Assembly (NCBI GenBank): GCA_900472785.1
Contig: UCJH01000028.1
Coordinates: forward strand, 169,031-233,030
Reading direction: 5' to 3'
Length of the DNA stretch: 64,000 bases
From: Hyphomicrobiales bacterium
GTDB taxonomy: Bacteria; Pseudomonadota; Alphaproteobacteria; Rhizobiales; Rhizobiaceae
Shown: positions 1 through 64,000 of the stretch, piece by piece
How positions within the stretch are numbered: position 1 is the first letter of the stretch
How the letters are laid out: each line of letters begins with the position of its first letter
The notes under the pieces: generated by a model
Told to the model about the DNA's origin: nothing
Seen by the model: only the letters and a program-made list of their open reading frames with translations
Databases searched by the model: none
Program-made: the position numbers and the translations under genes

Positions 1-1599
1 GACCCAGGCAAAGGTACACCCTACCATCCTCGCGCCAATGACCGCGCAATGCTTGCGAACATCGCCAGCATCGAACTTCCTCCGGTTTGTGAGAGCTTGG
101 TCTCCTGGCTGCGTCGGAAAAGTCCTGCTGAACTGGCCGTGCTTGATATCGCTGTGGAAAATATCGGCGAGCGGGATTTCTATCCTCGCATCGTGCTTGG
201 AGAGTATTTTCAGTCACAACTTCAGGGACTGCTTGCCAAGGCCATTGACCATGGCCATGTCGTCGATGTCAGGGCCAATCACCGTGCAGTTGATATCGCG
301 CTTCGCGAAACCGATATCACCATCAAGGTTCAGAAAGCGGATGGCGACGACAGTCAGCAGACCTTCGATCACGTGGTGATGGCGACCGGTCACGATTGGC
401 CGGAGACGACCGAGACGAAGCCGGGTTTCTTCATCTCGCCATGGCCGGCGGCAAACCTGGATACAATCGGCGACGTCGCAGTCGGCGTTTTAGGCACATC
501 GCTCAGCGGCATCGACGCTGTCGTGTCGGTCGCAACCTCGCACGGTTCGTTCATGCTGGATGAAGCGGGCGTGATGCAATATCACACGTCCGCAGGCAAG
601 GACTTCCATATCACAATGATGTCGCGCAAGGGGCTCCTGCCAGAAGCCGATTTTTATTGCATCATTCCGTATGCCCCAACGACAATTTTCACTGATGCTG
701 CGGTGGACAAGCTCATCGAGACCAGGCTCGATCGCCTTCTCGACGAATTATTCGACCTGTTTCGAGCGCAGCTGTTTTCGGACGATCCGGAGTACGCCGA
801 GCGTCTCGGGCTCGGCATGTTGACAGTGGAAACCGTTGCGGACGCTTATTTTGCCGATCGCGAGTCCTATGATCCCTTTACCTGGGCGTCTCTCAATTTG
901 GGTGAGGCGAAAGCGAACAAAGCGAGTTGCACAACAGTCGCCTGGCGATACTCAATCCTTAGAATGCATGAAATCCTGCTGCGCGCCGTCCCACATCTTC
1001 GGGCAGATGATCTCAAGCGCTTCCACAAGCACTTCAAAGCCCTGTTCGTTGATGATTACGCCACCGTGCCGCATCAGTCCATCGAGCGACTGCTTGCACT
1101 GCATCGCGCCGGCCGACTATCTGTGCTTAAGCTCGGATCGGATTATAACCTTGATACCGACACGGTCGAGCGGGGCGCCATTATCGAGATCGGCGAGGAC
1201 ACATACGAATTTAGGGCATTCATCGATGCAACGGGTCAGCAGGCCGTGTCCGCCTGGGACGTGCCTTTTCCGTCGTTGATCCGCCAAGGCGTGGTGCGTG
1301 AGGCGCGGACGGAAACGGGATTATCGACCTTGGCGGTCAGGGAAGACACGGCGGTGATCGCCACAGGGGGAATAGATCTGGACAGCAATTTCCGTCCCCG
1401 CTTCGAAAAGGAGCTGAGCCAAAGTCTCTACTGCGTATCGATCCCTTTTCTCCTTCACAAGCTGCCCTTCGTTCAAGGCATCACCAGCGCTGCGGAGCTT
1501 GGCAATATCGTTGCAACGGCAATTCTGGCCGAGGTCAACGGGATATCAACGGCGCTGGGAGAACAAACCGTCTCAGGTCCAATCCAAATCGACGCGTAA
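1..1599 (+). CDS. FAD/NAD(P)-binding flavoprotein, 5' end cut by window
   Basis: The reading frame is open to the first base, so the gene starts outside the window. The residues before the first internal ATG (position 49) read like the GxGTPY...N..A segment that follows the dinucleotide-binding glycines in NAD_binding_9 flavoproteins. A second nucleotide-binding-like stretch, VAVGVLGTSLSGIDAV, lies near residue 160 of the visible part, and VIATGGIDLDSNFRP near its end suits a flavin-contacting segment. The substrate cannot be read from sequence. A hairpin terminator follows the stop at 1610. It is probably a soluble oxidoreductase of the family often annotated as FAD-dependent or hydroxyacylglutathione-like; the specific role is unknown. 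Confidence 0.8.
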   Translation, partial: DPGKGTPYHPRANDRAMLANIASIELPPVCESLVSWLRRKSPAELAVLDIAVENIGERDFYPRIVLGEYFQSQLQGLLAKAIDHGHVVDVRANHRAVDIALRETDITIKVQKADGDDSQQTFDHVVMATGHDWPETTETKPGFFISPWPAANLDTIGDVAVGVLGTSLSGIDAVVSVATSHGSFMLDEAGVMQYHTSAGKDFHITMMSRKGLLPEADFYCIIPYAPTTIFTDAAVDKLIETRLDRLLDELFDLFRAQLFSDDPEYAERLGLGMLTVETVADAYFADRESYDPFTWASLNLGEAKANKASCTTVAWRYSILRMHEILLRAVPHLRADDLKRFHKHFKALFVDDYATVPHQSIERLLALHRAGRLSVLKLGSDYNLDTDTVERGAIIEIGEDTYEFRAFIDATGQQAVSAWDVPFPSLIRQGVVREARTETGLSTLAVREDTAVIATGGIDLDSNFRPRFEKELSQSLYCVSIPFLLHKLPFVQGITSAAELGNIVATAILAEVNGISTALGEQTVSGPIQIDA

Positions 1600-1609
1600 G
1601 AGCGACGAT

Positions 1610-1630
1610 AAAAGGCGTTTATGCCTTTTA
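1610..1630 (+). terminator. Intrinsic terminator after the flavoprotein gene
   Basis: A perfect 7-bp stem (AAAAGGC / GCCTTTT) with a 6-base loop ends in a T run 11 bases after the flavoprotein stop codon. It separates that gene from the small DUF1127-like gene downstream. Confidence 0.6.
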
Positions 1631-1724
1631 ACGGTCATGCAAGAGCCAAATTTCAACTATCGCAACGACGTTGAAACCGAAGCAGAGTTGCTGCCGTCAA
1701 GAGAGCGCACGAAAGGAGATCGTC

Positions 1725-1844
1725 ATGAATGTAGCACTTTCCTCCAATAACTGGCTTAGCCACACGAGCTCGCGCGAACTGCACGACCTCGGTATCAATC
1801 GTTCCGACATTCACAGCGTTGCCCGCCAGTTGGTCGCTCTTTAA
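1725..1844 (+). CDS. Small DUF1127/YjiS-like protein (39 aa)
   Basis: The 39-codon frame starts at an ATG preceded by AAGGAG at suitable spacing. Its C-terminal half, SSRELHDLGINRSDIHSVAR, matches the conserved core of DUF1127 proteins (RELxDLGxxRxxI). These are small arginine-rich proteins abundant in Rhizobiales; some were reported to bind RNA and influence phosphate or stress metabolism. The N-terminal half is short and not arginine-rich, so this is a minimal member. A hairpin with a T tail overlaps the stop codon. Function here is inferred only from the family. Confidence 0.65.
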   Translation: MNVALSSNNWLSHTSSRELHDLGINRSDIHSVARQLVAL

Positions 1845-1855
1845 GCGGGTTTTTT
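1822..1855 (+). terminator. Probable terminator of the DUF1127-like gene
   Basis: CCCGC (1822-1826) pairs with GCGGG (1845-1849) and is followed by six T. The stem overlaps the stop codon and the loop is long (18 bases), so it is a moderate candidate. Confidence 0.4.
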
Positions 1856-2100
1856 CCTGCCCATCCGGCTCATGACGCGGGTGTTTCTATATATGCTGTG
1901 CCACGAAGCCCTGAGCTCGGAATGTCTTTCGTCAGAATTGTGGGCTCTTGTAGGCAGTCATAAATCGGTGAAGGACGCGGTACCGCCAACCTACGAGGCT
2001 GAACTCATACAGTTCATCGCCAAAAAGGAAAGCCATGCCGCTCGGGTGCTAGACACGACTAGTGGGTAGAACTGTTGCTGCGACGATCTAACATCTTGGA

Positions 2101-2130
2101 CGGGTCGAAGGTTCCAATCCTGTCAAGGCG
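2101..2130 (+). repeat. tRNA T-arm-like 30-mer, copy 1
   Basis: The 30 bases differ at only five positions from 19297-19326. Both contain GGTTC-A-TCC flanked by pairing bases, which resembles the T arm and 3' acceptor part of a tRNA. No matching 5' acceptor half or anticodon arm could be found upstream, so this is not an intact tRNA gene. It may be a relic left by an element that integrated at a tRNA 3' end, or chance. Confidence 0.3.
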
Positions 2131-2139
2131 GCGTTAGCG

Positions 2140-3030
2140 TTACGCCGTCTTCAGGGCAGCTATCAGTGCTCTGAGTGCGGGTGGCGATTGCCTCCGGCTT
2201 GGGTGGTACAGATGAAACCCCGGATAAGATGGGCACCAGTCCTTAAGCACCTGTACCAAGGTTCCATCTGCGATCTCGTCAGCCACGTCGTGTTCCATGA
2301 TATAGCCTAGACCCACCCCGGCGCGGACGGCTGCTGCAGGCAGATCGCCGTCATTGGCAACCAGAGGTCCGCTGGTACGAATATTGATCTCCTTGCCATC
2401 TTTCTCGAATTCCCAGGGCAGCAATCCACCGGATGTCGTCAGCCTGTAACCGATGCAGGCGTGGCGTTCGAGATCGTATGGTGTAAGCGGTGGCGAAAAC
2501 CGCTCGAAATAGGACGGCGTGCCGACGACCACTGTGCGCAGTTCCGGCCCGACCCTGACTGCGATCATGTCCTTGGCGACCGCTTCCCCCAGCCGAATAC
2601 CGGCATCAAATCCTGCAGCAACGATATCCGTCAGGCCGTCCTCGATATTCACCTCAACCCGGATATCAGGATTGGCGAGAAGGAAGGCCGGTAATTTTGG
2701 CAAAAGCACCATGCGCGCCGCATAAGCAAATGTAGTGATCCTAACAGTGCCGGAGGGGTTGTCGCGCCACTCCGTGAGAGCCTCAAGGCCGTTCTCTATG
2801 TCGGCGAGCGCCGGGTTCAAGGACTGCAACAGCCGTTCGCCGGCTTCGGTTGGAGCAACACTTCGAGTGGTTCTAGCCAGAAGCCGGACACCAAGACGCT
2901 CCTCCAGCCCGCGCATCGCATGGCTGAGCGCTGAAGGCGACATCCCGAGCATCGCGGCGGCCCGTGTAAAGCTGCGCTCGCGGGCCACCGCGGCAAAAGC
3001 CATCAGATCATTGAGTTCGTTACGCCCCAT
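2140..3030 (-). CDS. LysR-family transcriptional regulator
   Basis: This is a 296-residue protein of normal LysR length. An N-terminal winged helix-turn-helix (about residues 5-65: FAAVARERSFTRAAAMLG, SALSHAMRGLEERLGVRL) is followed by the periplasmic-binding-like effector domain. It reads divergently from the aldo/keto reductase at 3129 with 98 bp between starts, the usual arrangement in which a LysR protein controls its neighbour. The C-terminal signature FHLYHPSRRQSPPALRALI is shared with the LysR proteins at 22524 and 27822, so the three belong to one subfamily. The effector is unknown. Confidence 0.92.
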   Translation of the reverse strand: MGRNELNDLMAFAAVARERSFTRAAAMLGMSPSALSHAMRGLEERLGVRLLARTTRSVAPTEAGERLLQSLNPALADIENGLEALTEWRDNPSGTVRITTFAYAARMVLLPKLPAFLLANPDIRVEVNIEDGLTDIVAAGFDAGIRLGEAVAKDMIAVRVGPELRTVVVGTPSYFERFSPPLTPYDLERHACIGYRLTTSGGLLPWEFEKDGKEINIRTSGPLVANDGDLPAAAVRAGVGLGYIMEHDVADEIADGTLVQVLKDWCPSYPGFHLYHPSRRQSPPALRALIAALKTA

Positions 3031-3128
3031 TCATGCATGGTGCTCACAAGTTCATGCGGCAATCAACAGCTAATGCTCTGTGAGGCAAGGCGCTACATCT
3101 CGCTTCGTTACAAACATGGAGAACACGC

Positions 3129-4232
3129 ATGGATCTCACCAGCTATCGTACACTCGGCAAATCCGGCCTGATCGTCAGCCCACTTGCACTCGGCACTATG
3201 ACTTTCGGCGCCGAACGCTGGGGTGCCGGGACCAAAGCCTCACGCTCATTGTTTGACGCCTATGTCGATGCCGGAGGCAATTTCGTGGATACAGCGGATG
3301 TTTACTCCGCCGGCCGCAGTGAGGAGATGCTAGGCGAATTCGTTGCGGAAAGTGGCAGGCGCGATCGTCTGGTGATCGCCACAAAATCCGGCTTTCCGCG
3401 GGGGCAGGTTACTCCGTTATGGGGCGGCAACGGTGCCAAGAATATCCGTATCGGACTTGAGGGATCTCTGAAGCGGCTGAAAACGGATTATATCGACATG
3501 TACTGGATGCATGTCTGGGATCGTACCACGCCGGCCGAAGAGGTTTTGCAGACGCTAAGCGATGCTGTTCGAGCGGGCAGGATCCTTCACTACGGCTTTT
3601 CGAACACGCCTGCCTGGTACGTGGCAAAGATTGCCACTCTCGCTGAAGCACATGGCCTGCCGAAGCCGATCGGCCTGCAATACGCCTATTCACTGATCGA
3701 TCGTGGCATCGAGCTCGATCTCGTTCCGGCAGGTGCCGAATTCGGTCTGGGCATGGTGCCATGGAGCCCACTTGCCGCCGGCCTGCTGACCGGAAAATAC
3801 GGTCGTGAAAAGATCAGTGACGCCAGCCGTGCGACAGGACTGCCTGACAAGGCGGGATCGGCAACCGAAAGCGAAAGCGACGGACGTCTCAATGGCGACA
3901 ATCCTTTCGGCGGCATGCTGTTCACCGAGCGAAATTTCGACGTCGTCGATACACTGAAGGAAGTGGCCTCTGAAATCGGCCGTTCGCCGGCAGAGGTGGC
4001 CTTGGCATGGGTGGTCAATCGACCCGGCGTCTCATCGGTACTGATCGGCGCCAGCCGGGTGGATCAACTCTCCCAAAACATCGCATCCCTGGATGTGGTG
4101 TTGGCCGATGCTCACCTGCAGCGGTTGGAACAGGCGACTGCGTTGCCACTCCTCAACCCTTATTTCATATTCCAGCTGCCAAGCGAAAGTCTGTTTGCAG
4201 GACATCAGGTGCAGAGCTGGCATGCCAGATGA
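3129..4232 (+). CDS. Aldo/keto reductase
   Basis: This 367-residue TIM-barrel oxidoreductase should reduce aldehydes or ketones with NADPH in the cytoplasm. The N-terminal barrel carries the catalytic region DTADVYSAGRSEEMLGEF (Asp and Tyr), then KSGF with the Lys, and the W-M-H strand (YWMHVWD) with the His. The cofactor-binding end (VLIGASRVDQLSQN) is present. The start has GGAG eight bases upstream. It is transcribed divergently from the LysR gene at 2140-3030 and is probably its target. The substrate cannot be deduced. Confidence 0.92.
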   Translation: MDLTSYRTLGKSGLIVSPLALGTMTFGAERWGAGTKASRSLFDAYVDAGGNFVDTADVYSAGRSEEMLGEFVAESGRRDRLVIATKSGFPRGQVTPLWGGNGAKNIRIGLEGSLKRLKTDYIDMYWMHVWDRTTPAEEVLQTLSDAVRAGRILHYGFSNTPAWYVAKIATLAEAHGLPKPIGLQYAYSLIDRGIELDLVPAGAEFGLGMVPWSPLAAGLLTGKYGREKISDASRATGLPDKAGSATESESDGRLNGDNPFGGMLFTERNFDVVDTLKEVASEIGRSPAEVALAWVVNRPGVSSVLIGASRVDQLSQNIASLDVVLADAHLQRLEQATALPLLNPYFIFQLPSESLFAGHQVQSWHAR

Positions 4233-4337
4233 ACGGATGACCCAGTTAGACGGAAGGGCTCGTTTAATCGCGCCCTTCTGAGGTGATGTGGCTCATCTGC
4301 TCAAGCACCGACGGTGCCAACCTCCAAAGCTTGCTGT

Positions 4338-5204
4338 TTAAATCATGATCTCGCCGCCGGTCACGGGAATGACGGCTCCTGTCATGTAACTGCCGAGATC
4401 AGAGGCAAGCAAAACATACGCACCTGCAAGCTCTGCCGGTTGGCCGGCTCGGCCGATCAGGGTATTCTCCCCAAACTTGGCGGCCTTCTCAGCCGGCATA
4501 GTGGAAGGGATGAGAGGGGTCCAGATCGGCCCTGGTGCGACCGCATTCACGCGGATGCCTTTTTCCGCCAGCATTTCGGCCAGACCCGCAGTGAAGTTCG
4601 ATATCGCACCCTTGGTCGACGCATACGCTAACAGCTGCGGAGACGGCTGCCGCGACTGGATCGAAGTCGTGTTAATGATCGAACTGCCGGGCTTCATGTG
4701 AGGAGCGGCAGCCTTTGAAAGGAAGAAAGGCGCGTAAATATTGGTACGAAAGGTTTCATCCCATTCATCGGCCGTGATGTCCGCGATGTCTGCATAGGTT
4801 CGCTGGAACGCAGCGTTGTTCACGAGAATATCGATTCCGCCGAGTTGATCGACGGCGCGCTGTACGAGATCCTTGCAGTGTTCCTCGGATTTGATATCGC
4901 CAGAAACGACGAGAACTTTGCGTCCGGCCTCCTCGACCCACTTCACCGTATCGCGGGCGTCCTCGTCCTCGTTGAGATAAGAAATAACCACGTCGGCACC
5001 TTCGCGAGCGAAAGCGATGGCCACGGCCCTGCCAATCCCGGAGTCTGCCCCGGTGATGAGAGCGACTTTGCCAGTCAGCTTGCCATCTCCCTTGTAGGAC
5101 TTTTCTCCATGATCAGGAACAGGCTTCATTTCGGCTGTCTTGCCCGGTGGCTCTTGCTGCTGTTCCGGATACGGGGGAGTGGGGTGTTGAGTGTCTTCCA
5201 TCAT
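4338..5204 (-). CDS. YghA-like SDR oxidoreductase
   Basis: This 288-residue classical short-chain dehydrogenase has a proline-rich N-terminal extension (about 45 residues) typical of the YghA/GSP39 group. It shows the NAD(P) motif TGADSGIGRAVA, the NNAA motif, and the catalytic Ser with YASTKGA (Tyr-x-x-x-Lys). The frame is open much further upstream, but the ATG at 5204 has GGAG just before it and lies 28 bases after an EcfG-type promoter, so the longer form is unlikely. Proteins of this group are common general stress genes. The substrate is unknown. Confidence 0.9.
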   Translation of the reverse strand: MMEDTQHPTPPYPEQQQEPPGKTAEMKPVPDHGEKSYKGDGKLTGKVALITGADSGIGRAVAIAFAREGADVVISYLNEDEDARDTVKWVEEAGRKVLVVSGDIKSEEHCKDLVQRAVDQLGGIDILVNNAAFQRTYADIADITADEWDETFRTNIYAPFFLSKAAAPHMKPGSSIINTTSIQSRQPSPQLLAYASTKGAISNFTAGLAEMLAEKGIRVNAVAPGPIWTPLIPSTMPAEKAAKFGENTLIGRAGQPAELAGAYVLLASDLGSYMTGAVIPVTGGEIMI

Positions 5205-5231
5205 TTCTCTCCTTTGACGCGTCAGCGCGAT

Positions 5232-5256
5232 AACTTTGAAGGAGGCTCGCGGTTCC
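5232..5256 (-). promoter_or_regulatory. EcfG/RpoE2-type general stress promoter for the SDR gene
   Basis: On the minus strand GGAAC is followed after 17 bases by GTT, which fits the alphaproteobacterial EcfG consensus GGAAC-N18/19-TT. The -10 element lies 28 bases before the SDR start codon. Confidence 0.65.
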
Positions 5257-5912
5257 ACGCGAAGGATTTCTAGCTCGGCCGGGGACAACGGTCGCTGGCC
5301 GTGATTTCTCTTAAACAAGTCCGCATCACGTTTACCCTCGGTGTGGCACGGACAGTTCAAATTGGAATTCGATACTTCATCACCTCTTCTCGAACGCACC
5401 GATGGTTTTTTCCTCTTGAGCACTATGCGGCTATCGGAGATGGACGTTCGGTTGCTCTCGTGGGAGCAGATGGTTTGATCGACGGGGGGTATGCGCCGGA
5501 AATGGATTCGCCGCCGCTCTTCAATAGAATGCACAACCGCGATGGTGGACGTTTCTCGATTTCGCAGGCGAAGCCTTCAAGTTTGAACTACGGTAACGGG
5601 AAAACAGCAATATTCTTGAGACGATCGTTAATACAGAAAAGGAAGCGCGCGCAGGTCATGAATCCTTGAACAGCGGGATTTTGAGGCGTCTTCCTTGGTG
5701 TAACTGGCACGCCGGATCGAAGGTCTGTCGGGATCGGTCGAGTTTCAGACTAGGCTCAGTCCAATCTGTGTCCGCGGTGAGGTAAGCCGGGCAGATCACT
5801 AAAATGCGAAAATCGCTATATTACTGACCTCACAGTGCAGAACCGATTCAAGACTGTGGCGAAAGGGAAGTCGGACGCGAGAACCGGCACCCTTTCATTG
5901 AAGTTTAAAAGG
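5257..5912. other. Gene-poor region
   Basis: No frame in these roughly 650 bases has a convincing ribosome binding site, a family motif or plausible composition. The open frames seen are short or overlap the upstream side of the SDR promoter. Nothing further could be identified. Confidence 0.5.
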
Positions 5913-6176
5913 TTAATCGAGAAATGCACCGCGTGCGCCGAGAAGCTCGTGCGCTAATTTGCGGATTGCCTCTTCTGCGACTTCAAACGTTCATCCCATG
6001 CTTTCCGCCCTTCGAGCGAGGGCAACAAACGCTTCCGGCATGTCCGGCCCAGCCGCGGCTTCGACGCTCACATCGCCGAGTGAAACGAGATCGTTGAACG
6101 ACTGCCGAATGGCTTCGACAGCATTCTCGAGTGTCAGATCGCCGTCTGGGCGGTGGATTGATTGCATCGGAGGCAT
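5913..6176 (-). pseudogene. Small hypothetical gene interrupted by in-frame UGA
   Basis: From the ATG at 6176 (AAGGA upstream) the frame encodes 61 residues (starting MPPMQSIHRPDGDLTLENAV) and ends in TGA at 5991. The same frame then continues for 25 residues, including TFEVAEEAIRKLAHELLGAR, to TAA at 5913. The second part looks like real coding sequence: a regular amphipathic helix with no frame change. One base change of a TGG Trp codon to TGA would explain it. The product is unrecognised. It may be an inactivated gene, a truncated but still used small protein, or a sequence error. Confidence 0.5.
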
Positions 6177-6244
6177 TGTATCAGGTCCTTTTTAGGGAGT
6201 AGCGGCAGCGCCTTTGAACACGCAACCGGTGGATTGGTCATGGT

Positions 6245-6480
6245 TTATTCGCTGAAAGCCTGGCTTTGGTCTGACCCGTCCTGCCGTTTGGCCTCAGTCT
6301 GATCGTCGATATCAACTTCCGTCTTGTAGACGATGTCGTTGATCGTCTGGGCGCCTGTCCGTTACACACGCGGTCGTCTGGAGCATTTACGCGCTGAGTC
6401 TAAGGGTCATGGAAAGACGAGCTTTCCTCGATTACCCTGACTTCTTGAGCGGGTTCGTCACGTAGCCATGTCTCGGAACT
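6245..6480 (-). pseudogene. Decayed DUF2382 (YsnF/AvaK) gene remnant
   Basis: Translated pieces in two frames match consecutive parts of the DUF2382 stress domain. One reads RDEPAQEVRVIEE, equivalent to REEAVVSKNARVVEE in the copy at 10064. Downstream, after stops, TINDIVYKTEVDIDD is equivalent to TISDTVRKTEVEIDD in that copy. The N-terminal two thirds are absent and stops separate the pieces. DUF2382 proteins are general stress proteins of unknown mechanism. This is a dead copy. Confidence 0.6.
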
Positions 6481-6548
6481 CGCTGATGCAATTTGCTGAC
6501 AATTCACCGTGGAAATTAGGAGATCGAAACGCCCGCGCTCCCACACCT

Positions 6549-6893
6549 TCAGCGTGTAGCGCCCCACAGGTATGCCACTGCTGCCACGATTGCCGCAGTT
6601 GCCAGGGGTCGTTCGCTGACAACTTTGCGGAACTCCCCGAAGAGTGTTTTCGTGTCCTCGACAATCTCGGTTACCAACGCGGTTGGATCCGGTTCGACCC
6701 TGACCCTTTCGGCCTTTTCCGCGTCAGTACGGCCGGAGGATATGGAGGTCGATGTCATAGAAACTGGGTCCGATGCCGGAAATGTATCTTCCAGACCGGT
6801 ATCGAGCTCGCCCTTTGCGGCTTGCTCCTGCTGTTGCGCGCGTTCTTGTTGAAGAGATCTGACTGCGGGAGAATTCTTCGGGTTATCGGTCAC
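6549..6893 (-). CDS. Small stress protein with C-terminal membrane helix
   Basis: This 114-residue protein starts at GTG with GAGG seven bases upstream and lies 16 bp behind the 75-aa gene at 6910, so the two form an operon. It is glutamine/glutamate-rich at the N terminus, has the LEDTFPASDPVSMT motif seen in many small rhizobial stress proteins, then a helix (EIVEDTKTLFGEFRKVV) and a short C-terminal hydrophobic segment (ATAAIVAAVAYLWG). The tail resembles DUF883/ElaB-type inner-membrane anchors. The function is unknown. Its operon lies behind an EcfG-type promoter at 7174-7198. Confidence 0.75.
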   Translation of the reverse strand: MTDNPKNSPAVRSLQQERAQQQEQAAKGELDTGLEDTFPASDPVSMTSTSISSGRTDAEKAERVRVEPDPTALVTEIVEDTKTLFGEFRKVVSERPLATAAIVAAVAYLWGATR

Positions 6894-6909
6894 TATGCAC
6901 CTCGTCTCG

Positions 6910-7137
6910 TTAATTTAGCCATTTTGCCTGAAGGATTGTTTCCACGACGCCGTCGTCGGTAACTTCGATGAGTTTGAGTCTTCCGGATTTGTGTAGCACC
7001 CCCAATCCCTGGTCGATGGCCACGTCGTTGGCGTCCAGCAGAGCCTTCACATCCTCGATGGTCTGGGGCATTGACCCGATCGCCACGAGGTCGCTTTCGA
7101 TGCGGGTAAGGAAGTAACGCATTCCCTTGGTATTCAC
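6910..7137 (-). CDS. Conserved small hypothetical protein (75 aa)
   Basis: The start is a GTG at 7137, chosen because AAGGAG lies exactly six bases before it; the open frame upstream lacks any such site. The protein is soluble and mixed alpha/beta (starting MNTKGMRYFLTRIESDLVAI and ending GVVETILQAKWLN). I do not recognise a named family. It is the first gene of a two-gene unit with 6549-6893 and has an EcfG-type promoter 37 bases upstream, which places it in the general stress response. Confidence 0.7.
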   Translation of the reverse strand: MNTKGMRYFLTRIESDLVAIGSMPQTIEDVKALLDANDVAIDQGLGVLHKSGRLKLIEVTDDGVVETILQAKWLN

Positions 7138-7173
7138 GGATTGCTCCTTCAGACGGCCAGATGAATTCGCTCT

Positions 7174-7198
7174 AACTCGCTGCTCGTCCACATGTTCC
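7174..7198 (-). promoter_or_regulatory. EcfG/RpoE2-type promoter for the 75-aa/114-aa operon
   Basis: The minus strand reads GGAAC-N17-GTT. The -10 element is 37 bases from the GTG start at 7137. Confidence 0.65.
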
Positions 7199-7341
7199 GA
7201 CGTGAGATTTCCGCTGTCACTGCTTTCAGCGTAACGGCGGGTTTGTTGAGCAAGCTGCAAATATCATTCGTCACGGCGGTAGAAAAAAGTCGGCTGTGGT
7301 TTGATCGCCGTGTCGAGCGCCGGTTACCTGCGGCCGGCATG

Positions 7342-7788
7342 TTAAAGCTGGACAGGCTTGATCGTCGCTACCGAAATTTCGCCTTCGACCACGCCGCGTG
7401 TGAGGTCCAATCGAGCGTGATCGATCTCAATGACCGTATAGAGCTTTTCCGACCGGAACGCGCTGGCATTACTGGTCGTAACATCTTCGGCCGGGGCCGC
7501 ATCGATTTCCATGAAATCAAGTTCCCGCTCTGCAGCCACGATACGGGCGTCTCCTGAAGTGCGTGCGGCGACAACAACCACTCCCTGGTAGGGAGAATTG
7601 TCCCATCGTGGGTCGTTCGGCCCGGCAATCGGCTCAAGCCTATAAACATTCAGTCGCTCACGCTCTGAGCCACCCGTCGTAACGGCGTCATCCCTTTGCG
7701 CCTTGCTCTCGACTGACTGTCCGAATTCCGTTGGACTGGTCGCATCGGTAGGACCAATGTGCTTCTGATCGTTGGTCGCATTCGACAT
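7342..7788 (-). CDS. Hypothetical protein (148 aa)
   Basis: The ATG at 7788 follows AGGAG with seven-base spacing. The N-terminal third is polar and probably disordered (SNATNDQKHIGPTDATSPTE). The middle, RLEPIAGPNDPRWDNSPYQG, and the following VVVVAARTSGDARIVAAERE are more ordered. No signal peptide, membrane segment or known motif is visible. It sits among general stress genes of the same strand, and a stem-loop at 7851 separates it from the yidB-like gene upstream. Role unknown. Confidence 0.65.
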   Translation of the reverse strand: MSNATNDQKHIGPTDATSPTEFGQSVESKAQRDDAVTTGGSERERLNVYRLEPIAGPNDPRWDNSPYQGVVVVAARTSGDARIVAAERELDFMEIDAAPAEDVTTSNASAFRSEKLYTVIEIDHARLDLTRGVVEGEISVATIKPVQL

Positions 7789-7850
7789 GGTATCGCTCCT
7801 GGATTTCGATCGCCTTTAGGACTCTGTACGCGAGATTGTTCGGTCTTGAC

Positions 7851-7881
7851 GAGAAAGGCCGACTTTCGGGCGACCTTTCTC
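7851..7881 (-). terminator. Stem-loop between YidB-like and 148-aa genes
   Basis: GAGAAAGG at 7851 and CCTTTCTC at 7874 form a perfect 8-bp stem 14 bases after the YidB-like stop codon. There is no clear T run, so termination is probable rather than certain. Confidence 0.45.
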
Positions 7882-7894
7882 AGGGATGCACGCC

Positions 7895-8440
7895 TCAGAC
7901 GATTTGAGGCTTGATGGAAGGGACAGATTGCCGACCGCCGTCATGATATTCATAGTCATCTGGAGGAATGTTGCCATTCGGTGTGAGCTCATCGACTGCC
8001 TTGGGGAGATCGCGGCTCAGGCGGCTGAGAATTTCCTCCGGCGATAAACCCGTTCTCGCGGACAGATCGTCGAGGACTTCCGGTCCCAATGCCTGCGAGA
8101 GCTCGGTATCGTCAATTTCGGCGTTCGGCCCAGTTTCGACCCAGGACTTGGCGGTCTCGCCGTGACCATTCTGCTGGAACTGTTTCAGAAGGTCACCGAG
8201 GCCACCGCCCAAAACGCTTCCGGTGGACGCTCCGCCAAGGAGGCCGCCGAGACCTCCGAGCCCGCCTGCGCCGCCTGTCAGGCCACCAAGCAAACCGCCG
8301 AGCCCGCCTGATTGCTGGCCAGGCGTTCCATCGTCTTGCGGCTGCTGAAGACCCCGCAACAACTCGCCGATCTTGTCCCTGTTTTGGAATCCGGCAACCG
8401 CCAAGACTCCCAGGAGTGCCTTCAATGCGCTGCTAGCCAT
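7895..8440 (-). CDS. YidB family protein (DUF937-like)
   Basis: This 181-residue protein carries a YidB-type domain. The N-terminal helix (ALKALLGVLAVAGFQNRDKI) is followed by a glycine/leucine repeat tract (about residues 44-85) and then the conserved C-terminal helical part (GPEVLDDLSARTGLSPEEIL and SRLSRDLPKAVDELTPNG). Such proteins are of unknown biochemical role and are recurrent stress-associated genes. It lies 28 bp behind the ferritin-like gene at 8469-8963 with an AGGAAG-type site, so the two are likely co-transcribed. Confidence 0.8.
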   Translation of the reverse strand: MASSALKALLGVLAVAGFQNRDKIGELLRGLQQPQDDGTPGQQSGGLGGLLGGLTGGAGGLGGLGGLLGGASTGSVLGGGLGDLLKQFQQNGHGETAKSWVETGPNAEIDDTELSQALGPEVLDDLSARTGLSPEEILSRLSRDLPKAVDELTPNGNIPPDDYEYHDGGRQSVPSIKPQIV

Positions 8441-8468
8441 TTTACTTCCTCCAATTCTAATGTGGGGA

Positions 8469-8963
8469 TCAACCCTCAGCCTTCTGGTTGACGACAGACG
8501 TGGCGATGGCCGTGAGTGCCAGGTCGGTCGCCTGCTCCTCGTCGAGCGTCGTCTGGAGAAGACCGGCGGCGTCGTTCAGGCCAAGCTCCAGAGCCCATGT
8601 CCGCAGAGTGCCGTAGCGTGACATCTCGTAGTGTTCCACGGCTTGGGCAGCTGCCAGCAGCCCAGCGTCGAGTGCCGGCGAACCTTCGTACTCTTCCATG
8701 ATCTCGGCTCCCTCGTCGGTAATGCCGAGGATGGCGTCGCAGGTCTTTTGCTCGGGTTCTTCGCCGAAGATTTCGAATACCTGTTCAAGGCGTTCGACGT
8801 GGACCTTGGTTTCGGCGAGGTGTTTGGTGAAGGCGTCCTTGAGCTGAACGCTTTTTGCCGCTTCGTGCATCTTAGGCAGCGTTTCGACGATCTTGTTTTC
8901 GGCGAAATACACATCCTTGAGCGTGTCGAGGAAAAGTTCATCGAGTGTTTTGACTTCGGCCAT
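8469..8963 (-). CDS. DUF892 ferritin-like protein (YciE/YciF family)
   Basis: This 164-residue four-helix protein has acidic and histidine residues spaced as in diiron ferritin-like folds (EVKTLDELFLDTLKDVYFAE, HLAETKVHVERLEQVFEIFG, AVEHYEMSRYGTLRTWA, TLDEEQAT). The family is induced by osmotic and general stress; its reaction is unproven. The start at 8963 is preferred over 8993 because the longer version would run into the terminator stem of the upstream gene. It leads a two-gene unit with the YidB-like gene. Confidence 0.88.
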   Translation of the reverse strand: MAEVKTLDELFLDTLKDVYFAENKIVETLPKMHEAAKSVQLKDAFTKHLAETKVHVERLEQVFEIFGEEPEQKTCDAILGITDEGAEIMEEYEGSPALDAGLLAAAQAVEHYEMSRYGTLRTWALELGLNDAAGLLQTTLDEEQATDLALTAIATSVVNQKAEG

Positions 8964-8982
8964 GGGAAATTCCAATCCAGTG

Positions 8983-9010
8983 AAAAAAGCCACCGGACAA
9001 TTCCGGTGGC
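8983..9010 (-). terminator. Intrinsic terminator of the membrane protein gene
   Basis: On the minus strand an 8-bp perfect stem (GCCACCGG / CCGGTGGC) with a short loop is followed by six T. It lies just after the stop codon of the 9019-9930 gene. Confidence 0.75.
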
Positions 9011-9018
9011 CTGACGTG

Positions 9019-9930
9019 TCAAACAGTGCGGCGGGTCGCCGGTTCTGCTACGATGACGCCGCTGTGTTTCGTGCCCGTCACGCCGCCGAACCAAGATGCG
9101 ATCGCACCGAGAACGAGGGCGATGAAGCCGAGGATCGCGCCTGCTGATACCGCGGCGCTCGCGGCCTGGGCTGCATCAACAGCCTGCTGCTTGGCAGCCG
9201 CGACGTTCTCCCGGTATGTCTTTTCGTAGCCGTCGACCTCAGTACGGGCCTGATCGACAGGGATGTTTTTAGCCTTTGCGACCGCGTCGGCGGCGCGGAC
9301 GCGGGCATCTTCTGCCGTTGCTTCGTCACCTGTCACGGCAGCCTGAACAGCGGCGATCGCAGCGTTCTGAAGCGCTTGCGGATCGGTGCCAGTCGAGCTG
9401 CGAATCTGCTGTTCGATGCCAGCCATGGGGTTTGCCGAGTTGGCGACTGCCGGAGCAGCGGCCGTAACCGCAGTTGCCGCCGTCTTGCCCACGCCACCGA
9501 CGACGCTCGACAGGCCGTTGAAGGCCCCGCCAATCAGTGCGCCGACCGAGGTGGTCAGAAGGTAGAGAACGACAAGCGTTGTTACCGCCCAGGAGGTGAG
9601 GCCATGGTAGCCGCCGGTCGAATTGCTTGGGCGACCGGAAAGGCGACTTGCGACGTAACCACCAATATATGAAGAAACGAGGCCAGCGATGACGAACCAG
9701 ATGCCGCCGGCGATAGAGAACGTGCTGGCATCAGGATTGTCAGAGGTTGCCGGATCGAGGACGGCAGCGCCAATGCCGACACCGAGGAGGTTGAGCAGAA
9801 ACTGCACCGCCAGGGCGATGGAGACGCCCGCGAAGATCGAGCCCCAGGAGATTTTGTTGAGAGCCGCAGTGGCGGTTGTGTCGCCGTAGACGGTGTCGTG
9901 GTTGAGGTTGGTGGAGATCGGTACGGTCAT
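9019..9930 (-). CDS. Conserved membrane protein (PhnA-like annotation in rhizobia)
   Basis: This 303-residue integral membrane protein has an early hydrophobic pair (ISWGSIFAGVSIALAVQFLL and GIWFVIAGLVSSYIGGYVAS), a third near residue 115 (WAVTTLVVLYLLTTSVGALI), an alanine-rich, probably coiled central part (about residues 150-260), and a final helix (AGAILGFIALVLGAIASWFG). I cannot assign a transport or enzymatic role; the name PhnA-like used for homologues is not informative. An EcfG-type promoter lies 46 bases upstream and a strong terminator follows, so it is a single-gene stress unit. Confidence 0.85.
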   Translation of the reverse strand: MTVPISTNLNHDTVYGDTTATAALNKISWGSIFAGVSIALAVQFLLNLLGVGIGAAVLDPATSDNPDASTFSIAGGIWFVIAGLVSSYIGGYVASRLSGRPSNSTGGYHGLTSWAVTTLVVLYLLTTSVGALIGGAFNGLSSVVGGVGKTAATAVTAAAPAVANSANPMAGIEQQIRSSTGTDPQALQNAAIAAVQAAVTGDEATAEDARVRAADAVAKAKNIPVDQARTEVDGYEKTYRENVAAAKQQAVDAAQAASAAVSAGAILGFIALVLGAIASWFGGVTGTKHSGVIVAEPATRRTV

Positions 9931-9975
9931 GGTGCGGTCCCTGCATGTTGATCACGGATTCGTGAGTGGTGATGC

Positions 9976-10000
9976 AACTCTCCGGGGCCGCACAAGTTCC
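9976..10000 (-). promoter_or_regulatory. EcfG/RpoE2-type promoter for the membrane protein gene
   Basis: The minus strand reads GGAAC-N17-GTT, ending 46 bases before the start codon at 9930. Confidence 0.65.
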
Positions 10001-10030
10001 TTCAGCCGACGCGAAGGTTTACGATGTGGT

Positions 10031-10054
10031 TGAGGGCGGCTCTGGCCGCCCTCA
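10031..10054. terminator. Strong stem-loop downstream of the DUF2382 remnant
   Basis: A perfect 10-bp inverted repeat (TGAGGGCGGC / GCCGCCCTCA) with a TCTG loop begins ten bases after the DUF2382 stop codon on the minus strand. No long T run follows on that strand. Confidence 0.5.
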
Positions 10055-10063
10055 ATTTTGAAC

Positions 10064-10423
10064 TCAGTTTCGGCGACTACCGGCCGTACCATCGGTGCGG
10101 ACACCGCCATCCCGTTCGTCGTCGATTTCGACTTCGGTCTTTCGGACCGTGTCGGAAATCGTCTCTTCGCGCTGCTCCGCAGTCTTTCGGAGCGAGATTT
10201 CCTCAACGACGCGAGCATTCTTTGAAACCACCGCTTCCTCGCGATGTTCCCCGGCTTCGATGGTGCGACCGACGAAGGCATCCTCGGTGCCAGCGAGCGC
10301 CTGGTCCACGGTGCGACGGGTTACTTCAAGGTCCTCGTTGCGAAGTGATACACTCTCGGTAGCTAAAGGCAGTCTTGGAGAGCGTTGAGCAAGGGAGGCG
10401 GACGACACGTAGACAACTCCCAA
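10064..10423 (-). pseudogene. Truncated DUF2382 (YsnF/AvaK) stress protein gene
   Basis: The frame encodes most of a DUF2382 domain: SVSLRNEDLEVTRRTVDQAL, TIEAGEHREEAVVSKNARVV, TISDTVRKTEVEIDDE. The usual beginning of the domain (the LPVVEE..V.KR..ETG region) and any N-terminal PRC-barrel or glycine-zipper part are missing, and the residues before SVSL look like non-coding translation. No ribosome binding site fits the ATG at 10423. It is best read as a 5'-truncated gene; a short functional form is possible. DUF2382 proteins are stress-associated with unknown mechanism. Confidence 0.6.
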
Positions 10424-10665
10424 AAAGAAGAAGTATCGCCACGCGCAAACGTCGCAGCATCAGAATAGTCCCAGTCATAGAGAAAGACGCTCGTGGTGAC
10501 GAAGCAGGCGGGCCGTCCAGGACCTCAGTCGAAGACCCGCTAGTCGGACGCCGACCTGTAAGGCTAAAGTCCTGTATATCCATGGCAAAGGTCGGCTGGG
10601 CACCCTACCAAGGAACAAATCCACAAGCAGCCTATTCCTTCCCGAACCTGGATTAGGAGGCAACG

Positions 10666-10758
10666 ATGGATAACAGCTTGCAGGAAGCCCGCTGGCTTCT
10701 CATACCGCTCGTGGCGTTAATTCTTACAATGCTGGCAACCGCGGTAGTGGCGGGTTGA
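10666..10758 (+). CDS. 30-residue membrane peptide
   Basis: A 30-codon frame starts at an ATG with a full AGGAGG Shine-Dalgarno sequence five bases upstream. The peptide begins with a short polar stretch (MDNSLQEARW) and continues as one hydrophobic helix (LLIPLVALILTMLATAVVAG) to its end, so it should be a single-pass inner-membrane small protein. It stands alone, 196 bases before the HAMP-repeat kinase, on the same strand. No homologue is recognised. The strong ribosome binding site is the main reason to call it real. Confidence 0.6.
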   Translation: MDNSLQEARWLLIPLVALILTMLATAVVAG

Positions 10759-10954
10759 AACACGTATGGCGGTATAGGCTCCGCCTAACGGCGACATGGG
10801 CCAAGGGTTTGTGCACGAGCTTTCGCGCCGACCCGAGAGAAAGGTATTTTGCTCTTCACGGGCAGCCCCGGAGGGATGTTTGTCGACTGTGGTCCCCATA
10901 GCATTTCTCTGATCATGCCCTAGATTAAGGGACACTTCAGGGGGAGAGACAGTA

Positions 10955-13900
10955 GTGACCAGACAGGACATGGACAGTCGGGGCAGAGACGATGCATCGG
11001 GAGCCCTGTTGGACGTTCTTCAAGCGATGAAAAGGGGAGAATTTTCCGCGCGAATGCGGTCAGATTTGACTGGCGTCACAGGAAAAATCGCCGACACATT
11101 GAACGATATCATTGCCGCCAATCAGAAGATGGCTGAGCAGCTGGAAACCGTTGGCCAGGTCGTCGGTCGTGACGGCCGGACCAGTACGCGCGTGAGGCTC
11201 GGCCTATCCGACGGTGCCTGGGCGGACATGGAAGGCTCAATCAACACCCTGATTGACGATCTGCTATGGCCAACGACTGCGGTGACACGAACGATTACGG
11301 CGGTCGCCAAAGGCGACCTCCTCCAAACCGTACCGCTTGACGTCGATGGGAGGCCATTGAAGGGCGAGTTCCTGCGTTCAGCTCAGATCGTCAACACGAT
11401 GATCAAGCAGTTGAGCGTCTTTACCTCTGAAGTTACCCGCGTTGCCCGCGAGGTCGGCACGGACGGAAAGCTGGGCGGACAGGCGCAGGTCTCAGAGGTA
11501 ACAGGTGTCTGGAAAGACCTCACCGAGAGCGTCAATTCCATGGCTTCAAACTTGACCGCGCAGGTCCGCAACATTGCCGAAGTGACGATCGCTGTCGCCA
11601 ATGGCGACCTTTCCAAGAAAATCACAGTCGATGTCCGCGGCGAAATCCTTCAACTGAAGGAGGCCATCAACACGATGGTCGACCAGCTTCGTTCCTTTGC
11701 GTCGGAAGTTACGCGCGTCGCGCGCGAAGTCGGCACGGAGGGAAAGCTGGGGGGCCAGGCCTTGGTTCCCGGCGTCGCAGGCACCTGGAAAGACCTGACG
11801 GACTCGGTCAACGCGATGTGCGGCAATCTGACGGCTCAGGTTCGAAACATTGCCCAGGTCACGACGGCCGTAGCGCGCGGGGACCTTTCCCGCAAGATCA
11901 CCGTCAATGTCTCGGGCGAAATCCTGGAGCTGAAAGAGACCATCAATACGATGGTTGATCAGCTGAACGGCTTTGCCGGCGAGGTGACGCGTGTAGCGCG
12001 CGAAGTGGGCACCGAAGGACGGCTTGGAGGGCAGGCCCAGGTTCCTGGCGTCGCGGGCACTTGGAAGGATCTGACCGACAACGTCAATTCCATGGCTTCA
12101 AACCTGACGGCTCAGGTCCGCAACATCGCCGAGGTTTCGACCGCGATCGCCAGCGGAGATTTGTCGAAAAAGATCACGGTCACCGTTTCCGGCGAAATTC
12201 TGGAACTCAAGGAGACCATCAACACGATGGTCGACCAGCTCAATGCATTTGCATCGGAAGTGACGCGTGTGGCGCGTGAGGTGGGTACGGAGGGACGGCT
12301 CGGGGGACAAGCCAACGTGCGAGGCGTGGCCGGTACATGGAAGGATCTTACCGAGAACGTCAACTCGATGGCGGGCAACTTGACTGCCCAGGTTCGCAAC
12401 ATCGCCGACGTATCGACCGCAATTGCCAATGGCGACTTGTCCAAGAAAATCACGGTCGACGTGAAGGGCGAAATTCTTCAGCTCAAGGAAACCATCAATA
12501 CGACGGTCGATCAGCTGAATGCCTTTGCGTCGGAAGTGACGCGCGTCGCGCGTGAGGTGGGTACCGAAGGAAAGCTTGGCGGACAGGCTCAACTCAAGGG
12601 TGTCGCCGGGACATGGAAGGATCTGACGGACTCCGTGAATTCCATGGCTTCCAACCTGACGGGCCAGGTGCGCAATATCGCGGAGGTGGCGACCGCCGTC
12701 GCACAAGGGGACCTGTCGAAAAAAATCACCGTCACGGTTTCCGGCGAAATTCTGGAGCTGAAGGAAACCATCAATACGATGGTGGACCAGCTCAACGGTT
12801 TTGCCGGAGAAGTGACACGTGTCGCAAGAGAGGTTGGCACAGAGGGCCGTCTGGGCGGCCAGGCGAACGTCCTTGGCGTTGCCGGAACATGGAAGGATCT
12901 TACCGACTCGGTCAATTCCATGGCGGGCAACCTGACGGCGCAGGTCCGCAACATCGCCGAAGTGTCCACGGCCATCGCCAACGGCGACCTATCGCGTAAG
13001 ATTACCGTTGATGTGAAAGGCGAAATTCTTCAATTGAAGGAAACGCTGAACACCATGGTCGATCAGCTGAATCGTTTTGCTTCGGAGGTTACCCGTGTCG
13101 CGCGAGAAGTGGGTACGGAAGGGAAACTTGGCGGTCAGGCGCAGGTTCCGGGCGTGGCAGGAACATGGAAGGATTTGACCGAGAACGTCAACTCCATGGC
13201 ATCGAACCTGACCGGGCAGGTGCGCAACATCGCCGAAGTAACCACCGCCGTTGCCCGAGGCGACTTGTCGCGAAAAATCACCGTCGATGTGAAGGGCGAA
13301 ATTCTTGAGCTGAAGAACACCATCAACACGATGGTGGACCAGCTCAACGCGTTTGCCGGCGAAGTCACGCGTGTGGCGCGTGAGGTCGGCACCGAGGGTA
13401 AGCTTGGCGGTCAAGCGCAGGTTCCCGGCGTCGCCGGCACATGGAAAGATCTCACCGACTCTGTCAATTCCATGGCCGGCAATCTGACGGCACAGGTTCG
13501 CAACATCGCCGAAGTCGCGACCGCAATTGCCAATGGTGACCTGTCGCGGAAAATCACCGTTGATGTTCGCGGCGAAATCCTGCTTCTGAAGGATACCCTC
13601 AACACCATGGTCGATCAACTTCGCTCGTTTGCAGGTGAAGTGACACGCGTAGCGCGCGAGGTCGGCACCGACGGACGACTTGGCGGGCAGGCGGTCGTGC
13701 CGGGCGTCGCTGGAACGTGGAAGGACCTGACCGACAACGTCAATCTGCTCGCCGCCAACCTGACCACGCAGGTCCGCAACATCGCCGAAGTGACGACAGC
13801 TGTGGCGCGGGGCGACCTCAGCCGCAAGATTACCGTCGACGTGAAGGGCGAAATTCTTGAACTCAAGAACACTATCAACACCATGGTCGACCAACTGAAC

Positions 13901-16900
13901 GCCTTTGCCGGCGAAGTAACGCGTGTCGCCCGTGAAGTCGGCACCGAAGGCAAGCTTGGCGGACAGGCGCAGGTGCCGGGCGTCGCCGGCACGTGGAAGG
14001 ACCTGACGGACACCGTTAACGTTATGGCCGCCAACCTCACGGAGCAGGTTCGCGGTATCGTCAAGGTGGTGACCGCCGTGGCAAACGGCGACCTGGAACA
14101 GAATCTCACCGTCGCCTCGAAGGGCGAGGTCGCAGCGCTAGCCGAAACCATCAACAACATGACCAACACGCTTGCCACCTTCGCCGACCAGGTGACGACG
14201 GTTGCCCGCGAGGTCGGCGTCGAAGGGCGCTTGGGCGGACAGGCGAACGTGCCGGGTACGGCCGGAACATGGAAGGACCTGACCGGCAACGTCAATTTGC
14301 TGGCCGCTAACCTCACCACACAGGTCCGCGCAATCGCCGAGGTGGCCACCGCCGTCACCAAAGGCGACCTGACGCGGTCAATTCAGGTCGAGGCCCGCGG
14401 CGAAGTCGCCGAGTTGAAAGACAATATCAACACGATGATCGGCAATCTGCGCCTGACGACGGACCAGAATACAGAGCAGGACTGGCTGAAGACTAACCTG
14501 GCGCGCTTTACCAACATGCTTCAGGGCCAGCGCGACCTCACCGTCGTCGGACGAATGCTACTGTCAGAGCTGGCGCCGCTGGTCGGTGCGCATCAAGGCG
14601 TGATCTACCAGGTCGAGGCCGAGGAGAGCCAAAATGCGCTGACCCTGCTATCGGCTTACGCCCGGGGCATGGACGCGTCGCATCCGTCACGGCTGGAGTT
14701 CGGCCAAGGCCTCGTCGGACAATGCGCCATTGATGCCCGCCGCATCCTCATCACCAACCTTCCCGACAACGTCGTGCCCATCAATTCCGCCGTGTTCTCC
14801 GCCCAGCCGAAGAGCGCCATCGTTCTGCCTGTCCATTTCGAAGGGCAGGTGAAGGCGGTGATCGAGCTTTCGTCGGCGGGAGAGTTCACCGAACTGCAGC
14901 TGTCCTTCCTGGACCAGCTGACGACCTCCATCGGCATCGTGCTGAATTCAATCGAAGCGACGATGCAGACCGAAGGCCTGCTGAAGCAATCCCAGCAGCT
15001 GGCGACCGAACTGCAGACGCAGCAGAAGGAACTGCAGCAAACCAACGAGCAGCTCGAACAGAAGGCGCAACAGCTGGAGGAGCGCAATGTCGAGGTCGAG
15101 GCTAAGAACCAGGAAATCGAGCAGGCCCGCCATGCACTCGAAGAAAAGGCGACAGAGCTGGCGCTGACATCGAAATACAAGTCCGAATTCCTCGCCAACA
15201 TGTCGCATGAGCTGCGCACGCCGCTCAACTCGATCCTGATCCTCGGCCAGCAACTGGGCGAAAATCCCGACGGCAATCTTTCCGGCAAGCAGGTGGAATT
15301 CGCAAAGACGATCCACGGCGCCGGTACTGATCTCCTCAACCTCATCAGCGACATTCTCGACCTATCGAAAATCGAGTCCGGAACCGTGTCGGTCGACGCG
15401 GAGGAGATCTTCATCACCAATTTGCTCGAAGTGATGTCGCGACCGTTCCGCCACGAGGCCGAAAACCGCAACCTGTCTTTCTCGGTCGAAGTCGGCCCGG
15501 ACGTTACGCGCAGCATCATCACCGATTCCAAACGGTTGCAGCAAATCCTCAAGAACCTGTTGTCCAACGCCTTCAAGTTCACAGCGCAAGGCGGTGTCAC
15601 GCTGAGGGTCGATACCGTCGCCCAGGGCTGGTCCACCGATCATCCGGCGCTCAAACACGCCCCGTCGGTCATCGCCTTTGAGGTCTCCGATTCAGGGATC
15701 GGTATTCCGCCGGAAAAACAAAGGCTCATTTTCGAGGCCTTTCAACAGGCCGACGCGTCGACAAGCCGGCAATATGGCGGGACGGGGCTCGGTCTTGCGA
15801 TCAGCAGGGAGCTGGCCAATTTGCTCGGTGGCGAAATCCAGCTGCGCAGCACCCCGGGCGTCGGCAGCACCTTCGTGCTCTATCTACCCCTGACCTATAT
15901 CGGCGCGGCTTCCGCACTTCAAAAGCCTGCGCCTCATCCGAGCAACGTCGTGCAACTGGGCGAAGCCGCTGCGGCCCGCCGAGCGGATAAACCCGTGGAG
16001 CTGGTGGACGACGATCGTCACGTCATCACGCAGACTGACGCGGTCCTGCTAATCGTCGAGGACGACGCCCATTACGCCCGGGTGCTTGTCGATCTCGCCC
16101 GCGACAGTGGTTTCAAGGTCCTGGTCGCCATGCGTGGCAGCGAAGCGCTTAATCTTGCCCGGGAATACAAGCCGGCGGCCATCTCGCTCGACATCTTCCT
16201 GCCCGACATGCTGGGTTGGACCGTTCTCAGTCAGCTGAAGCAAAGCGCGGAAACGCGGCATATTCCCGTGCAGATCATCAGCCTAGACGAAGACCGCCAG
16301 CATGGCTTGACGCGCGGGGCGTTCGCCTTCATGAGCAAGCCGACCACGATCGAAAGTCTCAGCAAGGCGTTTTCGCGCCTGAAGACATATTCCGAGCCGC
16401 GTCGCAAACGCCTTCTTCTCGTCGAGGACAACGAGGCGGAACGGCTGAGCGTCACCGCGCTGCTTGGCCATGACGATATCGACATCACCAGCGTTGGCTC
16501 GGGCGCCGCGGCATTGCTGGCGCTGAAGCAGGACCCCGCCGACTGCGTCGTCCTTGATTTATCGCTGCCCGATATGTCCGGCTTCGAGGTTCTCGAGAAG
16601 ATTCGCGACAATGAAGACATCGCCGAAGTGCCGGTAGTAGTGTTCACCGGCCGCGAACTGTCGCCGGATGAGGATGCGCAGTTGCACACGATGGCGCGCA
16701 GCGTCGTCGTCAAGGGCGTGGAATCGCCCGAGCGGCTTTTGGACGAGACGGCATTGTTCTTGCACCGGGTCGTGGCGGACATGCCGACGGCCAAGCAGGC
16801 GATGCTGGAAGAACTACACAGCTCGGATGAGGACCTCGTCGGGGAAACGGTGCTGCTCGTCGACGACGATGCCCGCAACATCTTTGCGCTGAGCAGCGTG

Positions 16901-17209
16901 CTCGAACGGCGCGGAATGCGGGTGCTGACTGCGACAACCGGCAGCGAGGCGATCGAGGTCATCGAAAGGGAGCCAGCACTTGCCATCGTGCTGATGGACA
17001 TCATGATGCCGGGCATGGACGGATATGAGACTATGCAGGTGGTTCGCTCCGATCCAAAATTCCGCCGCCTACCTATTCTTGCTCTCACCGCAAAAGCGAT
17101 GAAGGGAGACCGTGAAAAGTGCCTGGAAGCAGGGGCATCGGACTATCTTGCAAAGCCGGTCAACACAGAGCAGCTGCTTTCTGCGTTGCGTATGTGGTTG
17201 CATCGGTGA
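10955..17209 (+). CDS. Giant HAMP-repeat hybrid histidine kinase (Nik1/Os-1-like)
   Basis: This 2084-residue protein starts at GTG after GGGGGAGAGA. A divergent N-terminal HAMP region (about 20-150) leads into eleven tandem 92-residue units (about 155-1165), each with [29 protein letters not shown] and GDLS.KI..V..GEI. Next come a GAF domain (about 1190-1330), a coiled coil (about 1330-1400), HisKA with SHELRTP (His near 1418), HATPase_c (N box near 1532, DSGIGIP near 1579) and three receivers (about 1696-1810, 1817-1930, 1966-2080), each with its Asp ([24 protein letters not shown]). No membrane segment is visible, so it is cytoplasmic. The architecture is that of fungal group III osmosensing kinases. 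A second hybrid kinase follows after 10 bp. Confidence 0.95.
11424..14460 (+). repeat. Eleven in-frame 276-bp repeats encoding HAMP units
   Basis: Starting with the first [11 protein letters not shown] codons near 11424, the same 92-codon module recurs eleven times, the last beginning near 14190. Units 1-10 are very close to each other; the last two units diverge ([40 protein letters not shown]). Long antisense open frames across this stretch are by-products of the repeat. Confidence 0.9.
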
Positions 17210-17219
17210 GGAAATGGCG

Positions 17220-18893
17220 ATGAATTCTATTAACATTCTTCTCGTTGATGACCAGCCCGCGAAACTGCTTAGCTATGAGGTTGTCCTCCAGGAACTTGGC
17301 GAAACCCTCATAAAGGCTCAGTCAGGCAGAGAGGCACTCGAGCAACTGCTGCGCCACGAGATCGCTGTCATTTTGGTCGATGTATGCATGCCGGAGCAAG
17401 ACGGGTTCGAGCTCGTCAGCATGATCCGGGAGCATCCACGTTATCAGAACACGGCGATTATCTTCGTCTCGGCAGTGATGATGGCGGAACCCGACAGGTT
17501 GCGAGGCTATGCCGCCGGCGCCGTCGATTACGTTTCGGTACCGATCGTTCCTGAAGTCCTACGTGCTAAGGTGAGGGTGTTTGCAGACCTTTATCGCAAG
17601 ACCAGGGAACTCGAACTTTTAAATGCGGATCTTGAGAACCGAGTCCGCGGCCGCACCGCCGAGCTGGAGGCGTCGTCAAACCAGCTGCGGCAACTCAATG
17701 AGGAACTTGAACATCGGATTGACCAGCGGACGCGCGAGCGTGAAGCAGCGCTCGCGCAGTTGTTCGAAGCGCAGAAGCTCGACACTATAGGTCAGTTGAC
17801 CGGAGGCGTCGCCCATGACTTCAACAATCTGCTCATGGCAGTTCTAGGCAGTTTGAATCTCCTGAAAAAGCGACTTCCTGAGGATGAAAAGAGCGAGCGC
17901 TTGGTTGCTAACGCCATTCAGGCGGCCGAGCGCGGCGCTGCGTTGACCCAAAGATTGCTGGCATTCGCACGTCGCCAGGAATTAAAACCTCAGGCTATAA
18001 AGTTTCCTGATCTCTTCCAAAACATTGAGGATCTCCTCAGCAAAGCTCTTGGCCCTGGAATTGAAACCAGGAAGCGTATTTCGCCAGCCCTTCCGCTGTT
18101 GTTGGTGGATAGCAATCAGCTCGAGCTGGCTCTTCTCAACTTGTTCGTGAATGCCCGAGATGCAATGCCCGGTGGCGGCACAATCGTGGTCTCTGCTGAG
18201 GAGAACAAAGTTTCCCAACCCAGCACACTCGCAGCTGGCCGGTACGTTCGAATATCGGTGTCAGACAATGGTGTTGGTATGGACGAAGCCACGGCAGCAC
18301 GTGCAGCTGAGCCGTTTTTCACCACGAAAGGGCCTGGAAAGGGTACCGGTCTTGGCTTGTCAATGGTCCACGGTCTCGCGGCACAATCCGGTGGTATTTT
18401 GAACCTGTCGAGCACGCAAGGCGAGGGGACAACGGTATCGCTGTGGTTGCCAGTAGCGGAAAATATTCCGGCCGTGGAATCGCTAGTGGAAAACACGCCT
18501 GAGGAGGCTCTAATATCCTCGTATGCGCTAAGGATACTGGTGGTAGACGACGATTTGCTTGTGAGCATGGGAACGGCGGCTATGCTGGAAGACCTTGGCC
18601 ATATAGCCATCGAGGCATCCTCGGCGGCAAGCGCACTCGAAATTCTCGCCTCGGATCAGAAATTTGATCTAATTGTAACCGACCACGCCATGCCCGGGAT
18701 GACAGGCGCGGAGCTCGCCCGTTTAATTTTCTCTTCGTATCCGGGGCTGCCGGTCATCCTCGCTTCCGGATATGCTGAGCTGCCGGATGATCATGGAATT
18801 GCCCAGCTTTTACGAATGACAAAGCCGTTTACACAGGAACAACTTGAGACGACGGTGGGTCGCGCAGTGGCTGATCGAGCAACGGCCGCGTGA
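17220..18893 (+). CDS. Hybrid histidine kinase, REC-HisKA-HATPase-REC
   Basis: This 557-residue soluble kinase has a receiver (about 1-120: ILLVDDQPAK, phosphoacceptor in VILVDVCMPEQDG), a coiled-coil linker rich in ELE..N/ERE, an NtrB-type dimerisation motif GQLTGGVAHDFNNLLMAVLG with the phosphorylated His, an ATPase domain (NARDAMPGGG, DNGVGMDEATA, GTGLGLSMVHG) and a C-terminal receiver (RILVVDDD, IVTDHAMPGMTG). The ATG at 17220 fits the GAGG in the intergenic bases better than the one at 17214. It begins 10 bp after the giant HAMP kinase and is almost certainly in its operon, probably as a phosphorelay partner. Confidence 0.92.
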   Translation: MNSINILLVDDQPAKLLSYEVVLQELGETLIKAQSGREALEQLLRHEIAVILVDVCMPEQDGFELVSMIREHPRYQNTAIIFVSAVMMAEPDRLRGYAAGAVDYVSVPIVPEVLRAKVRVFADLYRKTRELELLNADLENRVRGRTAELEASSNQLRQLNEELEHRIDQRTREREAALAQLFEAQKLDTIGQLTGGVAHDFNNLLMAVLGSLNLLKKRLPEDEKSERLVANAIQAAERGAALTQRLLAFARRQELKPQAIKFPDLFQNIEDLLSKALGPGIETRKRISPALPLLLVDSNQLELALLNLFVNARDAMPGGGTIVVSAEENKVSQPSTLAAGRYVRISVSDNGVGMDEATAARAAEPFFTTKGPGKGTGLGLSMVHGLAAQSGGILNLSSTQGEGTTVSLWLPVAENIPAVESLVENTPEEALISSYALRILVVDDDLLVSMGTAAMLEDLGHIAIEASSAASALEILASDQKFDLIVTDHAMPGMTGAELARLIFSSYPGLPVILASGYAELPDDHGIAQLLRMTKPFTQEQLETTVGRAVADRATAA

Positions 18894-19439
18894 CATCTCT
18901 GACCTCGGCACCCGGTCTTTTTGTCCTTTAATGTAAAGCCCCCATACCTTGGATTTCGGCATGTATGAGAGGCGGCAAGTTTGGGCTTCACCGGGCGTGG
19001 GGTTGTTGCTGCCTCAGTAACCTGGCGCAAACATGTGAGAACTCCTCCGCTGGCCCTGCGGGACTGAAGCCGCGGAGGTCGATGGCGCCAGACTCTGGCA
19101 GCCGCAGATGCGGAAATCTGTCACCATCTCCGCGCCACGGTGCCATTCGGCCGAAAGCACTTGTTCTCGAGATGGGCCGTATGAACACGTATTCGCAAAC
19201 TTGTACAAGATAGCAGCAAATCGCATGCGCCCATGAAGGACTTACCTATTGCGTTCGAACTCTCTCTCCCGATATCGAAGCCCACATCGAATCAACCGGG
19301 TCGACGGTTCGATTCCGTTCAAGGCGTCTAGGAGTACTCTACCACAACCCGGTTTTCCCAAATGTAAGACGCCGTCATAGAGTCAGTCTTCATCATCGAC
19401 GGTGTCAGCTAGGCCTGCGAGGTTCCTGGACCTCAATAT
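18894..19439. other. Intergenic region without a supported gene
   Basis: These roughly 550 bases between the kinase operon and the convergent lipocalin gene contain only short frames lacking ribosome sites. The one notable feature is the tRNA T-arm-like 30-mer at 19297-19326. Confidence 0.5.
19297..19326 (+). repeat. tRNA T-arm-like 30-mer, copy 2
   Basis: It is 25/30 identical to 2101-2130. GACGG and CCGTT can form a five-pair T stem around the seven-base loop TTCGATT, as in a tRNA. The rest of a tRNA is not present upstream. Confidence 0.35.
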
Positions 19440-19470
19440 GAATTGCCCGCCACATCAGGGCGGGCAATTC
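19440..19470. terminator. Strong stem-loop between convergent units
   Basis: A 12-bp perfect inverted repeat (GAATTGCCCGCC / GGCGGGCAATTC) with a seven-base loop lies 50 bases past the lipocalin-like stop codon. It could end transcription from either side; T tracts are weak. Confidence 0.5.
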
Positions 19471-19520
19471 AGTCGATTAGACGCGGGTGTTCCTGAAGAA
19501 CGTCTGCAGGGCTCGAGCAT

Positions 19521-19958
19521 TCAGAAGCGGTCGTAGTTGACGCGCCAACCTTCCGCAGTATCGACCGGGGAAACCACCAGCTTGTCACCTGTGATCTCGA
19601 ACTTGCGCTCGAGTCTCTGACCGATCAGGTCGCGGACCAGAGAGGACTCCACGGTGATCGCGAATATGTTCTTGGCATCGTCGATCTCAACCGGGCCGTA
19701 ATAGGCCTCGTATGCTTTCGTGGTGTAGGGCGTGTCCGCGGCATTCGCATCGGGATTCATCGCCTGCACCGACAGGGTGCCTGCGTGGGTGAATACAAGC
19801 TGGCCTGAATACGGAATGGCCTGAAGATTGCCCGCAGCGCCGACCTCCAGTGCGGTCATGCGCCAGGCGCCGATGATCGGAGACTTTGCGTCGCTGGCGA
19901 ACGCGGGGGAGGTGAACACCAGCGTCATTGCTGCAGCCAAGATCTTGAAACGGTTCAT
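19521..19958 (-). CDS. Lipocalin-like exported protein
   Basis: This 145-residue protein has a cleavable signal peptide (MNRFKILAAAMTLVFTSPAFA, cut after the ASA-type site) followed by a lipocalin-like beta barrel beginning IIGAWRMTALEV, the G-x-W signature of Lipocalin_5 proteins. It should act in the periplasm. It is the distal member of the minus-strand group MFS (21245), SDR (20469), cyclophilin-like (19999). The ligand is unknown. Confidence 0.8.
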   Translation of the reverse strand: MNRFKILAAAMTLVFTSPAFASDAKSPIIGAWRMTALEVGAAGNLQAIPYSGQLVFTHAGTLSVQAMNPDANAADTPYTTKAYEAYYGPVEIDDAKNIFAITVESSLVRDLIGQRLERKFEITGDKLVVSPVDTAEGWRVNYDRF

Positions 19959-19998
19959 CGAAATGTCCTTTGTTGGGTGGCCGAGGGTAAAGGGTCTG

Positions 19999-20458
19999 TC
20001 AGATCCGTTCGATACGAACGGGATACTCGCCGCGTACCAGCAGCGCGTCGAACTGTTGTCAAACCGGCCGAGACGGATCAGCCCGTCCCAGCGATAGTCC
20101 GCATAAAAAAGAGCAAGGTTGCCCCAGGGCTTGAAGTAGCAGAGGTCCCCGGGCCTCTCGTTGGAGAAGGGACCGCTCGCTTCCTCGTAAGTTTGCGAGG
20201 CAGGCGAACGATCTTCTCGTTGCCTCCGAAGTCCTCGATCCTCAGATCGAGCGGAAGCATCGACGCAAGGTCGCGCGCCGAGGGGTTGTCGTAGAGCGTC
20301 GCTGTCAGCACCAAGCCATTGAACGTCAACCTGATGCGTGCGTCGCTCGGCTCCCGGTTGTTTGGGTCGCGTCCTTGCTGTGCAATGGCGACACGTGGTA
20401 TTGCCGCAGCAGCCAGCGCGGTGCCCAGAACTTGTCGTCGGCTGATCGGACGAGACAT
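19999..20458 (-). pseudogene. Cyclophilin-like protein gene with two frameshifts
   Basis: The frame starts at the ATG at 20458 with an exported N terminus carrying a twin-arginine-like motif (SRRQVLGTALAAAAIPRVAIA), then the cyclophilin-like fold (IRLTFNGLVLTATLYDNPSA, PLDLRIEDFGGNEKIVRLPR). At about 20192 the reading changes frame and continues as ASGPFSNERPGDLCYFKPWG and NLALFYADYRWDGLIRLGRF. At about 20051 it changes again to FDALLVRGEYPVRIERI and stops at 19999. Each break is repaired by adding one base to a short run (AAA, TT). All conserved parts are present, so sequencing error is as likely as inactivation. Confidence 0.8.
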
Positions 20459-20468
20459 GGCGGTTACG

Positions 20469-21215
20469 TCAGACCGGCTGCGCTGTGGGCCGGAAGAGGA
20501 TTTCGTTGATATCGACGTCATCAGGCTCGCTGATGGCGAATGCGACGCTCCGGGCGAATGTACCTGGTCCGATGGCGATCTTGCTGACGAAATCTCTGTT
20601 GCCCGTCTGGATATCCTTTTCGCTGATATGATCGAGGAGTTCGGTACTGACCGCGCCGGGTGAGATGATCGTCGTCCGGATGTTGTAGGGCTTCACCTCC
20701 TTGCGCAGGCCCTCGGACAGGGCGCGGACGGCATGTTTTGTGGCGCAATAGACCGTCGCACCCGGATCGACGACATGGCCGTAAACAGAGGAGACATTGA
20801 TGATGTGTCCTGACTTCCGGGCCTTCATGTGAGGGAGGGCCGCAGCAATACCATAGAGCACGCCCTTGACGTTGACGTCGATCATGCGGTCCCATTCGTC
20901 GATTTTCAAACGCTCAAGCGGCGCAAGCGGCATGATGCCGGCGTTGTTGAGCAGGACGTCAATCCGTCCGAACCGTTCGACAGCGGTATCGACGAGTGTC
21001 TTAACCTGATCCCGGTCGGTCACGTCGGTCTCTACCGCGACGACCTCGGAGCCCGTCGCAATAAGCTCTGCAGCCAAAGCCTTGATACGGTCGACCCGCC
21101 GCGCTCCGATAACCACGGTCGCGCCGCGCTCGGCGAGATGGCGTGCGGTTGCCTCGCCGAGGCCGCTGCTGGCCCCGGTGATGACGACGACCTTGTCTTC
21201 GATTCCATGTGACAT
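20469..21215 (-). CDS. Short-chain dehydrogenase/reductase
   Basis: This 248-residue classical SDR has [23 protein letters not shown], catalytic Ser in NVSSVYGH and YCATKHA (Tyr and Lys). The start at 21215 is preceded by GGAG with suitable spacing; the longer open frame has none. It lies 29 bp behind the MFS gene and 10 bp ahead of the frameshifted cyclophilin-like gene, in one minus-strand unit under the divergent LysR gene at 22524. The substrate is unknown. Confidence 0.9.
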
Positions 21216-21244
21216 AACGGTCTCCAGTCTTTGAGTGTGAGAAG

Positions 21245-22429
21245 TCAGTTTCGAGGCCGGGCGAGGGCTGCCAGGACCGCCGACCCGACGAGCAGGCTTG
21301 CTGAGAGGACAAAGGCGCTCCACCATCCGACGATATCAAACAGCACGCCGCCTGCGGACGCGCCGCCAGCTGTAGCGAGCTGGATCAGGGCGACCTGCAG
21401 GCCGCCGCCGGCTTCGAGATCGTCCGGGATGATACGTGCCATCCAGGTATTCCACGCGACGGGCACCGGTGTCGACACGATACCCCAGAGAACAAGCAGG
21501 GTTGCCGTCAGCCACTGGAATGGTCCGGCAGCGATCAGGAGGAGGGCGATGACGGCAAGGACAACGGGCATGCCGACAAGAGCGACACCGAGATGCCGAC
21601 GGAGCACAAACCCGATGGCGGACAATCCAGTCAGTCCGCCCGCACCCAGGCCGAGCAGTACCATGGACAGTGTGTTGATATCGAGCCGGGTCACATGCTC
21701 GAGGAACGGCCTCAGGTAGATCGAGAGCGAATTCATGCCGATGAACGTCAGCGCAGTCGCCGCCATGCCGATCGCAAAGGAGCGGTTGCGGAGCAATCCG
21801 AACATTGTCCCAACGGATGCAGCTTTGGCAGATGGCATGTTCGGCAGGACAGCCTTTTGCCATACCAGCGCCGTGAGGCCGATAGGGACCGTGACGAGAA
21901 ACGTGTTGCGCCAACCAATGAGGCTGCCGAGAAAACTGCCCAACGGTGCGGCGGCAACAATTGCCATTGCCGTTCCGGCCTGAAGCAGCGCAATCGCCCT
22001 GGGAAGATCGGGCCCGGATGCGAGACGCGCAAGAATGGCGGTCGACAGTGACCAGAAGCCGCCGATCGCCATCCCCACCATGGCTCTCCCTGCCAGGAAG
22101 GTGAGGTAGCTTGGGGCAAGGGCGACCGTGAGGCTGGAGAGCGTCAGGATGGACGTGTAGAAAAGGACGACCGTTTTCCGGTCCAGTTGGCCCAAAACCA
22201 TGTTTCCGAACAGGCTGGTCACCACTGCAAAGAAGCCCGAGACCGCGATTGCCAGTCCTGCCTGACCTTCCGTGATCGACAAGTCCTGCGCAATCGGCGT
22301 CAGAAGGCTGACAGGCATGAATTCCAGGCCCACCAGAAGGAATGTCAGGAGCGACAGGCAGGTGACGGCGCTCCAGGGCGTCCTCTGGTGCAGGCCCTCA
22401 AATCCATCTTCTACGGTCAGTTCAGTCAT
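21245..22429 (-). CDS. MFS efflux transporter (DHA1, NepI-like)
   Basis: This 394-residue inner-membrane protein has about 12 hydrophobic segments. The N-terminal half carries [20 protein letters not shown] and the loop motif [13 protein letters not shown], typical of the DHA1 drug/nucleoside efflux group. It is divergent from the LysR gene at 22524 (94 bp apart) and leads the unit MFS-SDR-cyclophilin-like-lipocalin. It closely resembles in position and family the transporter at 26491. The exported compound is unknown. Confidence 0.9.
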
Positions 22430-22523
22430 ATCGTACTCGCTCTTGTTGCGAGACTAGGTAACGGTGTTGAAGTCGTGTCACTAGACGGCATAAACTGCAT
22501 GTCGTGATGAGAGAGATTCAACA

Positions 22524-23432
22524 ATGCGTCGAGATGAATTTACCGAAATGCGGGCCTTTCTTGAGGTGGCGAGAGAACGCAGCTTTACGCGCGCGGCAGT
22601 CAAGCTTGGGGTGACGCGATCTGCGCTTAGTCACACCATCCGAGCGCTGGAGGAGAGGCTCGGTGTGCGTTTACTGGCGCGCACGACCCGCGATGTCGCG
22701 CCGACTGCCATGGGGCAGAGGCTGGTGCAGAGTATCGAGCATCATTTCGAGGGGATCAGTGCCGAAATCACAGCGCTGAAGGCGCTCAGCGACAAGCCCT
22801 CCGGCCATATCCGGATAGTTTGTCCGGACGACGCGATCCAACTGGTGTTTCGGGATCGGCTGAAGCCGTTCCTGCGCGAGTACGTGGACATTCAGGTCGA
22901 ACTCATCGTCGACAACGGTTTCACGAATATTGTCGAACGCCAGTTCGATGCCGGGGTACGGCTGGGCGAGGCGATCGCGCGAGACATGGTCGCTGTTCGT
23001 GTTGGTCCTGATGTCAGCTATTCCGTCGTCGGGTCGCCTGAATATTTCGAGCGATATCCGGCTCCGGAAAACCCGCAGGGTCTCACAGAGCATAATTGTG
23101 TCAATCTGCGTCTTCCCACGTCGGGTGGCCTCTACGCCTGGGAATTCCACGAGGATGGGCGGGAGTTCAGCGTGCGCGTCGATGGCCAGCTAGTTTACAG
23201 TAACATCGGCTCAGCGATCGACGCGTCTCTCGACGGAATGGGTCTTGCCTACGCGCCGACCGATCTCGTTCGCCGATATGTCGACGATGGTTATCTACTG
23301 GAAGTCATCAAGGCTTGGTGTCCGACCTTCCAAGGCTATCATCTCTACTATCCCAACAGGCGCAATCACTCCCCCGCATTCTCAGCATTCGTCGATGCGT
23401 TCAGGTTTCGTCCACGAAGTGACCAAACGTGA
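22524..23432 (+). CDS. LysR-family transcriptional regulator
   Basis: This 302-residue regulator has an N-terminal winged helix (FLEVARERSFTRAAVKLGVT, RSALSHTIRALEERLGVRLL) and an effector-binding domain ending YHLYYPNRRNHSPAFSAFVD. It is divergent from the MFS-SDR-cyclophilin-lipocalin unit and is its probable regulator. It belongs to the same subfamily as the LysR proteins at 2140 and 27822. Confidence 0.93.
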   Translation: MRRDEFTEMRAFLEVARERSFTRAAVKLGVTRSALSHTIRALEERLGVRLLARTTRDVAPTAMGQRLVQSIEHHFEGISAEITALKALSDKPSGHIRIVCPDDAIQLVFRDRLKPFLREYVDIQVELIVDNGFTNIVERQFDAGVRLGEAIARDMVAVRVGPDVSYSVVGSPEYFERYPAPENPQGLTEHNCVNLRLPTSGGLYAWEFHEDGREFSVRVDGQLVYSNIGSAIDASLDGMGLAYAPTDLVRRYVDDGYLLEVIKAWCPTFQGYHLYYPNRRNHSPAFSAFVDAFRFRPRSDQT

Positions 23433-23571
23433 GAACTTTCGCCCTTGGCAAAAAGACCTGGGTCACCCCTGCAACTTGGACCACTTGTGCGGAGTATCCT
23501 GGAAATGGCGTGTCGACGGTTCGTATCTGTTCAAGACCAATGGAGTGCGTTGAGATGCCCATCAGGTCGGC

Positions 23572-23991
23572 TCATTGAGCCTTTTCGATCTTGACGGTGA
23601 TCTTACCGGGTCGGTCAAACACCGAAACTTCGCCTTGGACCTGCCCCAGTATCACGATGCCGGGCTGCGGCACGCGCCCGTCGCGGTAGTAGATCACGAA
23701 ATCGCCAGAGCTCCACAAACCAAGAGTACCCGCAGAAAATTCGCGCTGACGGGGAGCGGCCGGCAAGGCGGCAGGCAGGTCCCCGGTCTTCTCCTGACGA
23801 AGATGATCATCCATTTCGATCGTCAACGGCAGCATCGCAACGAGCGCGCGAGTGGCGTCGTTATCCGCAAGTTCCGCGGAAACATTGCCCCACTCCGATG
23901 AAATCAGAATACGGTCCTGCGCCAAGGCGGGTCCTCCAGGGTTGAGCGTGAAAGCTGCGGCAATAAAACCTGCGCTAAAAATCTGTTTCAT
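23572..23991 (-). CDS. Exported cyclophilin-like fold protein
   Basis: This 139-residue protein has a signal peptide (MKQIFSAGFIAAAFTLNPGG, cut near ALA) and a cyclophilin-like beta-barrel domain (AELADNDATRALVAMLPLTI, GTLGLWSSGDFVIYYRDGRV). Its start overlaps the stop of the DUF4405 gene by four bases (ATGA), so translation is coupled. It is the intact counterpart of the frameshifted gene at 19999. Whether it has prolyl isomerase activity is unknown; most small members of this family lack the catalytic residues. Confidence 0.82.
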   Translation of the reverse strand: MKQIFSAGFIAAAFTLNPGGPALAQDRILISSEWGNVSAELADNDATRALVAMLPLTIEMDDHLRQEKTGDLPAALPAAPRQREFSAGTLGLWSSGDFVIYYRDGRVPQPGIVILGQVQGEVSVFDRPGKITVKIEKAQ

Positions 23992-24707
23992 GTTTGACCC
24001 TCAATTTTATGAATACGCATCTTGTCGACCTGTCTCAGACAGATCATGGCGTAGTGGGAAATCACGGCCACCCCTGCCATCACTACTGTCCAATGCGCGA
24101 AGAACGGCGAGACTGCGGAGGTGAAATCCCAGAACTCCAGGCTGTAGCCGAACATCAGCTTAGTCGACACGCCGAGCACCGTAAAACTCCAGGCGCCAAG
24201 GCCCAGAAGCAACAGGGCAGCTAGCCGCATCACGCCGGACCTGGTGCGTGACGGTGATAGCCTAAAAACGGCCCCGGCCACTGTCATGACGCGGGTCCAA
24301 TGTGTTCCAGCATGAACGGCAACAATGATGGCAACCCAATATGCCGAAAACCAGTGAAGTTCGATGATTGTTACGTCATTGCTGAACTGGGCGAAGCTCA
24401 GAACAGAGCGTGAGATCAACACGCTGGTCACGATCAGCACCGTCATGGTTATCCCAAGCCAGACATGTGTAACCAGGATCAACCACCGGCGCGCGTTGTA
24501 ACGGCCATTTCTGAGCTTCAGGAACCAGCGCCGGTTCATGGTGAGGTGCCAGCCGAGCAGCCCGAACATGGCCGTGCCGAAGAGTTCATGCGGACCATTG
24601 TCGAGCCACCAATAGGCGAGAGCCAATATGAGCAGGGCTGCCATGACGGACGGAAGAAGCAGACGATCTCTAGCTACGCGAAGCATCGGATATCCCGCCT
24701 CCGTCAC
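23988..24707 (-). CDS. DUF4405 cytochrome b-type membrane protein
   Basis: This 239-residue protein has about five to six membrane helices with histidines spaced as in b-type cytochromes (GWHLTMNRRWF, THVWLGITM, LHWFSAYW, VAVHAGTHW, FFAHWTVVM). That suggests a membrane diheme electron carrier. Its start overlaps the stop of the cytochrome P460-like gene by four bases and its stop overlaps the cyclophilin-like gene. The arrangement with an exported c-type heme protein suggests that electrons pass between the two; this is inference. Confidence 0.82.
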   Translation of the reverse strand: MTEAGYPMLRVARDRLLLPSVMAALLILALAYWWLDNGPHELFGTAMFGLLGWHLTMNRRWFLKLRNGRYNARRWLILVTHVWLGITMTVLIVTSVLISRSVLSFAQFSNDVTIIELHWFSAYWVAIIVAVHAGTHWTRVMTVAGAVFRLSPSRTRSGVMRLAALLLLGLGAWSFTVLGVSTKLMFGYSLEFWDFTSAVSPFFAHWTVVMAGVAVISHYAMICLRQVDKMRIHKIEGQT

Positions 24708-25177
24708 AGCGGATCATCGTTAGACATCGCACCGCTCATGGTGAACATAAACTGCTCGGACTGTTGCGACCGGTGGCAGGAGTAGCAACGGGCGACATTC
24801 TCGTCCGCCTTGACGGTGCGATCCGGCCAGAACCACTGGTATTCCCATTGATCCGCGCCAGAGCCAATCTTTTGTGCCACGAGGTAACGTGTCAGAACAT
24901 CGCTCTGATAATCGACGAGAACCATATGGGTGCCGGTTGGAACAGGTTGCCCGGCTTTGAGTGCTGAAAGAGCAGCCGGGTTTGTCAGCATATGCTCGCG
25001 GGTGATCCCTCGACGAACGGTGGTGTAATGCTCGAGCTGTTCCAGTGGAGGAAACGTTACCGAGTTGGAGGCTGCGAATGCCGGGGTCGATGACAGCTCG
25101 GTGTCAGCAAAGAAATAGCCCGTGAGGGCAATGGAGAGCGGAACAACCAGCAAGGCAGACCGGCGAAACAGTTTCAT
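24704..25177 (-). CDS. Cytochrome P460-like c-type heme protein
   Basis: This 157-residue exported protein starts at 25177 (AAGGA upstream) with a signal or anchor helix (SALLVVPLSIALTGYFF). The body carries the P460 fold (GTHMVLVDYQSDVLTRYLVA, YQWFWPDRTVKADENVARCY) and one heme c site, CYSCH, near the C terminus. Such proteins act in the periplasm; true P460 enzymes oxidise hydroxylamine, but this activity cannot be claimed here. It follows the hydrolase gene after 138 bp and is coupled to the DUF4405 gene. Confidence 0.85.
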   Translation of the reverse strand: MKLFRRSALLVVPLSIALTGYFFADTELSSTPAFAASNSVTFPPLEQLEHYTTVRRGITREHMLTNPAALSALKAGQPVPTGTHMVLVDYQSDVLTRYLVAQKIGSGADQWEYQWFWPDRTVKADENVARCYSCHRSQQSEQFMFTMSGAMSNDDPL

Positions 25178-25315
25178 ATCTTTTCCTTCGTGTCGTGTCG
25201 TCGAAGCAGACAAACGCCGCACGTGCTGTGGCTCACAGTCGCTGGATCTGGAATGTTGCCCACGCAAACGGCAAAGCCCGCGTGGGCGACGAGCAAAACT
25301 TCATCCGGATCGTTG

Positions 25316-26428
25316 CTATGCGAGGTGCTGATCGAAAAAGCCCTTCAGCTTGTCGAAGGGGATGAGATCGACGCGGTCATAAAGATCAACGTGACCAGCC
25401 CCCTTGACCCATACGAGTTCCTTCGGCTCGGACGCGCGGTTATAGGCGTCCTGGCTGAATTCCTTCGAGTGGGCCTGGTCGCCAGAGATGAATAGCATTG
25501 GCCGCGGCGAGATCGTCTCGATATCGTTGAAGGGATAGAAGTTCATGAACTTGACGCTGCTGCTCAGCATCGGCTTCGTCGTCGTTTCTCGGGTCACACC
25601 AGCAGGTGTGAACTCGCCCCGCGGCGTGCGGTAGAAGTCGTAGAATTCGCGCTGGATTGGATCTGTCTCGGCCGTCAGTTCGAGCGTGGTGCCGCCGATG
25701 TACTGGATATTTGCGCCGTCGGCCTCGGCCCAACGCTGTTCGGCCGCGGTCGCGATGAACTGCTTGCGCTGCTCGACCGTCTGCGACTTGTTGAGCGCAT
25801 CGCGGAAGGCTGCACCCATGTCATACATGCTGACCGTGGCAACGGCTTTGATGCGCGGATCGATCTTGGCGGCGCTGATGACGAAGCTGCCGCTACCGCA
25901 GACACCGATCGCGCCGATATTCTGTCGATCCACGAAGTCGCTCGATCCGAGGAAGTCGACGCCGGCGCTAAACGCTTCGGCATAGGCTTCCGGTGAAACC
26001 AGATTACGCGACTGGCCTTCACTCTCACCCCAGAAGGGCAGGTCGATCGACATGGCGACAAAACCTTGCTCGGCCATCTTTGTGGCGTAGAAGTTTGCGC
26101 TCTGTTCCTTGACCGCTCCCATCGGGTGACCGACGATGATAGCAGGGCTTTTGGCGGCCCGGTCGAGGCCTTTGGGGAGGTAGAGGTTGCCGACGACAGA
26201 CGTCTGGTACTGGGTTTTGAACGTGACCTTGTGCAGAGTCACCTTGTCACTGGTGTAAAAATTGGATGCGCCGTTGGACATGTCTTGCGCTCTTGCTTCC
26301 ATGATATCGAACATTGACATCGCGCCAAGCGCGGCTACGCCTGCGCCAGTCATCTTGAGAAGGTTGCGGCGATCGATACCGGTGCTACTGGCGTTTGTGT
26401 CGTCGTATTGGATGGTGTTGTTCGTCAT
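25316..26428 (-). CDS. Alpha/beta hydrolase with Tat-type signal
   Basis: This 370-residue protein starts at 26428, where AGGAG precedes the ATG. The N terminus has a twin-arginine motif (DRRNLLKMTGAGVAALGAMS) cut near ARA, so it is probably exported folded. The hydrolase core shows GHPMGAVKEQ, the nucleophile elbow region IGVCGSGSFVISAA (Cys or Ser as nucleophile), PRPMLFISGDQ and the C-terminal catalytic His in GAGHVDLYD. It lies 62 bp behind the MFS gene in the same unit. The substrate is unknown. Confidence 0.87.
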   Translation of the reverse strand: MTNNTIQYDDTNASSTGIDRRNLLKMTGAGVAALGAMSMFDIMEARAQDMSNGASNFYTSDKVTLHKVTFKTQYQTSVVGNLYLPKGLDRAAKSPAIIVGHPMGAVKEQSANFYATKMAEQGFVAMSIDLPFWGESEGQSRNLVSPEAYAEAFSAGVDFLGSSDFVDRQNIGAIGVCGSGSFVISAAKIDPRIKAVATVSMYDMGAAFRDALNKSQTVEQRKQFIATAAEQRWAEADGANIQYIGGTTLELTAETDPIQREFYDFYRTPRGEFTPAGVTRETTTKPMLSSSVKFMNFYPFNDIETISPRPMLFISGDQAHSKEFSQDAYNRASEPKELVWVKGAGHVDLYDRVDLIPFDKLKGFFDQHLA

Positions 26429-26490
26429 TTGCTTATCTCCTGAGGTAGTGCTTCGATGGAAGAGGGTTCGAATGGAGTGACCGCGGGTGT

Positions 26491-27723
26491 TCACCGGCGT
26501 GTTGACCGCCAGGCCGCGACGGCCAGCAGGGATGACCCGGCAAGCAGGACTGCGGCGAACAGGAAGGTGGACCACCAGCCAGTTGCGTCGAACAGCACGC
26601 CGCCTGTTGAAGCACCCAAGGTGATGGCAAGCTGGATGGTTGCGACCTGCAATCCGCCGCCGGCCTCCGCGTCGTCAGGCATGGTGCGGCTAAGCCACGT
26701 GCCCCACCCGACCGGGGCGGCCGTGCCGAACAGACCCCAGCCGATCAGAAGGGCGGCAGTGGAGGTAGTGGATGATCCGACGGCAATCAGGCTCAAGGCG
26801 ATTAGGGCCATGATCAGCGGGATTGCCACGAGAATAGGAAACAGCCGGTTCTCAAGCAGATGGCTGACGAGATACGTCCCGACGACACCCGCAAGCCCCA
26901 TCAACAGCAGCAAAAGGGATAGGGTCGATATCGACACTTCCGTTACCATCTCCAGGAATGGCCGCAGATAGGTGAACAGCGCGAACTGGCCCATGAACAG
27001 CAGCATGATCGAGGCCATGCCGATCGCGACCTGCGGGCGCCGAAGTAAACGAAAGACGTTGGATGATCCCTCGTTACGCGGCGGTGGCAAAGACGGCAGG
27101 CTGATCCACTGCCAAACGAGCGCTAGAAGGGCGAGCGGAACGACGGCGAAGAAGGCACCTCGCCAGCCGATATAGCTACCAAGCAGACTTCCAAGCGGCG
27201 CGGAGATCGTCGCGGCAATGGCATTGCCCGCATTCAGCATGGCCAGTCCCTTGGGCACAGACTCCTCTGGAACCAGCCGCATGACGATCGAGGTCGACAT
27301 CGACCAGAAGCCACCGATAGCGACCCCCAGCATGGCGCGGCCGATTATCAGCACGAGATAGTTCGGGGCAAAAGTGACGATTGTTCCGGAGATCACCAGG
27401 ATCAGCGAGAAGGACGCAAGAACCAATCGCCGGTCCAGCCGTCGCGTCAGACCGGCCACACACAGACTGGTCAGGACGGCGAAAATACCGGAGATCGAGA
27501 TCGCTTGTCCTGCCCGTCCTTCGGTCACGCCGAGTTCGGTGGCGATCGGCGACAGGAGACTGACCGGCATGAATTCCGATGCGATCAGCACGGCGACGCA
27601 TAGAGCCATCGAGATGACCGCGCCCCAGGCAGCAACGGGCACAGCCGAGTTGGCAGACGCCACCCCGTTCGGTTCGGCTTCGTCATCGAGAAATTCGGAT
27701 CGTGTGAAAGCTTGTTGTGTCAT
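26491..27723 (-). CDS. MFS efflux transporter (DHA1, NepI-like)
   Basis: This 410-residue transporter has about 12 membrane segments and the same signatures as the protein at 21245 ([33 protein letters not shown]). It leads the unit MFS-hydrolase-P460-DUF4405-cyclophilin-like and is divergent from the LysR gene at 27822 (98 bp apart). The paired arrangement with the 19.5-22.4 kb unit suggests an ancient duplication. The substrate is unknown. Confidence 0.9.
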   Translation of the reverse strand: MTQQAFTRSEFLDDEAEPNGVASANSAVPVAAWGAVISMALCVAVLIASEFMPVSLLSPIATELGVTEGRAGQAISISGIFAVLTSLCVAGLTRRLDRRLVLASFSLILVISGTIVTFAPNYLVLIIGRAMLGVAIGGFWSMSTSIVMRLVPEESVPKGLAMLNAGNAIAATISAPLGSLLGSYIGWRGAFFAVVPLALLALVWQWISLPSLPPPRNEGSSNVFRLLRRPQVAIGMASIMLLFMGQFALFTYLRPFLEMVTEVSISTLSLLLLLMGLAGVVGTYLVSHLLENRLFPILVAIPLIMALIALSLIAVGSSTTSTAALLIGWGLFGTAAPVGWGTWLSRTMPDDAEAGGGLQVATIQLAITLGASTGGVLFDATGWWSTFLFAAVLLAGSSLLAVAAWRSTRR

Positions 27724-27821
27724 GACGGCAATATATGCCGGGTGCAGTTCGATGATTAGTCATTGCAATTCGCTTGGACTTATCGGCCTATGACATGAAT
27801 GGGCGATACCTGGAGGTGGCG

Positions 27822-28718
27822 ATGAAGCGCGAAGATCTCAACGACATGCTTTGGTTTCTGGCGGTGGCAGAAGAGCGAAGCTTCACCAAGGCCGCAGCAA
27901 AGCTCGGGACATCGCAGTCGACAATCAGCCACACGATCAAGAAGCTTGAGGCCCGGATGGGACTGCGGCTTTTGACACGGACCACCAGAAGCGTCGTTCC
28001 AACAGAAGCCGGAGAGCGGCTCATCCGCTCATTGGCGCCGCGTATCGAGGAGCTGGAAAACGAGATCGACGAACTGATGGAAATCAGGGACAAGCCGACC
28101 GGCTCGGTTCGCATCACCCTGTCGGATCACGCCCTGGAGAGCGTCGTCTGGCCGAAGCTTCGGCCTGTGCTCAGGCAGTATCCGGACATCAAGGTGGAAC
28201 TGAACAGCGATAACGGCTTCAGGAATATCGTCGAGGAGAAGTTCGACGCCGGCGTGCGCCTTGGTGAGAGCCTAGACAAGGATATGATTGCCGTTCGCAT
28301 TGGTCCCGATTGGCGGTTGGTCGCAGTCGCCTCTCCGGACTATCTCGCAAAGCGCGCCGCTCCAGAAACGCCCCGTGACCTCGTTGCTCACGACTGCATC
28401 AACCACCGGCAAGCCCGAGCCGGCGGCCTCTATGTGTGGGAGTTCGAAAAAGACGGTGCGGAAGTTCGGGTTCGGGTGGATGGTCAGCTCACCTTTAACA
28501 CGTCCTACGCGATGATCGACGCAGCCGCCAGCGGGTACGGAATCGCCTATGTGCCGGAAAGTCTCGTGATGGATGAAATTGCTTCGGGGCAGCTTAGCCA
28601 GGTCCTCGATGACTGGTCGCCTATGTTTCCAGGCTACTACCTCTACTATCCAAGCCGCCGGCAGAACTCACCAGCATTCAGGGTTGTTGTAGACGCGTTG
28701 AGGGCCAACACGCTTTAG
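27822..28718 (+). CDS. LysR-family transcriptional regulator
   Basis: This 298-residue regulator starts at the ATG after GGAGGTGGCG; the longer frame from 27774 has no ribosome site. The winged helix (FLAVAEERSFTKAAAKLGTS, STISHTIKKLEARMGLRLL) precedes an effector domain ending YYLYYPSRRQNSPAFRVVVD. It is divergent from the MFS-hydrolase-P460 unit and probably controls it. It converges with the LysR gene at 28794. Confidence 0.92.
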   Translation: MKREDLNDMLWFLAVAEERSFTKAAAKLGTSQSTISHTIKKLEARMGLRLLTRTTRSVVPTEAGERLIRSLAPRIEELENEIDELMEIRDKPTGSVRITLSDHALESVVWPKLRPVLRQYPDIKVELNSDNGFRNIVEEKFDAGVRLGESLDKDMIAVRIGPDWRLVAVASPDYLAKRAAPETPRDLVAHDCINHRQARAGGLYVWEFEKDGAEVRVRVDGQLTFNTSYAMIDAAASGYGIAYVPESLVMDEIASGQLSQVLDDWSPMFPGYYLYYPSRRQNSPAFRVVVDALRANTL

Positions 28719-28793
28719 CGTTCGGGCCCACTACCGATGTCGCCACCAATCAGCTCTTTCGGGAAGCGCAGCAGGCGAGAACAACGCCCGCGA

Positions 28794-29726
28794 TCAGCCT
28801 AAGCTACCCGCAAATCGCTCCGGATACCGCTCGCGCTGAAACCATTCGACGACGAAGTCGATGAATACGCGTGTCTTTGCGGGAAGCAGGGTCTTGCTGG
28901 CATAGTAGATCGATATCGGCCCGGCATCCACCCACCAGGCGGGGAGCAGCCGCACGAGCTCGCCTCTCTCTAGATGCGGCAGGGCGTCCGGCTTGGCAAG
29001 AAGTGTTACCCCCAGCCCGAGGATAGCAGCCGCTCGCATTGCGGCAGGATCGTTGACGACGATCGTTTCTTTCAGGGAGATTGCCTCCTCTTCCCCAGCG
29101 GCGTTGCGCATCTGCCTCTGGGTCACGCGCCCTGTGCGCAGCGACCGCATGACGATCCCGTCCATCTCAGCAAGTTCGATTGGCCCAGCAATCCGCGGTC
29201 GGGCCTCGAGATAGCCGGGGGAGGCAACTGCCACAAGGTGTGCTGGTGCAAGCGTTCTGGCGACAATACCTTGCGCAAGTTCGAAGCCGCCGCCGATCGC
29301 AGCGTCATACCCCTCGGCGATCAGGTCCACCTGACGGTTCTCGAACATCCATTCAGGCCGTATGAGAGGATATCGCTGCCTGAACTCGGGTAGCATCGGC
29401 AGGATATAGCCGATACCGAAGGTTGGACCCATGCTGATCTTCAGTGTGCCGGCAGGTTGGCCGTCCGGCTGCGCAGCTTCAGCAATTGCACCCTGCAGGT
29501 TTTCAAGATGGTCGCGAATAGCAATAAGAAACCGTTCGCCAGCTTCCGTGAGCGTCAAGCTACGAGTGCTGCGGTGAAACAGTCGCAGCGCCAAGTTGGT
29601 TTCGAGCGCGGCGACGTTGCGGCTAACGCCCGCTGGCGTCAATCCGAGGCGCCGTGCTGCAGCCGAGAAGCTCCCGAGCTCGGCGCTGCGTACGAATGAC
29701 TCCAGGTTAGCGAGACTTTCCATCAT
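28794..29726 (-). CDS. LysR-family transcriptional regulator
   Basis: This 310-residue LysR protein (HTH: FVRSAELGSFSAAARRLGLT, PAGVSRNVAALETNLALRLF) belongs to the CrgA-like group rather than to the subfamily of the other regulators here. It is divergent from the three-gene unit SDR, NADP oxidoreductase and SnoaL-like protein starting at 29830, which is its probable target. Two adjacent ATG codons (29726, 29723) are possible starts. Confidence 0.92.
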   Translation of the reverse strand: MMESLANLESFVRSAELGSFSAAARRLGLTPAGVSRNVAALETNLALRLFHRSTRSLTLTEAGERFLIAIRDHLENLQGAIAEAAQPDGQPAGTLKISMGPTFGIGYILPMLPEFRQRYPLIRPEWMFENRQVDLIAEGYDAAIGGGFELAQGIVARTLAPAHLVAVASPGYLEARPRIAGPIELAEMDGIVMRSLRTGRVTQRQMRNAAGEEEAISLKETIVVNDPAAMRAAAILGLGVTLLAKPDALPHLERGELVRLLPAWWVDAGPISIYYASKTLLPAKTRVFIDFVVEWFQRERYPERFAGSLG

Positions 29727-29829
29727 TCCACCTTCAACAATCGCTTGAAACGGATAGCGCCTATTGGCGGCTAATCAAACCGAATTCGTTGCGCCATCTT
29801 GAGGTCATCGAACAAAAGGAATGAATTTA

Positions 29830-30588
29830 ATGACCCAGGTACATCAACCACTCTCTGGCAAGGTTGCACTTGTCACCGGCGGGTCACGCGGGATCGGTGC
29901 CGCCATTGTTCGGCGCCTTGCTCATGACGGTGCCGATGTCGTATTCAGCTACGCCGCTTCGGCCAAAATCGCGGATGAACTCGTCGAGGAGATCGAAGGC
30001 ACCGGCCGTCGTGCGCTCGCCGTCAAGGCAGACCAGGCGATTCCAGCGGAGGTAGCCGCACTGGTCCATACAGCCCTTACGGCTTTCGGCAGGCTCGATA
30101 TCCTGGTCAATTCGGCCGGTGTTTTCATAACCGGCATGGTCGACGACACCCAAGCGGACCTGGCCGCTTTTGACCGTCAGATTGATGTCAACGTGAAAGG
30201 CGTCGCAGCCGCTGTACGGGCCGCGGTACCGCTGATGAACGATGGCGGCCGGATCGTCTCGATCGGCACCACAGGCGCTGTACACATTCCCTTCGCCGGC
30301 GCTGCCGATTACGTCGCCACCAAAGCTGCAGTCGCTGCGTACACGCGCGGGTGGTCCCGCGACCTTGGCCCGCGAAACATCACCGTCAACATTATCCAGC
30401 CCGGTGCGATCAATACCGACATGAACCCACAGGACGGCCCATTCGCCGAAAGCTTGAACAAGCTTGCAGCACTCGGTCGCTACGGACAGCCGGAAGATAT
30501 TGCCGCGGCCGTCGCCTTCCTCGTGGGACCGGACGCCGGCTACATCACCGGCGCCACCCTCAACGTCGATGGCGGCCAGTCCGCTTGA
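29830..30588 (+). CDS. Short-chain dehydrogenase/reductase
   Basis: This 252-residue classical SDR has TGGSRGIGAAIV, the NSAGVFITG motif, and YVATKAAVAAYT with catalytic Tyr and Lys. The start at 29830 is preferred over 29821 because AAGGA lies eight bases before it and touches the earlier ATG. It is the first gene of a three-gene unit (30618, 31239 follow with gaps of 29 and 18 bp) under the divergent LysR gene. The substrate is unknown. Confidence 0.92.
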   Translation: MTQVHQPLSGKVALVTGGSRGIGAAIVRRLAHDGADVVFSYAASAKIADELVEEIEGTGRRALAVKADQAIPAEVAALVHTALTAFGRLDILVNSAGVFITGMVDDTQADLAAFDRQIDVNVKGVAAAVRAAVPLMNDGGRIVSIGTTGAVHIPFAGAADYVATKAAVAAYTRGWSRDLGPRNITVNIIQPGAINTDMNPQDGPFAESLNKLAALGRYGQPEDIAAAVAFLVGPDAGYITGATLNVDGGQSA

Positions 30589-30617
30589 GCCTCACCCAAT
30601 CCAACAGGAGAAAAGAC

Positions 30618-31220
30618 ATGACTACCATCGGCATCATCGGCGCTGGAAACATCGGCGCGGCCTTTGCAAGAATCCTCGCCCGAAACGGTATCGCAGCCAC
30701 CATCGCCAATAGTCGCGGGCCGGAAACGCTTGCAAGCTTGACACAGGAGCTCGCTCCTGATGTCACAGCTGGTACCATCGAGGCTGCGGCACAAGCCGAT
30801 ATCGTACTTATTGCCGTTCCGTGGTCTAAACTACCATCGGCGCTCGCGGGGCTGCCGACCTGGAATAGTCGAATCGTCATCGATGCCAACAACCCGATCG
30901 AGGCGCCGCTGTTCAAGCCTGCTGATCTCCATGGACGGCTTTCGACCGAGATCGTCGCCAGCCTGGTGCCGGGCGCGCGGGTGGTAAAGGCATTCAATCA
31001 TCTCCTTGCTGCCATTCTGTCCGGTGACCCGCATGCGGAAGGTGGGGAACGTGTGCTCTTCTATTCGGGAGACGACGAGACCGCGAAGGCGGAGGTGGCG
31101 GCTTTGATTGCAAAGCTCGGGTTCGCCGGCGTTGATCTTGGACCTCTCTCGATCGGCGGTCGGCTCACGCAGTTTCCAGGCGGACCCTTGCCCGCAAACA
31201 ATTTCGTCAAGTTCGCTTAA
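30618..31220 (+). CDS. NADP-binding reductase (F420-dependent NADP reductase-like)
   Basis: This 200-residue protein has a Rossmann start (TIGIIGAGNIGAAFARILAR), AADIVLIAVPWSKLP and a C-terminal part typical of the NADP_F420 oxidoreductase-like family (VVKAFNHLLAAIL, GERVLFYSGDDETAK). F420 is not expected in rhizobia, so it probably uses NAD(P) alone. AGGAG precedes the ATG. It lies between the SDR and the SnoaL-like gene in one operon. The substrate is not deducible. Confidence 0.88.
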   Translation: MTTIGIIGAGNIGAAFARILARNGIAATIANSRGPETLASLTQELAPDVTAGTIEAAAQADIVLIAVPWSKLPSALAGLPTWNSRIVIDANNPIEAPLFKPADLHGRLSTEIVASLVPGARVVKAFNHLLAAILSGDPHAEGGERVLFYSGDDETAKAEVAALIAKLGFAGVDLGPLSIGGRLTQFPGGPLPANNFVKFA

Positions 31221-31238
31221 ACTCTCTGGAGAACAAGC

Positions 31239-31628
31239 ATGTCCACCAACCCGATCGATATCGCCACCACTTTCTTCGGTCACTGGACGGCCAATCGCAT
31301 CGAGGATGCCCTCGCTATGCTGGCGGATGACGTCCTCTACGACAACGTGCCTCTGCCCAGCATCACGGGCCGAGACAACGTCCGGAAATTTCATCAGGAC
31401 TTCGGTGTAGGAACGGCGTTCATGGTCGACTGGACCGTGGCCAACATCGCGGCATCAGGAAACGTTGTCCTCAACGAGCGCATTGATGTGTTCACGCATG
31501 AGAGCGGCGGGACGATCACATTGCCGGTCATGGGTACAGTCACCGTGGAGGGCGGGTTGATCACGGTCTGGCGTGACTATTTCGATCTGGGCGATTTCGA
31601 GAGGCAGGTTTCAGCTCTCAAGAGATAG
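31239..31628 (+). CDS. SnoaL/limonene-epoxide hydrolase-like protein
   Basis: This 129-residue NTF2-fold protein (ATTFFGHWTANRIEDALAML, ADDVLYDNVPLPSITGRDNV, VWRDYFDLGDFERQV) resembles limonene-1,2-epoxide hydrolases; the RDYFD stretch near the end corresponds to the catalytic Asp/Arg region of that group. It is the last gene of the SDR-reductase operon, with GGAG upstream of the ATG. It may act on a small cyclic or epoxide compound; this is inference. Confidence 0.82.
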   Translation: MSTNPIDIATTFFGHWTANRIEDALAMLADDVLYDNVPLPSITGRDNVRKFHQDFGVGTAFMVDWTVANIAASGNVVLNERIDVFTHESGGTITLPVMGTVTVEGGLITVWRDYFDLGDFERQVSALKR

Positions 31629-31694
31629 GCAGACTGCACTCTGCTCGATGAATTCTGCGGCTAGGCCCACCCTGGCCCGATCAGGGGTTACGGT

Positions 31695-31723
31695 TTGTTA
31701 ACCATGACGTGCCAGTCTTATCG
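31695..31723 (+). promoter_or_regulatory. Possible promoter of the candidate sRNA
   Basis: TTGTTA and TTATCG are separated by 17 bases and would place the transcription start near 31731, just upstream of the CU-rich segment. The -10 match is weak. Confidence 0.3.
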
Positions 31724-31730
31724 TCTCGAC

Positions 31731-31797
31731 GTGGTTCTCCTCCCTCCTCAGTCGATGAAAAACCTGGGCCGCGAGACACTGTCTCCGGCCCTTTTTT
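31731..31797 (+). ncRNA. Candidate small RNA with anti-Shine-Dalgarno motif
   Basis: In the gap between convergent genes a CU-rich stretch (TTCTCCTCCCTCCTC, 31734-31748) is followed by an unpaired A-rich segment and a strong intrinsic terminator: GGGCCG...GAGAC-ACT-GTCTC...CGGCCC (31766-31791) plus six T. The terminator lies 138 bases beyond the upstream operon, too far to look like its own. A CCUCC-bearing loop followed by a terminator hairpin is the build of rhizobial trans-acting RNAs that mask ribosome binding sites (alpha-r14/cuckoo type). The 5' end is a guess. Confidence 0.5.
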
Positions 31798-31836
31798 CGC
31801 GTGCTTTTAAGGACGCGATCTATTTCCCGTCAGACA

Positions 31837-32454
31837 TCAATCGGACTGCAAAGCCCGGAACTTCCGTACTCTTGCGTGCGATCCACATGTTCTGTCCGAA
31901 CACCAGCGACGATGGCCATTACGGGAGTGGTCGAGAAACAACCATCCGCAATTCGGCCCCTGGCACGCACGGATTGGTCGACGCTTGGTTCTTGACGTGA
32001 GCAGCTCTGCCGCTAGCCAGCCAATACGCTGCGCGATTGCATCCAGGTGTTCTGCGGCTGCGTGCCGCCATTTGATGGTGCCTGTGACGCAGACCAATTT
32101 TCGTTGTGACTGGGCAGGCCGTGCCGCGCGGTCGAGAAGCGCCAAATCCTCTTCTCCGACCGGCGTTTCGCCAGACTCAGTCAGGAAAATGCGGTGCAAT
32201 GCCTCGCGCAGTTCCCGGGCTTGGACCAATTCCCTCTGGGCTTGGGCAGGAGCTGCCGTCGCCCTCGCAAGCAAGACGTTTCGCTCTTCGTCGTCAATCA
32301 CGTCGAGACGCCGCGCCCAGGTGACCAGATCGCCGTAGGTGTTCAAAAACTCCGGCCCCCATCGCTCACCTCGACTGTCAACGGTGTTGACGAAATCGAG
32401 CGCGGGGTGTCCGCCGAGCAGGCTGATGTCCTCGAGAGTTTTCTGACTTGTCAT
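31837..32454 (-). CDS. CGNR zinc finger / ABATE domain regulator
   Basis: This 205-residue protein has an N-terminal ABATE domain (LLGGHPALDFVNTVDSRGER) and a C-terminal zinc-binding motif, CQGPNCGWLFLDHSRNGHRR then WCSDRTCGSHARVRKFR. The usual CGNR is CGSH here. Members are predicted transcription regulators. It is divergent from the EamA transporter at 32544 (89 bp), suggesting that it controls it. An EcfG-type promoter for the transporter lies in the shared gap. Confidence 0.87.
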   Translation of the reverse strand: MTSQKTLEDISLLGGHPALDFVNTVDSRGERWGPEFLNTYGDLVTWARRLDVIDDEERNVLLARATAAPAQAQRELVQARELREALHRIFLTESGETPVGEEDLALLDRAARPAQSQRKLVCVTGTIKWRHAAAEHLDAIAQRIGWLAAELLTSRTKRRPIRACQGPNCGWLFLDHSRNGHRRWCSDRTCGSHARVRKFRALQSD

Positions 32455-32473
32455 CTCTTGAATATTGGCTGAC

Positions 32474-32498
32474 GGAACAATTTAAGCAAGAGCGGGTT
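32474..32498 (+). promoter_or_regulatory. EcfG/RpoE2-type promoter for the EamA transporter
   Basis: GGAAC-N17-GTT on the plus strand ends 46 bases before the start at 32544. Confidence 0.5.
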
Positions 32499-32543
32499 GT
32501 AACGGTCTATTGGTCCTTTAACCGTTACCGTATCGGAGCCATT

Positions 32544-33488
32544 ATGTCCTTCGCCCTCAATAAGAACCAGCTCCGCTTTTTGATGTTATGCGGCATCTGG
32601 GGAAGCACCTGGATCGGAACCAAGGCCGGTATCCAAGTCGTGCCACCCCTCCTGTTTGCCGGGACGCGTTTTACGGCAGCAGGCGCGCTGCTGCTCGTTT
32701 ATGCTTGGACGAAAGGAGAAACGGCGGGCTTCAAAGTCGCAGACTGTGGGCGGTTCTCCGTCGTCAGCATGTTGATGATCACGCTGTGCTACGGGCCGTT
32801 GTTCTGGGGGATGCAGTATATCGATACCGGGACCGCCGCCGTCTTGGAAATGTCGCTGACGCCGATCGCGCTCTTGTGCTTCGCTCTGCTGTTGCACGAG
32901 GAGGCGCTCGACGTGAGGCGGATCGTGGCAATCGTGCTTGGTGTCTCAGGGCTGATCGTCCTCTTCTGGCCTTCGGCAACTGATGGACAAGTCTCGACGC
33001 CAGAGCCCTTTGCTGGAGCCAGCCTTTGGGGCGGCTTGGCGGTGGCATCGGCGGCATTCACCTATGGGTATGGCTCGGTACTGGCTCGACCTGTGTTGCG
33101 AACCTATCCAGCCTTGTTCGTCGCCGGTCTTACGACACTGGTTGGCGGTATCGCCCTGGTCGCTGCAGCGCTGGCGTTCGAGCCTGGTGCTATTTCCGCG
33201 CTATCAGGTAATTGGGGCACGACCGCCTGGGCCAGTTGGCTCTTTCTGGTGATCTTCGGCTCCCTGATCGGTTACACGACCTATATGCGGCTACTGAGAG
33301 ACACTGGAGCCTCGCGTGCCGGAAGCTATGCGTTCGTATCTCCAGTCATCGCCGTCGCACTTGGTGCACTCTTCTTTTCCGAACAAGTCACCGTCTTCGA
33401 CGTGATCGGCATTGTCGTCATGCTGAGCGGCGCCTATCTTGCCATGGCCGAAACCCCGGCGCCGAAACCCGCAGTGATGGAAACGTGA
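32544..33488 (+). CDS. EamA/DMT-family transporter
   Basis: This 314-residue protein has ten predicted membrane helices in two EamA halves; the N-terminal GIWGSTWIGTKAGIQVVPPL and the second-half WASWLFLVIFGSLIGYTTYM are characteristic. The ATG at 32544 has GGAG five bases before it; the longer frame from 32448 is not supported. Such proteins export metabolites or amino acids. It is divergent from the CGNR regulator. Confidence 0.9.
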   Translation: MSFALNKNQLRFLMLCGIWGSTWIGTKAGIQVVPPLLFAGTRFTAAGALLLVYAWTKGETAGFKVADCGRFSVVSMLMITLCYGPLFWGMQYIDTGTAAVLEMSLTPIALLCFALLLHEEALDVRRIVAIVLGVSGLIVLFWPSATDGQVSTPEPFAGASLWGGLAVASAAFTYGYGSVLARPVLRTYPALFVAGLTTLVGGIALVAAALAFEPGAISALSGNWGTTAWASWLFLVIFGSLIGYTTYMRLLRDTGASRAGSYAFVSPVIAVALGALFFSEQVTVFDVIGIVVMLSGAYLAMAETPAPKPAVMET

Positions 33489-33718
33489 GACCCGGCTCAT
33501 GAGGGAGTAAGGCAATGGAATATCTCAAGGCGCAGCCACAATAATACGACATTTGATCAGGGCATTATCTGGCCACTGCGACAGTAGCGGCACCTCAATC
33601 TCTTAAAATGGGAAGGAACCCGACGCGAGCGAACTACCTTTATCGCCATGAACAGGATAACCCAGCGAGGTAAGCTTCGTGCCAAGTCAACTTGCCTCCA
33701 TAGCTTGGAAGGATCTCA

Positions 33719-34123
33719 ATGTATAAATTAGGCCGCGTTATCGACCATGTTCATTTGCGGGTTTCCGATTTAGAGGCGAGCCGCAATTTTTATAGGGCAA
33801 TATGTAAAGCGCTGGGCTTGGAAGAAGCCTTTCAGGATGCGACCGACCACTTCGTCATTGATGAAATCTATGTCGATGCTGCAGATGACAACGTCTCTCG
33901 GATCCACCTCGCTTTTCAGGCGCGTTCTCGAGAAGATGTTGACACCTTCCACCGCCTCGCGCTCGAAGTCGGAGGCCGGTCGAACGGCGCCCCTGGTCTG
34001 AGGCCGTATCACGACAGGTACTATGCAGCGTTCGTGCTCGATCCAGATGGCAATAACATCGAGGCCGTATGTGACGCCCCAACTTCGCGTAACGTCGATA
34101 CAGTTATCGTGGAGAGAACGTAG
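33719..34123 (+). CDS. VOC (glyoxalase/dioxygenase) family protein
   Basis: This 134-residue protein has two beta-alpha-beta-beta-beta units: IDHVHLRVSDLEASRNFYRA at the N terminus and FVLDPDGNNIEAVCD at the C terminus. The His and Glu positions agree with a metal site. It stands alone on the plus strand, with no regulator beside it. The reaction (isomerase, dioxygenase or resistance binding) cannot be told from sequence. Confidence 0.88.
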   Translation: MYKLGRVIDHVHLRVSDLEASRNFYRAICKALGLEEAFQDATDHFVIDEIYVDAADDNVSRIHLAFQARSREDVDTFHRLALEVGGRSNGAPGLRPYHDRYYAAFVLDPDGNNIEAVCDAPTSRNVDTVIVERT

Positions 34124-34297
34124 GGTGCCGGTCATCTTCGGCGCGGACGGGCTTGGGCTGTCGCCGAAACATCCTCCCAGACCCAGACTTCGCGAGCCAC
34201 GTTCGGATGAGAGACCAAGGGCAGGTAGTTCAATCCTACATCGCTTCAACTACCCTGCGGTTACTGGCTATTTTTCCTCGCCGCGCCTGCTAGATGC

Positions 34298-34525
34298 TTA
34301 ACCACGGGCGTCTGGCGGAGGAACCGTCGGCGTAGGGACAGACTGCATGGCAGCCGCCAGGAGTTGATCGCGATCGCGCATGCCTCTGTTGTAAAGCCTG
34401 GCGACGGATGCTGTCAGGCTTCCGATTGCGCCCGGGTCGTTCACGAGCCCTTTTGCCCGAGCGATTTCCTTGACGACGCCAGCACACAGACGCGCATCTT
34501 CCTGCGAAATCGGTCCAGACGCCAT
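34298..34525 (-). CDS. Small hypothetical protein next to groEL (75 aa)
   Basis: The ATG at 34525 has GGAGG at ideal spacing. The protein (MASGPISQEDARLCAGVVKE...) is helical, ending in a proline-rich tail (SVPTPTVPPPDARG). No family is recognised. Its ribosome binding site begins immediately after the T run of the groEL terminator, so it should be expressed only by transcription that reads through that terminator or from a promoter hidden in the end of groEL. Its function is unknown. Confidence 0.65.
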   Translation of the reverse strand: MASGPISQEDARLCAGVVKEIARAKGLVNDPGAIGSLTASVARLYNRGMRDRDQLLAAAMQSVPTPTVPPPDARG

Positions 34526-34535
34526 TTTGTCCTCC

Positions 34536-34567
34536 AAAAATGGCCCGCCCCACGAATGGGGCGGGCC
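34536..34567 (-). terminator. Intrinsic terminator of groESL
   Basis: A perfect 10-bp GC stem (GGCCCGCCCC / GGGGCGGGCC) with a six-base loop and a T run follows ten bases after the groEL stop codon. Confidence 0.85.
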
Positions 34568-34576
34568 ACAGCTTAG

Positions 34577-36217
<1,641 letters not shown>

Positions 36218-36253
36218 TCAATAGGCAGCTTTTTGACTGATGTACGCGCGGCC

Positions 36254-36568
36254 TTACGCGGCCCGCTTCTGCTCGACCTGGGCTTCGATGATACCCATGA
36301 CGTCACTTTCCTTCATGATCAGCAGGTCTTCGCCGTTGATCTTGATCTCGGTACCGGACCATTTGCCAAACAGGATGCGATCTCCGGCCTTGACGTCGAG
36401 CGCCTGGACCTGGCCAGCGTCGTTGCGAGCGCCGGAGCCGACGGCGATGACCTCGCCCTCCTGCGGCTTTTCCTTGGCGGTATCGGGGATGATGATGCCG
36501 CCCTTGGTCTTCTCTTCAGATTCGACGCGGCGGACGAGAATGCGATCGTGCAGCGGTCTAAACGACAT
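36254..36568 (-). CDS. groES: 10 kDa co-chaperonin GroES
   Basis: This 104-residue protein starts [25 protein letters not shown] precedes this ATG, so the six extra in-frame residues upstream are excluded. The mobile loop ([20 protein letters not shown]) and roof are intact. It caps GroEL rings. It is the first gene of the groESL operon, controlled by the CIRCE element about 150 bases upstream. Confidence 0.98.
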
Positions 36569-36716
36569 GTTTTCCTCCATGGACAAACAATGGTGACTTA
36601 GCTCTCCTGGCCGGATCGGATTGCCGCATCCGGCAGGATGCGAAACCTCCTTGAGCGTTTCGCGCGAGAAATTTATTTACGAGTTATTCCGATTACAAGA
36701 TGTCGCCGCAGAAAAA

Positions 36717-36743
36717 TTAGCACTCGTGATCGGCGGCTGCTAA
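36717..36743. promoter_or_regulatory. CIRCE operator (HrcA site)
   Basis: The left half is the exact consensus TTAGCACTC, followed by a nine-base spacer and GGCTGCTAA, which matches 7 of 9 bases of GAGTGCTAA. HrcA binds this inverted repeat to repress groESL at normal temperature. An EcfG-type promoter for usg starts 12 bases away on the opposite side. Confidence 0.85.
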
Positions 36744-36754
36744 CATACTGGAGA

Positions 36755-36779
36755 GGAACGATAATCGGATTGGCGAGTT
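36755..36779 (+). promoter_or_regulatory. EcfG/RpoE2-type promoter for usg
   Basis: GGAAC-N17-GTT on the plus strand lies 65 bases before the usg start codon. Confidence 0.6.
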
Positions 36780-36844
36780 GAAAAATTATTGATGCCGCAG
36801 CACACTTGCGTCATCCTTCTGCCTGTCATGAAAGGAGATGAAGC

Positions 36845-37117
36845 ATGCAGTTTTCGTCGGATCTTGAGCGGCAGCTCAATGGTTATGGCCTTACCACAGC
36901 GCATATCCTCTATCGCATTCCCGATTTCGAAACAGTCCTGCAGACCTATGTCTGGCAGGACTACGACCTTGCGCCGGATTTCCCCGAAATGCACAAGTTC
37001 CTCGATTTCTGGCGGTCGTCTCTCGACGGGCCGCTGCATTCGGTTCGCTACAGTCATCAGCGGCTGATCGGGCCTAACGAATGGCGGCGCGTCGACGGTG
37101 AGTTCAAGCTGCAATGA
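36845..37117 (+). CDS. usg: Usg family protein
   Basis: This 90-residue protein belongs to the Usg family, aromatic-rich and conserved in alphaproteobacteria: NGYGLTTAHILYRIPDFETV, TYVWQDYDLAPDFPEMHKFL, HQRLIGPNEWRRVDGEF. The biochemical function of the family is unknown. AAGGAG precedes the ATG. It is divergent from groESL, with the CIRCE and an EcfG-type promoter between, which points to a stress role for this copy. Confidence 0.88.
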   Translation: MQFSSDLERQLNGYGLTTAHILYRIPDFETVLQTYVWQDYDLAPDFPEMHKFLDFWRSSLDGPLHSVRYSHQRLIGPNEWRRVDGEFKLQ

Positions 37118-37212
37118 ACCTTGAATTTTATTTTTCCACTTCCTAGCTCACCCGGCGATCGGGGCTTGATGAGCCCGGTCGCTTGACCACGTCTGTATGG
37201 AGTGAGACCCGA

Positions 37213-37503
37213 ATGGAAGAGAACATCAAAATCATCAGGAGTGCGAGCATCCCAGAAAGGGAGGAGATCATCGTGGATTTCGCCCGATGGCTGGAGACCG
37301 CCTCACAGGAAGCACTCGTCTATGGGGAAGGGCGTTTTGCTGTGATGTCTGCGAATATGGCAGACGCAATACGGGTCAATGCAGACGAACTTGCACGTGA
37401 TAATCCGGCTGCGGCCGAGCGGGTCCTGCAGCAGGCTTGCGCCATGATATCGCAATTCAAAGCCGCCTACCCTCATCGGGTTCTCAGTCGCTCGGTCCAT
37501 TAA
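37213..37503 (+). CDS. Hypothetical protein (96 aa)
   Basis: The ATG at 37213 follows GGAG at somewhat long spacing (ten bases). The protein is acidic and alpha-helical (SIPEREEIIVDFARWLETAS, ADELARDNPAAAERVLQQAC) with no membrane segment or motif. It follows usg by 95 bp on the same strand and may be transcribed with it. I do not recognise a family. Confidence 0.65.
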   Translation: MEENIKIIRSASIPEREEIIVDFARWLETASQEALVYGEGRFAVMSANMADAIRVNADELARDNPAAAERVLQQACAMISQFKAAYPHRVLSRSVH

Positions 37504-37793
37504 ACCGCAGCCTATACGCCAGCTGGTCGGCCACTTTCCCGAATTTGGCGGGAGCCTCGTACGCGAGATTATTGGCACCCGGCTAACTTGAGCTGCGAGC
37601 AGTTCTTCAGGACGACGAACTGGGACGGCGGTCGAAGAGCGTTTGGCGTCAGTTTAGAACGGCGCCAACCGGACGTTTGGTACCAACCACCTTACCACGA
37701 TTGCTCCCCCGTCGCACTGCCGCCCTCTGGAAAAAATCCGAGCTTCGCTAGAACACTCACCGCCGGATCGCCGGGCTGACGTCTGCCTTGTTA
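37504..37793. other. Intergenic region, no gene seen
   Basis: Between convergent genes; the only frame (37588-37779) has no ribosome site and no regular composition. Confidence 0.5.
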
Positions 37794-39488
37794 TTACTGT
37801 TTCTGGTGCGGCTTGTTCGTTTCGAGTACCGCGCTCAGGGCCTCCGACAATTCCGACAGCTCATAGGGCTTGCGCAGAATTTTGATGCCCTGAGCATCGG
37901 CGGCTTGCTTTGCAGCTTCCAAGTAACCGCTAGTCAGCAGAATGGGAAGGTCCCCGCGTCGCTTATGAATTTCCTGAGCAAGCTCTACGCCGTTCATGCC
38001 CCCCGGCATCATGATGTCGGAGAAAACAACGTCGATTGTCCGACCGTTCGCCAGCGCGCCAAGCGCTGCTGCTGCGGACGCCGCTCTTATGACCTGATAG
38101 CCAAGCTCGTCCAGCATTTCGCCGACGAGTGCGGCCACCTCCTCGTCGTCCTCGACGAGCAACACGGAGCCTGCTTGGGAAGGGCGCCGGCGCTCGACAT
38201 GAAGATCGACCAGATGATGCTGGTCTGGCGCGGGGTCCTTTGTCGAGCGCGGAAGCAGCATCGTGATTGTTGTCCCGCGACCGATGGCACTGTCGATTTC
38301 GATCGTTCCTCCGGACTGTTTTACAAAGCCATGCACCTGAGCCAGGCCGAGGCCGGACCCCTTGCCAATATCCTTGGTGGTGAAGAAGGGCTCGAATACG
38401 CGTGACTGTACTTCCCGGGTCATCCCCGTGCCATTGTCGCTGATGGAGAGCCGGACGAAGTCCCTTGCCGCATCGCTACCTTTAACGGAAGCATTTGAAG
38501 CAGTGATACGGATCGTGCCGCCGTTTGGCATCGCGTCACGGGCATTAACCGCAAGGTTTAGAACGACGAGTTCGAGCTCGCTGGCATCGACCTCGACCGG
38601 CCATAGGCCGGCGGCGAAATCGAAAGCCACTTCAACGTCGCCTCTTAGGCTGCGGTCGAGCAACTCGCGCATGCCGCCAATCTGGCGCTCAAGATCGACG
38701 GTCTGCGGCTTAAGTTCCTGGCGCCGCGAAAACGCGAGCAATTGCCGGGTGAGCCCCGACCCTCGCGCGGCTGCCTGCCGCATACCATCCATCAACCGTT
38801 TTTTTCGTGCCGAGTCGGTCTGTCGATCGAGCATCTCCAATCCTCCGGAGATGACCATCAGGAGATTGTTGAAGTCGTGGGCTACTCCACCCGTCAGCTG
38901 TCCGATGGCCTCGATCTTTTGCGCCTGCCGCAGCTTCTCTTCGACCAGAGCTTTGTTTGCCATCTGATCGCGCAGCGCCTCGTTGGCCGCTTTGAGCTCT
39001 TGCGTCCGGTTGGCAACCTGCGTTTCGAGTTCCTGCGCCGCGTGCTCACGTTCCTCAAGCAGGGTTCGAAGCTCTAGCTGGCGCCGACGCGCCCGAAGGG
39101 TCGCCTGAACCGTGCTGACGAGGGTGATGGTCTGGACAGGCCGCTCCAGGAAAGAGACGTTGCGAAGCCCGCTCATCAGCCGCTGGCGCCATCCGGCTAT
39201 GCCGGGTTGATCCTGTCGACTGGTAAGGACGATGAACGGCAGATCGGACCAGGCCGCCTGACGCTCAACCCACGTGAATAGCGAGCCTGCATCGCTTCCA
39301 AACAGCGCCTCTTCGGCAATGAAGGCGGCCGCCGCACCTCGCGTTAAAGCCTCGACGAGAGCGGCGAGATCGGAACAAGCCTCAGCGGCAACGCCGCTTC
39401 GCCTCAAGAGCTCGACAGAGGCCGCGGCGTCCCTGCCGATCGGCGCGAGGACGATAACCGGTGCAAGATCATGCTCAGACACTGCCAT
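37794..39488 (-). CDS. Hybrid histidine kinase with degenerate receiver, KaiC-linked
   Basis: This 564-residue protein has an N-terminal receiver-like domain (about 1-130) in which the phosphoacceptor position reads AAFIAEEAL (Glu) and the Lys loop reads FLERPV, so it is probably not phosphorylated. A coiled coil (EEREHAAQELETQVANRTQE) is followed by GQLTGGVAHDFNNLLMVISG with the phospho-His, an ATPase domain (NARDAMPNGG, DNGTGMTREV, GSGLGLAQVHG) and a C-terminal receiver (VLLVEDDEEVAAL, VVFSDIMMPGGMNG). The start overlaps the end of the KaiC-like gene by 14 bases; a GTG at 39482 is an alternative with better spacing to AAGG. Coupling suggests that the two proteins act together. Confidence 0.92.
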   Translation of the reverse strand: MAVSEHDLAPVIVLAPIGRDAAASVELLRRSGVAAEACSDLAALVEALTRGAAAAFIAEEALFGSDAGSLFTWVERQAAWSDLPFIVLTSRQDQPGIAGWRQRLMSGLRNVSFLERPVQTITLVSTVQATLRARRRQLELRTLLEEREHAAQELETQVANRTQELKAANEALRDQMANKALVEEKLRQAQKIEAIGQLTGGVAHDFNNLLMVISGGLEMLDRQTDSARKKRLMDGMRQAAARGSGLTRQLLAFSRRQELKPQTVDLERQIGGMRELLDRSLRGDVEVAFDFAAGLWPVEVDASELELVVLNLAVNARDAMPNGGTIRITASNASVKGSDAARDFVRLSISDNGTGMTREVQSRVFEPFFTTKDIGKGSGLGLAQVHGFVKQSGGTIEIDSAIGRGTTITMLLPRSTKDPAPDQHHLVDLHVERRRPSQAGSVLLVEDDEEVAALVGEMLDELGYQVIRAASAAAALGALANGRTIDVVFSDIMMPGGMNGVELAQEIHKRRGDLPILLTSGYLEAAKQAADAQGIKILRKPYELSELSEALSAVLETNKPHQKQ

Positions 39489-40995
39489 CCTTTCCGTTGG
39501 TCGCCTGCAACGGCAGCGCTGCGAACTGTGGTGTGCCGGCCAACACACCGGTGAACCCGGATGTTGGCTGTCCGATCTGGACGCCATTTTGCGAGAGCTT
39601 GAATTCGCGAACGGTATGCTCGTGCATCCCGCTGCGCTTCTTCACGACCGAAATCGCTCGCCGCACCGATCCCGCGGTCTCGAAGTAGCGCAACATGATG
39701 ACAGAATCGCTCAGATAGCTGAGATCAAGCGGAGCTTCCAGCGGGCCGACCAATCCGTGCTGTGCAAGCACGAGGATCGTCAGAACGCCGCGCTGGCCGA
39801 GATAGGTCAAAAGCTCGTGCATCTGCAGAATGAGAAAACGCTCGTCGGGCATAGCATTCAGGTAGCCGTTCAAGCTGTCGATAACGACAACTCTCGCGCC
39901 GTCGACCTCAACGCTGCGCTGGACATTTGCGGCAAACTCACCCGGGGCCATCTCGGCCGGATCGATCTGCTGCAAGCGGATCCGGCCGGATTCCAGATGG
40001 GTCTGAAGATCAAGGCCGAGGGTCCGCGCCCGCGCTTCAAGTGTACCCCGACCTTCGTCGAAGGCGTAGAAGACCGCATGCTCTCCTCTGTCGGCGGCAG
40101 CCAAGGCATAGGTGAGTGCGAGAGAAGATTTGCCCACGCCGGCGGCACCCAGGAACAGGGCATTGGTACCGCGCTCCAGTCCACCTCCCAGCATCTCGTC
40201 GAGGTCGGTATTGCCGCTCGGAGTGAACTCGACATCGAACGTTTTGTCATCGTGTCCGGAAGCGATCAGGCGGGGATATACCTGCAACCCGCCTTTTTCG
40301 ATCATGAAGTCATGGTAGCCGCCGCGAAACTTGATGCCGCGCATTTTCACGACCCTGAGGCGCCGGCGCTCTGCGCCGTAATCGACGGCATTCTGCTCCA
40401 GCAACAAGACACCGTGGGAGATCGAATGCAATTGCAGGTCGTTTTGTTGCGAGGAGAGGTCATCGAGTAGAATGACCGTGCATTGCCGGCTGGTGAAGAA
40501 GTGCTTCAAGGCGAGAACCTGTCGGCGGTAGCGCAGCGGGCTTTGCGCGAGCAGCCTCAGCTCCGAAAGGCTGTCAATCACGATCCGCCGCGGATTGAAC
40601 CCCTTCACCTTGTCCAGAATAAGCTTCGTGGTCTCGTTGAGCTCCATTTCGGCCGGATGAAAAACCGTCAGCTCTCGCTCTGGGTCAAGAGTAGTCTCGG
40701 GAGGAACAAGCTCGAAGACATCCACGTCGCGCAGCGACCATCCGTGACGCCGGGCCACCAATTGGAGCTCCTTCAGGGTTTCCGACAATGTGACGTAAAG
40801 AACCCGCTCGCCCTGACGCGCGCCCTCAAGCAAAAACTGCAGAGCTATCGTGGTCTTGCCGGTTCCAGGGCGGCCTTCATACAAGTACAGACGGTTTTCG
40901 TCCAAACCGCCACCCAGAATTACGTCGAGACCCGCTGCGCCGGTCGAAATCCGCGGAGGATCGATGTCGTCTGTCTCGTCAAACTCATCCGTCAT
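39475..40995 (-). CDS. KaiC-like double RecA-fold ATPase
   Basis: This 506-residue protein has two tandem KaiC domains. CI (about 15-245) carries Walker A GRPGTGKTT and TLSETLKEL, where KaiC has two catalytic glutamates but only the second remains; CII (about 255-490) carries GAAGVGKSS and AFDEGRGTL (Asp-Glu). Walker B sites are IVIDSLSEL and VVVIDSLNGYL. At the KaiC autophosphorylation site, LSYLSDSVIMLRY keeps the Ser431 equivalent but has Tyr for Thr432. No kaiA or kaiB is present. The gene overlaps a hybrid kinase gene, so it probably acts as an ATP-state input to phosphorelay signalling; a timing role is unproven. Confidence 0.93.
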   Translation of the reverse strand: MTDEFDETDDIDPPRISTGAAGLDVILGGGLDENRLYLYEGRPGTGKTTIALQFLLEGARQGERVLYVTLSETLKELQLVARRHGWSLRDVDVFELVPPETTLDPERELTVFHPAEMELNETTKLILDKVKGFNPRRIVIDSLSELRLLAQSPLRYRRQVLALKHFFTSRQCTVILLDDLSSQQNDLQLHSISHGVLLLEQNAVDYGAERRRLRVVKMRGIKFRGGYHDFMIEKGGLQVYPRLIASGHDDKTFDVEFTPSGNTDLDEMLGGGLERGTNALFLGAAGVGKSSLALTYALAAADRGEHAVFYAFDEGRGTLEARARTLGLDLQTHLESGRIRLQQIDPAEMAPGEFAANVQRSVEVDGARVVVIDSLNGYLNAMPDERFLILQMHELLTYLGQRGVLTILVLAQHGLVGPLEAPLDLSYLSDSVIMLRYFETAGSVRRAISVVKKRSGMHEHTVREFKLSQNGVQIGQPTSGFTGVLAGTPQFAALPLQATNGKDGSV

Positions 40996-41028
40996 TTTGT
41001 AACCCTACCTATTCGTCGCCGGAATACT

Positions 41029-41055
41029 GAACGCCCCCGTTACGTTTCAAGTTCC
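41029..41055 (-). promoter_or_regulatory. Weak EcfG-type promoter candidate for the KaiC-like operon
   Basis: GGAAC-N18-CGTT on the minus strand; the spacer is one base longer than the accepted range. The -10 lies 34 bases from the start at 40995. Confidence 0.3.
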
Positions 41056-41160
41056 CTGTTTCGTGCCGTTCGCCTCCTCGCCCGTTAGCAGACTTGCAGT
41101 ATGAGGCGCCGATCGTACGGATCTCTATTGCTGCCTCGTCACGGAATGCCAAAATGGGAT

Positions 41161-43092
41161 TCAGCGAGATTTCACAGCGGCCGCGAGCGCGTCATTCAGT
41201 TGCTTTTGGCTGAAGGGCTTGGGCAGTCGTGCAAGATCCGCCCCTTCTCCGCCCGGCAATTCCGCATACCCTGTCGCAAGGATCACCGCGATTTCAGGAT
41301 GCTGCGCGCGCAGCTGCCTGGCCAACTCCGCTCCCGTCATGTGAGGCATGGCGTGGTCGGTAATCAAAATGTCGGGGAGGGGCCTATGCTGAAGAAGCCT
41401 CAGAGCCTCCTCGCCTGAATTGGCTTCCAGCACCTTATGTCCGAGGTCCTCGAGCATAAAGACTGTATTCATCAGGACGAGGCTATCGTCATCGACTGCC
41501 ATCACCGTTAGCGACGGTAACGGACCTTCTCCCGGGACTTGTTCGACAGGCTCCGGCGCGGCGGTTGCCTTCGCCACGGGAAGCCATAGTTCTGCAGTCG
41601 TACCCTGGCCAACGGTCGACTTCATCAGCAGCTTTCCGCCTGACTGAGCCATCAGACCTTGCACCATGGGCAATCCGAGGCCCGTCCCCTTACCAATGCC
41701 CTTGGTGGTAAAGAAGGGCGTCGTTGCCTTCTCCAAGGTTTCGGCGTCCATGCCTTCGCCTTCGTCCTTGACGGAAAGACAGACATATTCGCCGGCCGCA
41801 AGGTCCGGGACCTGTTTCGGCTTCAGCGAATGTCTGCAGGCCGAGACGGCAATCGTACCACCCTCCGGCATAGCGTCGCGGGCATTAACGACGAGGTTAA
41901 GCAAGGCACTCTCGAGTTGGTTCGGATCGGAGAGGACCGGGGGAAGGGAAAGCGGGAATATGGTGCTGATCTCGATGGTCGGGCCAATGGTTCTTTGCAG
42001 CAACTCGGCCATCTCGCGGACGAGAGAAGGCGCGTCGACTGCCTCAAGCTTAAGGTCCTGCTTGCGAGAAAATGCGAGCAAACGTTGCGTCAGAGACGCC
42101 CCGCGCTTGGCGCCGGCGATCGCATTGTCGATGAGCTCGACGACATTCTGGCCTTCGAGCGCCCTTTTTCGGGCGATCTCGAGACTGCCGAGGATTGCCA
42201 TCAGAAGATTGTTGAAGTCATGTGCCACGCCACCGGTCAATTGTCCGACAGCCTCCATCTTCTGCGCCTGAAACAGTTCCTGCTGCGCCTGTTCGAGGGC
42301 TTGCTGGGCTTGGCGCTTCTCGGTGATGTCGCGTGTGACCTTGGCGAAGCCGACGATCTTGCCGTCCTCGAGCTGAATGGCGTCGATGATGACGTTGGCC
42401 CAGAAGCGCGTGCCGTCCTTGCGGACGCGCCAGCCTTCCTTTTCGTAGCGTCCTTCCTTTGCAGCGATTTCCAAAGCCTTTCTCGGAAGTTCATCAGCAC
42501 GGTCTTCCTCGACGTAGAAGCGCGAGAAGTGCTGGCCGATGATCTCCTCAGGTTCGTATCCCTTGATACGTTGGGCGCCGGCATTCCAAGTTGAAACGTT
42601 ACCTTCCGGGTCCAGCATATAGATGGCATAGTCGGTGACGCCTTGGATCAACAAGCGAAACTGGTCTTCGCTTCGTTTCAAAACCTCTTCTGCAATCTTC
42701 CTCTCTGAAAGATCGCGCGTGATCTTGGCAAATCCAAGCAATTGACCGTGCTGATCCCGGATCGCATCGATGACGACATGCGCCCAGAATCGCTCGCCGT
42801 CCTTACGAACGCGCCATCCCTCGGCTTCGAATCGCCCTTCGGTCTCAGCCGTCAAAAGAGCCTTGGCTGGAATTCCGGCAGCCAGATCTTCCGGCGTGTA
42901 GAACCGTGAAAAGTGTTCCCCGAGGATTTCGGACTCTGTATAGCCCTTGAAGCGCTGGGCGCCGGCGTTCCAGCTCGATATCCGACCCTCGGTGTCGAGC
43001 ATGTAAATAGCATAATCGGTAATAGCATCGACTAGCAGGCGGTACCGCCCCTCCATGGACGCCGCCTGTAACGTCGCAACATGTGAAGTCAC
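41161..43092 (-). CDS. PAS-PAS hybrid histidine kinase
   Basis: This 643-residue soluble kinase has two nearly duplicate PAS domains (about 14-130 and 140-260: DYAIYMLDTEGRISSWNAGA / DYAIYMLDPEGNVSTWNAGA; both with HFSRFY), then GQLTGGVAHDFNNLLMAILG with the phospho-His, an ATPase domain (NARDAMPEGG, DEGEGMDAETL, GTGLGLPMVQG) and a receiver (VMAVDDDSLVLM, ILITDHAMPHMTG). An EcfG-type promoter lies 115 bases upstream. It sits 165 bp upstream of the KaiC-like gene on the same strand and may be co-expressed with it. The PAS ligand is unknown. Confidence 0.93.
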   Translation of the reverse strand: MTSHVATLQAASMEGRYRLLVDAITDYAIYMLDTEGRISSWNAGAQRFKGYTESEILGEHFSRFYTPEDLAAGIPAKALLTAETEGRFEAEGWRVRKDGERFWAHVVIDAIRDQHGQLLGFAKITRDLSERKIAEEVLKRSEDQFRLLIQGVTDYAIYMLDPEGNVSTWNAGAQRIKGYEPEEIIGQHFSRFYVEEDRADELPRKALEIAAKEGRYEKEGWRVRKDGTRFWANVIIDAIQLEDGKIVGFAKVTRDITEKRQAQQALEQAQQELFQAQKMEAVGQLTGGVAHDFNNLLMAILGSLEIARKRALEGQNVVELIDNAIAGAKRGASLTQRLLAFSRKQDLKLEAVDAPSLVREMAELLQRTIGPTIEISTIFPLSLPPVLSDPNQLESALLNLVVNARDAMPEGGTIAVSACRHSLKPKQVPDLAAGEYVCLSVKDEGEGMDAETLEKATTPFFTTKGIGKGTGLGLPMVQGLMAQSGGKLLMKSTVGQGTTAELWLPVAKATAAPEPVEQVPGEGPLPSLTVMAVDDDSLVLMNTVFMLEDLGHKVLEANSGEEALRLLQHRPLPDILITDHAMPHMTGAELARQLRAQHPEIAVILATGYAELPGGEGADLARLPKPFSQKQLNDALAAAVKSR

Positions 43093-43206
43093 TTAATTCC
43101 CTTCCCCAAAGACCGGCGGCCTTCCCTCACAGCCTTAAGATCGCGCTTTCAGCGACTTTAAAGCCGCGGACCCCGATGGTGAGCTCTTTGGCCGACAACC
43201 CACCAA

Positions 43207-43231
43207 AACGCACTGCGAGGTCTTTGGTTCC
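43207..43231 (-). promoter_or_regulatory. EcfG/RpoE2-type promoter for the PAS kinase
   Basis: GGAAC-N16-CGTT on the minus strand is a full consensus match; it lies 115 bases before the start at 43092. Confidence 0.6.
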
Positions 43232-43666
43232 GAGGCTTTATAAGCGCGGCCGAGCCGAGCCACTTGCACTGCGCCTAACGCTTGCGCGACCGTCATTGCC
43301 AGACGATGGCCGCGCCACTCTTTGCCTCACCGGTCAGGGGTAACGCCAGTAGAGCAAAAGCAACCGGCGCGGCGGCTTGAGGTGCGGTCGGCAAAGCATT
43401 CGAAACGAACCAGCGGCCAACAATTCTTACGGGGTGGCTCAAAGAAGCAGCGCGATCAGAGTTGATGGGTACCTCGGTTCTTCCAGGTCGGTCGCACTTC
43501 GACGCTGCGAGCTTTTAGGGATAGTGACGAATCCGATTTTGCGGGAAGACCAAAGTCTATGAAGAATGGTCCTCGGTCGCACAAGTGTGTCAATCTCAGG
43601 TATTTTTGAAACCGACAAAGGGGATGGGACCTTTCAACCCGACAACGCTTAGTGGGTGCCAGTCCT
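43232..43666. other. Intergenic region between divergent stress promoters
   Basis: These roughly 430 bases contain no frame with a ribosome site or recognisable motif. They separate two divergently oriented EcfG-type promoters. Confidence 0.5.
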
Positions 43667-43692
43667 GGAACCCAGGCTTCAAGAATGACGTT
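43667..43692 (+). promoter_or_regulatory. EcfG/RpoE2-type promoter for the 219-aa membrane protein
   Basis: GGAAC-N17-CGTT, a full consensus match, ends 37 bases before the GTG start at 43729. Confidence 0.75.
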
Positions 43693-43728
43693 TTCCTGCC
43701 GAGTGGTTAAAGCGGGAAAGGGAAAATT

Positions 43729-44388
43729 GTGCGGTCAATCAAAGATAATGGGCTGACAATCGTTCTTCTGGTGCTAACCGTTGCGACCATCCTGGGAATG
43801 CTTCTGACGGGATGGCAGGTTAACAACGAGGAAATCGCCCAGCATGGCGGCATGCCGCTTTCGCTCGCAGTTTACGCTCTATCGGGACACTTCCTGTCGG
43901 CCATCTTCGAAAACTGGGAAAGCGAGTTCCTGCAGATGTCGGCCTACGTAATGCTGACGGCAATGCTGTTCCAGCGCGGTTCAGCTGAATCAAAGGATCC
44001 TGATCAGCCCGCTTCTCAGGATGAAGATCCCTCATCAAAGAGCGGCAACCGGGATGCTCCTTGGCCCGTCCGGGTTGGTGGATTGGCGCGGACGCTTTAC
44101 TCCTATTCGCTGGGCATTGCGCTCGCTTTGCTGTTCGTCGCCAGCTTCATTCTCCACCTCCGCTATAGTGCTGCAGCGGAAAACGCGGAAGCTGCGATGC
44201 ATGGCCAGCCAGCGCAGTCGATGATGGAGCATCTCGCCAGCGCACAGTTCTGGTTTGAATCATTTCAAAACTGGCAGTCCGAATTCCTATCAACGGCAGT
44301 GATCGTGGTGCTATCGATACTCTTGAGGTTTCGAGGTTCGCCCGAATCCAAACCCGTCGCCGCTCCGCATTCCGAGACCGGAAGTTGA
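43729..44388 (+). CDS. DUF6766-like membrane protein with internal duplication
   Basis: This 219-residue protein starts at GTG after AAGGGA. It has four hydrophobic segments in two similar halves: the first half contains SAIFENWESEFLQMSAYVML, the second FESFQNWQSEFLSTAVIVVL, each preceded by a membrane helix and followed by a short RGS-ESK tail. The halves are joined by a polar linker (about residues 86-110). Homologues are annotated DUF6766, of unknown function. A consensus EcfG promoter directly upstream makes it a general stress gene. Confidence 0.85.
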   Translation: MRSIKDNGLTIVLLVLTVATILGMLLTGWQVNNEEIAQHGGMPLSLAVYALSGHFLSAIFENWESEFLQMSAYVMLTAMLFQRGSAESKDPDQPASQDEDPSSKSGNRDAPWPVRVGGLARTLYSYSLGIALALLFVASFILHLRYSAAAENAEAAMHGQPAQSMMEHLASAQFWFESFQNWQSEFLSTAVIVVLSILLRFRGSPESKPVAAPHSETGS

Positions 44389-44422
44389 TCGGATTTTTTG
44401 ACGCTAAGCGCTCATGGAGAGA

Positions 44423-45496
44423 TTAAGGCCGGTCCTGCATTCGTGCCCCCACATGGTCCAAAGATGGGAGGTCTATGACCAGCAATAGTCCATCGTCGCG
44501 CCAGTCGCGAGAGATCCGGCCTCCCAACTGCTTCTCAACGACAGCACTTAGCAGTACGTTACCGAAGCCGCGTCCTGGCTCCTGGTTTGAACGAGCGGTG
44601 CCAAACTCATGCCAGATCAACGTCAAACCTCTGTCATGGGTTTCCCAAGTGATCCTGAGCCGTCCCTTCACGTGTGCGATCGCTCCGTGAACAGCCGCAT
44701 TCGCAGCCAGCTCATGGATAGCCAGCCCGATTGGCTGAGCTGAAGGTGCAGGAACCATGACCGCGGGACCGGCGATCTCGATGTTGCGGCTCCCGAACAC
44801 CTGTGCCTGAGCGCGTATGATCTCGGTCAGTTCGACTTCCTGCCAATTTTTTTCCGAAAGGAGGATGTGCGTGCGCGAAAGGGCCTGGACACGCTGCTGG
44901 ACGGACGCGGCATTATCGGATTTCGAGAGACGCACGATGCTATCGACGATTGCCAAAACATTCTTTGTCCGATGATCAACTTCGAGGAGGAGCCGGTGCT
45001 CGGCGTCTTCGAGCGTTTGAATCCGGCGATAGTCGGTGACGTCGACCTGCGAAGCAAAATAGTAGGCAAGTTCGCCATGCTCATCGTGAATCGGGCTCAG
45101 GTGCAATTGGTTCCAGAATTGCGTACCGTCTTTCTTGTAGTTCAGAATTTCGGTGGTCATTTCGCGCTGCTGGGCAATGGCTGCACGAATCTGTGCGATT
45201 GCCGTCTTGGACGTCGCTTCTCCCTGAAGGAGCCGGCAGTTTTTGCCAAGAAGGTCCTCGGCGGTGTAGCCGGTCAGATCGAGAAAGGCATCGTTCGCCA
45301 GCACAATCGGAAATTCAGGTCCCCGTGCATCGGAGACGACCATCGGCATCCTTGTGCGCTGGAAGGCGAAAGCAGCGAGTTCTTTACGGTCAACCATTCC
45401 TTGTTTTGTCGCCGCGGCAGGATTGTCGCCATGAATGTCGGATGGTTGGGAACGAGACAATGTTGACCTCAAGACGCTTCGCGAGGCTAAACGCAA
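44423..45496 (-). CDS. LOV-domain HWE-family histidine kinase (blue-light sensor)
   Basis: The protein (up to 357 residues) has a PAS/LOV domain with the flavin-adduct motif GKNCRLLQG (canonical GRNCRFLQ) and LNYKKDGTQFWNQLHLSPIH, then an HWE-type dimerisation helix (EVDHRTKNVLAIVDSIVRLS, phospho-His in HRTKN) and an ATPase domain with IHELAANAAVHGAI and GRGFGNVLLSAVV. The start is uncertain: TTG at 45496, TTG about 45460 behind GAGG, or ATG at 45397. Brucella and rhizobial LOV-HWE kinases respond to blue light and feed the PhyR/EcfG stress pathway, which fits this neighbourhood. Confidence 0.9.
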   Translation of the reverse strand: MRLASRSVLRSTLSRSQPSDIHGDNPAAATKQGMVDRKELAAFAFQRTRMPMVVSDARGPEFPIVLANDAFLDLTGYTAEDLLGKNCRLLQGEATSKTAIAQIRAAIAQQREMTTEILNYKKDGTQFWNQLHLSPIHDEHGELAYYFASQVDVTDYRRIQTLEDAEHRLLLEVDHRTKNVLAIVDSIVRLSKSDNAASVQQRVQALSRTHILLSEKNWQEVELTEIIRAQAQVFGSRNIEIAGPAVMVPAPSAQPIGLAIHELAANAAVHGAIAHVKGRLRITWETHDRGLTLIWHEFGTARSNQEPGRGFGNVLLSAVVEKQLGGRISRDWRDDGLLLVIDLPSLDHVGARMQDRP

Positions 45497-45735
45497 TCCT
45501 CGTAGAATTGTTTCGCACGTGACGGGACAAGGGTATGTCAGCGCGAATGAAAATTGTGTTGGAATTCCGCTGCCTGTCTAAGGCCTGTGGTTTGGCCCAA
45601 AGCGGCATGAAAACAATGGGAGGCTTCCACTCCCGCACTCAATCGGTTTCGGGATCGCCTTTCGGGTCTTGGATCACGCAGTCTGCGACTGACCAAGCGT
45701 AAGCATTAGGGATTCAGATAGTGGACCACCCGCAG

Positions 45736-46638
45736 CTAGGCCAGTTCGATCAACATGTTCAAGAAGGCGCGAACCGATGGGTTGGTGCGTCGGCTTTCGG
45801 GCCAAATAGCAGTGATATTGTGCCGGTCCACGGCAAACTCGGACAGAATGGGGATCAACTCGCCGCGTCTGACCCAAGGCGCAGCCGCGAAGCTCGTGCC
45901 AATTCCGATGCCCGCTCCCGCAGCAATCGCCACTATGACCGCTTCGCTTGCATCGACGACGATACCGGAGGAAGGCACGATCTCGATTTCCCGTTCGCCA
46001 ATCCGGAAAGGCCATCGAAAGAGCTGGCCCGTGCTTTGGTAGCGCATATTCACCGTCTCATGCCCATCAAGGTCATCGGGATGCTCCGGCGCGCCGCGCG
46101 TGGCGAGATACTCCGAGGAAGCGTAGCAACAGAGCCGATGTGGCAAAAGCCGGCGCGACAAAAGGCGCGAGTCACCGAGCTCACCGATGCGGACAGCCAG
46201 ATCGATACCCTCCTCGATAAGGTCGACCATTTGGTCACTCAGCCGCAAGTCGATCGTCACCTTCGGGTGCAGCCTGCGGAATGCGGCAAGCGCCGGCGCA
46301 ATGACATGGAGGCCGATCGGCAGTGACGCTGCAATTCGCAGCGTGCCGGAAGGCTCCGCCCGCGCTGCCTTGGCCACCTGCTCGATTTCTTCCGCATCGC
46401 GCAGCAGACGCAGCGCGCGCTCATGCAGGTCACGTCCCTCGGCTGTCAAGGTCAGCGAGCGTGTCGTCCGCGTGAACAGCGAGACGCCGAGATGTTGTTC
46501 AAGTCGCTGAACGCTCTTGCTGATCGCCGAGGGCGAAATAGACAGCGATCGGGCGGCAGCAGTGTAGCTCCCCAAAGATCCAGCTTTTGCGAATGCCATA
46601 AGGCCGGTCAGCCTCTCCAGGCCTATTTGTTCCTTCAT
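45736..46638 (-). CDS. LysR-family transcriptional regulator
   Basis: This 300-residue LysR protein ([42 protein letters not shown]) belongs to the CrgA-like group. It is divergent from the quinone reductase gene at 46727 with 88 bp between starts, so it probably controls that gene and the monooxygenase behind it. Confidence 0.92.
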
Positions 46639-46726
46639 GGCACTATTAAAGCGAATGACGGCGCAATTATCAACGTCGGAACGTGAGGCTATCTTCTAAG
46701 GAGCAAATCGATCTCAAAGCGAGGCT

Positions 46727-47746
46727 ATGATGACTGAGATGATGAAAGCAGTTCTGCTGTACGAATTTGGCGGCCCCGAAGTCTTGCGCTACGAGAATGC
46801 GCCTCGGCCCATACCGGCAAAGGGTGAGGTCCTGGTTCACGTTCATGCGGCAGGCCTCAATCCACCTGACCTCTATCTGCGTGACGGGTATCGTGCGCTG
46901 CCGCCAGAATGGCAGCCCGATCCGGTATTTCCCCTTATCCTTGGGACTGATGTGTCGGGGGTGGTCGCGGCAATCGGCGACGGTGTTGCGGAGGTCAACG
47001 TCGGCGATGAGGTCTATGCGATGGTGCGTTTCCCACACCACGTCATGAAGGGCAGCGGCGCCTATGCTGAGTCTGTCCGCGTGCCCGTATCTGAACTGGC
47101 GCTAAAGCCTACGGGCATCGATCACATTCAGGCAGCCGGGGCGCCGATGTCCCTGCTCACCGCCTGGCAGTTTCTGGTCGAACTCGGTCATGATGCGCCG
47201 AACCCGTTCCAGTCGTTTCCTCATGCGCCAATCCCGCTCGAAGGCAAGACGGTTCTGGTCAACGGTGCCGGTGGCGGTGTTGGGCATCTGGCAGTTCAGG
47301 TCGCGAAGTGGAAAGGGGCGCGCGTGATTGCTGTTGCCTCCGGCAAGCACGAGGCGCTCCTGCGCGGCTTGGGCGCGGATCAGTTCATTGACTACACCAC
47401 GACTTCCGTTGATGCGGCGATACAGGATGTGGATCTTGTAATCGACGCTGTCGGCGGTCCGAATATGGAGCGCTTCTTCAAGGCTCTGAAGCGTGGGGGG
47501 GCGCTGTATCTCGTCAATCCTCTGGGCTTTTCAGGTCATGAGGAAGCGGCGAGACGTGGGATCACGGTGTCGTCGACACAGGTTCGTTCGAACGGTGCGC
47601 AGCTGGCCGAGGCCGGTCGACTGCTCGATGACGGCACTATTCGCGTCGCGATCGACAGCGTCTATCCGTTGGCGGAAGCGTCCGTTGCGCATCAGCGCGC
47701 GTCGCGAGGAAGTATTCAAGGAAAAATCGTGCTCTCGGTTGTTTAA
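46727..47746 (+). CDS. Zinc-free MDR / NADPH:quinone oxidoreductase
   Basis: This 339-residue medium-chain reductase shows the GroES-like N-terminal domain (MKAVLLYEFGGPEVLRYENA, GTDVSGVVAAIGDGV) and the Rossmann domain (VLVNGAGGGVGHLAVQVAKW). The cysteine cluster of structural-zinc alcohol dehydrogenases is absent, fitting the quinone oxidoreductase branch. The LysR gene at 45736 is divergent; the monooxygenase at 47819 follows after 72 bp. Likely role: reduction of a quinone or enone during detoxification. Confidence 0.9.
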   Translation: MMTEMMKAVLLYEFGGPEVLRYENAPRPIPAKGEVLVHVHAAGLNPPDLYLRDGYRALPPEWQPDPVFPLILGTDVSGVVAAIGDGVAEVNVGDEVYAMVRFPHHVMKGSGAYAESVRVPVSELALKPTGIDHIQAAGAPMSLLTAWQFLVELGHDAPNPFQSFPHAPIPLEGKTVLVNGAGGGVGHLAVQVAKWKGARVIAVASGKHEALLRGLGADQFIDYTTTSVDAAIQDVDLVIDAVGGPNMERFFKALKRGGALYLVNPLGFSGHEEAARRGITVSSTQVRSNGAQLAEAGRLLDDGTIRVAIDSVYPLAEASVAHQRASRGSIQGKIVLSVV

Positions 47747-47818
47747 CGACCGCGCGCCCCACCCACTTAACCGACGTTAGTCGGCCGTCGAGGGCGGCCG
47801 GCAGCAGAAGGAGGCGTC

Positions 47819-48121
47819 ATGCTCATAATTGCCGGACACATACACGTCGATCCCGCTGACGTGGTGCAGTTTCTCGCCGATCTAAAGGAGCTTGCAGTGG
47901 CCGCTCGCAGGCGCCCCGGGAACAGCGCTTATGATGTTGCCATGGAGGATCCACAGGCCGGGCGGCTGCTCATATCGGAACGATGGACAGATCAGGCAGC
48001 GCTCAGCGCTCATCTGGATGCTGCCGAGACCGTTGCGTTCGTCAACCGTTGGCAGGGACGGATGCAGGGCGATGTCCGCAAGTTCGACGCTTCGAACGAA
48101 CGCGGATTGATGGACAGTTAA
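47819..48121 (+). CDS. Antibiotic biosynthesis monooxygenase (ABM) family protein
   Basis: This 100-residue dimeric ferredoxin-like fold protein: AGHIHVDPADVVQFLADLKE, RPGNSAYDVAMEDPQAGRLL, ERWTDQAALSAHLD. AGGAGG precedes the ATG. ABM proteins such as YgiN act on quinols, which fits its place behind a quinone reductase. Its stop overlaps the stop of the convergent P450 gene by four bases. Confidence 0.88.
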   Translation: MLIIAGHIHVDPADVVQFLADLKELAVAARRRPGNSAYDVAMEDPQAGRLLISERWTDQAALSAHLDAAETVAFVNRWQGRMQGDVRKFDASNERGLMDS

Positions 48122-49509
48122 GCCTTGCTTCTGTTGTCATCCTGGCGAGCGACCAATCTCATGGTGAGCGTCTTGCTGGGGCGTAGCGTCACTTTCATGA
48201 CAGGCTTCGGCGGTTGTGGCTCAATGGCGGCAAGGCGAACTTTCTGGAGCAGCACAGCCAGGATGGCGACGGCTTCCATGACCGCAAAAGCATTGCCGAT
48301 GCACACACGGGGTCCGGCGCCAAACGGCATATAGGCATAACGGTGCCGCGCTCTGGAGTTCTCCGGGTTGAAGCGATCGGGATCGAACAGTTCAGGATCA
48401 GCCCAGAGAGCGGCGTGATGATGAACCGCGTAAATAGGAACGATCAAGACCGTGCCTTCCGGAATGAGGTACTCGCCAAGCTGAAAATCCTTGAGCGCCG
48501 TCCGCGTAATGATCGGGGCGGGCGGATAAAGGCGCATGGCTTCGGAAAAGACCTGCCGGGTATAGACCAGCCGCGAAACATCATCCGACGTTACCGGCCG
48601 GCCCTCCGTCACCGCATCGATCTCGTTGAGAACCATGCTTTCGACCTCCGGATGACGGGAAAGCAAATCGAATGTCCACGCAAGCCCGAGCGCCGTCGTC
48701 TCATGACCGGCCGTGATGAAGGTCATGAGGTTGTCGACGATTTCCGCGTCGCTCATAGTCCTTCCGCTTTCCGGGTCGCAAGCCGCCAGAAGCATATTGA
48801 CGAGATCGTGGCGGTCATCCGGGCTTTTCCGCCTCTCCTCGATCACGCTGAAAAGGCTGGATCGCAGAAACTCGACAGCTGCCTCTGCCTTACCGCGACC
48901 CGGATAGGGGATCCACTCCGGTGCGTGCAACAGCCCGAGCGCGAAACTCCAGCCGGTCGGCTTGAGAAAATTGGACATGCCTTTCTCGACAGCGCCGACG
49001 TCAATCCCATGGCCGCCCGACATCATGGTCTCGACGATGATGTCGAACGTGGTGCGCATCATCTCGTGGCCGACATCGATCGCGCCGGTGCCCATCTCCA
49101 GCCACCTGTCACGCGCGCGCTCAGCCGCTGCGATCATGGTCGGTTGCAGCTCAAGAATCTTGTCGTGCCGAAATGCGCCGGCGACGGACTGCCGCTGCCA
49201 TTTCCAATGTGCACCATCAGCGGTCAAAAGTCCCTGGCCGAGTGCTGGTCCGAGCGCCCGGCGGACTTGATCGCCCTTGCCCAGCGCGTCGGCGTTTTTC
49301 ACCAGCGCCTCGTGAATGAGCGCGGGATCGGCCAGATAGACCTTCACCTCGCCCGCGGTTTTTGAAAAAACAATCGGATCGGTGAAGATCGAGGGAGGGA
49401 GCGCGTCGAGGGGGTTGCGGACGATCGCGACGAGGGCGCCGAGCGTCGATTGTCGGGTAAGGGGGAAAGTTGTTTTAAGTTCGCCATCTGTCAACGCTGT
49501 CATCTTCAT
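48118..49509 (-). CDS. Cytochrome P450
   Basis: This 463-residue soluble P450 has the oxygen-binding helix (AGHETTALGLAWTFDLL), ExxR in EAMRLYPPAP, and the heme loop FGAGPRVCIGNAF with the Cys thiolate ligand. It should hydroxylate or epoxidise a lipophilic compound with electrons from a separate redox partner, which is not encoded nearby. It is divergent from the TetR gene at 49609, and two palindromic operators lie between, so it is probably repressed by that protein. Confidence 0.94.
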   Translation of the reverse strand: MKMTALTDGELKTTFPLTRQSTLGALVAIVRNPLDALPPSIFTDPIVFSKTAGEVKVYLADPALIHEALVKNADALGKGDQVRRALGPALGQGLLTADGAHWKWQRQSVAGAFRHDKILELQPTMIAAAERARDRWLEMGTGAIDVGHEMMRTTFDIIVETMMSGGHGIDVGAVEKGMSNFLKPTGWSFALGLLHAPEWIPYPGRGKAEAAVEFLRSSLFSVIEERRKSPDDRHDLVNMLLAACDPESGRTMSDAEIVDNLMTFITAGHETTALGLAWTFDLLSRHPEVESMVLNEIDAVTEGRPVTSDDVSRLVYTRQVFSEAMRLYPPAPIITRTALKDFQLGEYLIPEGTVLIVPIYAVHHHAALWADPELFDPDRFNPENSRARHRYAYMPFGAGPRVCIGNAFAVMEAVAILAVLLQKVRLAAIEPQPPKPVMKVTLRPSKTLTMRLVARQDDNRSKA

Positions 49510-49550
49510 GATCGGATCCCTTATTGCGCTTGACCAATTGTTCGATTATC

Positions 49551-49590
49551 TAAGGTGTATGCCTTAAATTTATCTAAGGTGATTACCTTA
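49551..49590. promoter_or_regulatory. Twin palindromic operator for the TetR regulator
   Basis: Two copies of an inverted repeat, TAAGGTGTATGCCTTA (49551-49566) and TAAGGTGATTACCTTA (49575-49590), are centred 24 bases apart between the divergent P450 and TetR genes. They overlap the region where both promoters must lie. TetR dimers commonly bind such pairs; which protein binds here is inference. Confidence 0.75.
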
Positions 49591-49608
49591 CTTCTGCAAG
49601 GGGCGTGC

Positions 49609-50286
49609 ATGGAAAAGGCGAAGAGCGGCAACGGCGAGAAAAACCAAAAGGTCAGTACGCGTGACCGGATCCTCGATGCCAGTCTTACGCTCTTCAACGA
49701 CAAGGGACCGGACCGGGTCACGACCGCGGAGATCGCGCGGTCGGTCGGCATCAATGAGGGAAACCTTTACTATTACTTTAAAACGAAGGAAGCGCTTCTC
49801 CAGGCCGTGTTCGGAAGACTTGAGGCGGACGCGGCCACGTTCATGGCGGAGGCTGGTTCCAATACCGCGACTGACCCCGGTATCTTTTCAGGATTTATGC
49901 AGCGCTGGTGTTCGATCGTCTGGACACATCGTTACATATTCCGCGACCTTCCGGGCATCATCGCTATCGCGCCGTCCCTGCGTGAGCCAACCCGCACGCT
50001 CAGCGCAGGCATGCGGCTGGTGGTCGAGGGAACGTTGCGTCAGATGACGAATGCGCGCCTGATAGATGTTTCGGACGAGGACGCCCCGCAGTTGCTCGCC
50101 AATGTCTGGATCGTCTCCACCTACTGGGCGGTTTATCTCAGCCTGCAGGAAGGCATTGAAGACCTTTCGGCGGAACATCTCGACTGGGGACTAAAGCAGG
50201 TCGCGAGCCTGTTTAAACCATACCTGTCAGATGCGGCGAAGAACGAGCTAAAGGCTATGCTTAGTCGCTCTTTAGCGCCGGTCTGA
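49609..50286 (+). CDS. TetR/AcrR-family transcriptional regulator
   Basis: This 225-residue repressor starts at 49609 (AAGGGG upstream); the longer frame would run through the operator. The N-terminal HTH (RDRILDASLTLFNDKGPDRV, TTAEIARSVGINEGNLYYYF) is followed by an all-helical ligand domain. It is divergent from the P450 gene and probably represses both genes through the twin palindromes, released by the P450 substrate or a related compound. Confidence 0.92.
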   Translation: MEKAKSGNGEKNQKVSTRDRILDASLTLFNDKGPDRVTTAEIARSVGINEGNLYYYFKTKEALLQAVFGRLEADAATFMAEAGSNTATDPGIFSGFMQRWCSIVWTHRYIFRDLPGIIAIAPSLREPTRTLSAGMRLVVEGTLRQMTNARLIDVSDEDAPQLLANVWIVSTYWAVYLSLQEGIEDLSAEHLDWGLKQVASLFKPYLSDAAKNELKAMLSRSLAPV

Positions 50287-50375
50287 AGCGCCTGAGGATT
50301 TCCCACGGAATACTGAGCTCGCGATGTTCAGGTTGATAGATTTTCCTGAATTTCATCTTTTCACGGAGATGCTCG

Positions 50376-51375
50376 ATGCCGTTTAGCGATCCCGGTCATC
50401 CGCTCTGGAAGCCGGAAAACCTGCGCCGCGCGATCCACGCGGCAGGCGTGGCTCTTTGGCATGGAACGTCACCAACGACCGTTTCGCGATGGACGAGCAG
50501 GGGTTCAAACTCTGGGGGCTGGAGCAGAGCGGACAGGTGAAATTTGAGGATCTCTCGGCAAATATCCACCCGGCCGATCGGGATCGTGTCCGCGCTGCAT
50601 TTACCGCAATACGTGGGATTATCGGATCCTATGAGATCGATTTCGAATTATGGTTGGCACCGAGATACGCTGGATCTCGGCGCGGGGGCTGGGCGATGAC
50701 GCTGCGCTGCATGAAGGGCAGATGTTCGGCGTGTTTCTGGATGTTACCGGGCGAAAGAAGGCGGAAGAAGGCAACGAACTACTTGCCGGCGAAATGAGCC
50801 ATCGGGTCAAGAACTTACTGGCGATTGCCATGGGCCTTACCAACATCACGTCGCAATCGACGACAACTGCTAAGGAAATGGCCAAGGAACTCACCGCTCG
50901 ACTAGCCGCTCTCGGACGAGCACATGACCTGGTGCGTCCAATCTCAGGCGAGCAGGGACATGCAGCACTTTTGGGCGACCTCCTGTCTGTTCTGTTGGCA
51001 CCATACGAGGATCTCGGTGCCTTCAAAGGCCGCATTCGGGTCGCTGTGCCACGCATGGGCGTTGGCGAAGCTGCCGCGACTGCCTTGGCGCTCATCTTCC
51101 ATGAACTGGCGACCAACTCGATGAAATACGGCGCCTTGTCGGAGGATATCGGCACGCTCGATTTGTCGGGCTCCACCACCGGCGACGAGCTAATGCTGAC
51201 CTGGACAGAGCGCGGCGGGCCACTGGTAGAACCGCCCACTGGTGCCGAAGGTTATGGAAGCAAGTTGCTCAACCGAAGTGTATCGGGTCAACTCGGCGGA
51301 ACGATCACCTATGACTGGTCGGAAAAAGGCGTGGTGGTCGTCTTGAGGTTGAGCGTCGAAAAACTCGCCAGGTGA
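50376..51375 (+). pseudogene. PAS-HWE histidine kinase with two frameshifts
   Basis: Translation starts at the ATG at 50376 (GGAG upstream) with MPFSDPGHPLWKPENLRRAI. Near 50458 it changes frame into a PAS domain (WNVTNDRFAMDEQGFKLWGL), and near 50649 again into TEIRWISARGLGDD, the PAS end, and the HWE kinase part (AGEMSHRVKNLLAIAMGLTN with the His; IFHELATNSMKYGALS; GYGSKLLNRSVSGQLGGTI), ending at 51375. Each break is cured by one extra base in a short run (GG, TT). All domains are otherwise complete, so it is either a recent pseudogene or an intact kinase misread by sequencing. Confidence 0.82.
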
Positions 51376-51397
51376 AACTGGGTGAGTTCTTGTTAAA

Positions 51398-52105
51398 TCA
51401 TCCGCGATCCGGCAAGAGCAGTGCGGCGGCTCCGTCCAAGTCTGGCACTTCCGCATAAGGAAGCCAGTCGGCGTTGCCAACCTCGCCGCGCCGGTTCACC
51501 CAGATGCCGCGTAGTCCCAGATCATGGCGCGCTTTCATGTCCCAGTACATGCCCATCGCCACGTGCACCGTTTCGCCTGGGCTCACGCCCATCTTACGAT
51601 AGGCATATTCGAAAAGCTCGCGCGACGGCTTGTAAGCACCAGCCTGTTGGGCGGTAATGACGTGGTCAAACGGCACGCCAATGCTCTCAACGGTCGGCAA
51701 AATGAGGTCGTCATCGGAGTTTGTGAAGATGGCGAGCTTGTAACGTTCACGCAGACGGCGCAAGGCAGCGGGGACTTCGGGATGCGGTCCCATTGTCATT
51801 GGCGATGACGCTATGCGCTCGATCTCACCCTTGTCTGGGGTCAGGCCGTGCTCGGCAAACGCGGCGGCAAAGCCGACCCGCAGGATGTCCTTATAGAGAC
51901 GATGGGGCTTTTCGGCCGTCAAGCGCCGACCCTGCGCCGAGAAGCTGTCGATTACCATCGTCGCGCTCACTTCTGTCACGCCGAGCTTTTGGAGCGTGAC
52001 ATCGATCTCTCGCGACAGAACTTCATACCATTGAACGAGCGTGCCATAGCAGTCGAAGGTAACGATCTTCGGCGGAGGGTCACGGTAGGAAGTCTGTTCG
52101 GACAT
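51398..52105 (-). CDS. HAD-family hydrolase, haloacid dehalogenase type II-like
   Basis: This 235-residue protein has the HAD motifs FDCYGTLV (nucleophile Asp), AIFTNSDDD (motif II Ser), AYKPSRELF (motif III Lys) and GMYWDMKARHDLGLRGIWVN (motif IV). Motif I has Cys-Tyr instead of the second Asp of phosphatases, as in L-2-haloacid dehalogenases. The ATG at 52105 is preferred over a TTG one codon earlier. It stands alone between the HWE kinase and the 58-aa gene. The true substrate is unknown. Confidence 0.88.
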   Translation of the reverse strand: MSEQTSYRDPPPKIVTFDCYGTLVQWYEVLSREIDVTLQKLGVTEVSATMVIDSFSAQGRRLTAEKPHRLYKDILRVGFAAAFAEHGLTPDKGEIERIASSPMTMGPHPEVPAALRRLRERYKLAIFTNSDDDLILPTVESIGVPFDHVITAQQAGAYKPSRELFEYAYRKMGVSPGETVHVAMGMYWDMKARHDLGLRGIWVNRRGEVGNADWLPYAEVPDLDGAAALLLPDRG

Positions 52106-52184
52106 CAAGAGAACCTATAGTTGCTGACGGGCAAGAACACGATGCCGCGCCGCTCATCATCATCTAGCGGGCTTCACGGCGGGA

Positions 52185-52361
52185 TCAGCGCTTATGGTCG
52201 CCCTTGTCACCCTGACCGGGTTTTGCGTTGTGTTTCGCATCGTGGCGAGCGTCGGCCGAGAGCGAGCGGGAGACGTCAACGCTCTCCTTGAACTTGCCAT
52301 CCTCGTCCCTGCGGACATACCGTTTGTCGGTTCCGGTATCGATCAGTTCGCGTTTCGTCAT
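52185..52361 (-). CDS. Small basic hydrophilic protein (58 aa)
   Basis: The frame begins at an ATG with AAGGAG eight bases upstream and encodes a highly charged, probably disordered protein starting MTKRELIDTGTDKRYVRRDE, then GKFKESVDVSRSLSADARHD and an Ala/Lys/Gly tail. Similar very small lysine-rich proteins are frequent in Rhizobium stress regions. No function is known. It is divergent from the first ku gene at 52561. Confidence 0.7.
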   Translation of the reverse strand: MTKRELIDTGTDKRYVRRDEDGKFKESVDVSRSLSADARHDAKHNAKPGQGDKGDHKR

Positions 52362-52560
52362 GGCGAGACTCCTTCATGGTTGCTTTTGTCCATAAACGCA
52401 CCCGACGCCCAAAAGATGCATGCGAATCAGCGGCCTATCTTCGACTCGTAAAACGGGCACGACCGAACAGCTAAGTCATTGAAAAATGATTCGTTTCGAC
52501 TCGGAACAATCGCCCGCTGATTCGCTTGAATCGCCTAAGTTGCGTTAGGAGTTCAGCGTC

Positions 52561-53435
52561 ATGGTTGCCCCAAGAGCCAATTGGAAAGGCTTCATCAAGT
52601 TTGGAGAAGTCTCCTGTCCGGTGGCGCTCTACACCGCAGCCTCCTCGTCCGAGCGAATTGCATTCAACACGCTGAACCGCAAAACGGGGAACAGGGTCAA
52701 ACGTGAGTTTGTCGATAGCGAAACCGGCAATCCCGTCGAGCGCGACGATCAAGTCAAAGGCTACGAGATCGAAAACGGCCAGTATATCGTTCTTGAACCC
52801 GATGAAGTCGCGGCCGCCGTACCTGAGTGCGACAAGACCCTGAAGATCGACGCGTTCATTCCCTGCAACGAAATCGACGACGTCTATTTCGACAAGCCCT
52901 ATTATCTGGCGCCTGACCGAATGGGCAAAGACGCTTTCGTCCTTCTGCGCGACGGGATGAAAAAAGCCAAGGTTGCCGCCATCGCCCGCACCGTCCTCTT
53001 TCGCCGCATGGCAAGGGCCTGATCGCCTCGACGCTGAACTTCGACTACGAAGTTCGCTCATCCGAGAAAGCGTTCGAGGATCTGCCGGACATGAAGATCG
53101 AGGGCGAGTTGCTAGAACTCGCCGAACATATCATCGGGAAAAAGAAGGGCAGTTTTGACGCCAGCACTTTCGATGACCGGTATGAGGCCGCTGTTGCCGA
53201 ACTGGTAAAGGCCAAGATCGAAGGCCGGTCGCTGCCGAAGAAGAAAGCACCGGCCGCTTCCAAGCCGAGCGATCTGCTACAGGCTCTGCGCGAAAGTGCC
53301 GGGCTCGGAGCCAAGGCAGAGCCGAAGCGCACTGCTGCCAACGCCAACAAAGGCACCAGCCGGCAAAAGGCCGCCAAACCTGCCACTGCAGCGAAATCGA
53401 AGGCCGCCACGACGCCAGCGCGCCGCGCCAGCTGA
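52561..53435 (+). pseudogene. ku: Ku protein gene, one frameshift
   Basis: The protein begins MVAPRANWKGFIKFGEVSCP, the Ku N terminus, and carries FNTLNRKTGNRVKREFVDSE and ENGQYIVLEPDEV. After RTVLFR at about 53004 the frame changes; the other frame continues HGKGLIASTLNFDYEVRSSE and runs to a Lys/Ala-rich tail ending at 53435. Restoring one C in a CC run gives the classic LFRPHGKGLIA. Bacterial Ku binds double-strand ends and recruits LigD for non-homologous end joining. It lies 12 bp before a second ku gene. Either a fresh pseudogene or a sequencing error. Confidence 0.88.
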
Positions 53436-53447
53436 TCGGAGGATATC

Positions 53448-54254
53448 ATGGCACTCCGTCCCTACTGGAAAGGCTATCTGAAGCTGTCACTGGTCACCTG
53501 CCCGGTGCAGATGATGCCGGCGACCTCCGAGAACGAAAAGGTCCGCTTTCACACGCTCAATCGCGAAACCCAGAACCGCGTCGTCAGCCACTACGTGGAC
53601 TCGGTGACGGGAAAGGAAGTGCGGGAAGAGGACGAGGTCAAAGGCTATCAACGCGGCGAGGACGAATACATCATCCTGGAAGATGATGAGCTCGAAAATG
53701 TCGCGTTGGACAGCACCAAAACCATCGACATCTCAACCTTTACCCCGCGCGATACGATTGAGTGGATCTGGCTTGACACGCCGTATTATCTCTCGCCGAA
53801 CGATCCGGTTGGGCAGGAAGCGTTTTCGGTCATCCGCGACGCGATGGAATCCCAGGATATGGTTGGAATTTCGCGACTGGTCATCACGCGGCGCGAGCGG
53901 GCCGTCATGTTGGAGCCACGCGGCAAGGGTATCGTTCTGTGGACTTTGCGCTATGGTGATGAGGTGCGTGATGAAGAGACCTATTTCGAGGGCATCGGTG
54001 ATGAGACGGCGGATTCCGACATGATGCCGCTGATCCAGCAACTGATCAAAAAGCAGACCCAGCACTGGAACCCGAAAATGGTCATCGACCCGGTTCAGGA
54101 CCGGCTGCTCGATATTATTGCGGAAAAGAAGAAGGCGCTGAAGAAGCCGTCGAAGGCGAAAGCGCCAGCCTCCGGCTCCGCACCGAGCAACGTCATCAAC
54201 ATCATGGATGCCTTGAAGAAGTCGGTCGCGGCGGAAACGCGGACCGGCAAATGA
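53448..54254 (+). CDS. ku: Ku DNA end-binding protein
   Basis: This 268-residue intact Ku starts ALRPYWKGYLKLSLVTCPVQ, with FHTLNRETQNRVVSHYVDSV and LEPRGKGIVLWTLRYGDEV. It is about the usual length of bacterial Ku, with a basic/serine tail. It overlaps the ligase gene by four bases (ATGA), so the two are coupled, and it follows the frameshifted ku gene by 12 bp. Two consecutive ku genes can encode a heterodimer, as described for rhizobial Ku3-Ku4. Confidence 0.95.
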   Translation: MALRPYWKGYLKLSLVTCPVQMMPATSENEKVRFHTLNRETQNRVVSHYVDSVTGKEVREEDEVKGYQRGEDEYIILEDDELENVALDSTKTIDISTFTPRDTIEWIWLDTPYYLSPNDPVGQEAFSVIRDAMESQDMVGISRLVITRRERAVMLEPRGKGIVLWTLRYGDEVRDEETYFEGIGDETADSDMMPLIQQLIKKQTQHWNPKMVIDPVQDRLLDIIAEKKKALKKPSKAKAPASGSAPSNVINIMDALKKSVAAETRTGK

Positions 54255-55282
54255 GCAAACGCGCCAAGCCCCTTCTTCAGGACGATAGTTTCACCGCGAA
54301 GTCGCAGCCGAGGCGCAAGCGCGATCCGGCGCAGCCGAACCTTCCCTTCGACCCCATGCCCGATCGGGTCGAACCATGCCTGGCATTGCTGAAGACGGCG
54401 CCGCCGGTCGGGCCCGATTGGGCCTATGAGATCAAATGGGATGGATACCGGCTCGCCATCCACATCGAAACATCGGGCGTCCGAATTATCACCCGTGGTG
54501 GCCATGACTGGACACACCGTTTTCCCGCGATCGCGGCGGCGGCCAGGGAACTCGGGGTCGGAACAGCGATCCTCGACGGGGAGGCTGTCGTTCTGAACGC
54601 TGAGGGCCGATCCGACTTTGGCGCCTTACAACGGTCCCTCGGCGGACGCGGCGGCAAGCGAGCCTCGACGGAAGCCATCCTATTTGCTTTCGACCTTTTG
54701 TATTTTGACGGCCACGATCTGACAAAGACTGAACTCTCAGTCCGACGGCATCTGCTGACTGATCTGCTCGAGGGTGCGGTTGGCGCGATCCAGCTTTCGG
54801 AGGAAGTGCAAGGCGATGGCACCGCACTTCTGGAAAATGCTCGCTCTCTCGGACTGGAAGGCATTATCGCCAAGCACCGCGACAGCCCGTACCGCTCAGG
54901 TAGGGCCGGCGACTGGCTGAAGATCAAATGCGTCCAGAGCGAGAGTTTCATGATCGTCGGGTACGAGCAGTCCGCATCGGCACGCGGCGGGATCGGCAGC
55001 CTGCTGCTGGCCGCTCGTCGTGGTCATGACTGGGTCTATGTCGGCGCCGTCGGCACGGGTTTCAAGGAAAAGGATGCGGCGTATCTCAAGAAGACGCTCG
55101 ATACGCTGAAGACGCGAACGCCCGTCGTTCCGCTGAAGGGCAAGAACTATGTCTTCGCCCAACCGACGCTGATCGCCGAAATTGAATTCCGGGGCTGGAC
55201 CGACGACGGAAATCTGCGCCACGCCTCGTATAAAGGCCTTCGCGAAGTCCAGGATAATGCCGCGGTTTACTTGCTGGATTAG
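54251..55282 (+). CDS. ATP-dependent DNA ligase (LigD ligase-domain type)
   Basis: This 343-residue enzyme has the adenylation motif YEIKWDGYRLAIH with the catalytic Lys, then LDGEAVVL, FDLLYFDGHDL, GLEGIIAKHRDSPY and WLKIKC, followed by the OB-fold domain. Polymerase and phosphoesterase domains are absent, so it is a stand-alone ligase of the LigC/LigD-ligase type. It is coupled to the second ku gene and should seal ends in non-homologous end joining, as an alternative to the full LigD at 56590. Confidence 0.94.
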   Translation: MSKRAKPLLQDDSFTAKSQPRRKRDPAQPNLPFDPMPDRVEPCLALLKTAPPVGPDWAYEIKWDGYRLAIHIETSGVRIITRGGHDWTHRFPAIAAAARELGVGTAILDGEAVVLNAEGRSDFGALQRSLGGRGGKRASTEAILFAFDLLYFDGHDLTKTELSVRRHLLTDLLEGAVGAIQLSEEVQGDGTALLENARSLGLEGIIAKHRDSPYRSGRAGDWLKIKCVQSESFMIVGYEQSASARGGIGSLLLAARRGHDWVYVGAVGTGFKEKDAAYLKKTLDTLKTRTPVVPLKGKNYVFAQPTLIAEIEFRGWTDDGNLRHASYKGLREVQDNAAVYLLD

Positions 55283-55364
55283 GCTCGAGAGGGATCCTTG
55301 AAGAGGCCCGGATTTTTTCTGCAGAGGCCCTTGATTCCAGAATTGCCAAAAACCAAATCGTTTG

Positions 55365-55451
55365 CGTCAGCCGCTGATGACAGGGCTGATCTTGCTGGAA
55401 GGGCCGCTTTCGGCGCTTCCGTACCCATGTTGCTTCAAGGAGGATATGGCT
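55365..55451 (+). promoter_or_regulatory. Probable ROSE RNA thermometer before hsp20
   Basis: In the leader of the Hsp20 gene, GGAAG...GCCG-CTTT-CGGC...CTTCC (55397-55420) forms a stem-loop. It is followed by TTGCT (55430-55434), which can pair with AGGA of the Shine-Dalgarno AAGGAGG (55437-55443), leaving a bulged G. UYGCU against AGGA is the hallmark of ROSE elements that melt on heating in rhizobial small heat shock genes. Confidence 0.6.
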
Positions 55452-55925
55452 ATGGCAACATCTTACGACTACGCACCTCTCTTCCGCTCGAGCGTCGGCT
55501 TCGACCGGGTCTTCAACCTTCTGGAAAACGCCCAGCGTGCCCGCTCCCTCAGCGACTGGCCGCCCTATGACATCGTCAAGACCGGCGACGACAGCTACCG
55601 GATTTCCATTGCGGTGGCTGGCTTTTCCCAGGACGATCTCGACATCACCTTCCAGTCCAATCTACTAACCGTCACAGGCAAGAAGCAGGAAGCGGCTGCT
55701 GAGGGCTACCTGCATCGCGGCATTGCCGGCCGTCCGTTCGAGCACCGGTTCGAGCTGGCCGACCACGTCCGGGTGAACGGCGCAGACCTCAGCGACGGTC
55801 TCCTATCGATTGATCTGGTTCGCGAGATCCCGGAGGCCCTGAAGCCGCGGAAAATCTCGATCCAGAGCCAGCCCGCTTTAACGTCGATTGCTCCGCCGCA
55901 GATCGGGGCGCAGAAGGCCGCTTAA
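55452..55925 (+). CDS. Small heat shock protein Hsp20
   Basis: This 157-residue alpha-crystallin-domain chaperone has FDRVFNLLENAQRARSLSDW, YRISIAVAGFSQDDLDITFQ, and the C-terminal LSIDLVREIPEALKPRKISI (the ALKPRKI motif that links oligomers). The ATG at 55452 is eight bases from AGGAGG; an ATG two codons earlier is too close. It holds unfolding proteins during heat stress. A probable ROSE thermometer precedes it and the DUF982 gene follows. Confidence 0.93.
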   Translation: MATSYDYAPLFRSSVGFDRVFNLLENAQRARSLSDWPPYDIVKTGDDSYRISIAVAGFSQDDLDITFQSNLLTVTGKKQEAAAEGYLHRGIAGRPFEHRFELADHVRVNGADLSDGLLSIDLVREIPEALKPRKISIQSQPALTSIAPPQIGAQKAA

Positions 55926-55992
55926 TTATCCGCAGAACGTGGGCGCCGTCGCGACGGCGCCCATCAACATCGGGATTGGGAAGGAGAGAGCG

Positions 55993-56292
55993 ATGAAACC
56001 CGATATGTTCAAACTGCCTGTTTCCATTCTAATTGGCCTCGGCTTTCCGGCGGAGGTTCGCGGCGTGATGGACGCCTACCGGCATCTCGGCGAATGGCCG
56101 GCTTCACAGAGGGATGGCGCGCACTCAGTCGCGCTCAAGGCATGCAGTGCCGCGCTGCGCGGTGAGATCGAAGCCGAAACCGCGCGCGGTCTGTTTGCCG
56201 CTTTTGCCGAGAAACACGACCTGCTGGCGCCGGAAATCAACGGGATCGTCGCGTCGCGCTTGCGGCGTGACAAAGATCCGCATGTGCTGTGA
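55993..56292 (+). CDS. DUF982 domain protein
   Basis: This 99-residue protein (FKLPVSILIGLGFPAEVRGV, DAYRHLGEWPASQRDGAHSV, AALRGEIEAETARGLFAAFA) matches DUF982, a family largely restricted to Rhizobiales and of unknown function. The ATG at 55993 follows AAGGAGAGAG; the upstream frame extension reads through the Hsp20 stop region and is excluded. It lies 67 bp behind hsp20 and 9 bp before the next small gene. Confidence 0.82.
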   Translation: MKPDMFKLPVSILIGLGFPAEVRGVMDAYRHLGEWPASQRDGAHSVALKACSAALRGEIEAETARGLFAAFAEKHDLLAPEINGIVASRLRRDKDPHVL

Positions 56293-56301
56293 GGCGATCC
56301 T

Positions 56302-56577
56302 ATGATGCACGATATGCTTCAGCAGGCCGCCAACAATGCGATGGCGATGGGACCAACGGTTCTGGCTCAGGGCATGAACCTCAAGCGGCCAACCGATGTG
56401 GTGAGAGCGCCGGCTCTTTCCGTCGATGACAAGCGCGCGATCCTGGCGGCCTGGGCGTCGGACTTTTACGCCGTCGATTCCAAGCCCGCGCTCCGTCAAC
56501 TGCCGGGAACAGAGCCCGTTTCAATCGATAAAGTGCAGTCTGCCCTCAAAGAACTCGATCGGCGCTATGGTTTCTGA
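56302..56577 (+). CDS. Hypothetical protein (91 aa)
   Basis: The protein starts MMHDMLQQAANNAMAMGPTV; its C-terminal half (LSVDDKRAILAAWASDFYAV, DKVQSALKELDRRYGF) looks helical and ordered. GAGG precedes the ATG, and the gene follows the DUF982 gene by 9 bp, so they are co-transcribed. It converges with ligD 12 bp away. No family recognised with certainty. Confidence 0.7.
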   Translation: MMHDMLQQAANNAMAMGPTVLAQGMNLKRPTDVVRAPALSVDDKRAILAAWASDFYAVDSKPALRQLPGTEPVSIDKVQSALKELDRRYGF

Positions 56578-56589
56578 GGGATTGCGCGT

Positions 56590-59253
56590 TCAGGCGGCCT
56601 GCTTCATCGATTTGGCGAGCCGCTTGATCGCCTGTTCGAGCGACCGCTGTCCGTCGCAATAATCCTGCCAGGCGCTCGTCTTCTCAAGAAGAGCCGGCAC
56701 GGTGCGGATGGTAAACCGCTTGGGATCGAGATCCGTCTTAACTTGGGCCCAGGTCAGCGGCATCGATACGGTGGCACCGGGACGGGAGCGCGGAGATAAA
56801 GGCGCAACAGCGGTCGCCATGCGATCATTGCGCAGATAGTCTAGGAAGATGCGGCCGTTGCGCTGGTTCTTCGCCATCTTGATCAGGTAGAGCTCCGGGT
56901 TCTCGCGCGCCATCTGCAGGCAGACATCGTGAGCAAAACCCTTCGCTTCCGGCCATGCCAGTTTCTTTCCCTTGGCCACCGCAAGCGGCGTGACGACATG
57001 CAGCCCTTTGCCGCCTGTGGTCTTGCAGAAACTGACAAGGCCGAGTTCCTCCAGCCGATCACGCATCTCGCGGGCTGCTTCAACGACGGTGGAGAAGGGG
57101 ACGTCTGGACCCGGATCGAGGTCGAACACCAGGCGACCCGGGACTTCTGGCTGGCCTGGCTCGCAATTCCAGGGATGCAGCTCGACGCCGCCGATCTGGG
57201 CGATTGCCGCAAGTCCCTCGACGCGATCAATCTGCAGGTAGGGTTTCTTGTCGCCGAACACCTGCACCAGTTCCAGCAGGTTCGACGTTCCCGGCATCGC
57301 ATGCCGCTGGAAGAACTGCTCGCCGCCAATACCGTCGGGGATTCGGATGATCGAACACGGCCGGCCCTTGATGTGATCGATGAGCCAGGGTCCGACAACC
57401 TCATGATATTGCGCGAGTTCGACCTTGGTCACCGGCTTGTTGTCGCCGGCGTCGGGCCATAGCGGTTTCTCGGGATTGGAGATCAGCACGCCCATGACAT
57501 TAGCCTTGCCGCCCTTGCGGAAAGACTTCGCCGGCATTGGCTTTTTGGCCTCTGCCTCTGGATCAGGCACATCGGCTTCTGCGGGAGCGGAAGGCTTCTC
57601 GGCGACGACTTCGCCGGCCGGCTTATCCTCGCGCAAGCCCTTGAACGCCGCCTGGCGAACAAGCCCATCGGCAGTCCAGCCAGCGAACTCGATTTCCGCC
57701 ACCAGTTCTGGCTTCACCCACACGACGTTGGGATCCTTCTTCGGCGCCCCAATACCTGTGAACGGTGACTTGGCCGTTTCCAGCGCGCGCAGCTTGGGTA
57801 ACAGGACATCGACCTTGCCGGCGCCGTAGCCCGTGCGGACACGGCCGACATAAACGAAATGGCTGCCGCGGTTGACGCCGACCAGCAGCGAGCGGAACTT
57901 GCCGTTGGTCGTGGCATAGGCGCCGATGACGACCTCGTGGCCGGCCCGGCATTTGGACTTGGCCCAGGTCTCAGTGCGGCCGGATTGATAGGGCGCATCA
58001 CCTTGCTTGGAAACGATGCCTTCGAGCGAAAGCCGGCAGGCAGACTTCAAAACCGCATCGCCGCCGGTTTCGAAATGCTCGACGAAACGCAGGCGTGGAT
58101 CCTCGCCCGCGTCTTCAAGCAGCTTCTGCAGACGATCCTTGCGTTCAGTCAGCGGCAACTCCCGAAGATCCTCATCGCCCTCGAACAGCAGGTCGAACGC
58201 GAAATACACGAGCGCATTGGTCTTTCCTTCCGAAAGCGCCGCCTGCAGCGCGGCGAAGTCTGGCGCGCCGTGTTCATCGAGCGCGCAGATTTCGCCGTCG
58301 ATGATCGCATCGGGTAGGGCGTAACCAGATTCCGCTATCGCCGGATATTTTGCTGTCCAGTCGAGACCCTTGCGGGTCTTCAGCGTCACTTCGCCATTCT
58401 CGATGCGCATCTGGATGCGGTAACCGTCGAACTTGATCTCGTGGATCCAGCCGTCCGCCGAGGGTGGACGGTCGCGCGTTTCGCAGAGTTGCGGCGCGAT
58501 GAAGTCGGGCATCGCGGACTTTACCGCCGTTGTTTGCGTCGGCTTCGTCCTGGTTTTTGTTTCCGCTTTGCGTTCTTCGGCGGCAAGGCCGTGGTTGCTG
58601 TCCCAGACCGCATCCGCCTGAACGTCGCCACTCTCAATCATGAACGGTTTCGGCTTCTTGCCCTTGCCGGCGGCGATAGCTTCCATCGTCCGCCCCGAGG
58701 CGACAGAGGTTGCGTTCTCTTCCAAAACGGCCGCGCCGTTCTTCTCGACGGAGAAATCGTCGTGATGCTTGATCAATAGCCAGTTGGTGCGCTTGCCGCC
58801 GTCACGGTCGTTGCGCATCCGCACCAACACGTAGCTGCCGTGCAGCCGCTCGCCCTCAAGCGTGAACTTGAAATCACCCTTGGCAAGCGCCTGTTCTGGC
58901 GTCCGATTGCCTTCCGGATCCCAATAGCCGCGGTCCCAGAGCATGACCGTGCCGCCGCCATATTGGCCTTTCGGGATCGTGCCTTCGAAATCGCCATAGT
59001 CGAGCGGGTGATCCTCGACCTCGACGGCAAGACGCTTGTCGTGCGGATCGAGCGACGGGCCTTTTGTGACAGCCCAGGACTTGAAGACACCGTCGAGTTC
59101 GAGCCGCAGGTCGTAATGCAATCGCGTGGCGTCATGCTTCTGGATGACGAAGCGCCGGCGGTTCGACGTTTTCAACGTCGCCTGGCCGCTCGGCTCCTGC
59201 GTTTTCTGGAAGTCGCGTTTCTGCTTGTAAGTCGAGAGCTTGTCGCTGGCCAT
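56590..59253 (-). CDS. ligD: Multifunctional non-homologous end-joining enzyme LigD
   Basis: This 887-residue protein has three domains: 3'-phosphoesterase (about 1-190: [39 protein letters not shown]), ATP-dependent ligase (about 230-545: [15 protein letters not shown] with the catalytic Lys, [13 protein letters not shown]) and a primase-like polymerase (about 590-885: [17 protein letters not shown] with the catalytic aspartates). The order PE-LIG-POL is that of Pseudomonas and rhizobial LigD. With Ku it processes and joins double-strand breaks. It converges with the hsp20-DUF982 unit. Confidence 0.97.
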
Positions 59254-59495
59254 CGCGGTCCCCGGTACACTTCCGCCATCCGCGTCGAATGACGACGGAG
59301 CTGAGGCGCGGGCCGGACAGGTGGGACGCTCGACTGCCGTTTCGTTGGCCGCAAGGAGAAACCGGAAAAATCCTCGCGTTCGTCATCCCTGGCACGTCCG
59401 GTTGACACGGCACGCGACCTCGGAACTGAGAAGCATCCAGCCCGTATTTTGTTCCAACTCAGCCTGTTGAGATGTGGTGAGAAACAGAAAGCGGG

Positions 59496-60086
59496 TCAGC
59501 CGACCTGCTCGACATTGAGGGTGCCGGCGGGAAGTGGCCTGATCAGAGATTTCGCCGAGACAGATGGATCGAGCCAGTCCGCCCAGGCGTCTTGCTCGAG
59601 GATGACGATCTGCCGGTCGTGATAGGGCGCGATGTCCGGTCCAGGCTCCATCGTCAGCATGGTGAAGGCTTGCCCGACGTCACCCGTCTCGCGCCAGATG
59701 CCGGCGATGCAGAAGATCGGTTCGTCCTTTTTGGTGAACAACCACTTGTCCTTGCGCTTTTTCCCTTTTTCCGTTGGATCGGTGAATTCGTAGAAGCCAT
59801 CGGCAACGATAAGGCACCGATTGGAGTTGAACTCGCGCCCGTCCGATCGGAAATTATAGACCGGCCGCTTGTTCTGGCCAGGCCAGCTCCATCGCCGCTG
59901 GACGAGGTCCGCCTCGCCGCGCGATCCCTCGATCCCCCGGATGATCGGCGCCATATCGGTGATCTTGATGTCCTCGCGCGCTTCAACGTTCGGTGCACCT
60001 TCACCAAAGCGGATCTTGATCTTGAGATGGGCGAAATCCTCGACGATTGAGGCTACGTCCACCATCAGCCGATAATCATTGCACAT
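59496..60086 (-). CDS. SRAP protein (YedK/HMCES family), catalytic form
   Basis: This 196-residue protein begins MCNDYR, with the Cys2 that forms a covalent thiazolidine link to abasic sites in single-stranded DNA. NRCLIVADGFYEF carries the active-site Glu and APYHDRQIVIL the His. It should shield abasic sites at stalled forks. It is divergent from a second SRAP gene at 60139, with a LexA box between, so both are likely SOS genes. Confidence 0.93.
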   Translation of the reverse strand: MCNDYRLMVDVASIVEDFAHLKIKIRFGEGAPNVEAREDIKITDMAPIIRGIEGSRGEADLVQRRWSWPGQNKRPVYNFRSDGREFNSNRCLIVADGFYEFTDPTEKGKKRKDKWLFTKKDEPIFCIAGIWRETGDVGQAFTMLTMEPGPDIAPYHDRQIVILEQDAWADWLDPSVSAKSLIRPLPAGTLNVEQVG

Positions 60087-60118
60087 GTCTTCCTCGCCAT
60101 TCTTGTTGTCTCACTGGG

Positions 60119-60133
60119 GTTCTTGCTATGTTC
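60119..60133. promoter_or_regulatory. LexA (SOS) box
   Basis: GTTC-N7-GTTC, the direct-repeat LexA operator of alphaproteobacteria, lies between the divergent SRAP genes. It ends six bases before the start codon of the plus-strand gene and is 33 bases from the minus-strand start. Confidence 0.75.
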
Positions 60134-60138
60134 TACAT

Positions 60139-60648
60139 ATGACGAACGCGAAAGTTTTCCAATCCGACGCCCCGTTCGACGAGCGCCGCGTCATCATACG
60201 GCGCCGTGAAGGCGATGTGGAGATAGTGGAGCTGCCCTGGGGCCTGCGTCCCCTCGATGGCGGTCCGCGGCCGGTCAACGTCGTCCGCTCCGAAGGACGG
60301 AGGTTTCCGACAAATCGGTGCCTCGTGCCGGCATCCGAGTTTCGTCATCGTAGCGGCGCTAAGAATTTCAGGTTCTCACTGGCGAACGGCGACTGGTTCT
60401 ATTTCGCAGGAATCTGGCGGCAGGCGTCGAATGGCTGGCCGGAAGCCTATGCCATCCTCACTATCGAGGCGAATGCCGACATTGCGCCCTATCATGACCG
60501 GCAGATGGCAGTCCTGACGCGCCACCAACGGATGGACTGGCTCGACGGGATTATGCCGGAAGAGGAAATCCTACGGCCACTTCCCGCCAGGACCTTCCGC
60601 GTCAGCCCTCTTTCGAACGCTTCTTTCCAGCCTCGGCTGGCAGTCTAA
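60139..60648 (+). CDS. SRAP-like paralogue lacking the catalytic cysteine
   Basis: This 169-residue protein starts MTNAKVFQSD and enters the SRAP fold late, at the RRREGDVEIVELPWGLRP strand; a longer frame from 60079 exists but would span the LexA box. It retains RFPTNRCLVPASEF and ADIAPYHDRQM (His), but there is no Cys at position 2 and the Glu of the DGFYE motif is replaced (ASEFRH). It cannot make the usual DNA-protein crosslink. It may bind DNA non-covalently or modulate the partner; this is inference. Its stop overlaps that of dinB by four bases. Confidence 0.85.
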   Translation: MTNAKVFQSDAPFDERRVIIRRREGDVEIVELPWGLRPLDGGPRPVNVVRSEGRRFPTNRCLVPASEFRHRSGAKNFRFSLANGDWFYFAGIWRQASNGWPEAYAILTIEANADIAPYHDRQMAVLTRHQRMDWLDGIMPEEEILRPLPARTFRVSPLSNASFQPRLAV

Positions 60649-61760
60649 AGGGCGAGCCGCAGCTGCGGCGTCGTTTCAGGCCTGCGTTCCTCCAGAGAGG
60701 ACAGCGACACGCCAAGCAGGCGTATACCCTTGGGCGCCGGGAAAATCGGTCCAAGAAGCATATCGACGACCCCCTCCAGATCGCCGATCGCCGCTAGAGG
60801 TGCCGGTAGCGTCTTGCTGCGGGTGATCTGGGTGAAGTCGGCATATTTGACCTTGAGCGTCACCGTCTTGGCGCCGATCCCATTGGCTTCGCAGTAACCC
60901 CAGACCTTTTCGATCAGCGGCTGAAGGCCTTCGCGGGCCGGCTCAAGGGCATGGATATCCTGCGAGAACGTATCCTCCGCACCGACGGACTTTCGCACCC
61001 GGTCCGGTTTGACCTGCCTGATGTCGATCCCCCGTGCAATGTCGAAAAAGTAGGGTCCGGACTTGCCAAAATGCCGGATGAGGAAATCCAGCTCTTTCAT
61101 CTTCAGATCGGCGCCGGTCTCGATGCCCAGCCGATGCATTTTCTCGGCCGTCGCCGGACCGACACCATGGAATTTCTTGACTGGCAGCTGCTCGACGAAG
61201 CGGGCTCCGTTCTTCGGTGTGATCAGGAACTGTCCATTCGGCTTGTTCTGCCCGGAGGCCATCTTGGCGAGGAACTTGTTGTAGGAGATGCCGGCGGAGG
61301 CCGTGAGGCCAGTGGTCGCGCGGATCTTCGCCCTGATCTCCTCGGCAATCTCGGTAGCGATCGTCATGCCTTTCAGGTTTTCGGTGACGTCGAGATAGGC
61401 TTCGTCGAGCGACAGCGGCTCGATCATCGGCGTGTATTCGGCGAAGATCGCCCGGATCTGCAGCGAGACCGCCTTGTAGACGTTGAAGCGCGGCCTGACG
61501 AAGATCAGGTCGGGGCATTTTCGCTGGGCGGTGACCGACGGCATGGCGGAGAAGACGCCGAAGGCTCGGGCCTCATAGCTGGCGGCGGCAACGACGCCGC
61601 GGGCTGCGGGACTGCCGACAGCGACCGGCCGTCCTCGAAGCTCCGGATTGTCGCGTTGCTCGACCGACGCGTAAAACGCATCCATATCGCAATGAATGAT
61701 TTTGCGGATGGCGCCGTGAGCGTCAGGTTCTATGGGACGATCGTTTGCCTCATCTGCCAC
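60645..61760 (-). CDS. dinB: DNA polymerase IV (DinB), Y-family
   Basis: This 371-residue translesion polymerase has IIHCDMDAFYASVEQRDNPE and SLDEAYLDVT with the catalytic Asp/Asp-Glu triad, the helix-hairpin-helix VKKFHGVGPATAEKMHRLGI, and the little-finger domain. The C-terminal clamp-binding tail (LRLAL) is present. It extends DNA past lesions with low fidelity. It follows the helicase gene by 9 bp in one unit. Confidence 0.96.
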   Translation of the reverse strand: MADEANDRPIEPDAHGAIRKIIHCDMDAFYASVEQRDNPELRGRPVAVGSPAARGVVAAASYEARAFGVFSAMPSVTAQRKCPDLIFVRPRFNVYKAVSLQIRAIFAEYTPMIEPLSLDEAYLDVTENLKGMTIATEIAEEIRAKIRATTGLTASAGISYNKFLAKMASGQNKPNGQFLITPKNGARFVEQLPVKKFHGVGPATAEKMHRLGIETGADLKMKELDFLIRHFGKSGPYFFDIARGIDIRQVKPDRVRKSVGAEDTFSQDIHALEPAREGLQPLIEKVWGYCEANGIGAKTVTLKVKYADFTQITRSKTLPAPLAAIGDLEGVVDMLLGPIFPAPKGIRLLGVSLSSLEERRPETTPQLRLAL

Positions 61761-61769
61761 ATCAAGTCC

Positions 61770-63829
61770 TCACCGCCACATGCCGCGCATCCTGGCGCCG
61801 ACATCTAAACGGATCTGGCGCGCACTGCGCTCGGAAGCCGAAGCGCTTACCTGGGGCCATGTCGTCGCTTCAAAAAACTGCAGCAGCGTTACGGGGATAA
61901 ACCGTGTTCGCGAGGCATAGACATGCCGGTCGCCCTGGACATGCTGGCCTCCAGTGAAGAAGCGCTGCGGCGTGATGAGCGTCAGGCTGTCCTTCGCCCG
62001 GGTCATGCCGACATAGAGCAGCCGGCGCTCCTCTTCGATCTCGGCCGTCGTGCCGACCCCGAGATCCGAGGGAATACAGCCGTCGACGACGTTGAGCATG
62101 AACACCGATCGCCATTCCTGGCCCTTGGCCGAATGGATCGTCGATAGGATCAGATAGTCCTCGTCCAGCAGCGGAACGCCGGCCTGGTCGCTTGTCGCAT
62201 CCGGCGGATCGAGCGTCAGTTCGGTCAGGAACCGCTCACGGCTCGGATATCCCGAGGCGATCTGTTCGAGCTGCAGGAGGTCGGCCTTCCTCGTTTCGGC
62301 ATCCTCGTGAATGCGGTCGAGATGCGGCTCATACCATTCGCGCGCCTGTGCGATTTCCGCAGGCCAGCCGGTTTCGGTCTTCCGCAGTCCCATCAGAACC
62401 TTCACAAACGCCGTCCAGTCGGGACCGGCTTTCGGCGGCGGCGGGATTTCCGCCAGCGCCACCAGCGGTTCGGGATCGGCAGCAATTGTGTCGAGGATCT
62501 TACCGGCTGTCGAGGGGCCGACACCCGGCAGCATCTGCAGAAGCCGGAAACCGGCGACGCGGTCGCGTGGGTTCTGGGCAAAGCGCAGCACAGCCAGCAT
62601 GTCTTTCACATGCGCGCTGTCGAGGAATTTCAGGCCGCCGAATTTGACGAAGGGGATGTTGCGGCGGGTCAACTCGACTTCCAACGGGCCGCTATGGCTC
62701 GATGAGCGGAACAGCACGACCTGCTGCTTGAGCGTCATGCCGACCTCGCGATTGGCAAGAACCTGCTCGACGATGTAGTTGGCCTGGTCCGCCTCGTCCT
62801 TGACGGTTACCAGCATCGGGCGCTGCTCGGACTGCCGATCGGTCCAGAGGTTCTTTGTGAAGCGTTCCCGGGCGAGGTCGATGACCCCATTGGCCGCCGC
62901 AAGGATTGTCTGCGTCGAGCGATAATTGCGGTCGAGCGTGATGATGTCGGCGGCCGGCGAGAATTCGTTTGGAAAGTCGAGGATGTTGCGCACGGTCGCC
63001 GCCCGAAACGAATAGATCGACTGTGCATCGTCGCCGACCACCGTCAGGCCGCGACCGCCCGGCTTCAGCGCCATCAGCACAGACGACTGAAGCTTGTTGG
63101 TGTCCTGATATTCATCGACGAGGATATGGTCGAAACGGCCGCCGACATCGTCGGCGATCTCGGGATCGGACACCATCTGCGCCCAGTAGAGCAACAGGTC
63201 GTCGTAATCGAGGACGTTTTGCGCCTGCTTGGCCTCGACATATCCGGCAAACAGTTCTTTCAGCTGCGCTTCCCAGCCGCTAACCCATGGATAGTTCGCC
63301 TTCAGCACCGCCGCTAAGGGCGCTTCCGAATTGACCACCCGTGAGTAGATCGAAAGACACGTGCCTTTGGTCGGAAACCGGCTTTCCGTTTTCGAGAAGC
63401 CGAGCTCGTGGCGCACGAGGTTCATCAGGTCCGCGGAATCTTCGCGGTCGTGGATGGTGAAGTCGACATTGAGGCCGATCTGCTCGGCATAGATCCGCAG
63501 CAGTCGGGCGCCGATCCCGTGGAATGTCCCGGACCAGGCTAGCGCGTCCGTCAGGATGCCGGAATTGGCGCCAAGCACCTGTTTGCAGATCCGCTCGACA
63601 CGGCGGGCCATTTCCGAGGCAGCACGACGGGAAAAGGTCATCAATAGAATGCGGCGCGGGTCGGCGCCGCTGACGATGAGGTGAGCCACACGATGGGCCA
63701 GTGTATTGGTCTTGCCGGACCCGGCGCCGGCGATGATCAAAAGCGGGCCGGCCAGCTTTCCCTCCGGTAGCGCAACGCCGTGCTCGACGGCCAGCCGCTG
63801 CTGAGCTCCTCCAGATAGGCAACGCTCAT
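61770..63829 (-). pseudogene. UvrD/Rep-type helicase gene with N-terminal frameshift
   Basis: From 63740 down the protein has all superfamily 1 motifs: GAGSGKTNTL (Walker A), ILVDEYQDTN, VVGDDAQSIYSFR, TLDRNYRSTQTI, STIHSAKGQEW and YVGMTRAKDSL. The natural start is the ATG at 63829 (MSVAYLEEL); near 63804 the frame must shift by one base to continue QQRLAVEHGVALPEGKLAGP into the Walker A. One C added to the run in GAGCTC repairs it. The protein would be about 686 residues. It is followed by dinB at 9 bp. It should unwind DNA in repair. Confidence 0.9.
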
Positions 63830-63872
63830 TCCGGTCTCATCTCCTGCGGACTCTTTTGACTTGTCTGGCTAC

Positions 63873-63890
63873 GCAGGAAATTTTTCCTGC
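63873..63890. repeat. 18-bp inverted repeat upstream of the helicase
   Basis: GCAGGAAA-TT-TTTCCTGC has perfect 8-bp arms around TT, 44 bases before the helicase start codon. It could be an operator or a short hairpin; no known consensus matches. The rest of 63830-64000 shows no gene. Confidence 0.4.
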
Positions 63891-64000
63891 CTGTGAATAA
63901 AAGCCCATCTATTTGATCTTGCTCATGGATTCTCAAGCACATCATGGTCGCCCAACTTTCTGCTGCGCCGAACGCCCAAAGCATCCGATTGACTCATTGC

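Follow-up and report, generated by a model that had tools for sequence, protein, structure and literature searches.

Which protein could take up the state of a KaiC ATPase in a genome where neither KaiA nor KaiB is found was the question raised by a locus in the window, the whole 64-kb stretch of DNA analysed here. In the window, kaiC was followed head-to-tail on the same strand by the gene of a hybrid kinase, HK1, the ATG of which lies 14 bp inside kaiC (Table 1); the 597-aa ORF beginning at 39587 extends the 564-aa HK1 frame upstream. An initial annotation, made from the letters, had described a double-domain KaiC overlapping a hybrid kinase, a PAS-PAS hybrid kinase (HK2) upstream, and no KaiA or KaiB, and each of these points was borne out, the last by searches of the own genome with PF07688 (KaiA) and PF07689 (KaiB), neither of which gave a match. 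KaiB was likewise found at none of the best 80 loci out of at least 586. One genome of the clade (G168) carries the KaiC–kinase pair plus a kaiBC cluster; the absence of kaiB is thus not universal in the clade.

Table 1. Coordinates and strands of the genes, domains, codons and promoter motifs at the locus.
Feature	Position	Strand	Remarks
KaiC-like double-domain ATPase	39475..40995	-	506 aa; two PF06745 domains
HK1, PsR-HisKA-HATPase-REC hybrid kinase	37794..39488	-	564 aa from ATG 39488
kaiC end / HK1 start overlap	39475..39488	-	14 bp
PsR, N-terminal domain of HK1	39075..39473	-	profile and predicted model
HK1 C-terminal receiver, residues 442-551	37836..38165	-	Asp491 present, as are the Thr and Lys motifs
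KaiC Ser426 codon (S431 equivalent)	39718..39720	-	Tyr427 codon at 39715-39717
HK2, PAS-PAS-HisKA-HATPase-REC hybrid kinase	41161..43092	-	upstream neighbour, outside the conserved pair
EcfG-type motif GGAAC-N17-CGTT before kaiC	41030..41055	-	34 nt distance
EcfG-type motif GGAAC-N16-CGTT before HK2	43207..43231	-	114 nt distance
EcfG-type motif GGAAC-N17-CGTT before DUF6766 gene	43667..43692	+	36 nt distance
DUF6766 gene, divergent	43729-44388	+	EcfG-type motif 36 nt ahead

Conservation of the pair was surveyed using separate profiles for KaiC and for the N-terminal domain of HK1 (PsR), followed by adjacency of the genes. PsR lay directly 3′ of a KaiC in 18/18 PsR matches of an order survey (150 genomes, positions compared by eye) and in 40 of the 42 matches below E 1e-14 of a phylum survey (398 sampled genomes, 36 of which held such matches), and a search with PsR only found KaiC at 80/80 loci, again the best 80 of at least 586. 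The gene pair, for which the initial annotation had proposed a profile across Rhizobiales as a check, is conserved. Seven more genomes of the phylum gave only weak PsR matches near E 1e-7, which had no KaiC entry, were excluded from the 42 and are probably ordinary receivers. Absences in the order and phylum surveys are not proof, because only limited candidates were scored per genome (at most 28 and 10 for PsR and at most 10 and 3 for KaiC, respectively). Two PsR kinases, at L237 and L238, had no adjoining KaiC, and both genomes also hold a normal pair. KaiC–PsR fusions were absent among the fetched loci. KaiC and HK1 are one unit, and the two proteins are very probably physical partners. The KaiC at one surveyed locus (L158) ends at a contig end and is incomplete. 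A defence system at the window locus was ruled out, PADLOC matches being only weak.

The N-terminal domain of HK1 adopted the (beta-alpha)5 fold of receivers in a predicted model, and the best matches listed for this model were receiver or response-regulator structures; no KaiB or thioredoxin-fold title was among these listed matches, a list alone that leaves other folds possible. HK1 has no Asp at the position expected for the phospho-Asp. With the phosphotransfer columns set from the predicted model and motifs, without a residue-level structural alignment, this column (HK1 residue 59) held D in 4 and E in 105 of 127 pairs, so that the phospho-Asp is gone in 123/127, and the neighbouring columns 58 and 60 held D in 0 and 1 of 127; the Lys position before Pro was Arg in all 127. 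Pfam receiver or PsR models matched 0/23 PsR domains at E 0.1. Given the receiver fold, the loss of the phospho-Asp and the lack of Pfam receiver matches, the domain is, as modelled, a pseudo-receiver of a family unnamed as far as Pfam goes, and the receiver lacking its phosphoacceptor that the initial annotation had seen was confirmed by both the predicted fold and the residue column.

For KaiC, sites are named by what we take to be the corresponding S. elongatus residues (S431, T432 and the Glu pairs). Alignment of the window KaiC to solved KaiC placed S426 at S431, Y427 at T432, S71-E72 at the CI Glu pair and D313-E314 at the CII pair; the last change was absent from the list in the initial annotation, which had correctly given the retained Ser431 equivalent, the Tyr for Thr432 and one missing CI Glu, and had treated the latter two as losses. 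This last part did not stand, as among 127 distinct paired KaiCs (aligned with 22 truly unpaired ones of 25 so labelled, L156, L176 and L183 being paired) the S431 site was S or T in every protein, the following position was Tyr in 116 and Phe in 11, E77 was replaced in all (by S in 125, by A in 2), and E78 was kept in 116 but changed to Q in the other 11. The Tyr and the missing CI Glu are thus traits of the whole clade rather than decay. Neither the side-by-side Ser/Thr phosphoacceptor pair of the KaiABC/KaiBC clock nor its catalytic Glu pair in CI was found in these 127 KaiCs.

The kinase core behind PsR changes type between HisKA and HWE while PsR tracks KaiC, the types having been assigned by home-made profiles and Pfam-checked for five PsR kinases only (drawn from the window, C70 and C111 of the own genome, L055, L237 and L238, minus one repeat). 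In distance correlations, PsR evolution follows that of KaiC more than that of the kinase core in the same protein, although such values can be raised by shared ancestry and by unequal part lengths. Covariation between KaiC and PsR gave a top-25 mean of 0.326 versus 0.309 (sd 0.005, highest 0.321) in 30 within-cluster shuffles. The best covarying pair joined the KaiC phosphosite to the residue that follows Arg-Pro in PsR (S going with V/I/L and T with F, 127/127). This pair represents one change on the tree (FastTree only; support was under 80 at 34 of its 148 inner branches, and long branches were flagged), which ruled out covariation as evidence of KaiC–PsR contact, and six other top covarying pairs tested were ruled out by too few independent changes.

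The arrangement itself is already known since 2011. De Luca et al. (PMC3164672) described a second kaiC context (the dark-blue group, which includes Rta_04330/Rta_04340 of Ramlibacter tataouinensis) and also proposed a KaiC–kinase partnership. As in that context, the window kaiC is directly followed on the same strand by the gene of a specific kinase whose N-terminal domain is conserved, the site pair is of the SY/TY/SF kind (SY in the window; S/T, then Y or F, across the clade) and no kaiB was found in the own genome, G168 being a genome of the clade that differs. The published description of the N-terminal domain of the Ramlibacter kinase (RtaNt) agrees with the window PsR; that description compared RtaNt with SasA/KaiB and also with a receiver, whereas a receiver fold is predicted for PsR. 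The HWE cores and the stress-type promoter motif are added here. As far as the accessible text of the open-licence literature goes, RT-PCR in Ramlibacter is the only experiment on a KaiC–PsR kinase pair. Among other systems, the KaiBC hourglass of Rhodobacter sphaeroides resembles the window in having KaiC without KaiA and a kinase in the operon (PMC5520375), but has KaiB, and its solved KaiC chains (8db3, 8dba) gave a less complete alignment to the window KaiC than cyanobacterial-type KaiC. SasA and CikA are kinases tied to the KaiC clock, and CikA has a pseudo-receiver, as HK1 does. In SasA, however, the domain that reads KaiC is KaiB-like (PMC5520375), unlike the predicted receiver fold of HK1, and the CikA pseudo-receiver binds KaiB (PMC12632262, in part), which was not found in the window genome. 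Another hybrid kinase, ShkA of Caulobacter, is gated by a PsR; its input is c-di-GMP, and the accessible part of the same review mentions no KaiC partner for it.

We favour, at a probability of about 65%, a two-protein unit in which PsR would read the state of KaiC and set the kinase activity of HK1. KaiC is presumably a RecA-fold ATPase that forms hexamers and carries a single phosphorylatable Ser/Thr in CII; it would be made together with HK1 through the overlapping reading frames and would dock on PsR. Its nucleotide or phosphorylation state would be relayed by PsR and the helix behind it to the kinase core and shift the kinase/phosphatase balance of HK1, and phosphate would move from His204 to Asp491 of the kinase's own C-terminal receiver and on to a further partner. 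That KaiC acts on the kinase is probable; that the signal would be an energy or stress state rather than time is a tentative reading, to which we give slightly less than an even chance. Points against the unit are the two PsR kinases lacking an adjoining KaiC (L237, L238), covariation that yielded no usable contact, and an exact EcfG motif at only 15/131 paired loci. The converse direction, with a phosphorelay input of the kinase tuning KaiC as the effector, is unlikely: the pairing is symmetric and gives no direction, and the kinase may carry the sensor because the sister PsR kinase C70 in the own genome carries a PAS domain, but HK1 keeps its own intact output receiver, and the partner of KaiC retains its PsR even though the type of kinase core differs. 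An hourglass timer, in which slow single-site (de)phosphorylation of KaiC under day/night ATP/ADP would be read out by the kinase, was put forward for this context by De Luca et al. 2011 (PMC3164672, in part), who reported kaiC–kinase co-transcription in Ramlibacter, and accords with the ATP/ADP-set KaiBC hourglass reported for Rhodobacter (PMC10076222) and with the hydroxyl at the S431 site in 127/127 KaiCs. Against this timer stand KaiB, not found in the own genome or at the 80 loci, and the Tyr (116) or Phe (11) at the second site, because of which a two-site cycle is impossible in at least 11/127 KaiCs; we regard the timer as improbable. PsR as a ligand-binding switch without KaiC contact, the pair being linked by joint regulation only, would fit the small-molecule binding of the ShkA, CikA and KaiA pseudo-receivers (PMC12632262, in part), yet would leave unexplained both the tracking of KaiC by PsR above its own core and the near-universal KaiC neighbour of the examined PsR copies (best 80 of at least 586; 40/42 in the phylum), which makes it very improbable.

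The suggestion in the initial annotation that KaiC is coupled to two kinases was supported for HK1, as a conserved pair, and corrected for HK2, an HK2-like kinase being found within 2.5 kb upstream of the pair at only 1/76 loci, which ruled out HK2 as a third conserved member and left it as a possible co-regulated gene. Perfect EcfG-type motifs precede HK2, kaiC and the DUF6766 gene, and no others occur in the 64 kb; they have the GGAAC-N16/17-CGTT form of promoters of the EcfG regulon, as predicted from sequence (GGAAC-N16-CGTT in R. etli; PMC3892343, in part). HK2 may thereby share regulation with the KaiC–HK1 pair. Together with two NepR matches in the own genome and an HK2 relative near a KaiC pair in each of two further genomes from the genus (65% in L046, over a single-PAS form, and 72% in L056), these motifs could point to a three-gene phosphorelay of HK2, KaiC and HK1 in the general stress response. 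This reading is doubtful, as it is opposed by the 1/76 count, by at least three motif matches in 14/100 shuffles of the window and by the lack of an exact motif in L046 or L056. The exact motif occurred at 15/131 paired loci (rows not de-duplicated, 127 distinct; the 29 'unpaired' rows include the mis-assigned paired loci L156, L176 and L183) and at 1/19 in the genus.

In the two-protein unit that we favour, PsR might, with rather less than even probability, be a dedicated KaiC-reading domain that plugs KaiC into exchangeable cores (HisKA hybrids and HWE), without KaiB or a KaiB-like domain, within the alphaproteobacterial general stress response. Non-cyanobacterial KaiC homologues must use an output pathway unlike the cyanobacterial one (PMC5520375, in part), and the KaiC–HK1 pair offers a definite partner, with an interface open to testing, for onward signalling of KaiC outside cyanobacteria. 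How bacterial pseudo-receivers are switched was called the central unanswered question in a 2025 review (PMC12632262). A KaiC-reading PsR, if true, would give a regulator to a pseudo-receiver family, and the pair may connect a KaiC ATPase with the general stress response.

The KaiC homologue in the window is followed by HK1, a hybrid kinase in which a conserved N-terminal domain with no Pfam match (the pseudo-receiver, PsR) precedes HisKA, HATPase and a receiver with all key motifs present. The same genome carries three such KaiCs, and the gene after each encodes a kinase that shares this N-terminal domain but differs in architecture: HisKA-REC in the window, PAS-HisKA-REC (contig C70) and HWE with a separate single receiver gene next (contig C111, 45.7 kb). 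Neither KaiB nor KaiA had a match in this genome, as the initial annotation had proposed. Compared with plasmid records, the window KaiC was 81–83% identical to KaiC of Neorhizobium, and the groESL region matched Agrobacterium at 91%. In L063, from a second genome of the genus, another kind of KaiC pair (type B, PsR-HWE; 2628–6459) adjoins relatives of groES and orf106; three further loci (L042, L057, L058) have short groEL-like fragments close to type B pairs.

Coordinates of the KaiC cluster, its neighbours and the PsR kinases without an adjacent KaiC
Feature	Location	Coordinates	Strand	Remark
HK2	window	43092-41161	-	first of three in the order HK2, kaiC, HK1
kaiC	window	40995-39475	-	two PF06745 domains
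HK1	window	39488-37794	-	start ATG 39488 within last codons of kaiC
groESL copy	window	34577-36586		adjoins KaiC pair
DUF6766 (PF20554) gene	window	43729-44388	+	perfect EcfG-type motif just upstream, 43667-43692
PAS-HWE histidine kinase	window	44423-45496	-	adjoins KaiC cluster
PsR kinase	L237	4953-6350		no adjacent KaiC
PsR kinase	L238	3827-6139		no adjacent KaiC

Two profiles, one for the N-terminal domain and one for KaiC, were searched independently of each other. Across 150 genomes of the order, the domain matched 18 times, always immediately 3′ to a KaiC, and the domain came next after 18 of 19 KaiCs, as judged by comparing the two result sets by eye. In 398 genomes of the phylum the domain had 42 matches below E 1e-14, of which 40 were located 3′ of a KaiC match, and all 40 KaiCs below E 1e-190 had the domain next; the two exceptions (L237 and L238) had no KaiC match nearby, and both genomes also carry a normal pair. 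None of the 23 weaker KaiC matches (E 1e-118 to 1e-51) in the phylum set was followed by the domain. Among 18 weaker-KaiC loci inspected (17 of these 23 plus the KaiC of genome G089), 10 had an adjacent KaiB, four a single receiver gene next and four neither. At L243, L245, L247 and L248, a KaiC of a different class is followed by a single-domain receiver gene, with neither PsR kinase nor KaiB in that position; Pfam confirmed the receiver in L245 and L247, the two checked. A scan of genome contigs with the domain alone returned at least 586 relatives; in the best 80, a KaiC ended directly upstream in 80/80, and KaiB was absent from these 80 loci by a profile that detects it in the 10 KaiB-bearing weaker-KaiC loci. 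The commonest junction in the best 80 was a 4-nt overlap (24/80), measured to the in-frame start codon closest to the kaiC stop. Conservation of the gene pair, whose lack would have counted against the initial annotation, was borne out: KaiC and the PsR kinase are a unit. In Agrobacterium fabrum C58 pAt (L257), the pair is ATU_RS26320/ATU_RS26315, with a 17-nt overlap and a kinase annotated merely as 'response regulator'. One in-frame stop interrupts the matched KaiC stretch in G048:C1004, G060:C1 (7406503) and G146:C2.

In 127 KaiCs, the position of S. elongatus S431 held Thr (97) or Ser (30), and that of T432 held Tyr (116) or Phe (11). In CI, the first Glu position was Ser (125) or Ala (2) and the second Glu (116) or Gln (11), while the corresponding CII positions were Asp (115) or Glu (12) and invariably Glu (127/127). 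The substitutions at T432 and in CI noted initially are therefore fixed traits, not losses. The cyanobacterial clock KaiC runs an ordered two-site Ser/Thr cycle; judged by its residues, this KaiC form could not perform such a cycle, and a one-site switch would be possible. De Luca et al. treated the Tyr as a possible second site (PMC3164672); Phe in 11 of the 127 KaiCs shows that this Tyr is dispensable.

In a KaiC tree, 129 paired KaiCs fell on one side of a single branch (FastTree, SH 99). Home-made profiles sorted 127 kinases into PsR-HisKA-REC (98), PsR-HisKA (10), PsR-HWE (18) and one PsR-only ORF, and the core behind PsR underwent at least four HisKA/HWE changes on the KaiC tree, where support is weak for 34 of the 148 inner branches. 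Over 106 pairs, PsR distances correlated with those of KaiC at r 0.92 versus 0.80 with the core of the same chain, and PsR belongs with KaiC more than with its own kinase. The core swaps and these distances argue for PsR as the contact with KaiC, short of proof because KaiC-PsR residue covariation was uninformative and two PsR kinases lack a KaiC. In the best reading, the state of KaiC would gate the kinase via PsR; we infer the binding, the direction of control (KaiC to kinase) and the signal. An oscillator role of the pair is very unlikely and a one-way timer possible.

A perfect GGAAC-N17-CGTT, the EcfG-type motif of the general stress response, lies 34 nt before kaiC; a spacing of 17 is accepted for this motif as well as 16. 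The EcfG1 motif of Rhizobium etli is GGAAC-N16-CGTT (PMC3892343). With spacings of 15–18 allowed upstream of KaiCs, every exact match listed had 16 or 17. Exact motifs preceded 15 of 131 paired KaiCs versus 0.5 after shuffling (highest 2 of 20), 1 of 29 KaiC rows counted as unpaired, and 5 of 815 further ORFs (spacing 16–17; loci of the genus and genome-contig sets). Allowing one mismatch gave 57/131 for paired KaiCs versus 17.7 in shuffles (highest 27) and 5/29 versus 4.2 for the rows counted as unpaired. The exact motif occurs three times in the whole window, always at this cluster, once each ahead of kaiC, HK2 and the divergently oriented DUF6766 gene. At least three matches also arose in 14 of 100 window shuffles; the count of these motifs is not unusual by itself, but their placement is. 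Among 19 paired loci of the genus, only that of the window had the exact motif, which may thus be a local trait. NepR, part of the EcfG system, had two matches in the genome. The adjoining PAS-HWE kinase contains the LOV-like motif GKNCRLLQG in its PAS domain. In other alphaproteobacteria, LOV-HWE kinases are described as acting in the general stress response.

The window pair belongs to a context already defined by De Luca et al. 2011, in which kaiC is systematically followed by a specific kinase and carries SY, TY or SF sites (PMC3164672). These authors found Ramlibacter kaiC and its kinase co-transcribed by RT-PCR, proposed the N-terminal module of the kinase as a KaiC binder and suggested an hourglass (PMC3164672). 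We equate PsR with their RtaNt from their description, not by alignment. In this second kaiC context kaiB was absent (PMC3164672), whereas genome G168 has both a pair and kaiB. Our analysis adds a predicted pseudo-receiver fold for the N-terminal module, a pairing that holds at scale in both directions (domain to KaiC and KaiC to domain), the exchange of cores without separation of PsR from KaiC, the invariance of the single Ser/Thr site of KaiC, and a possible link with the general stress response.
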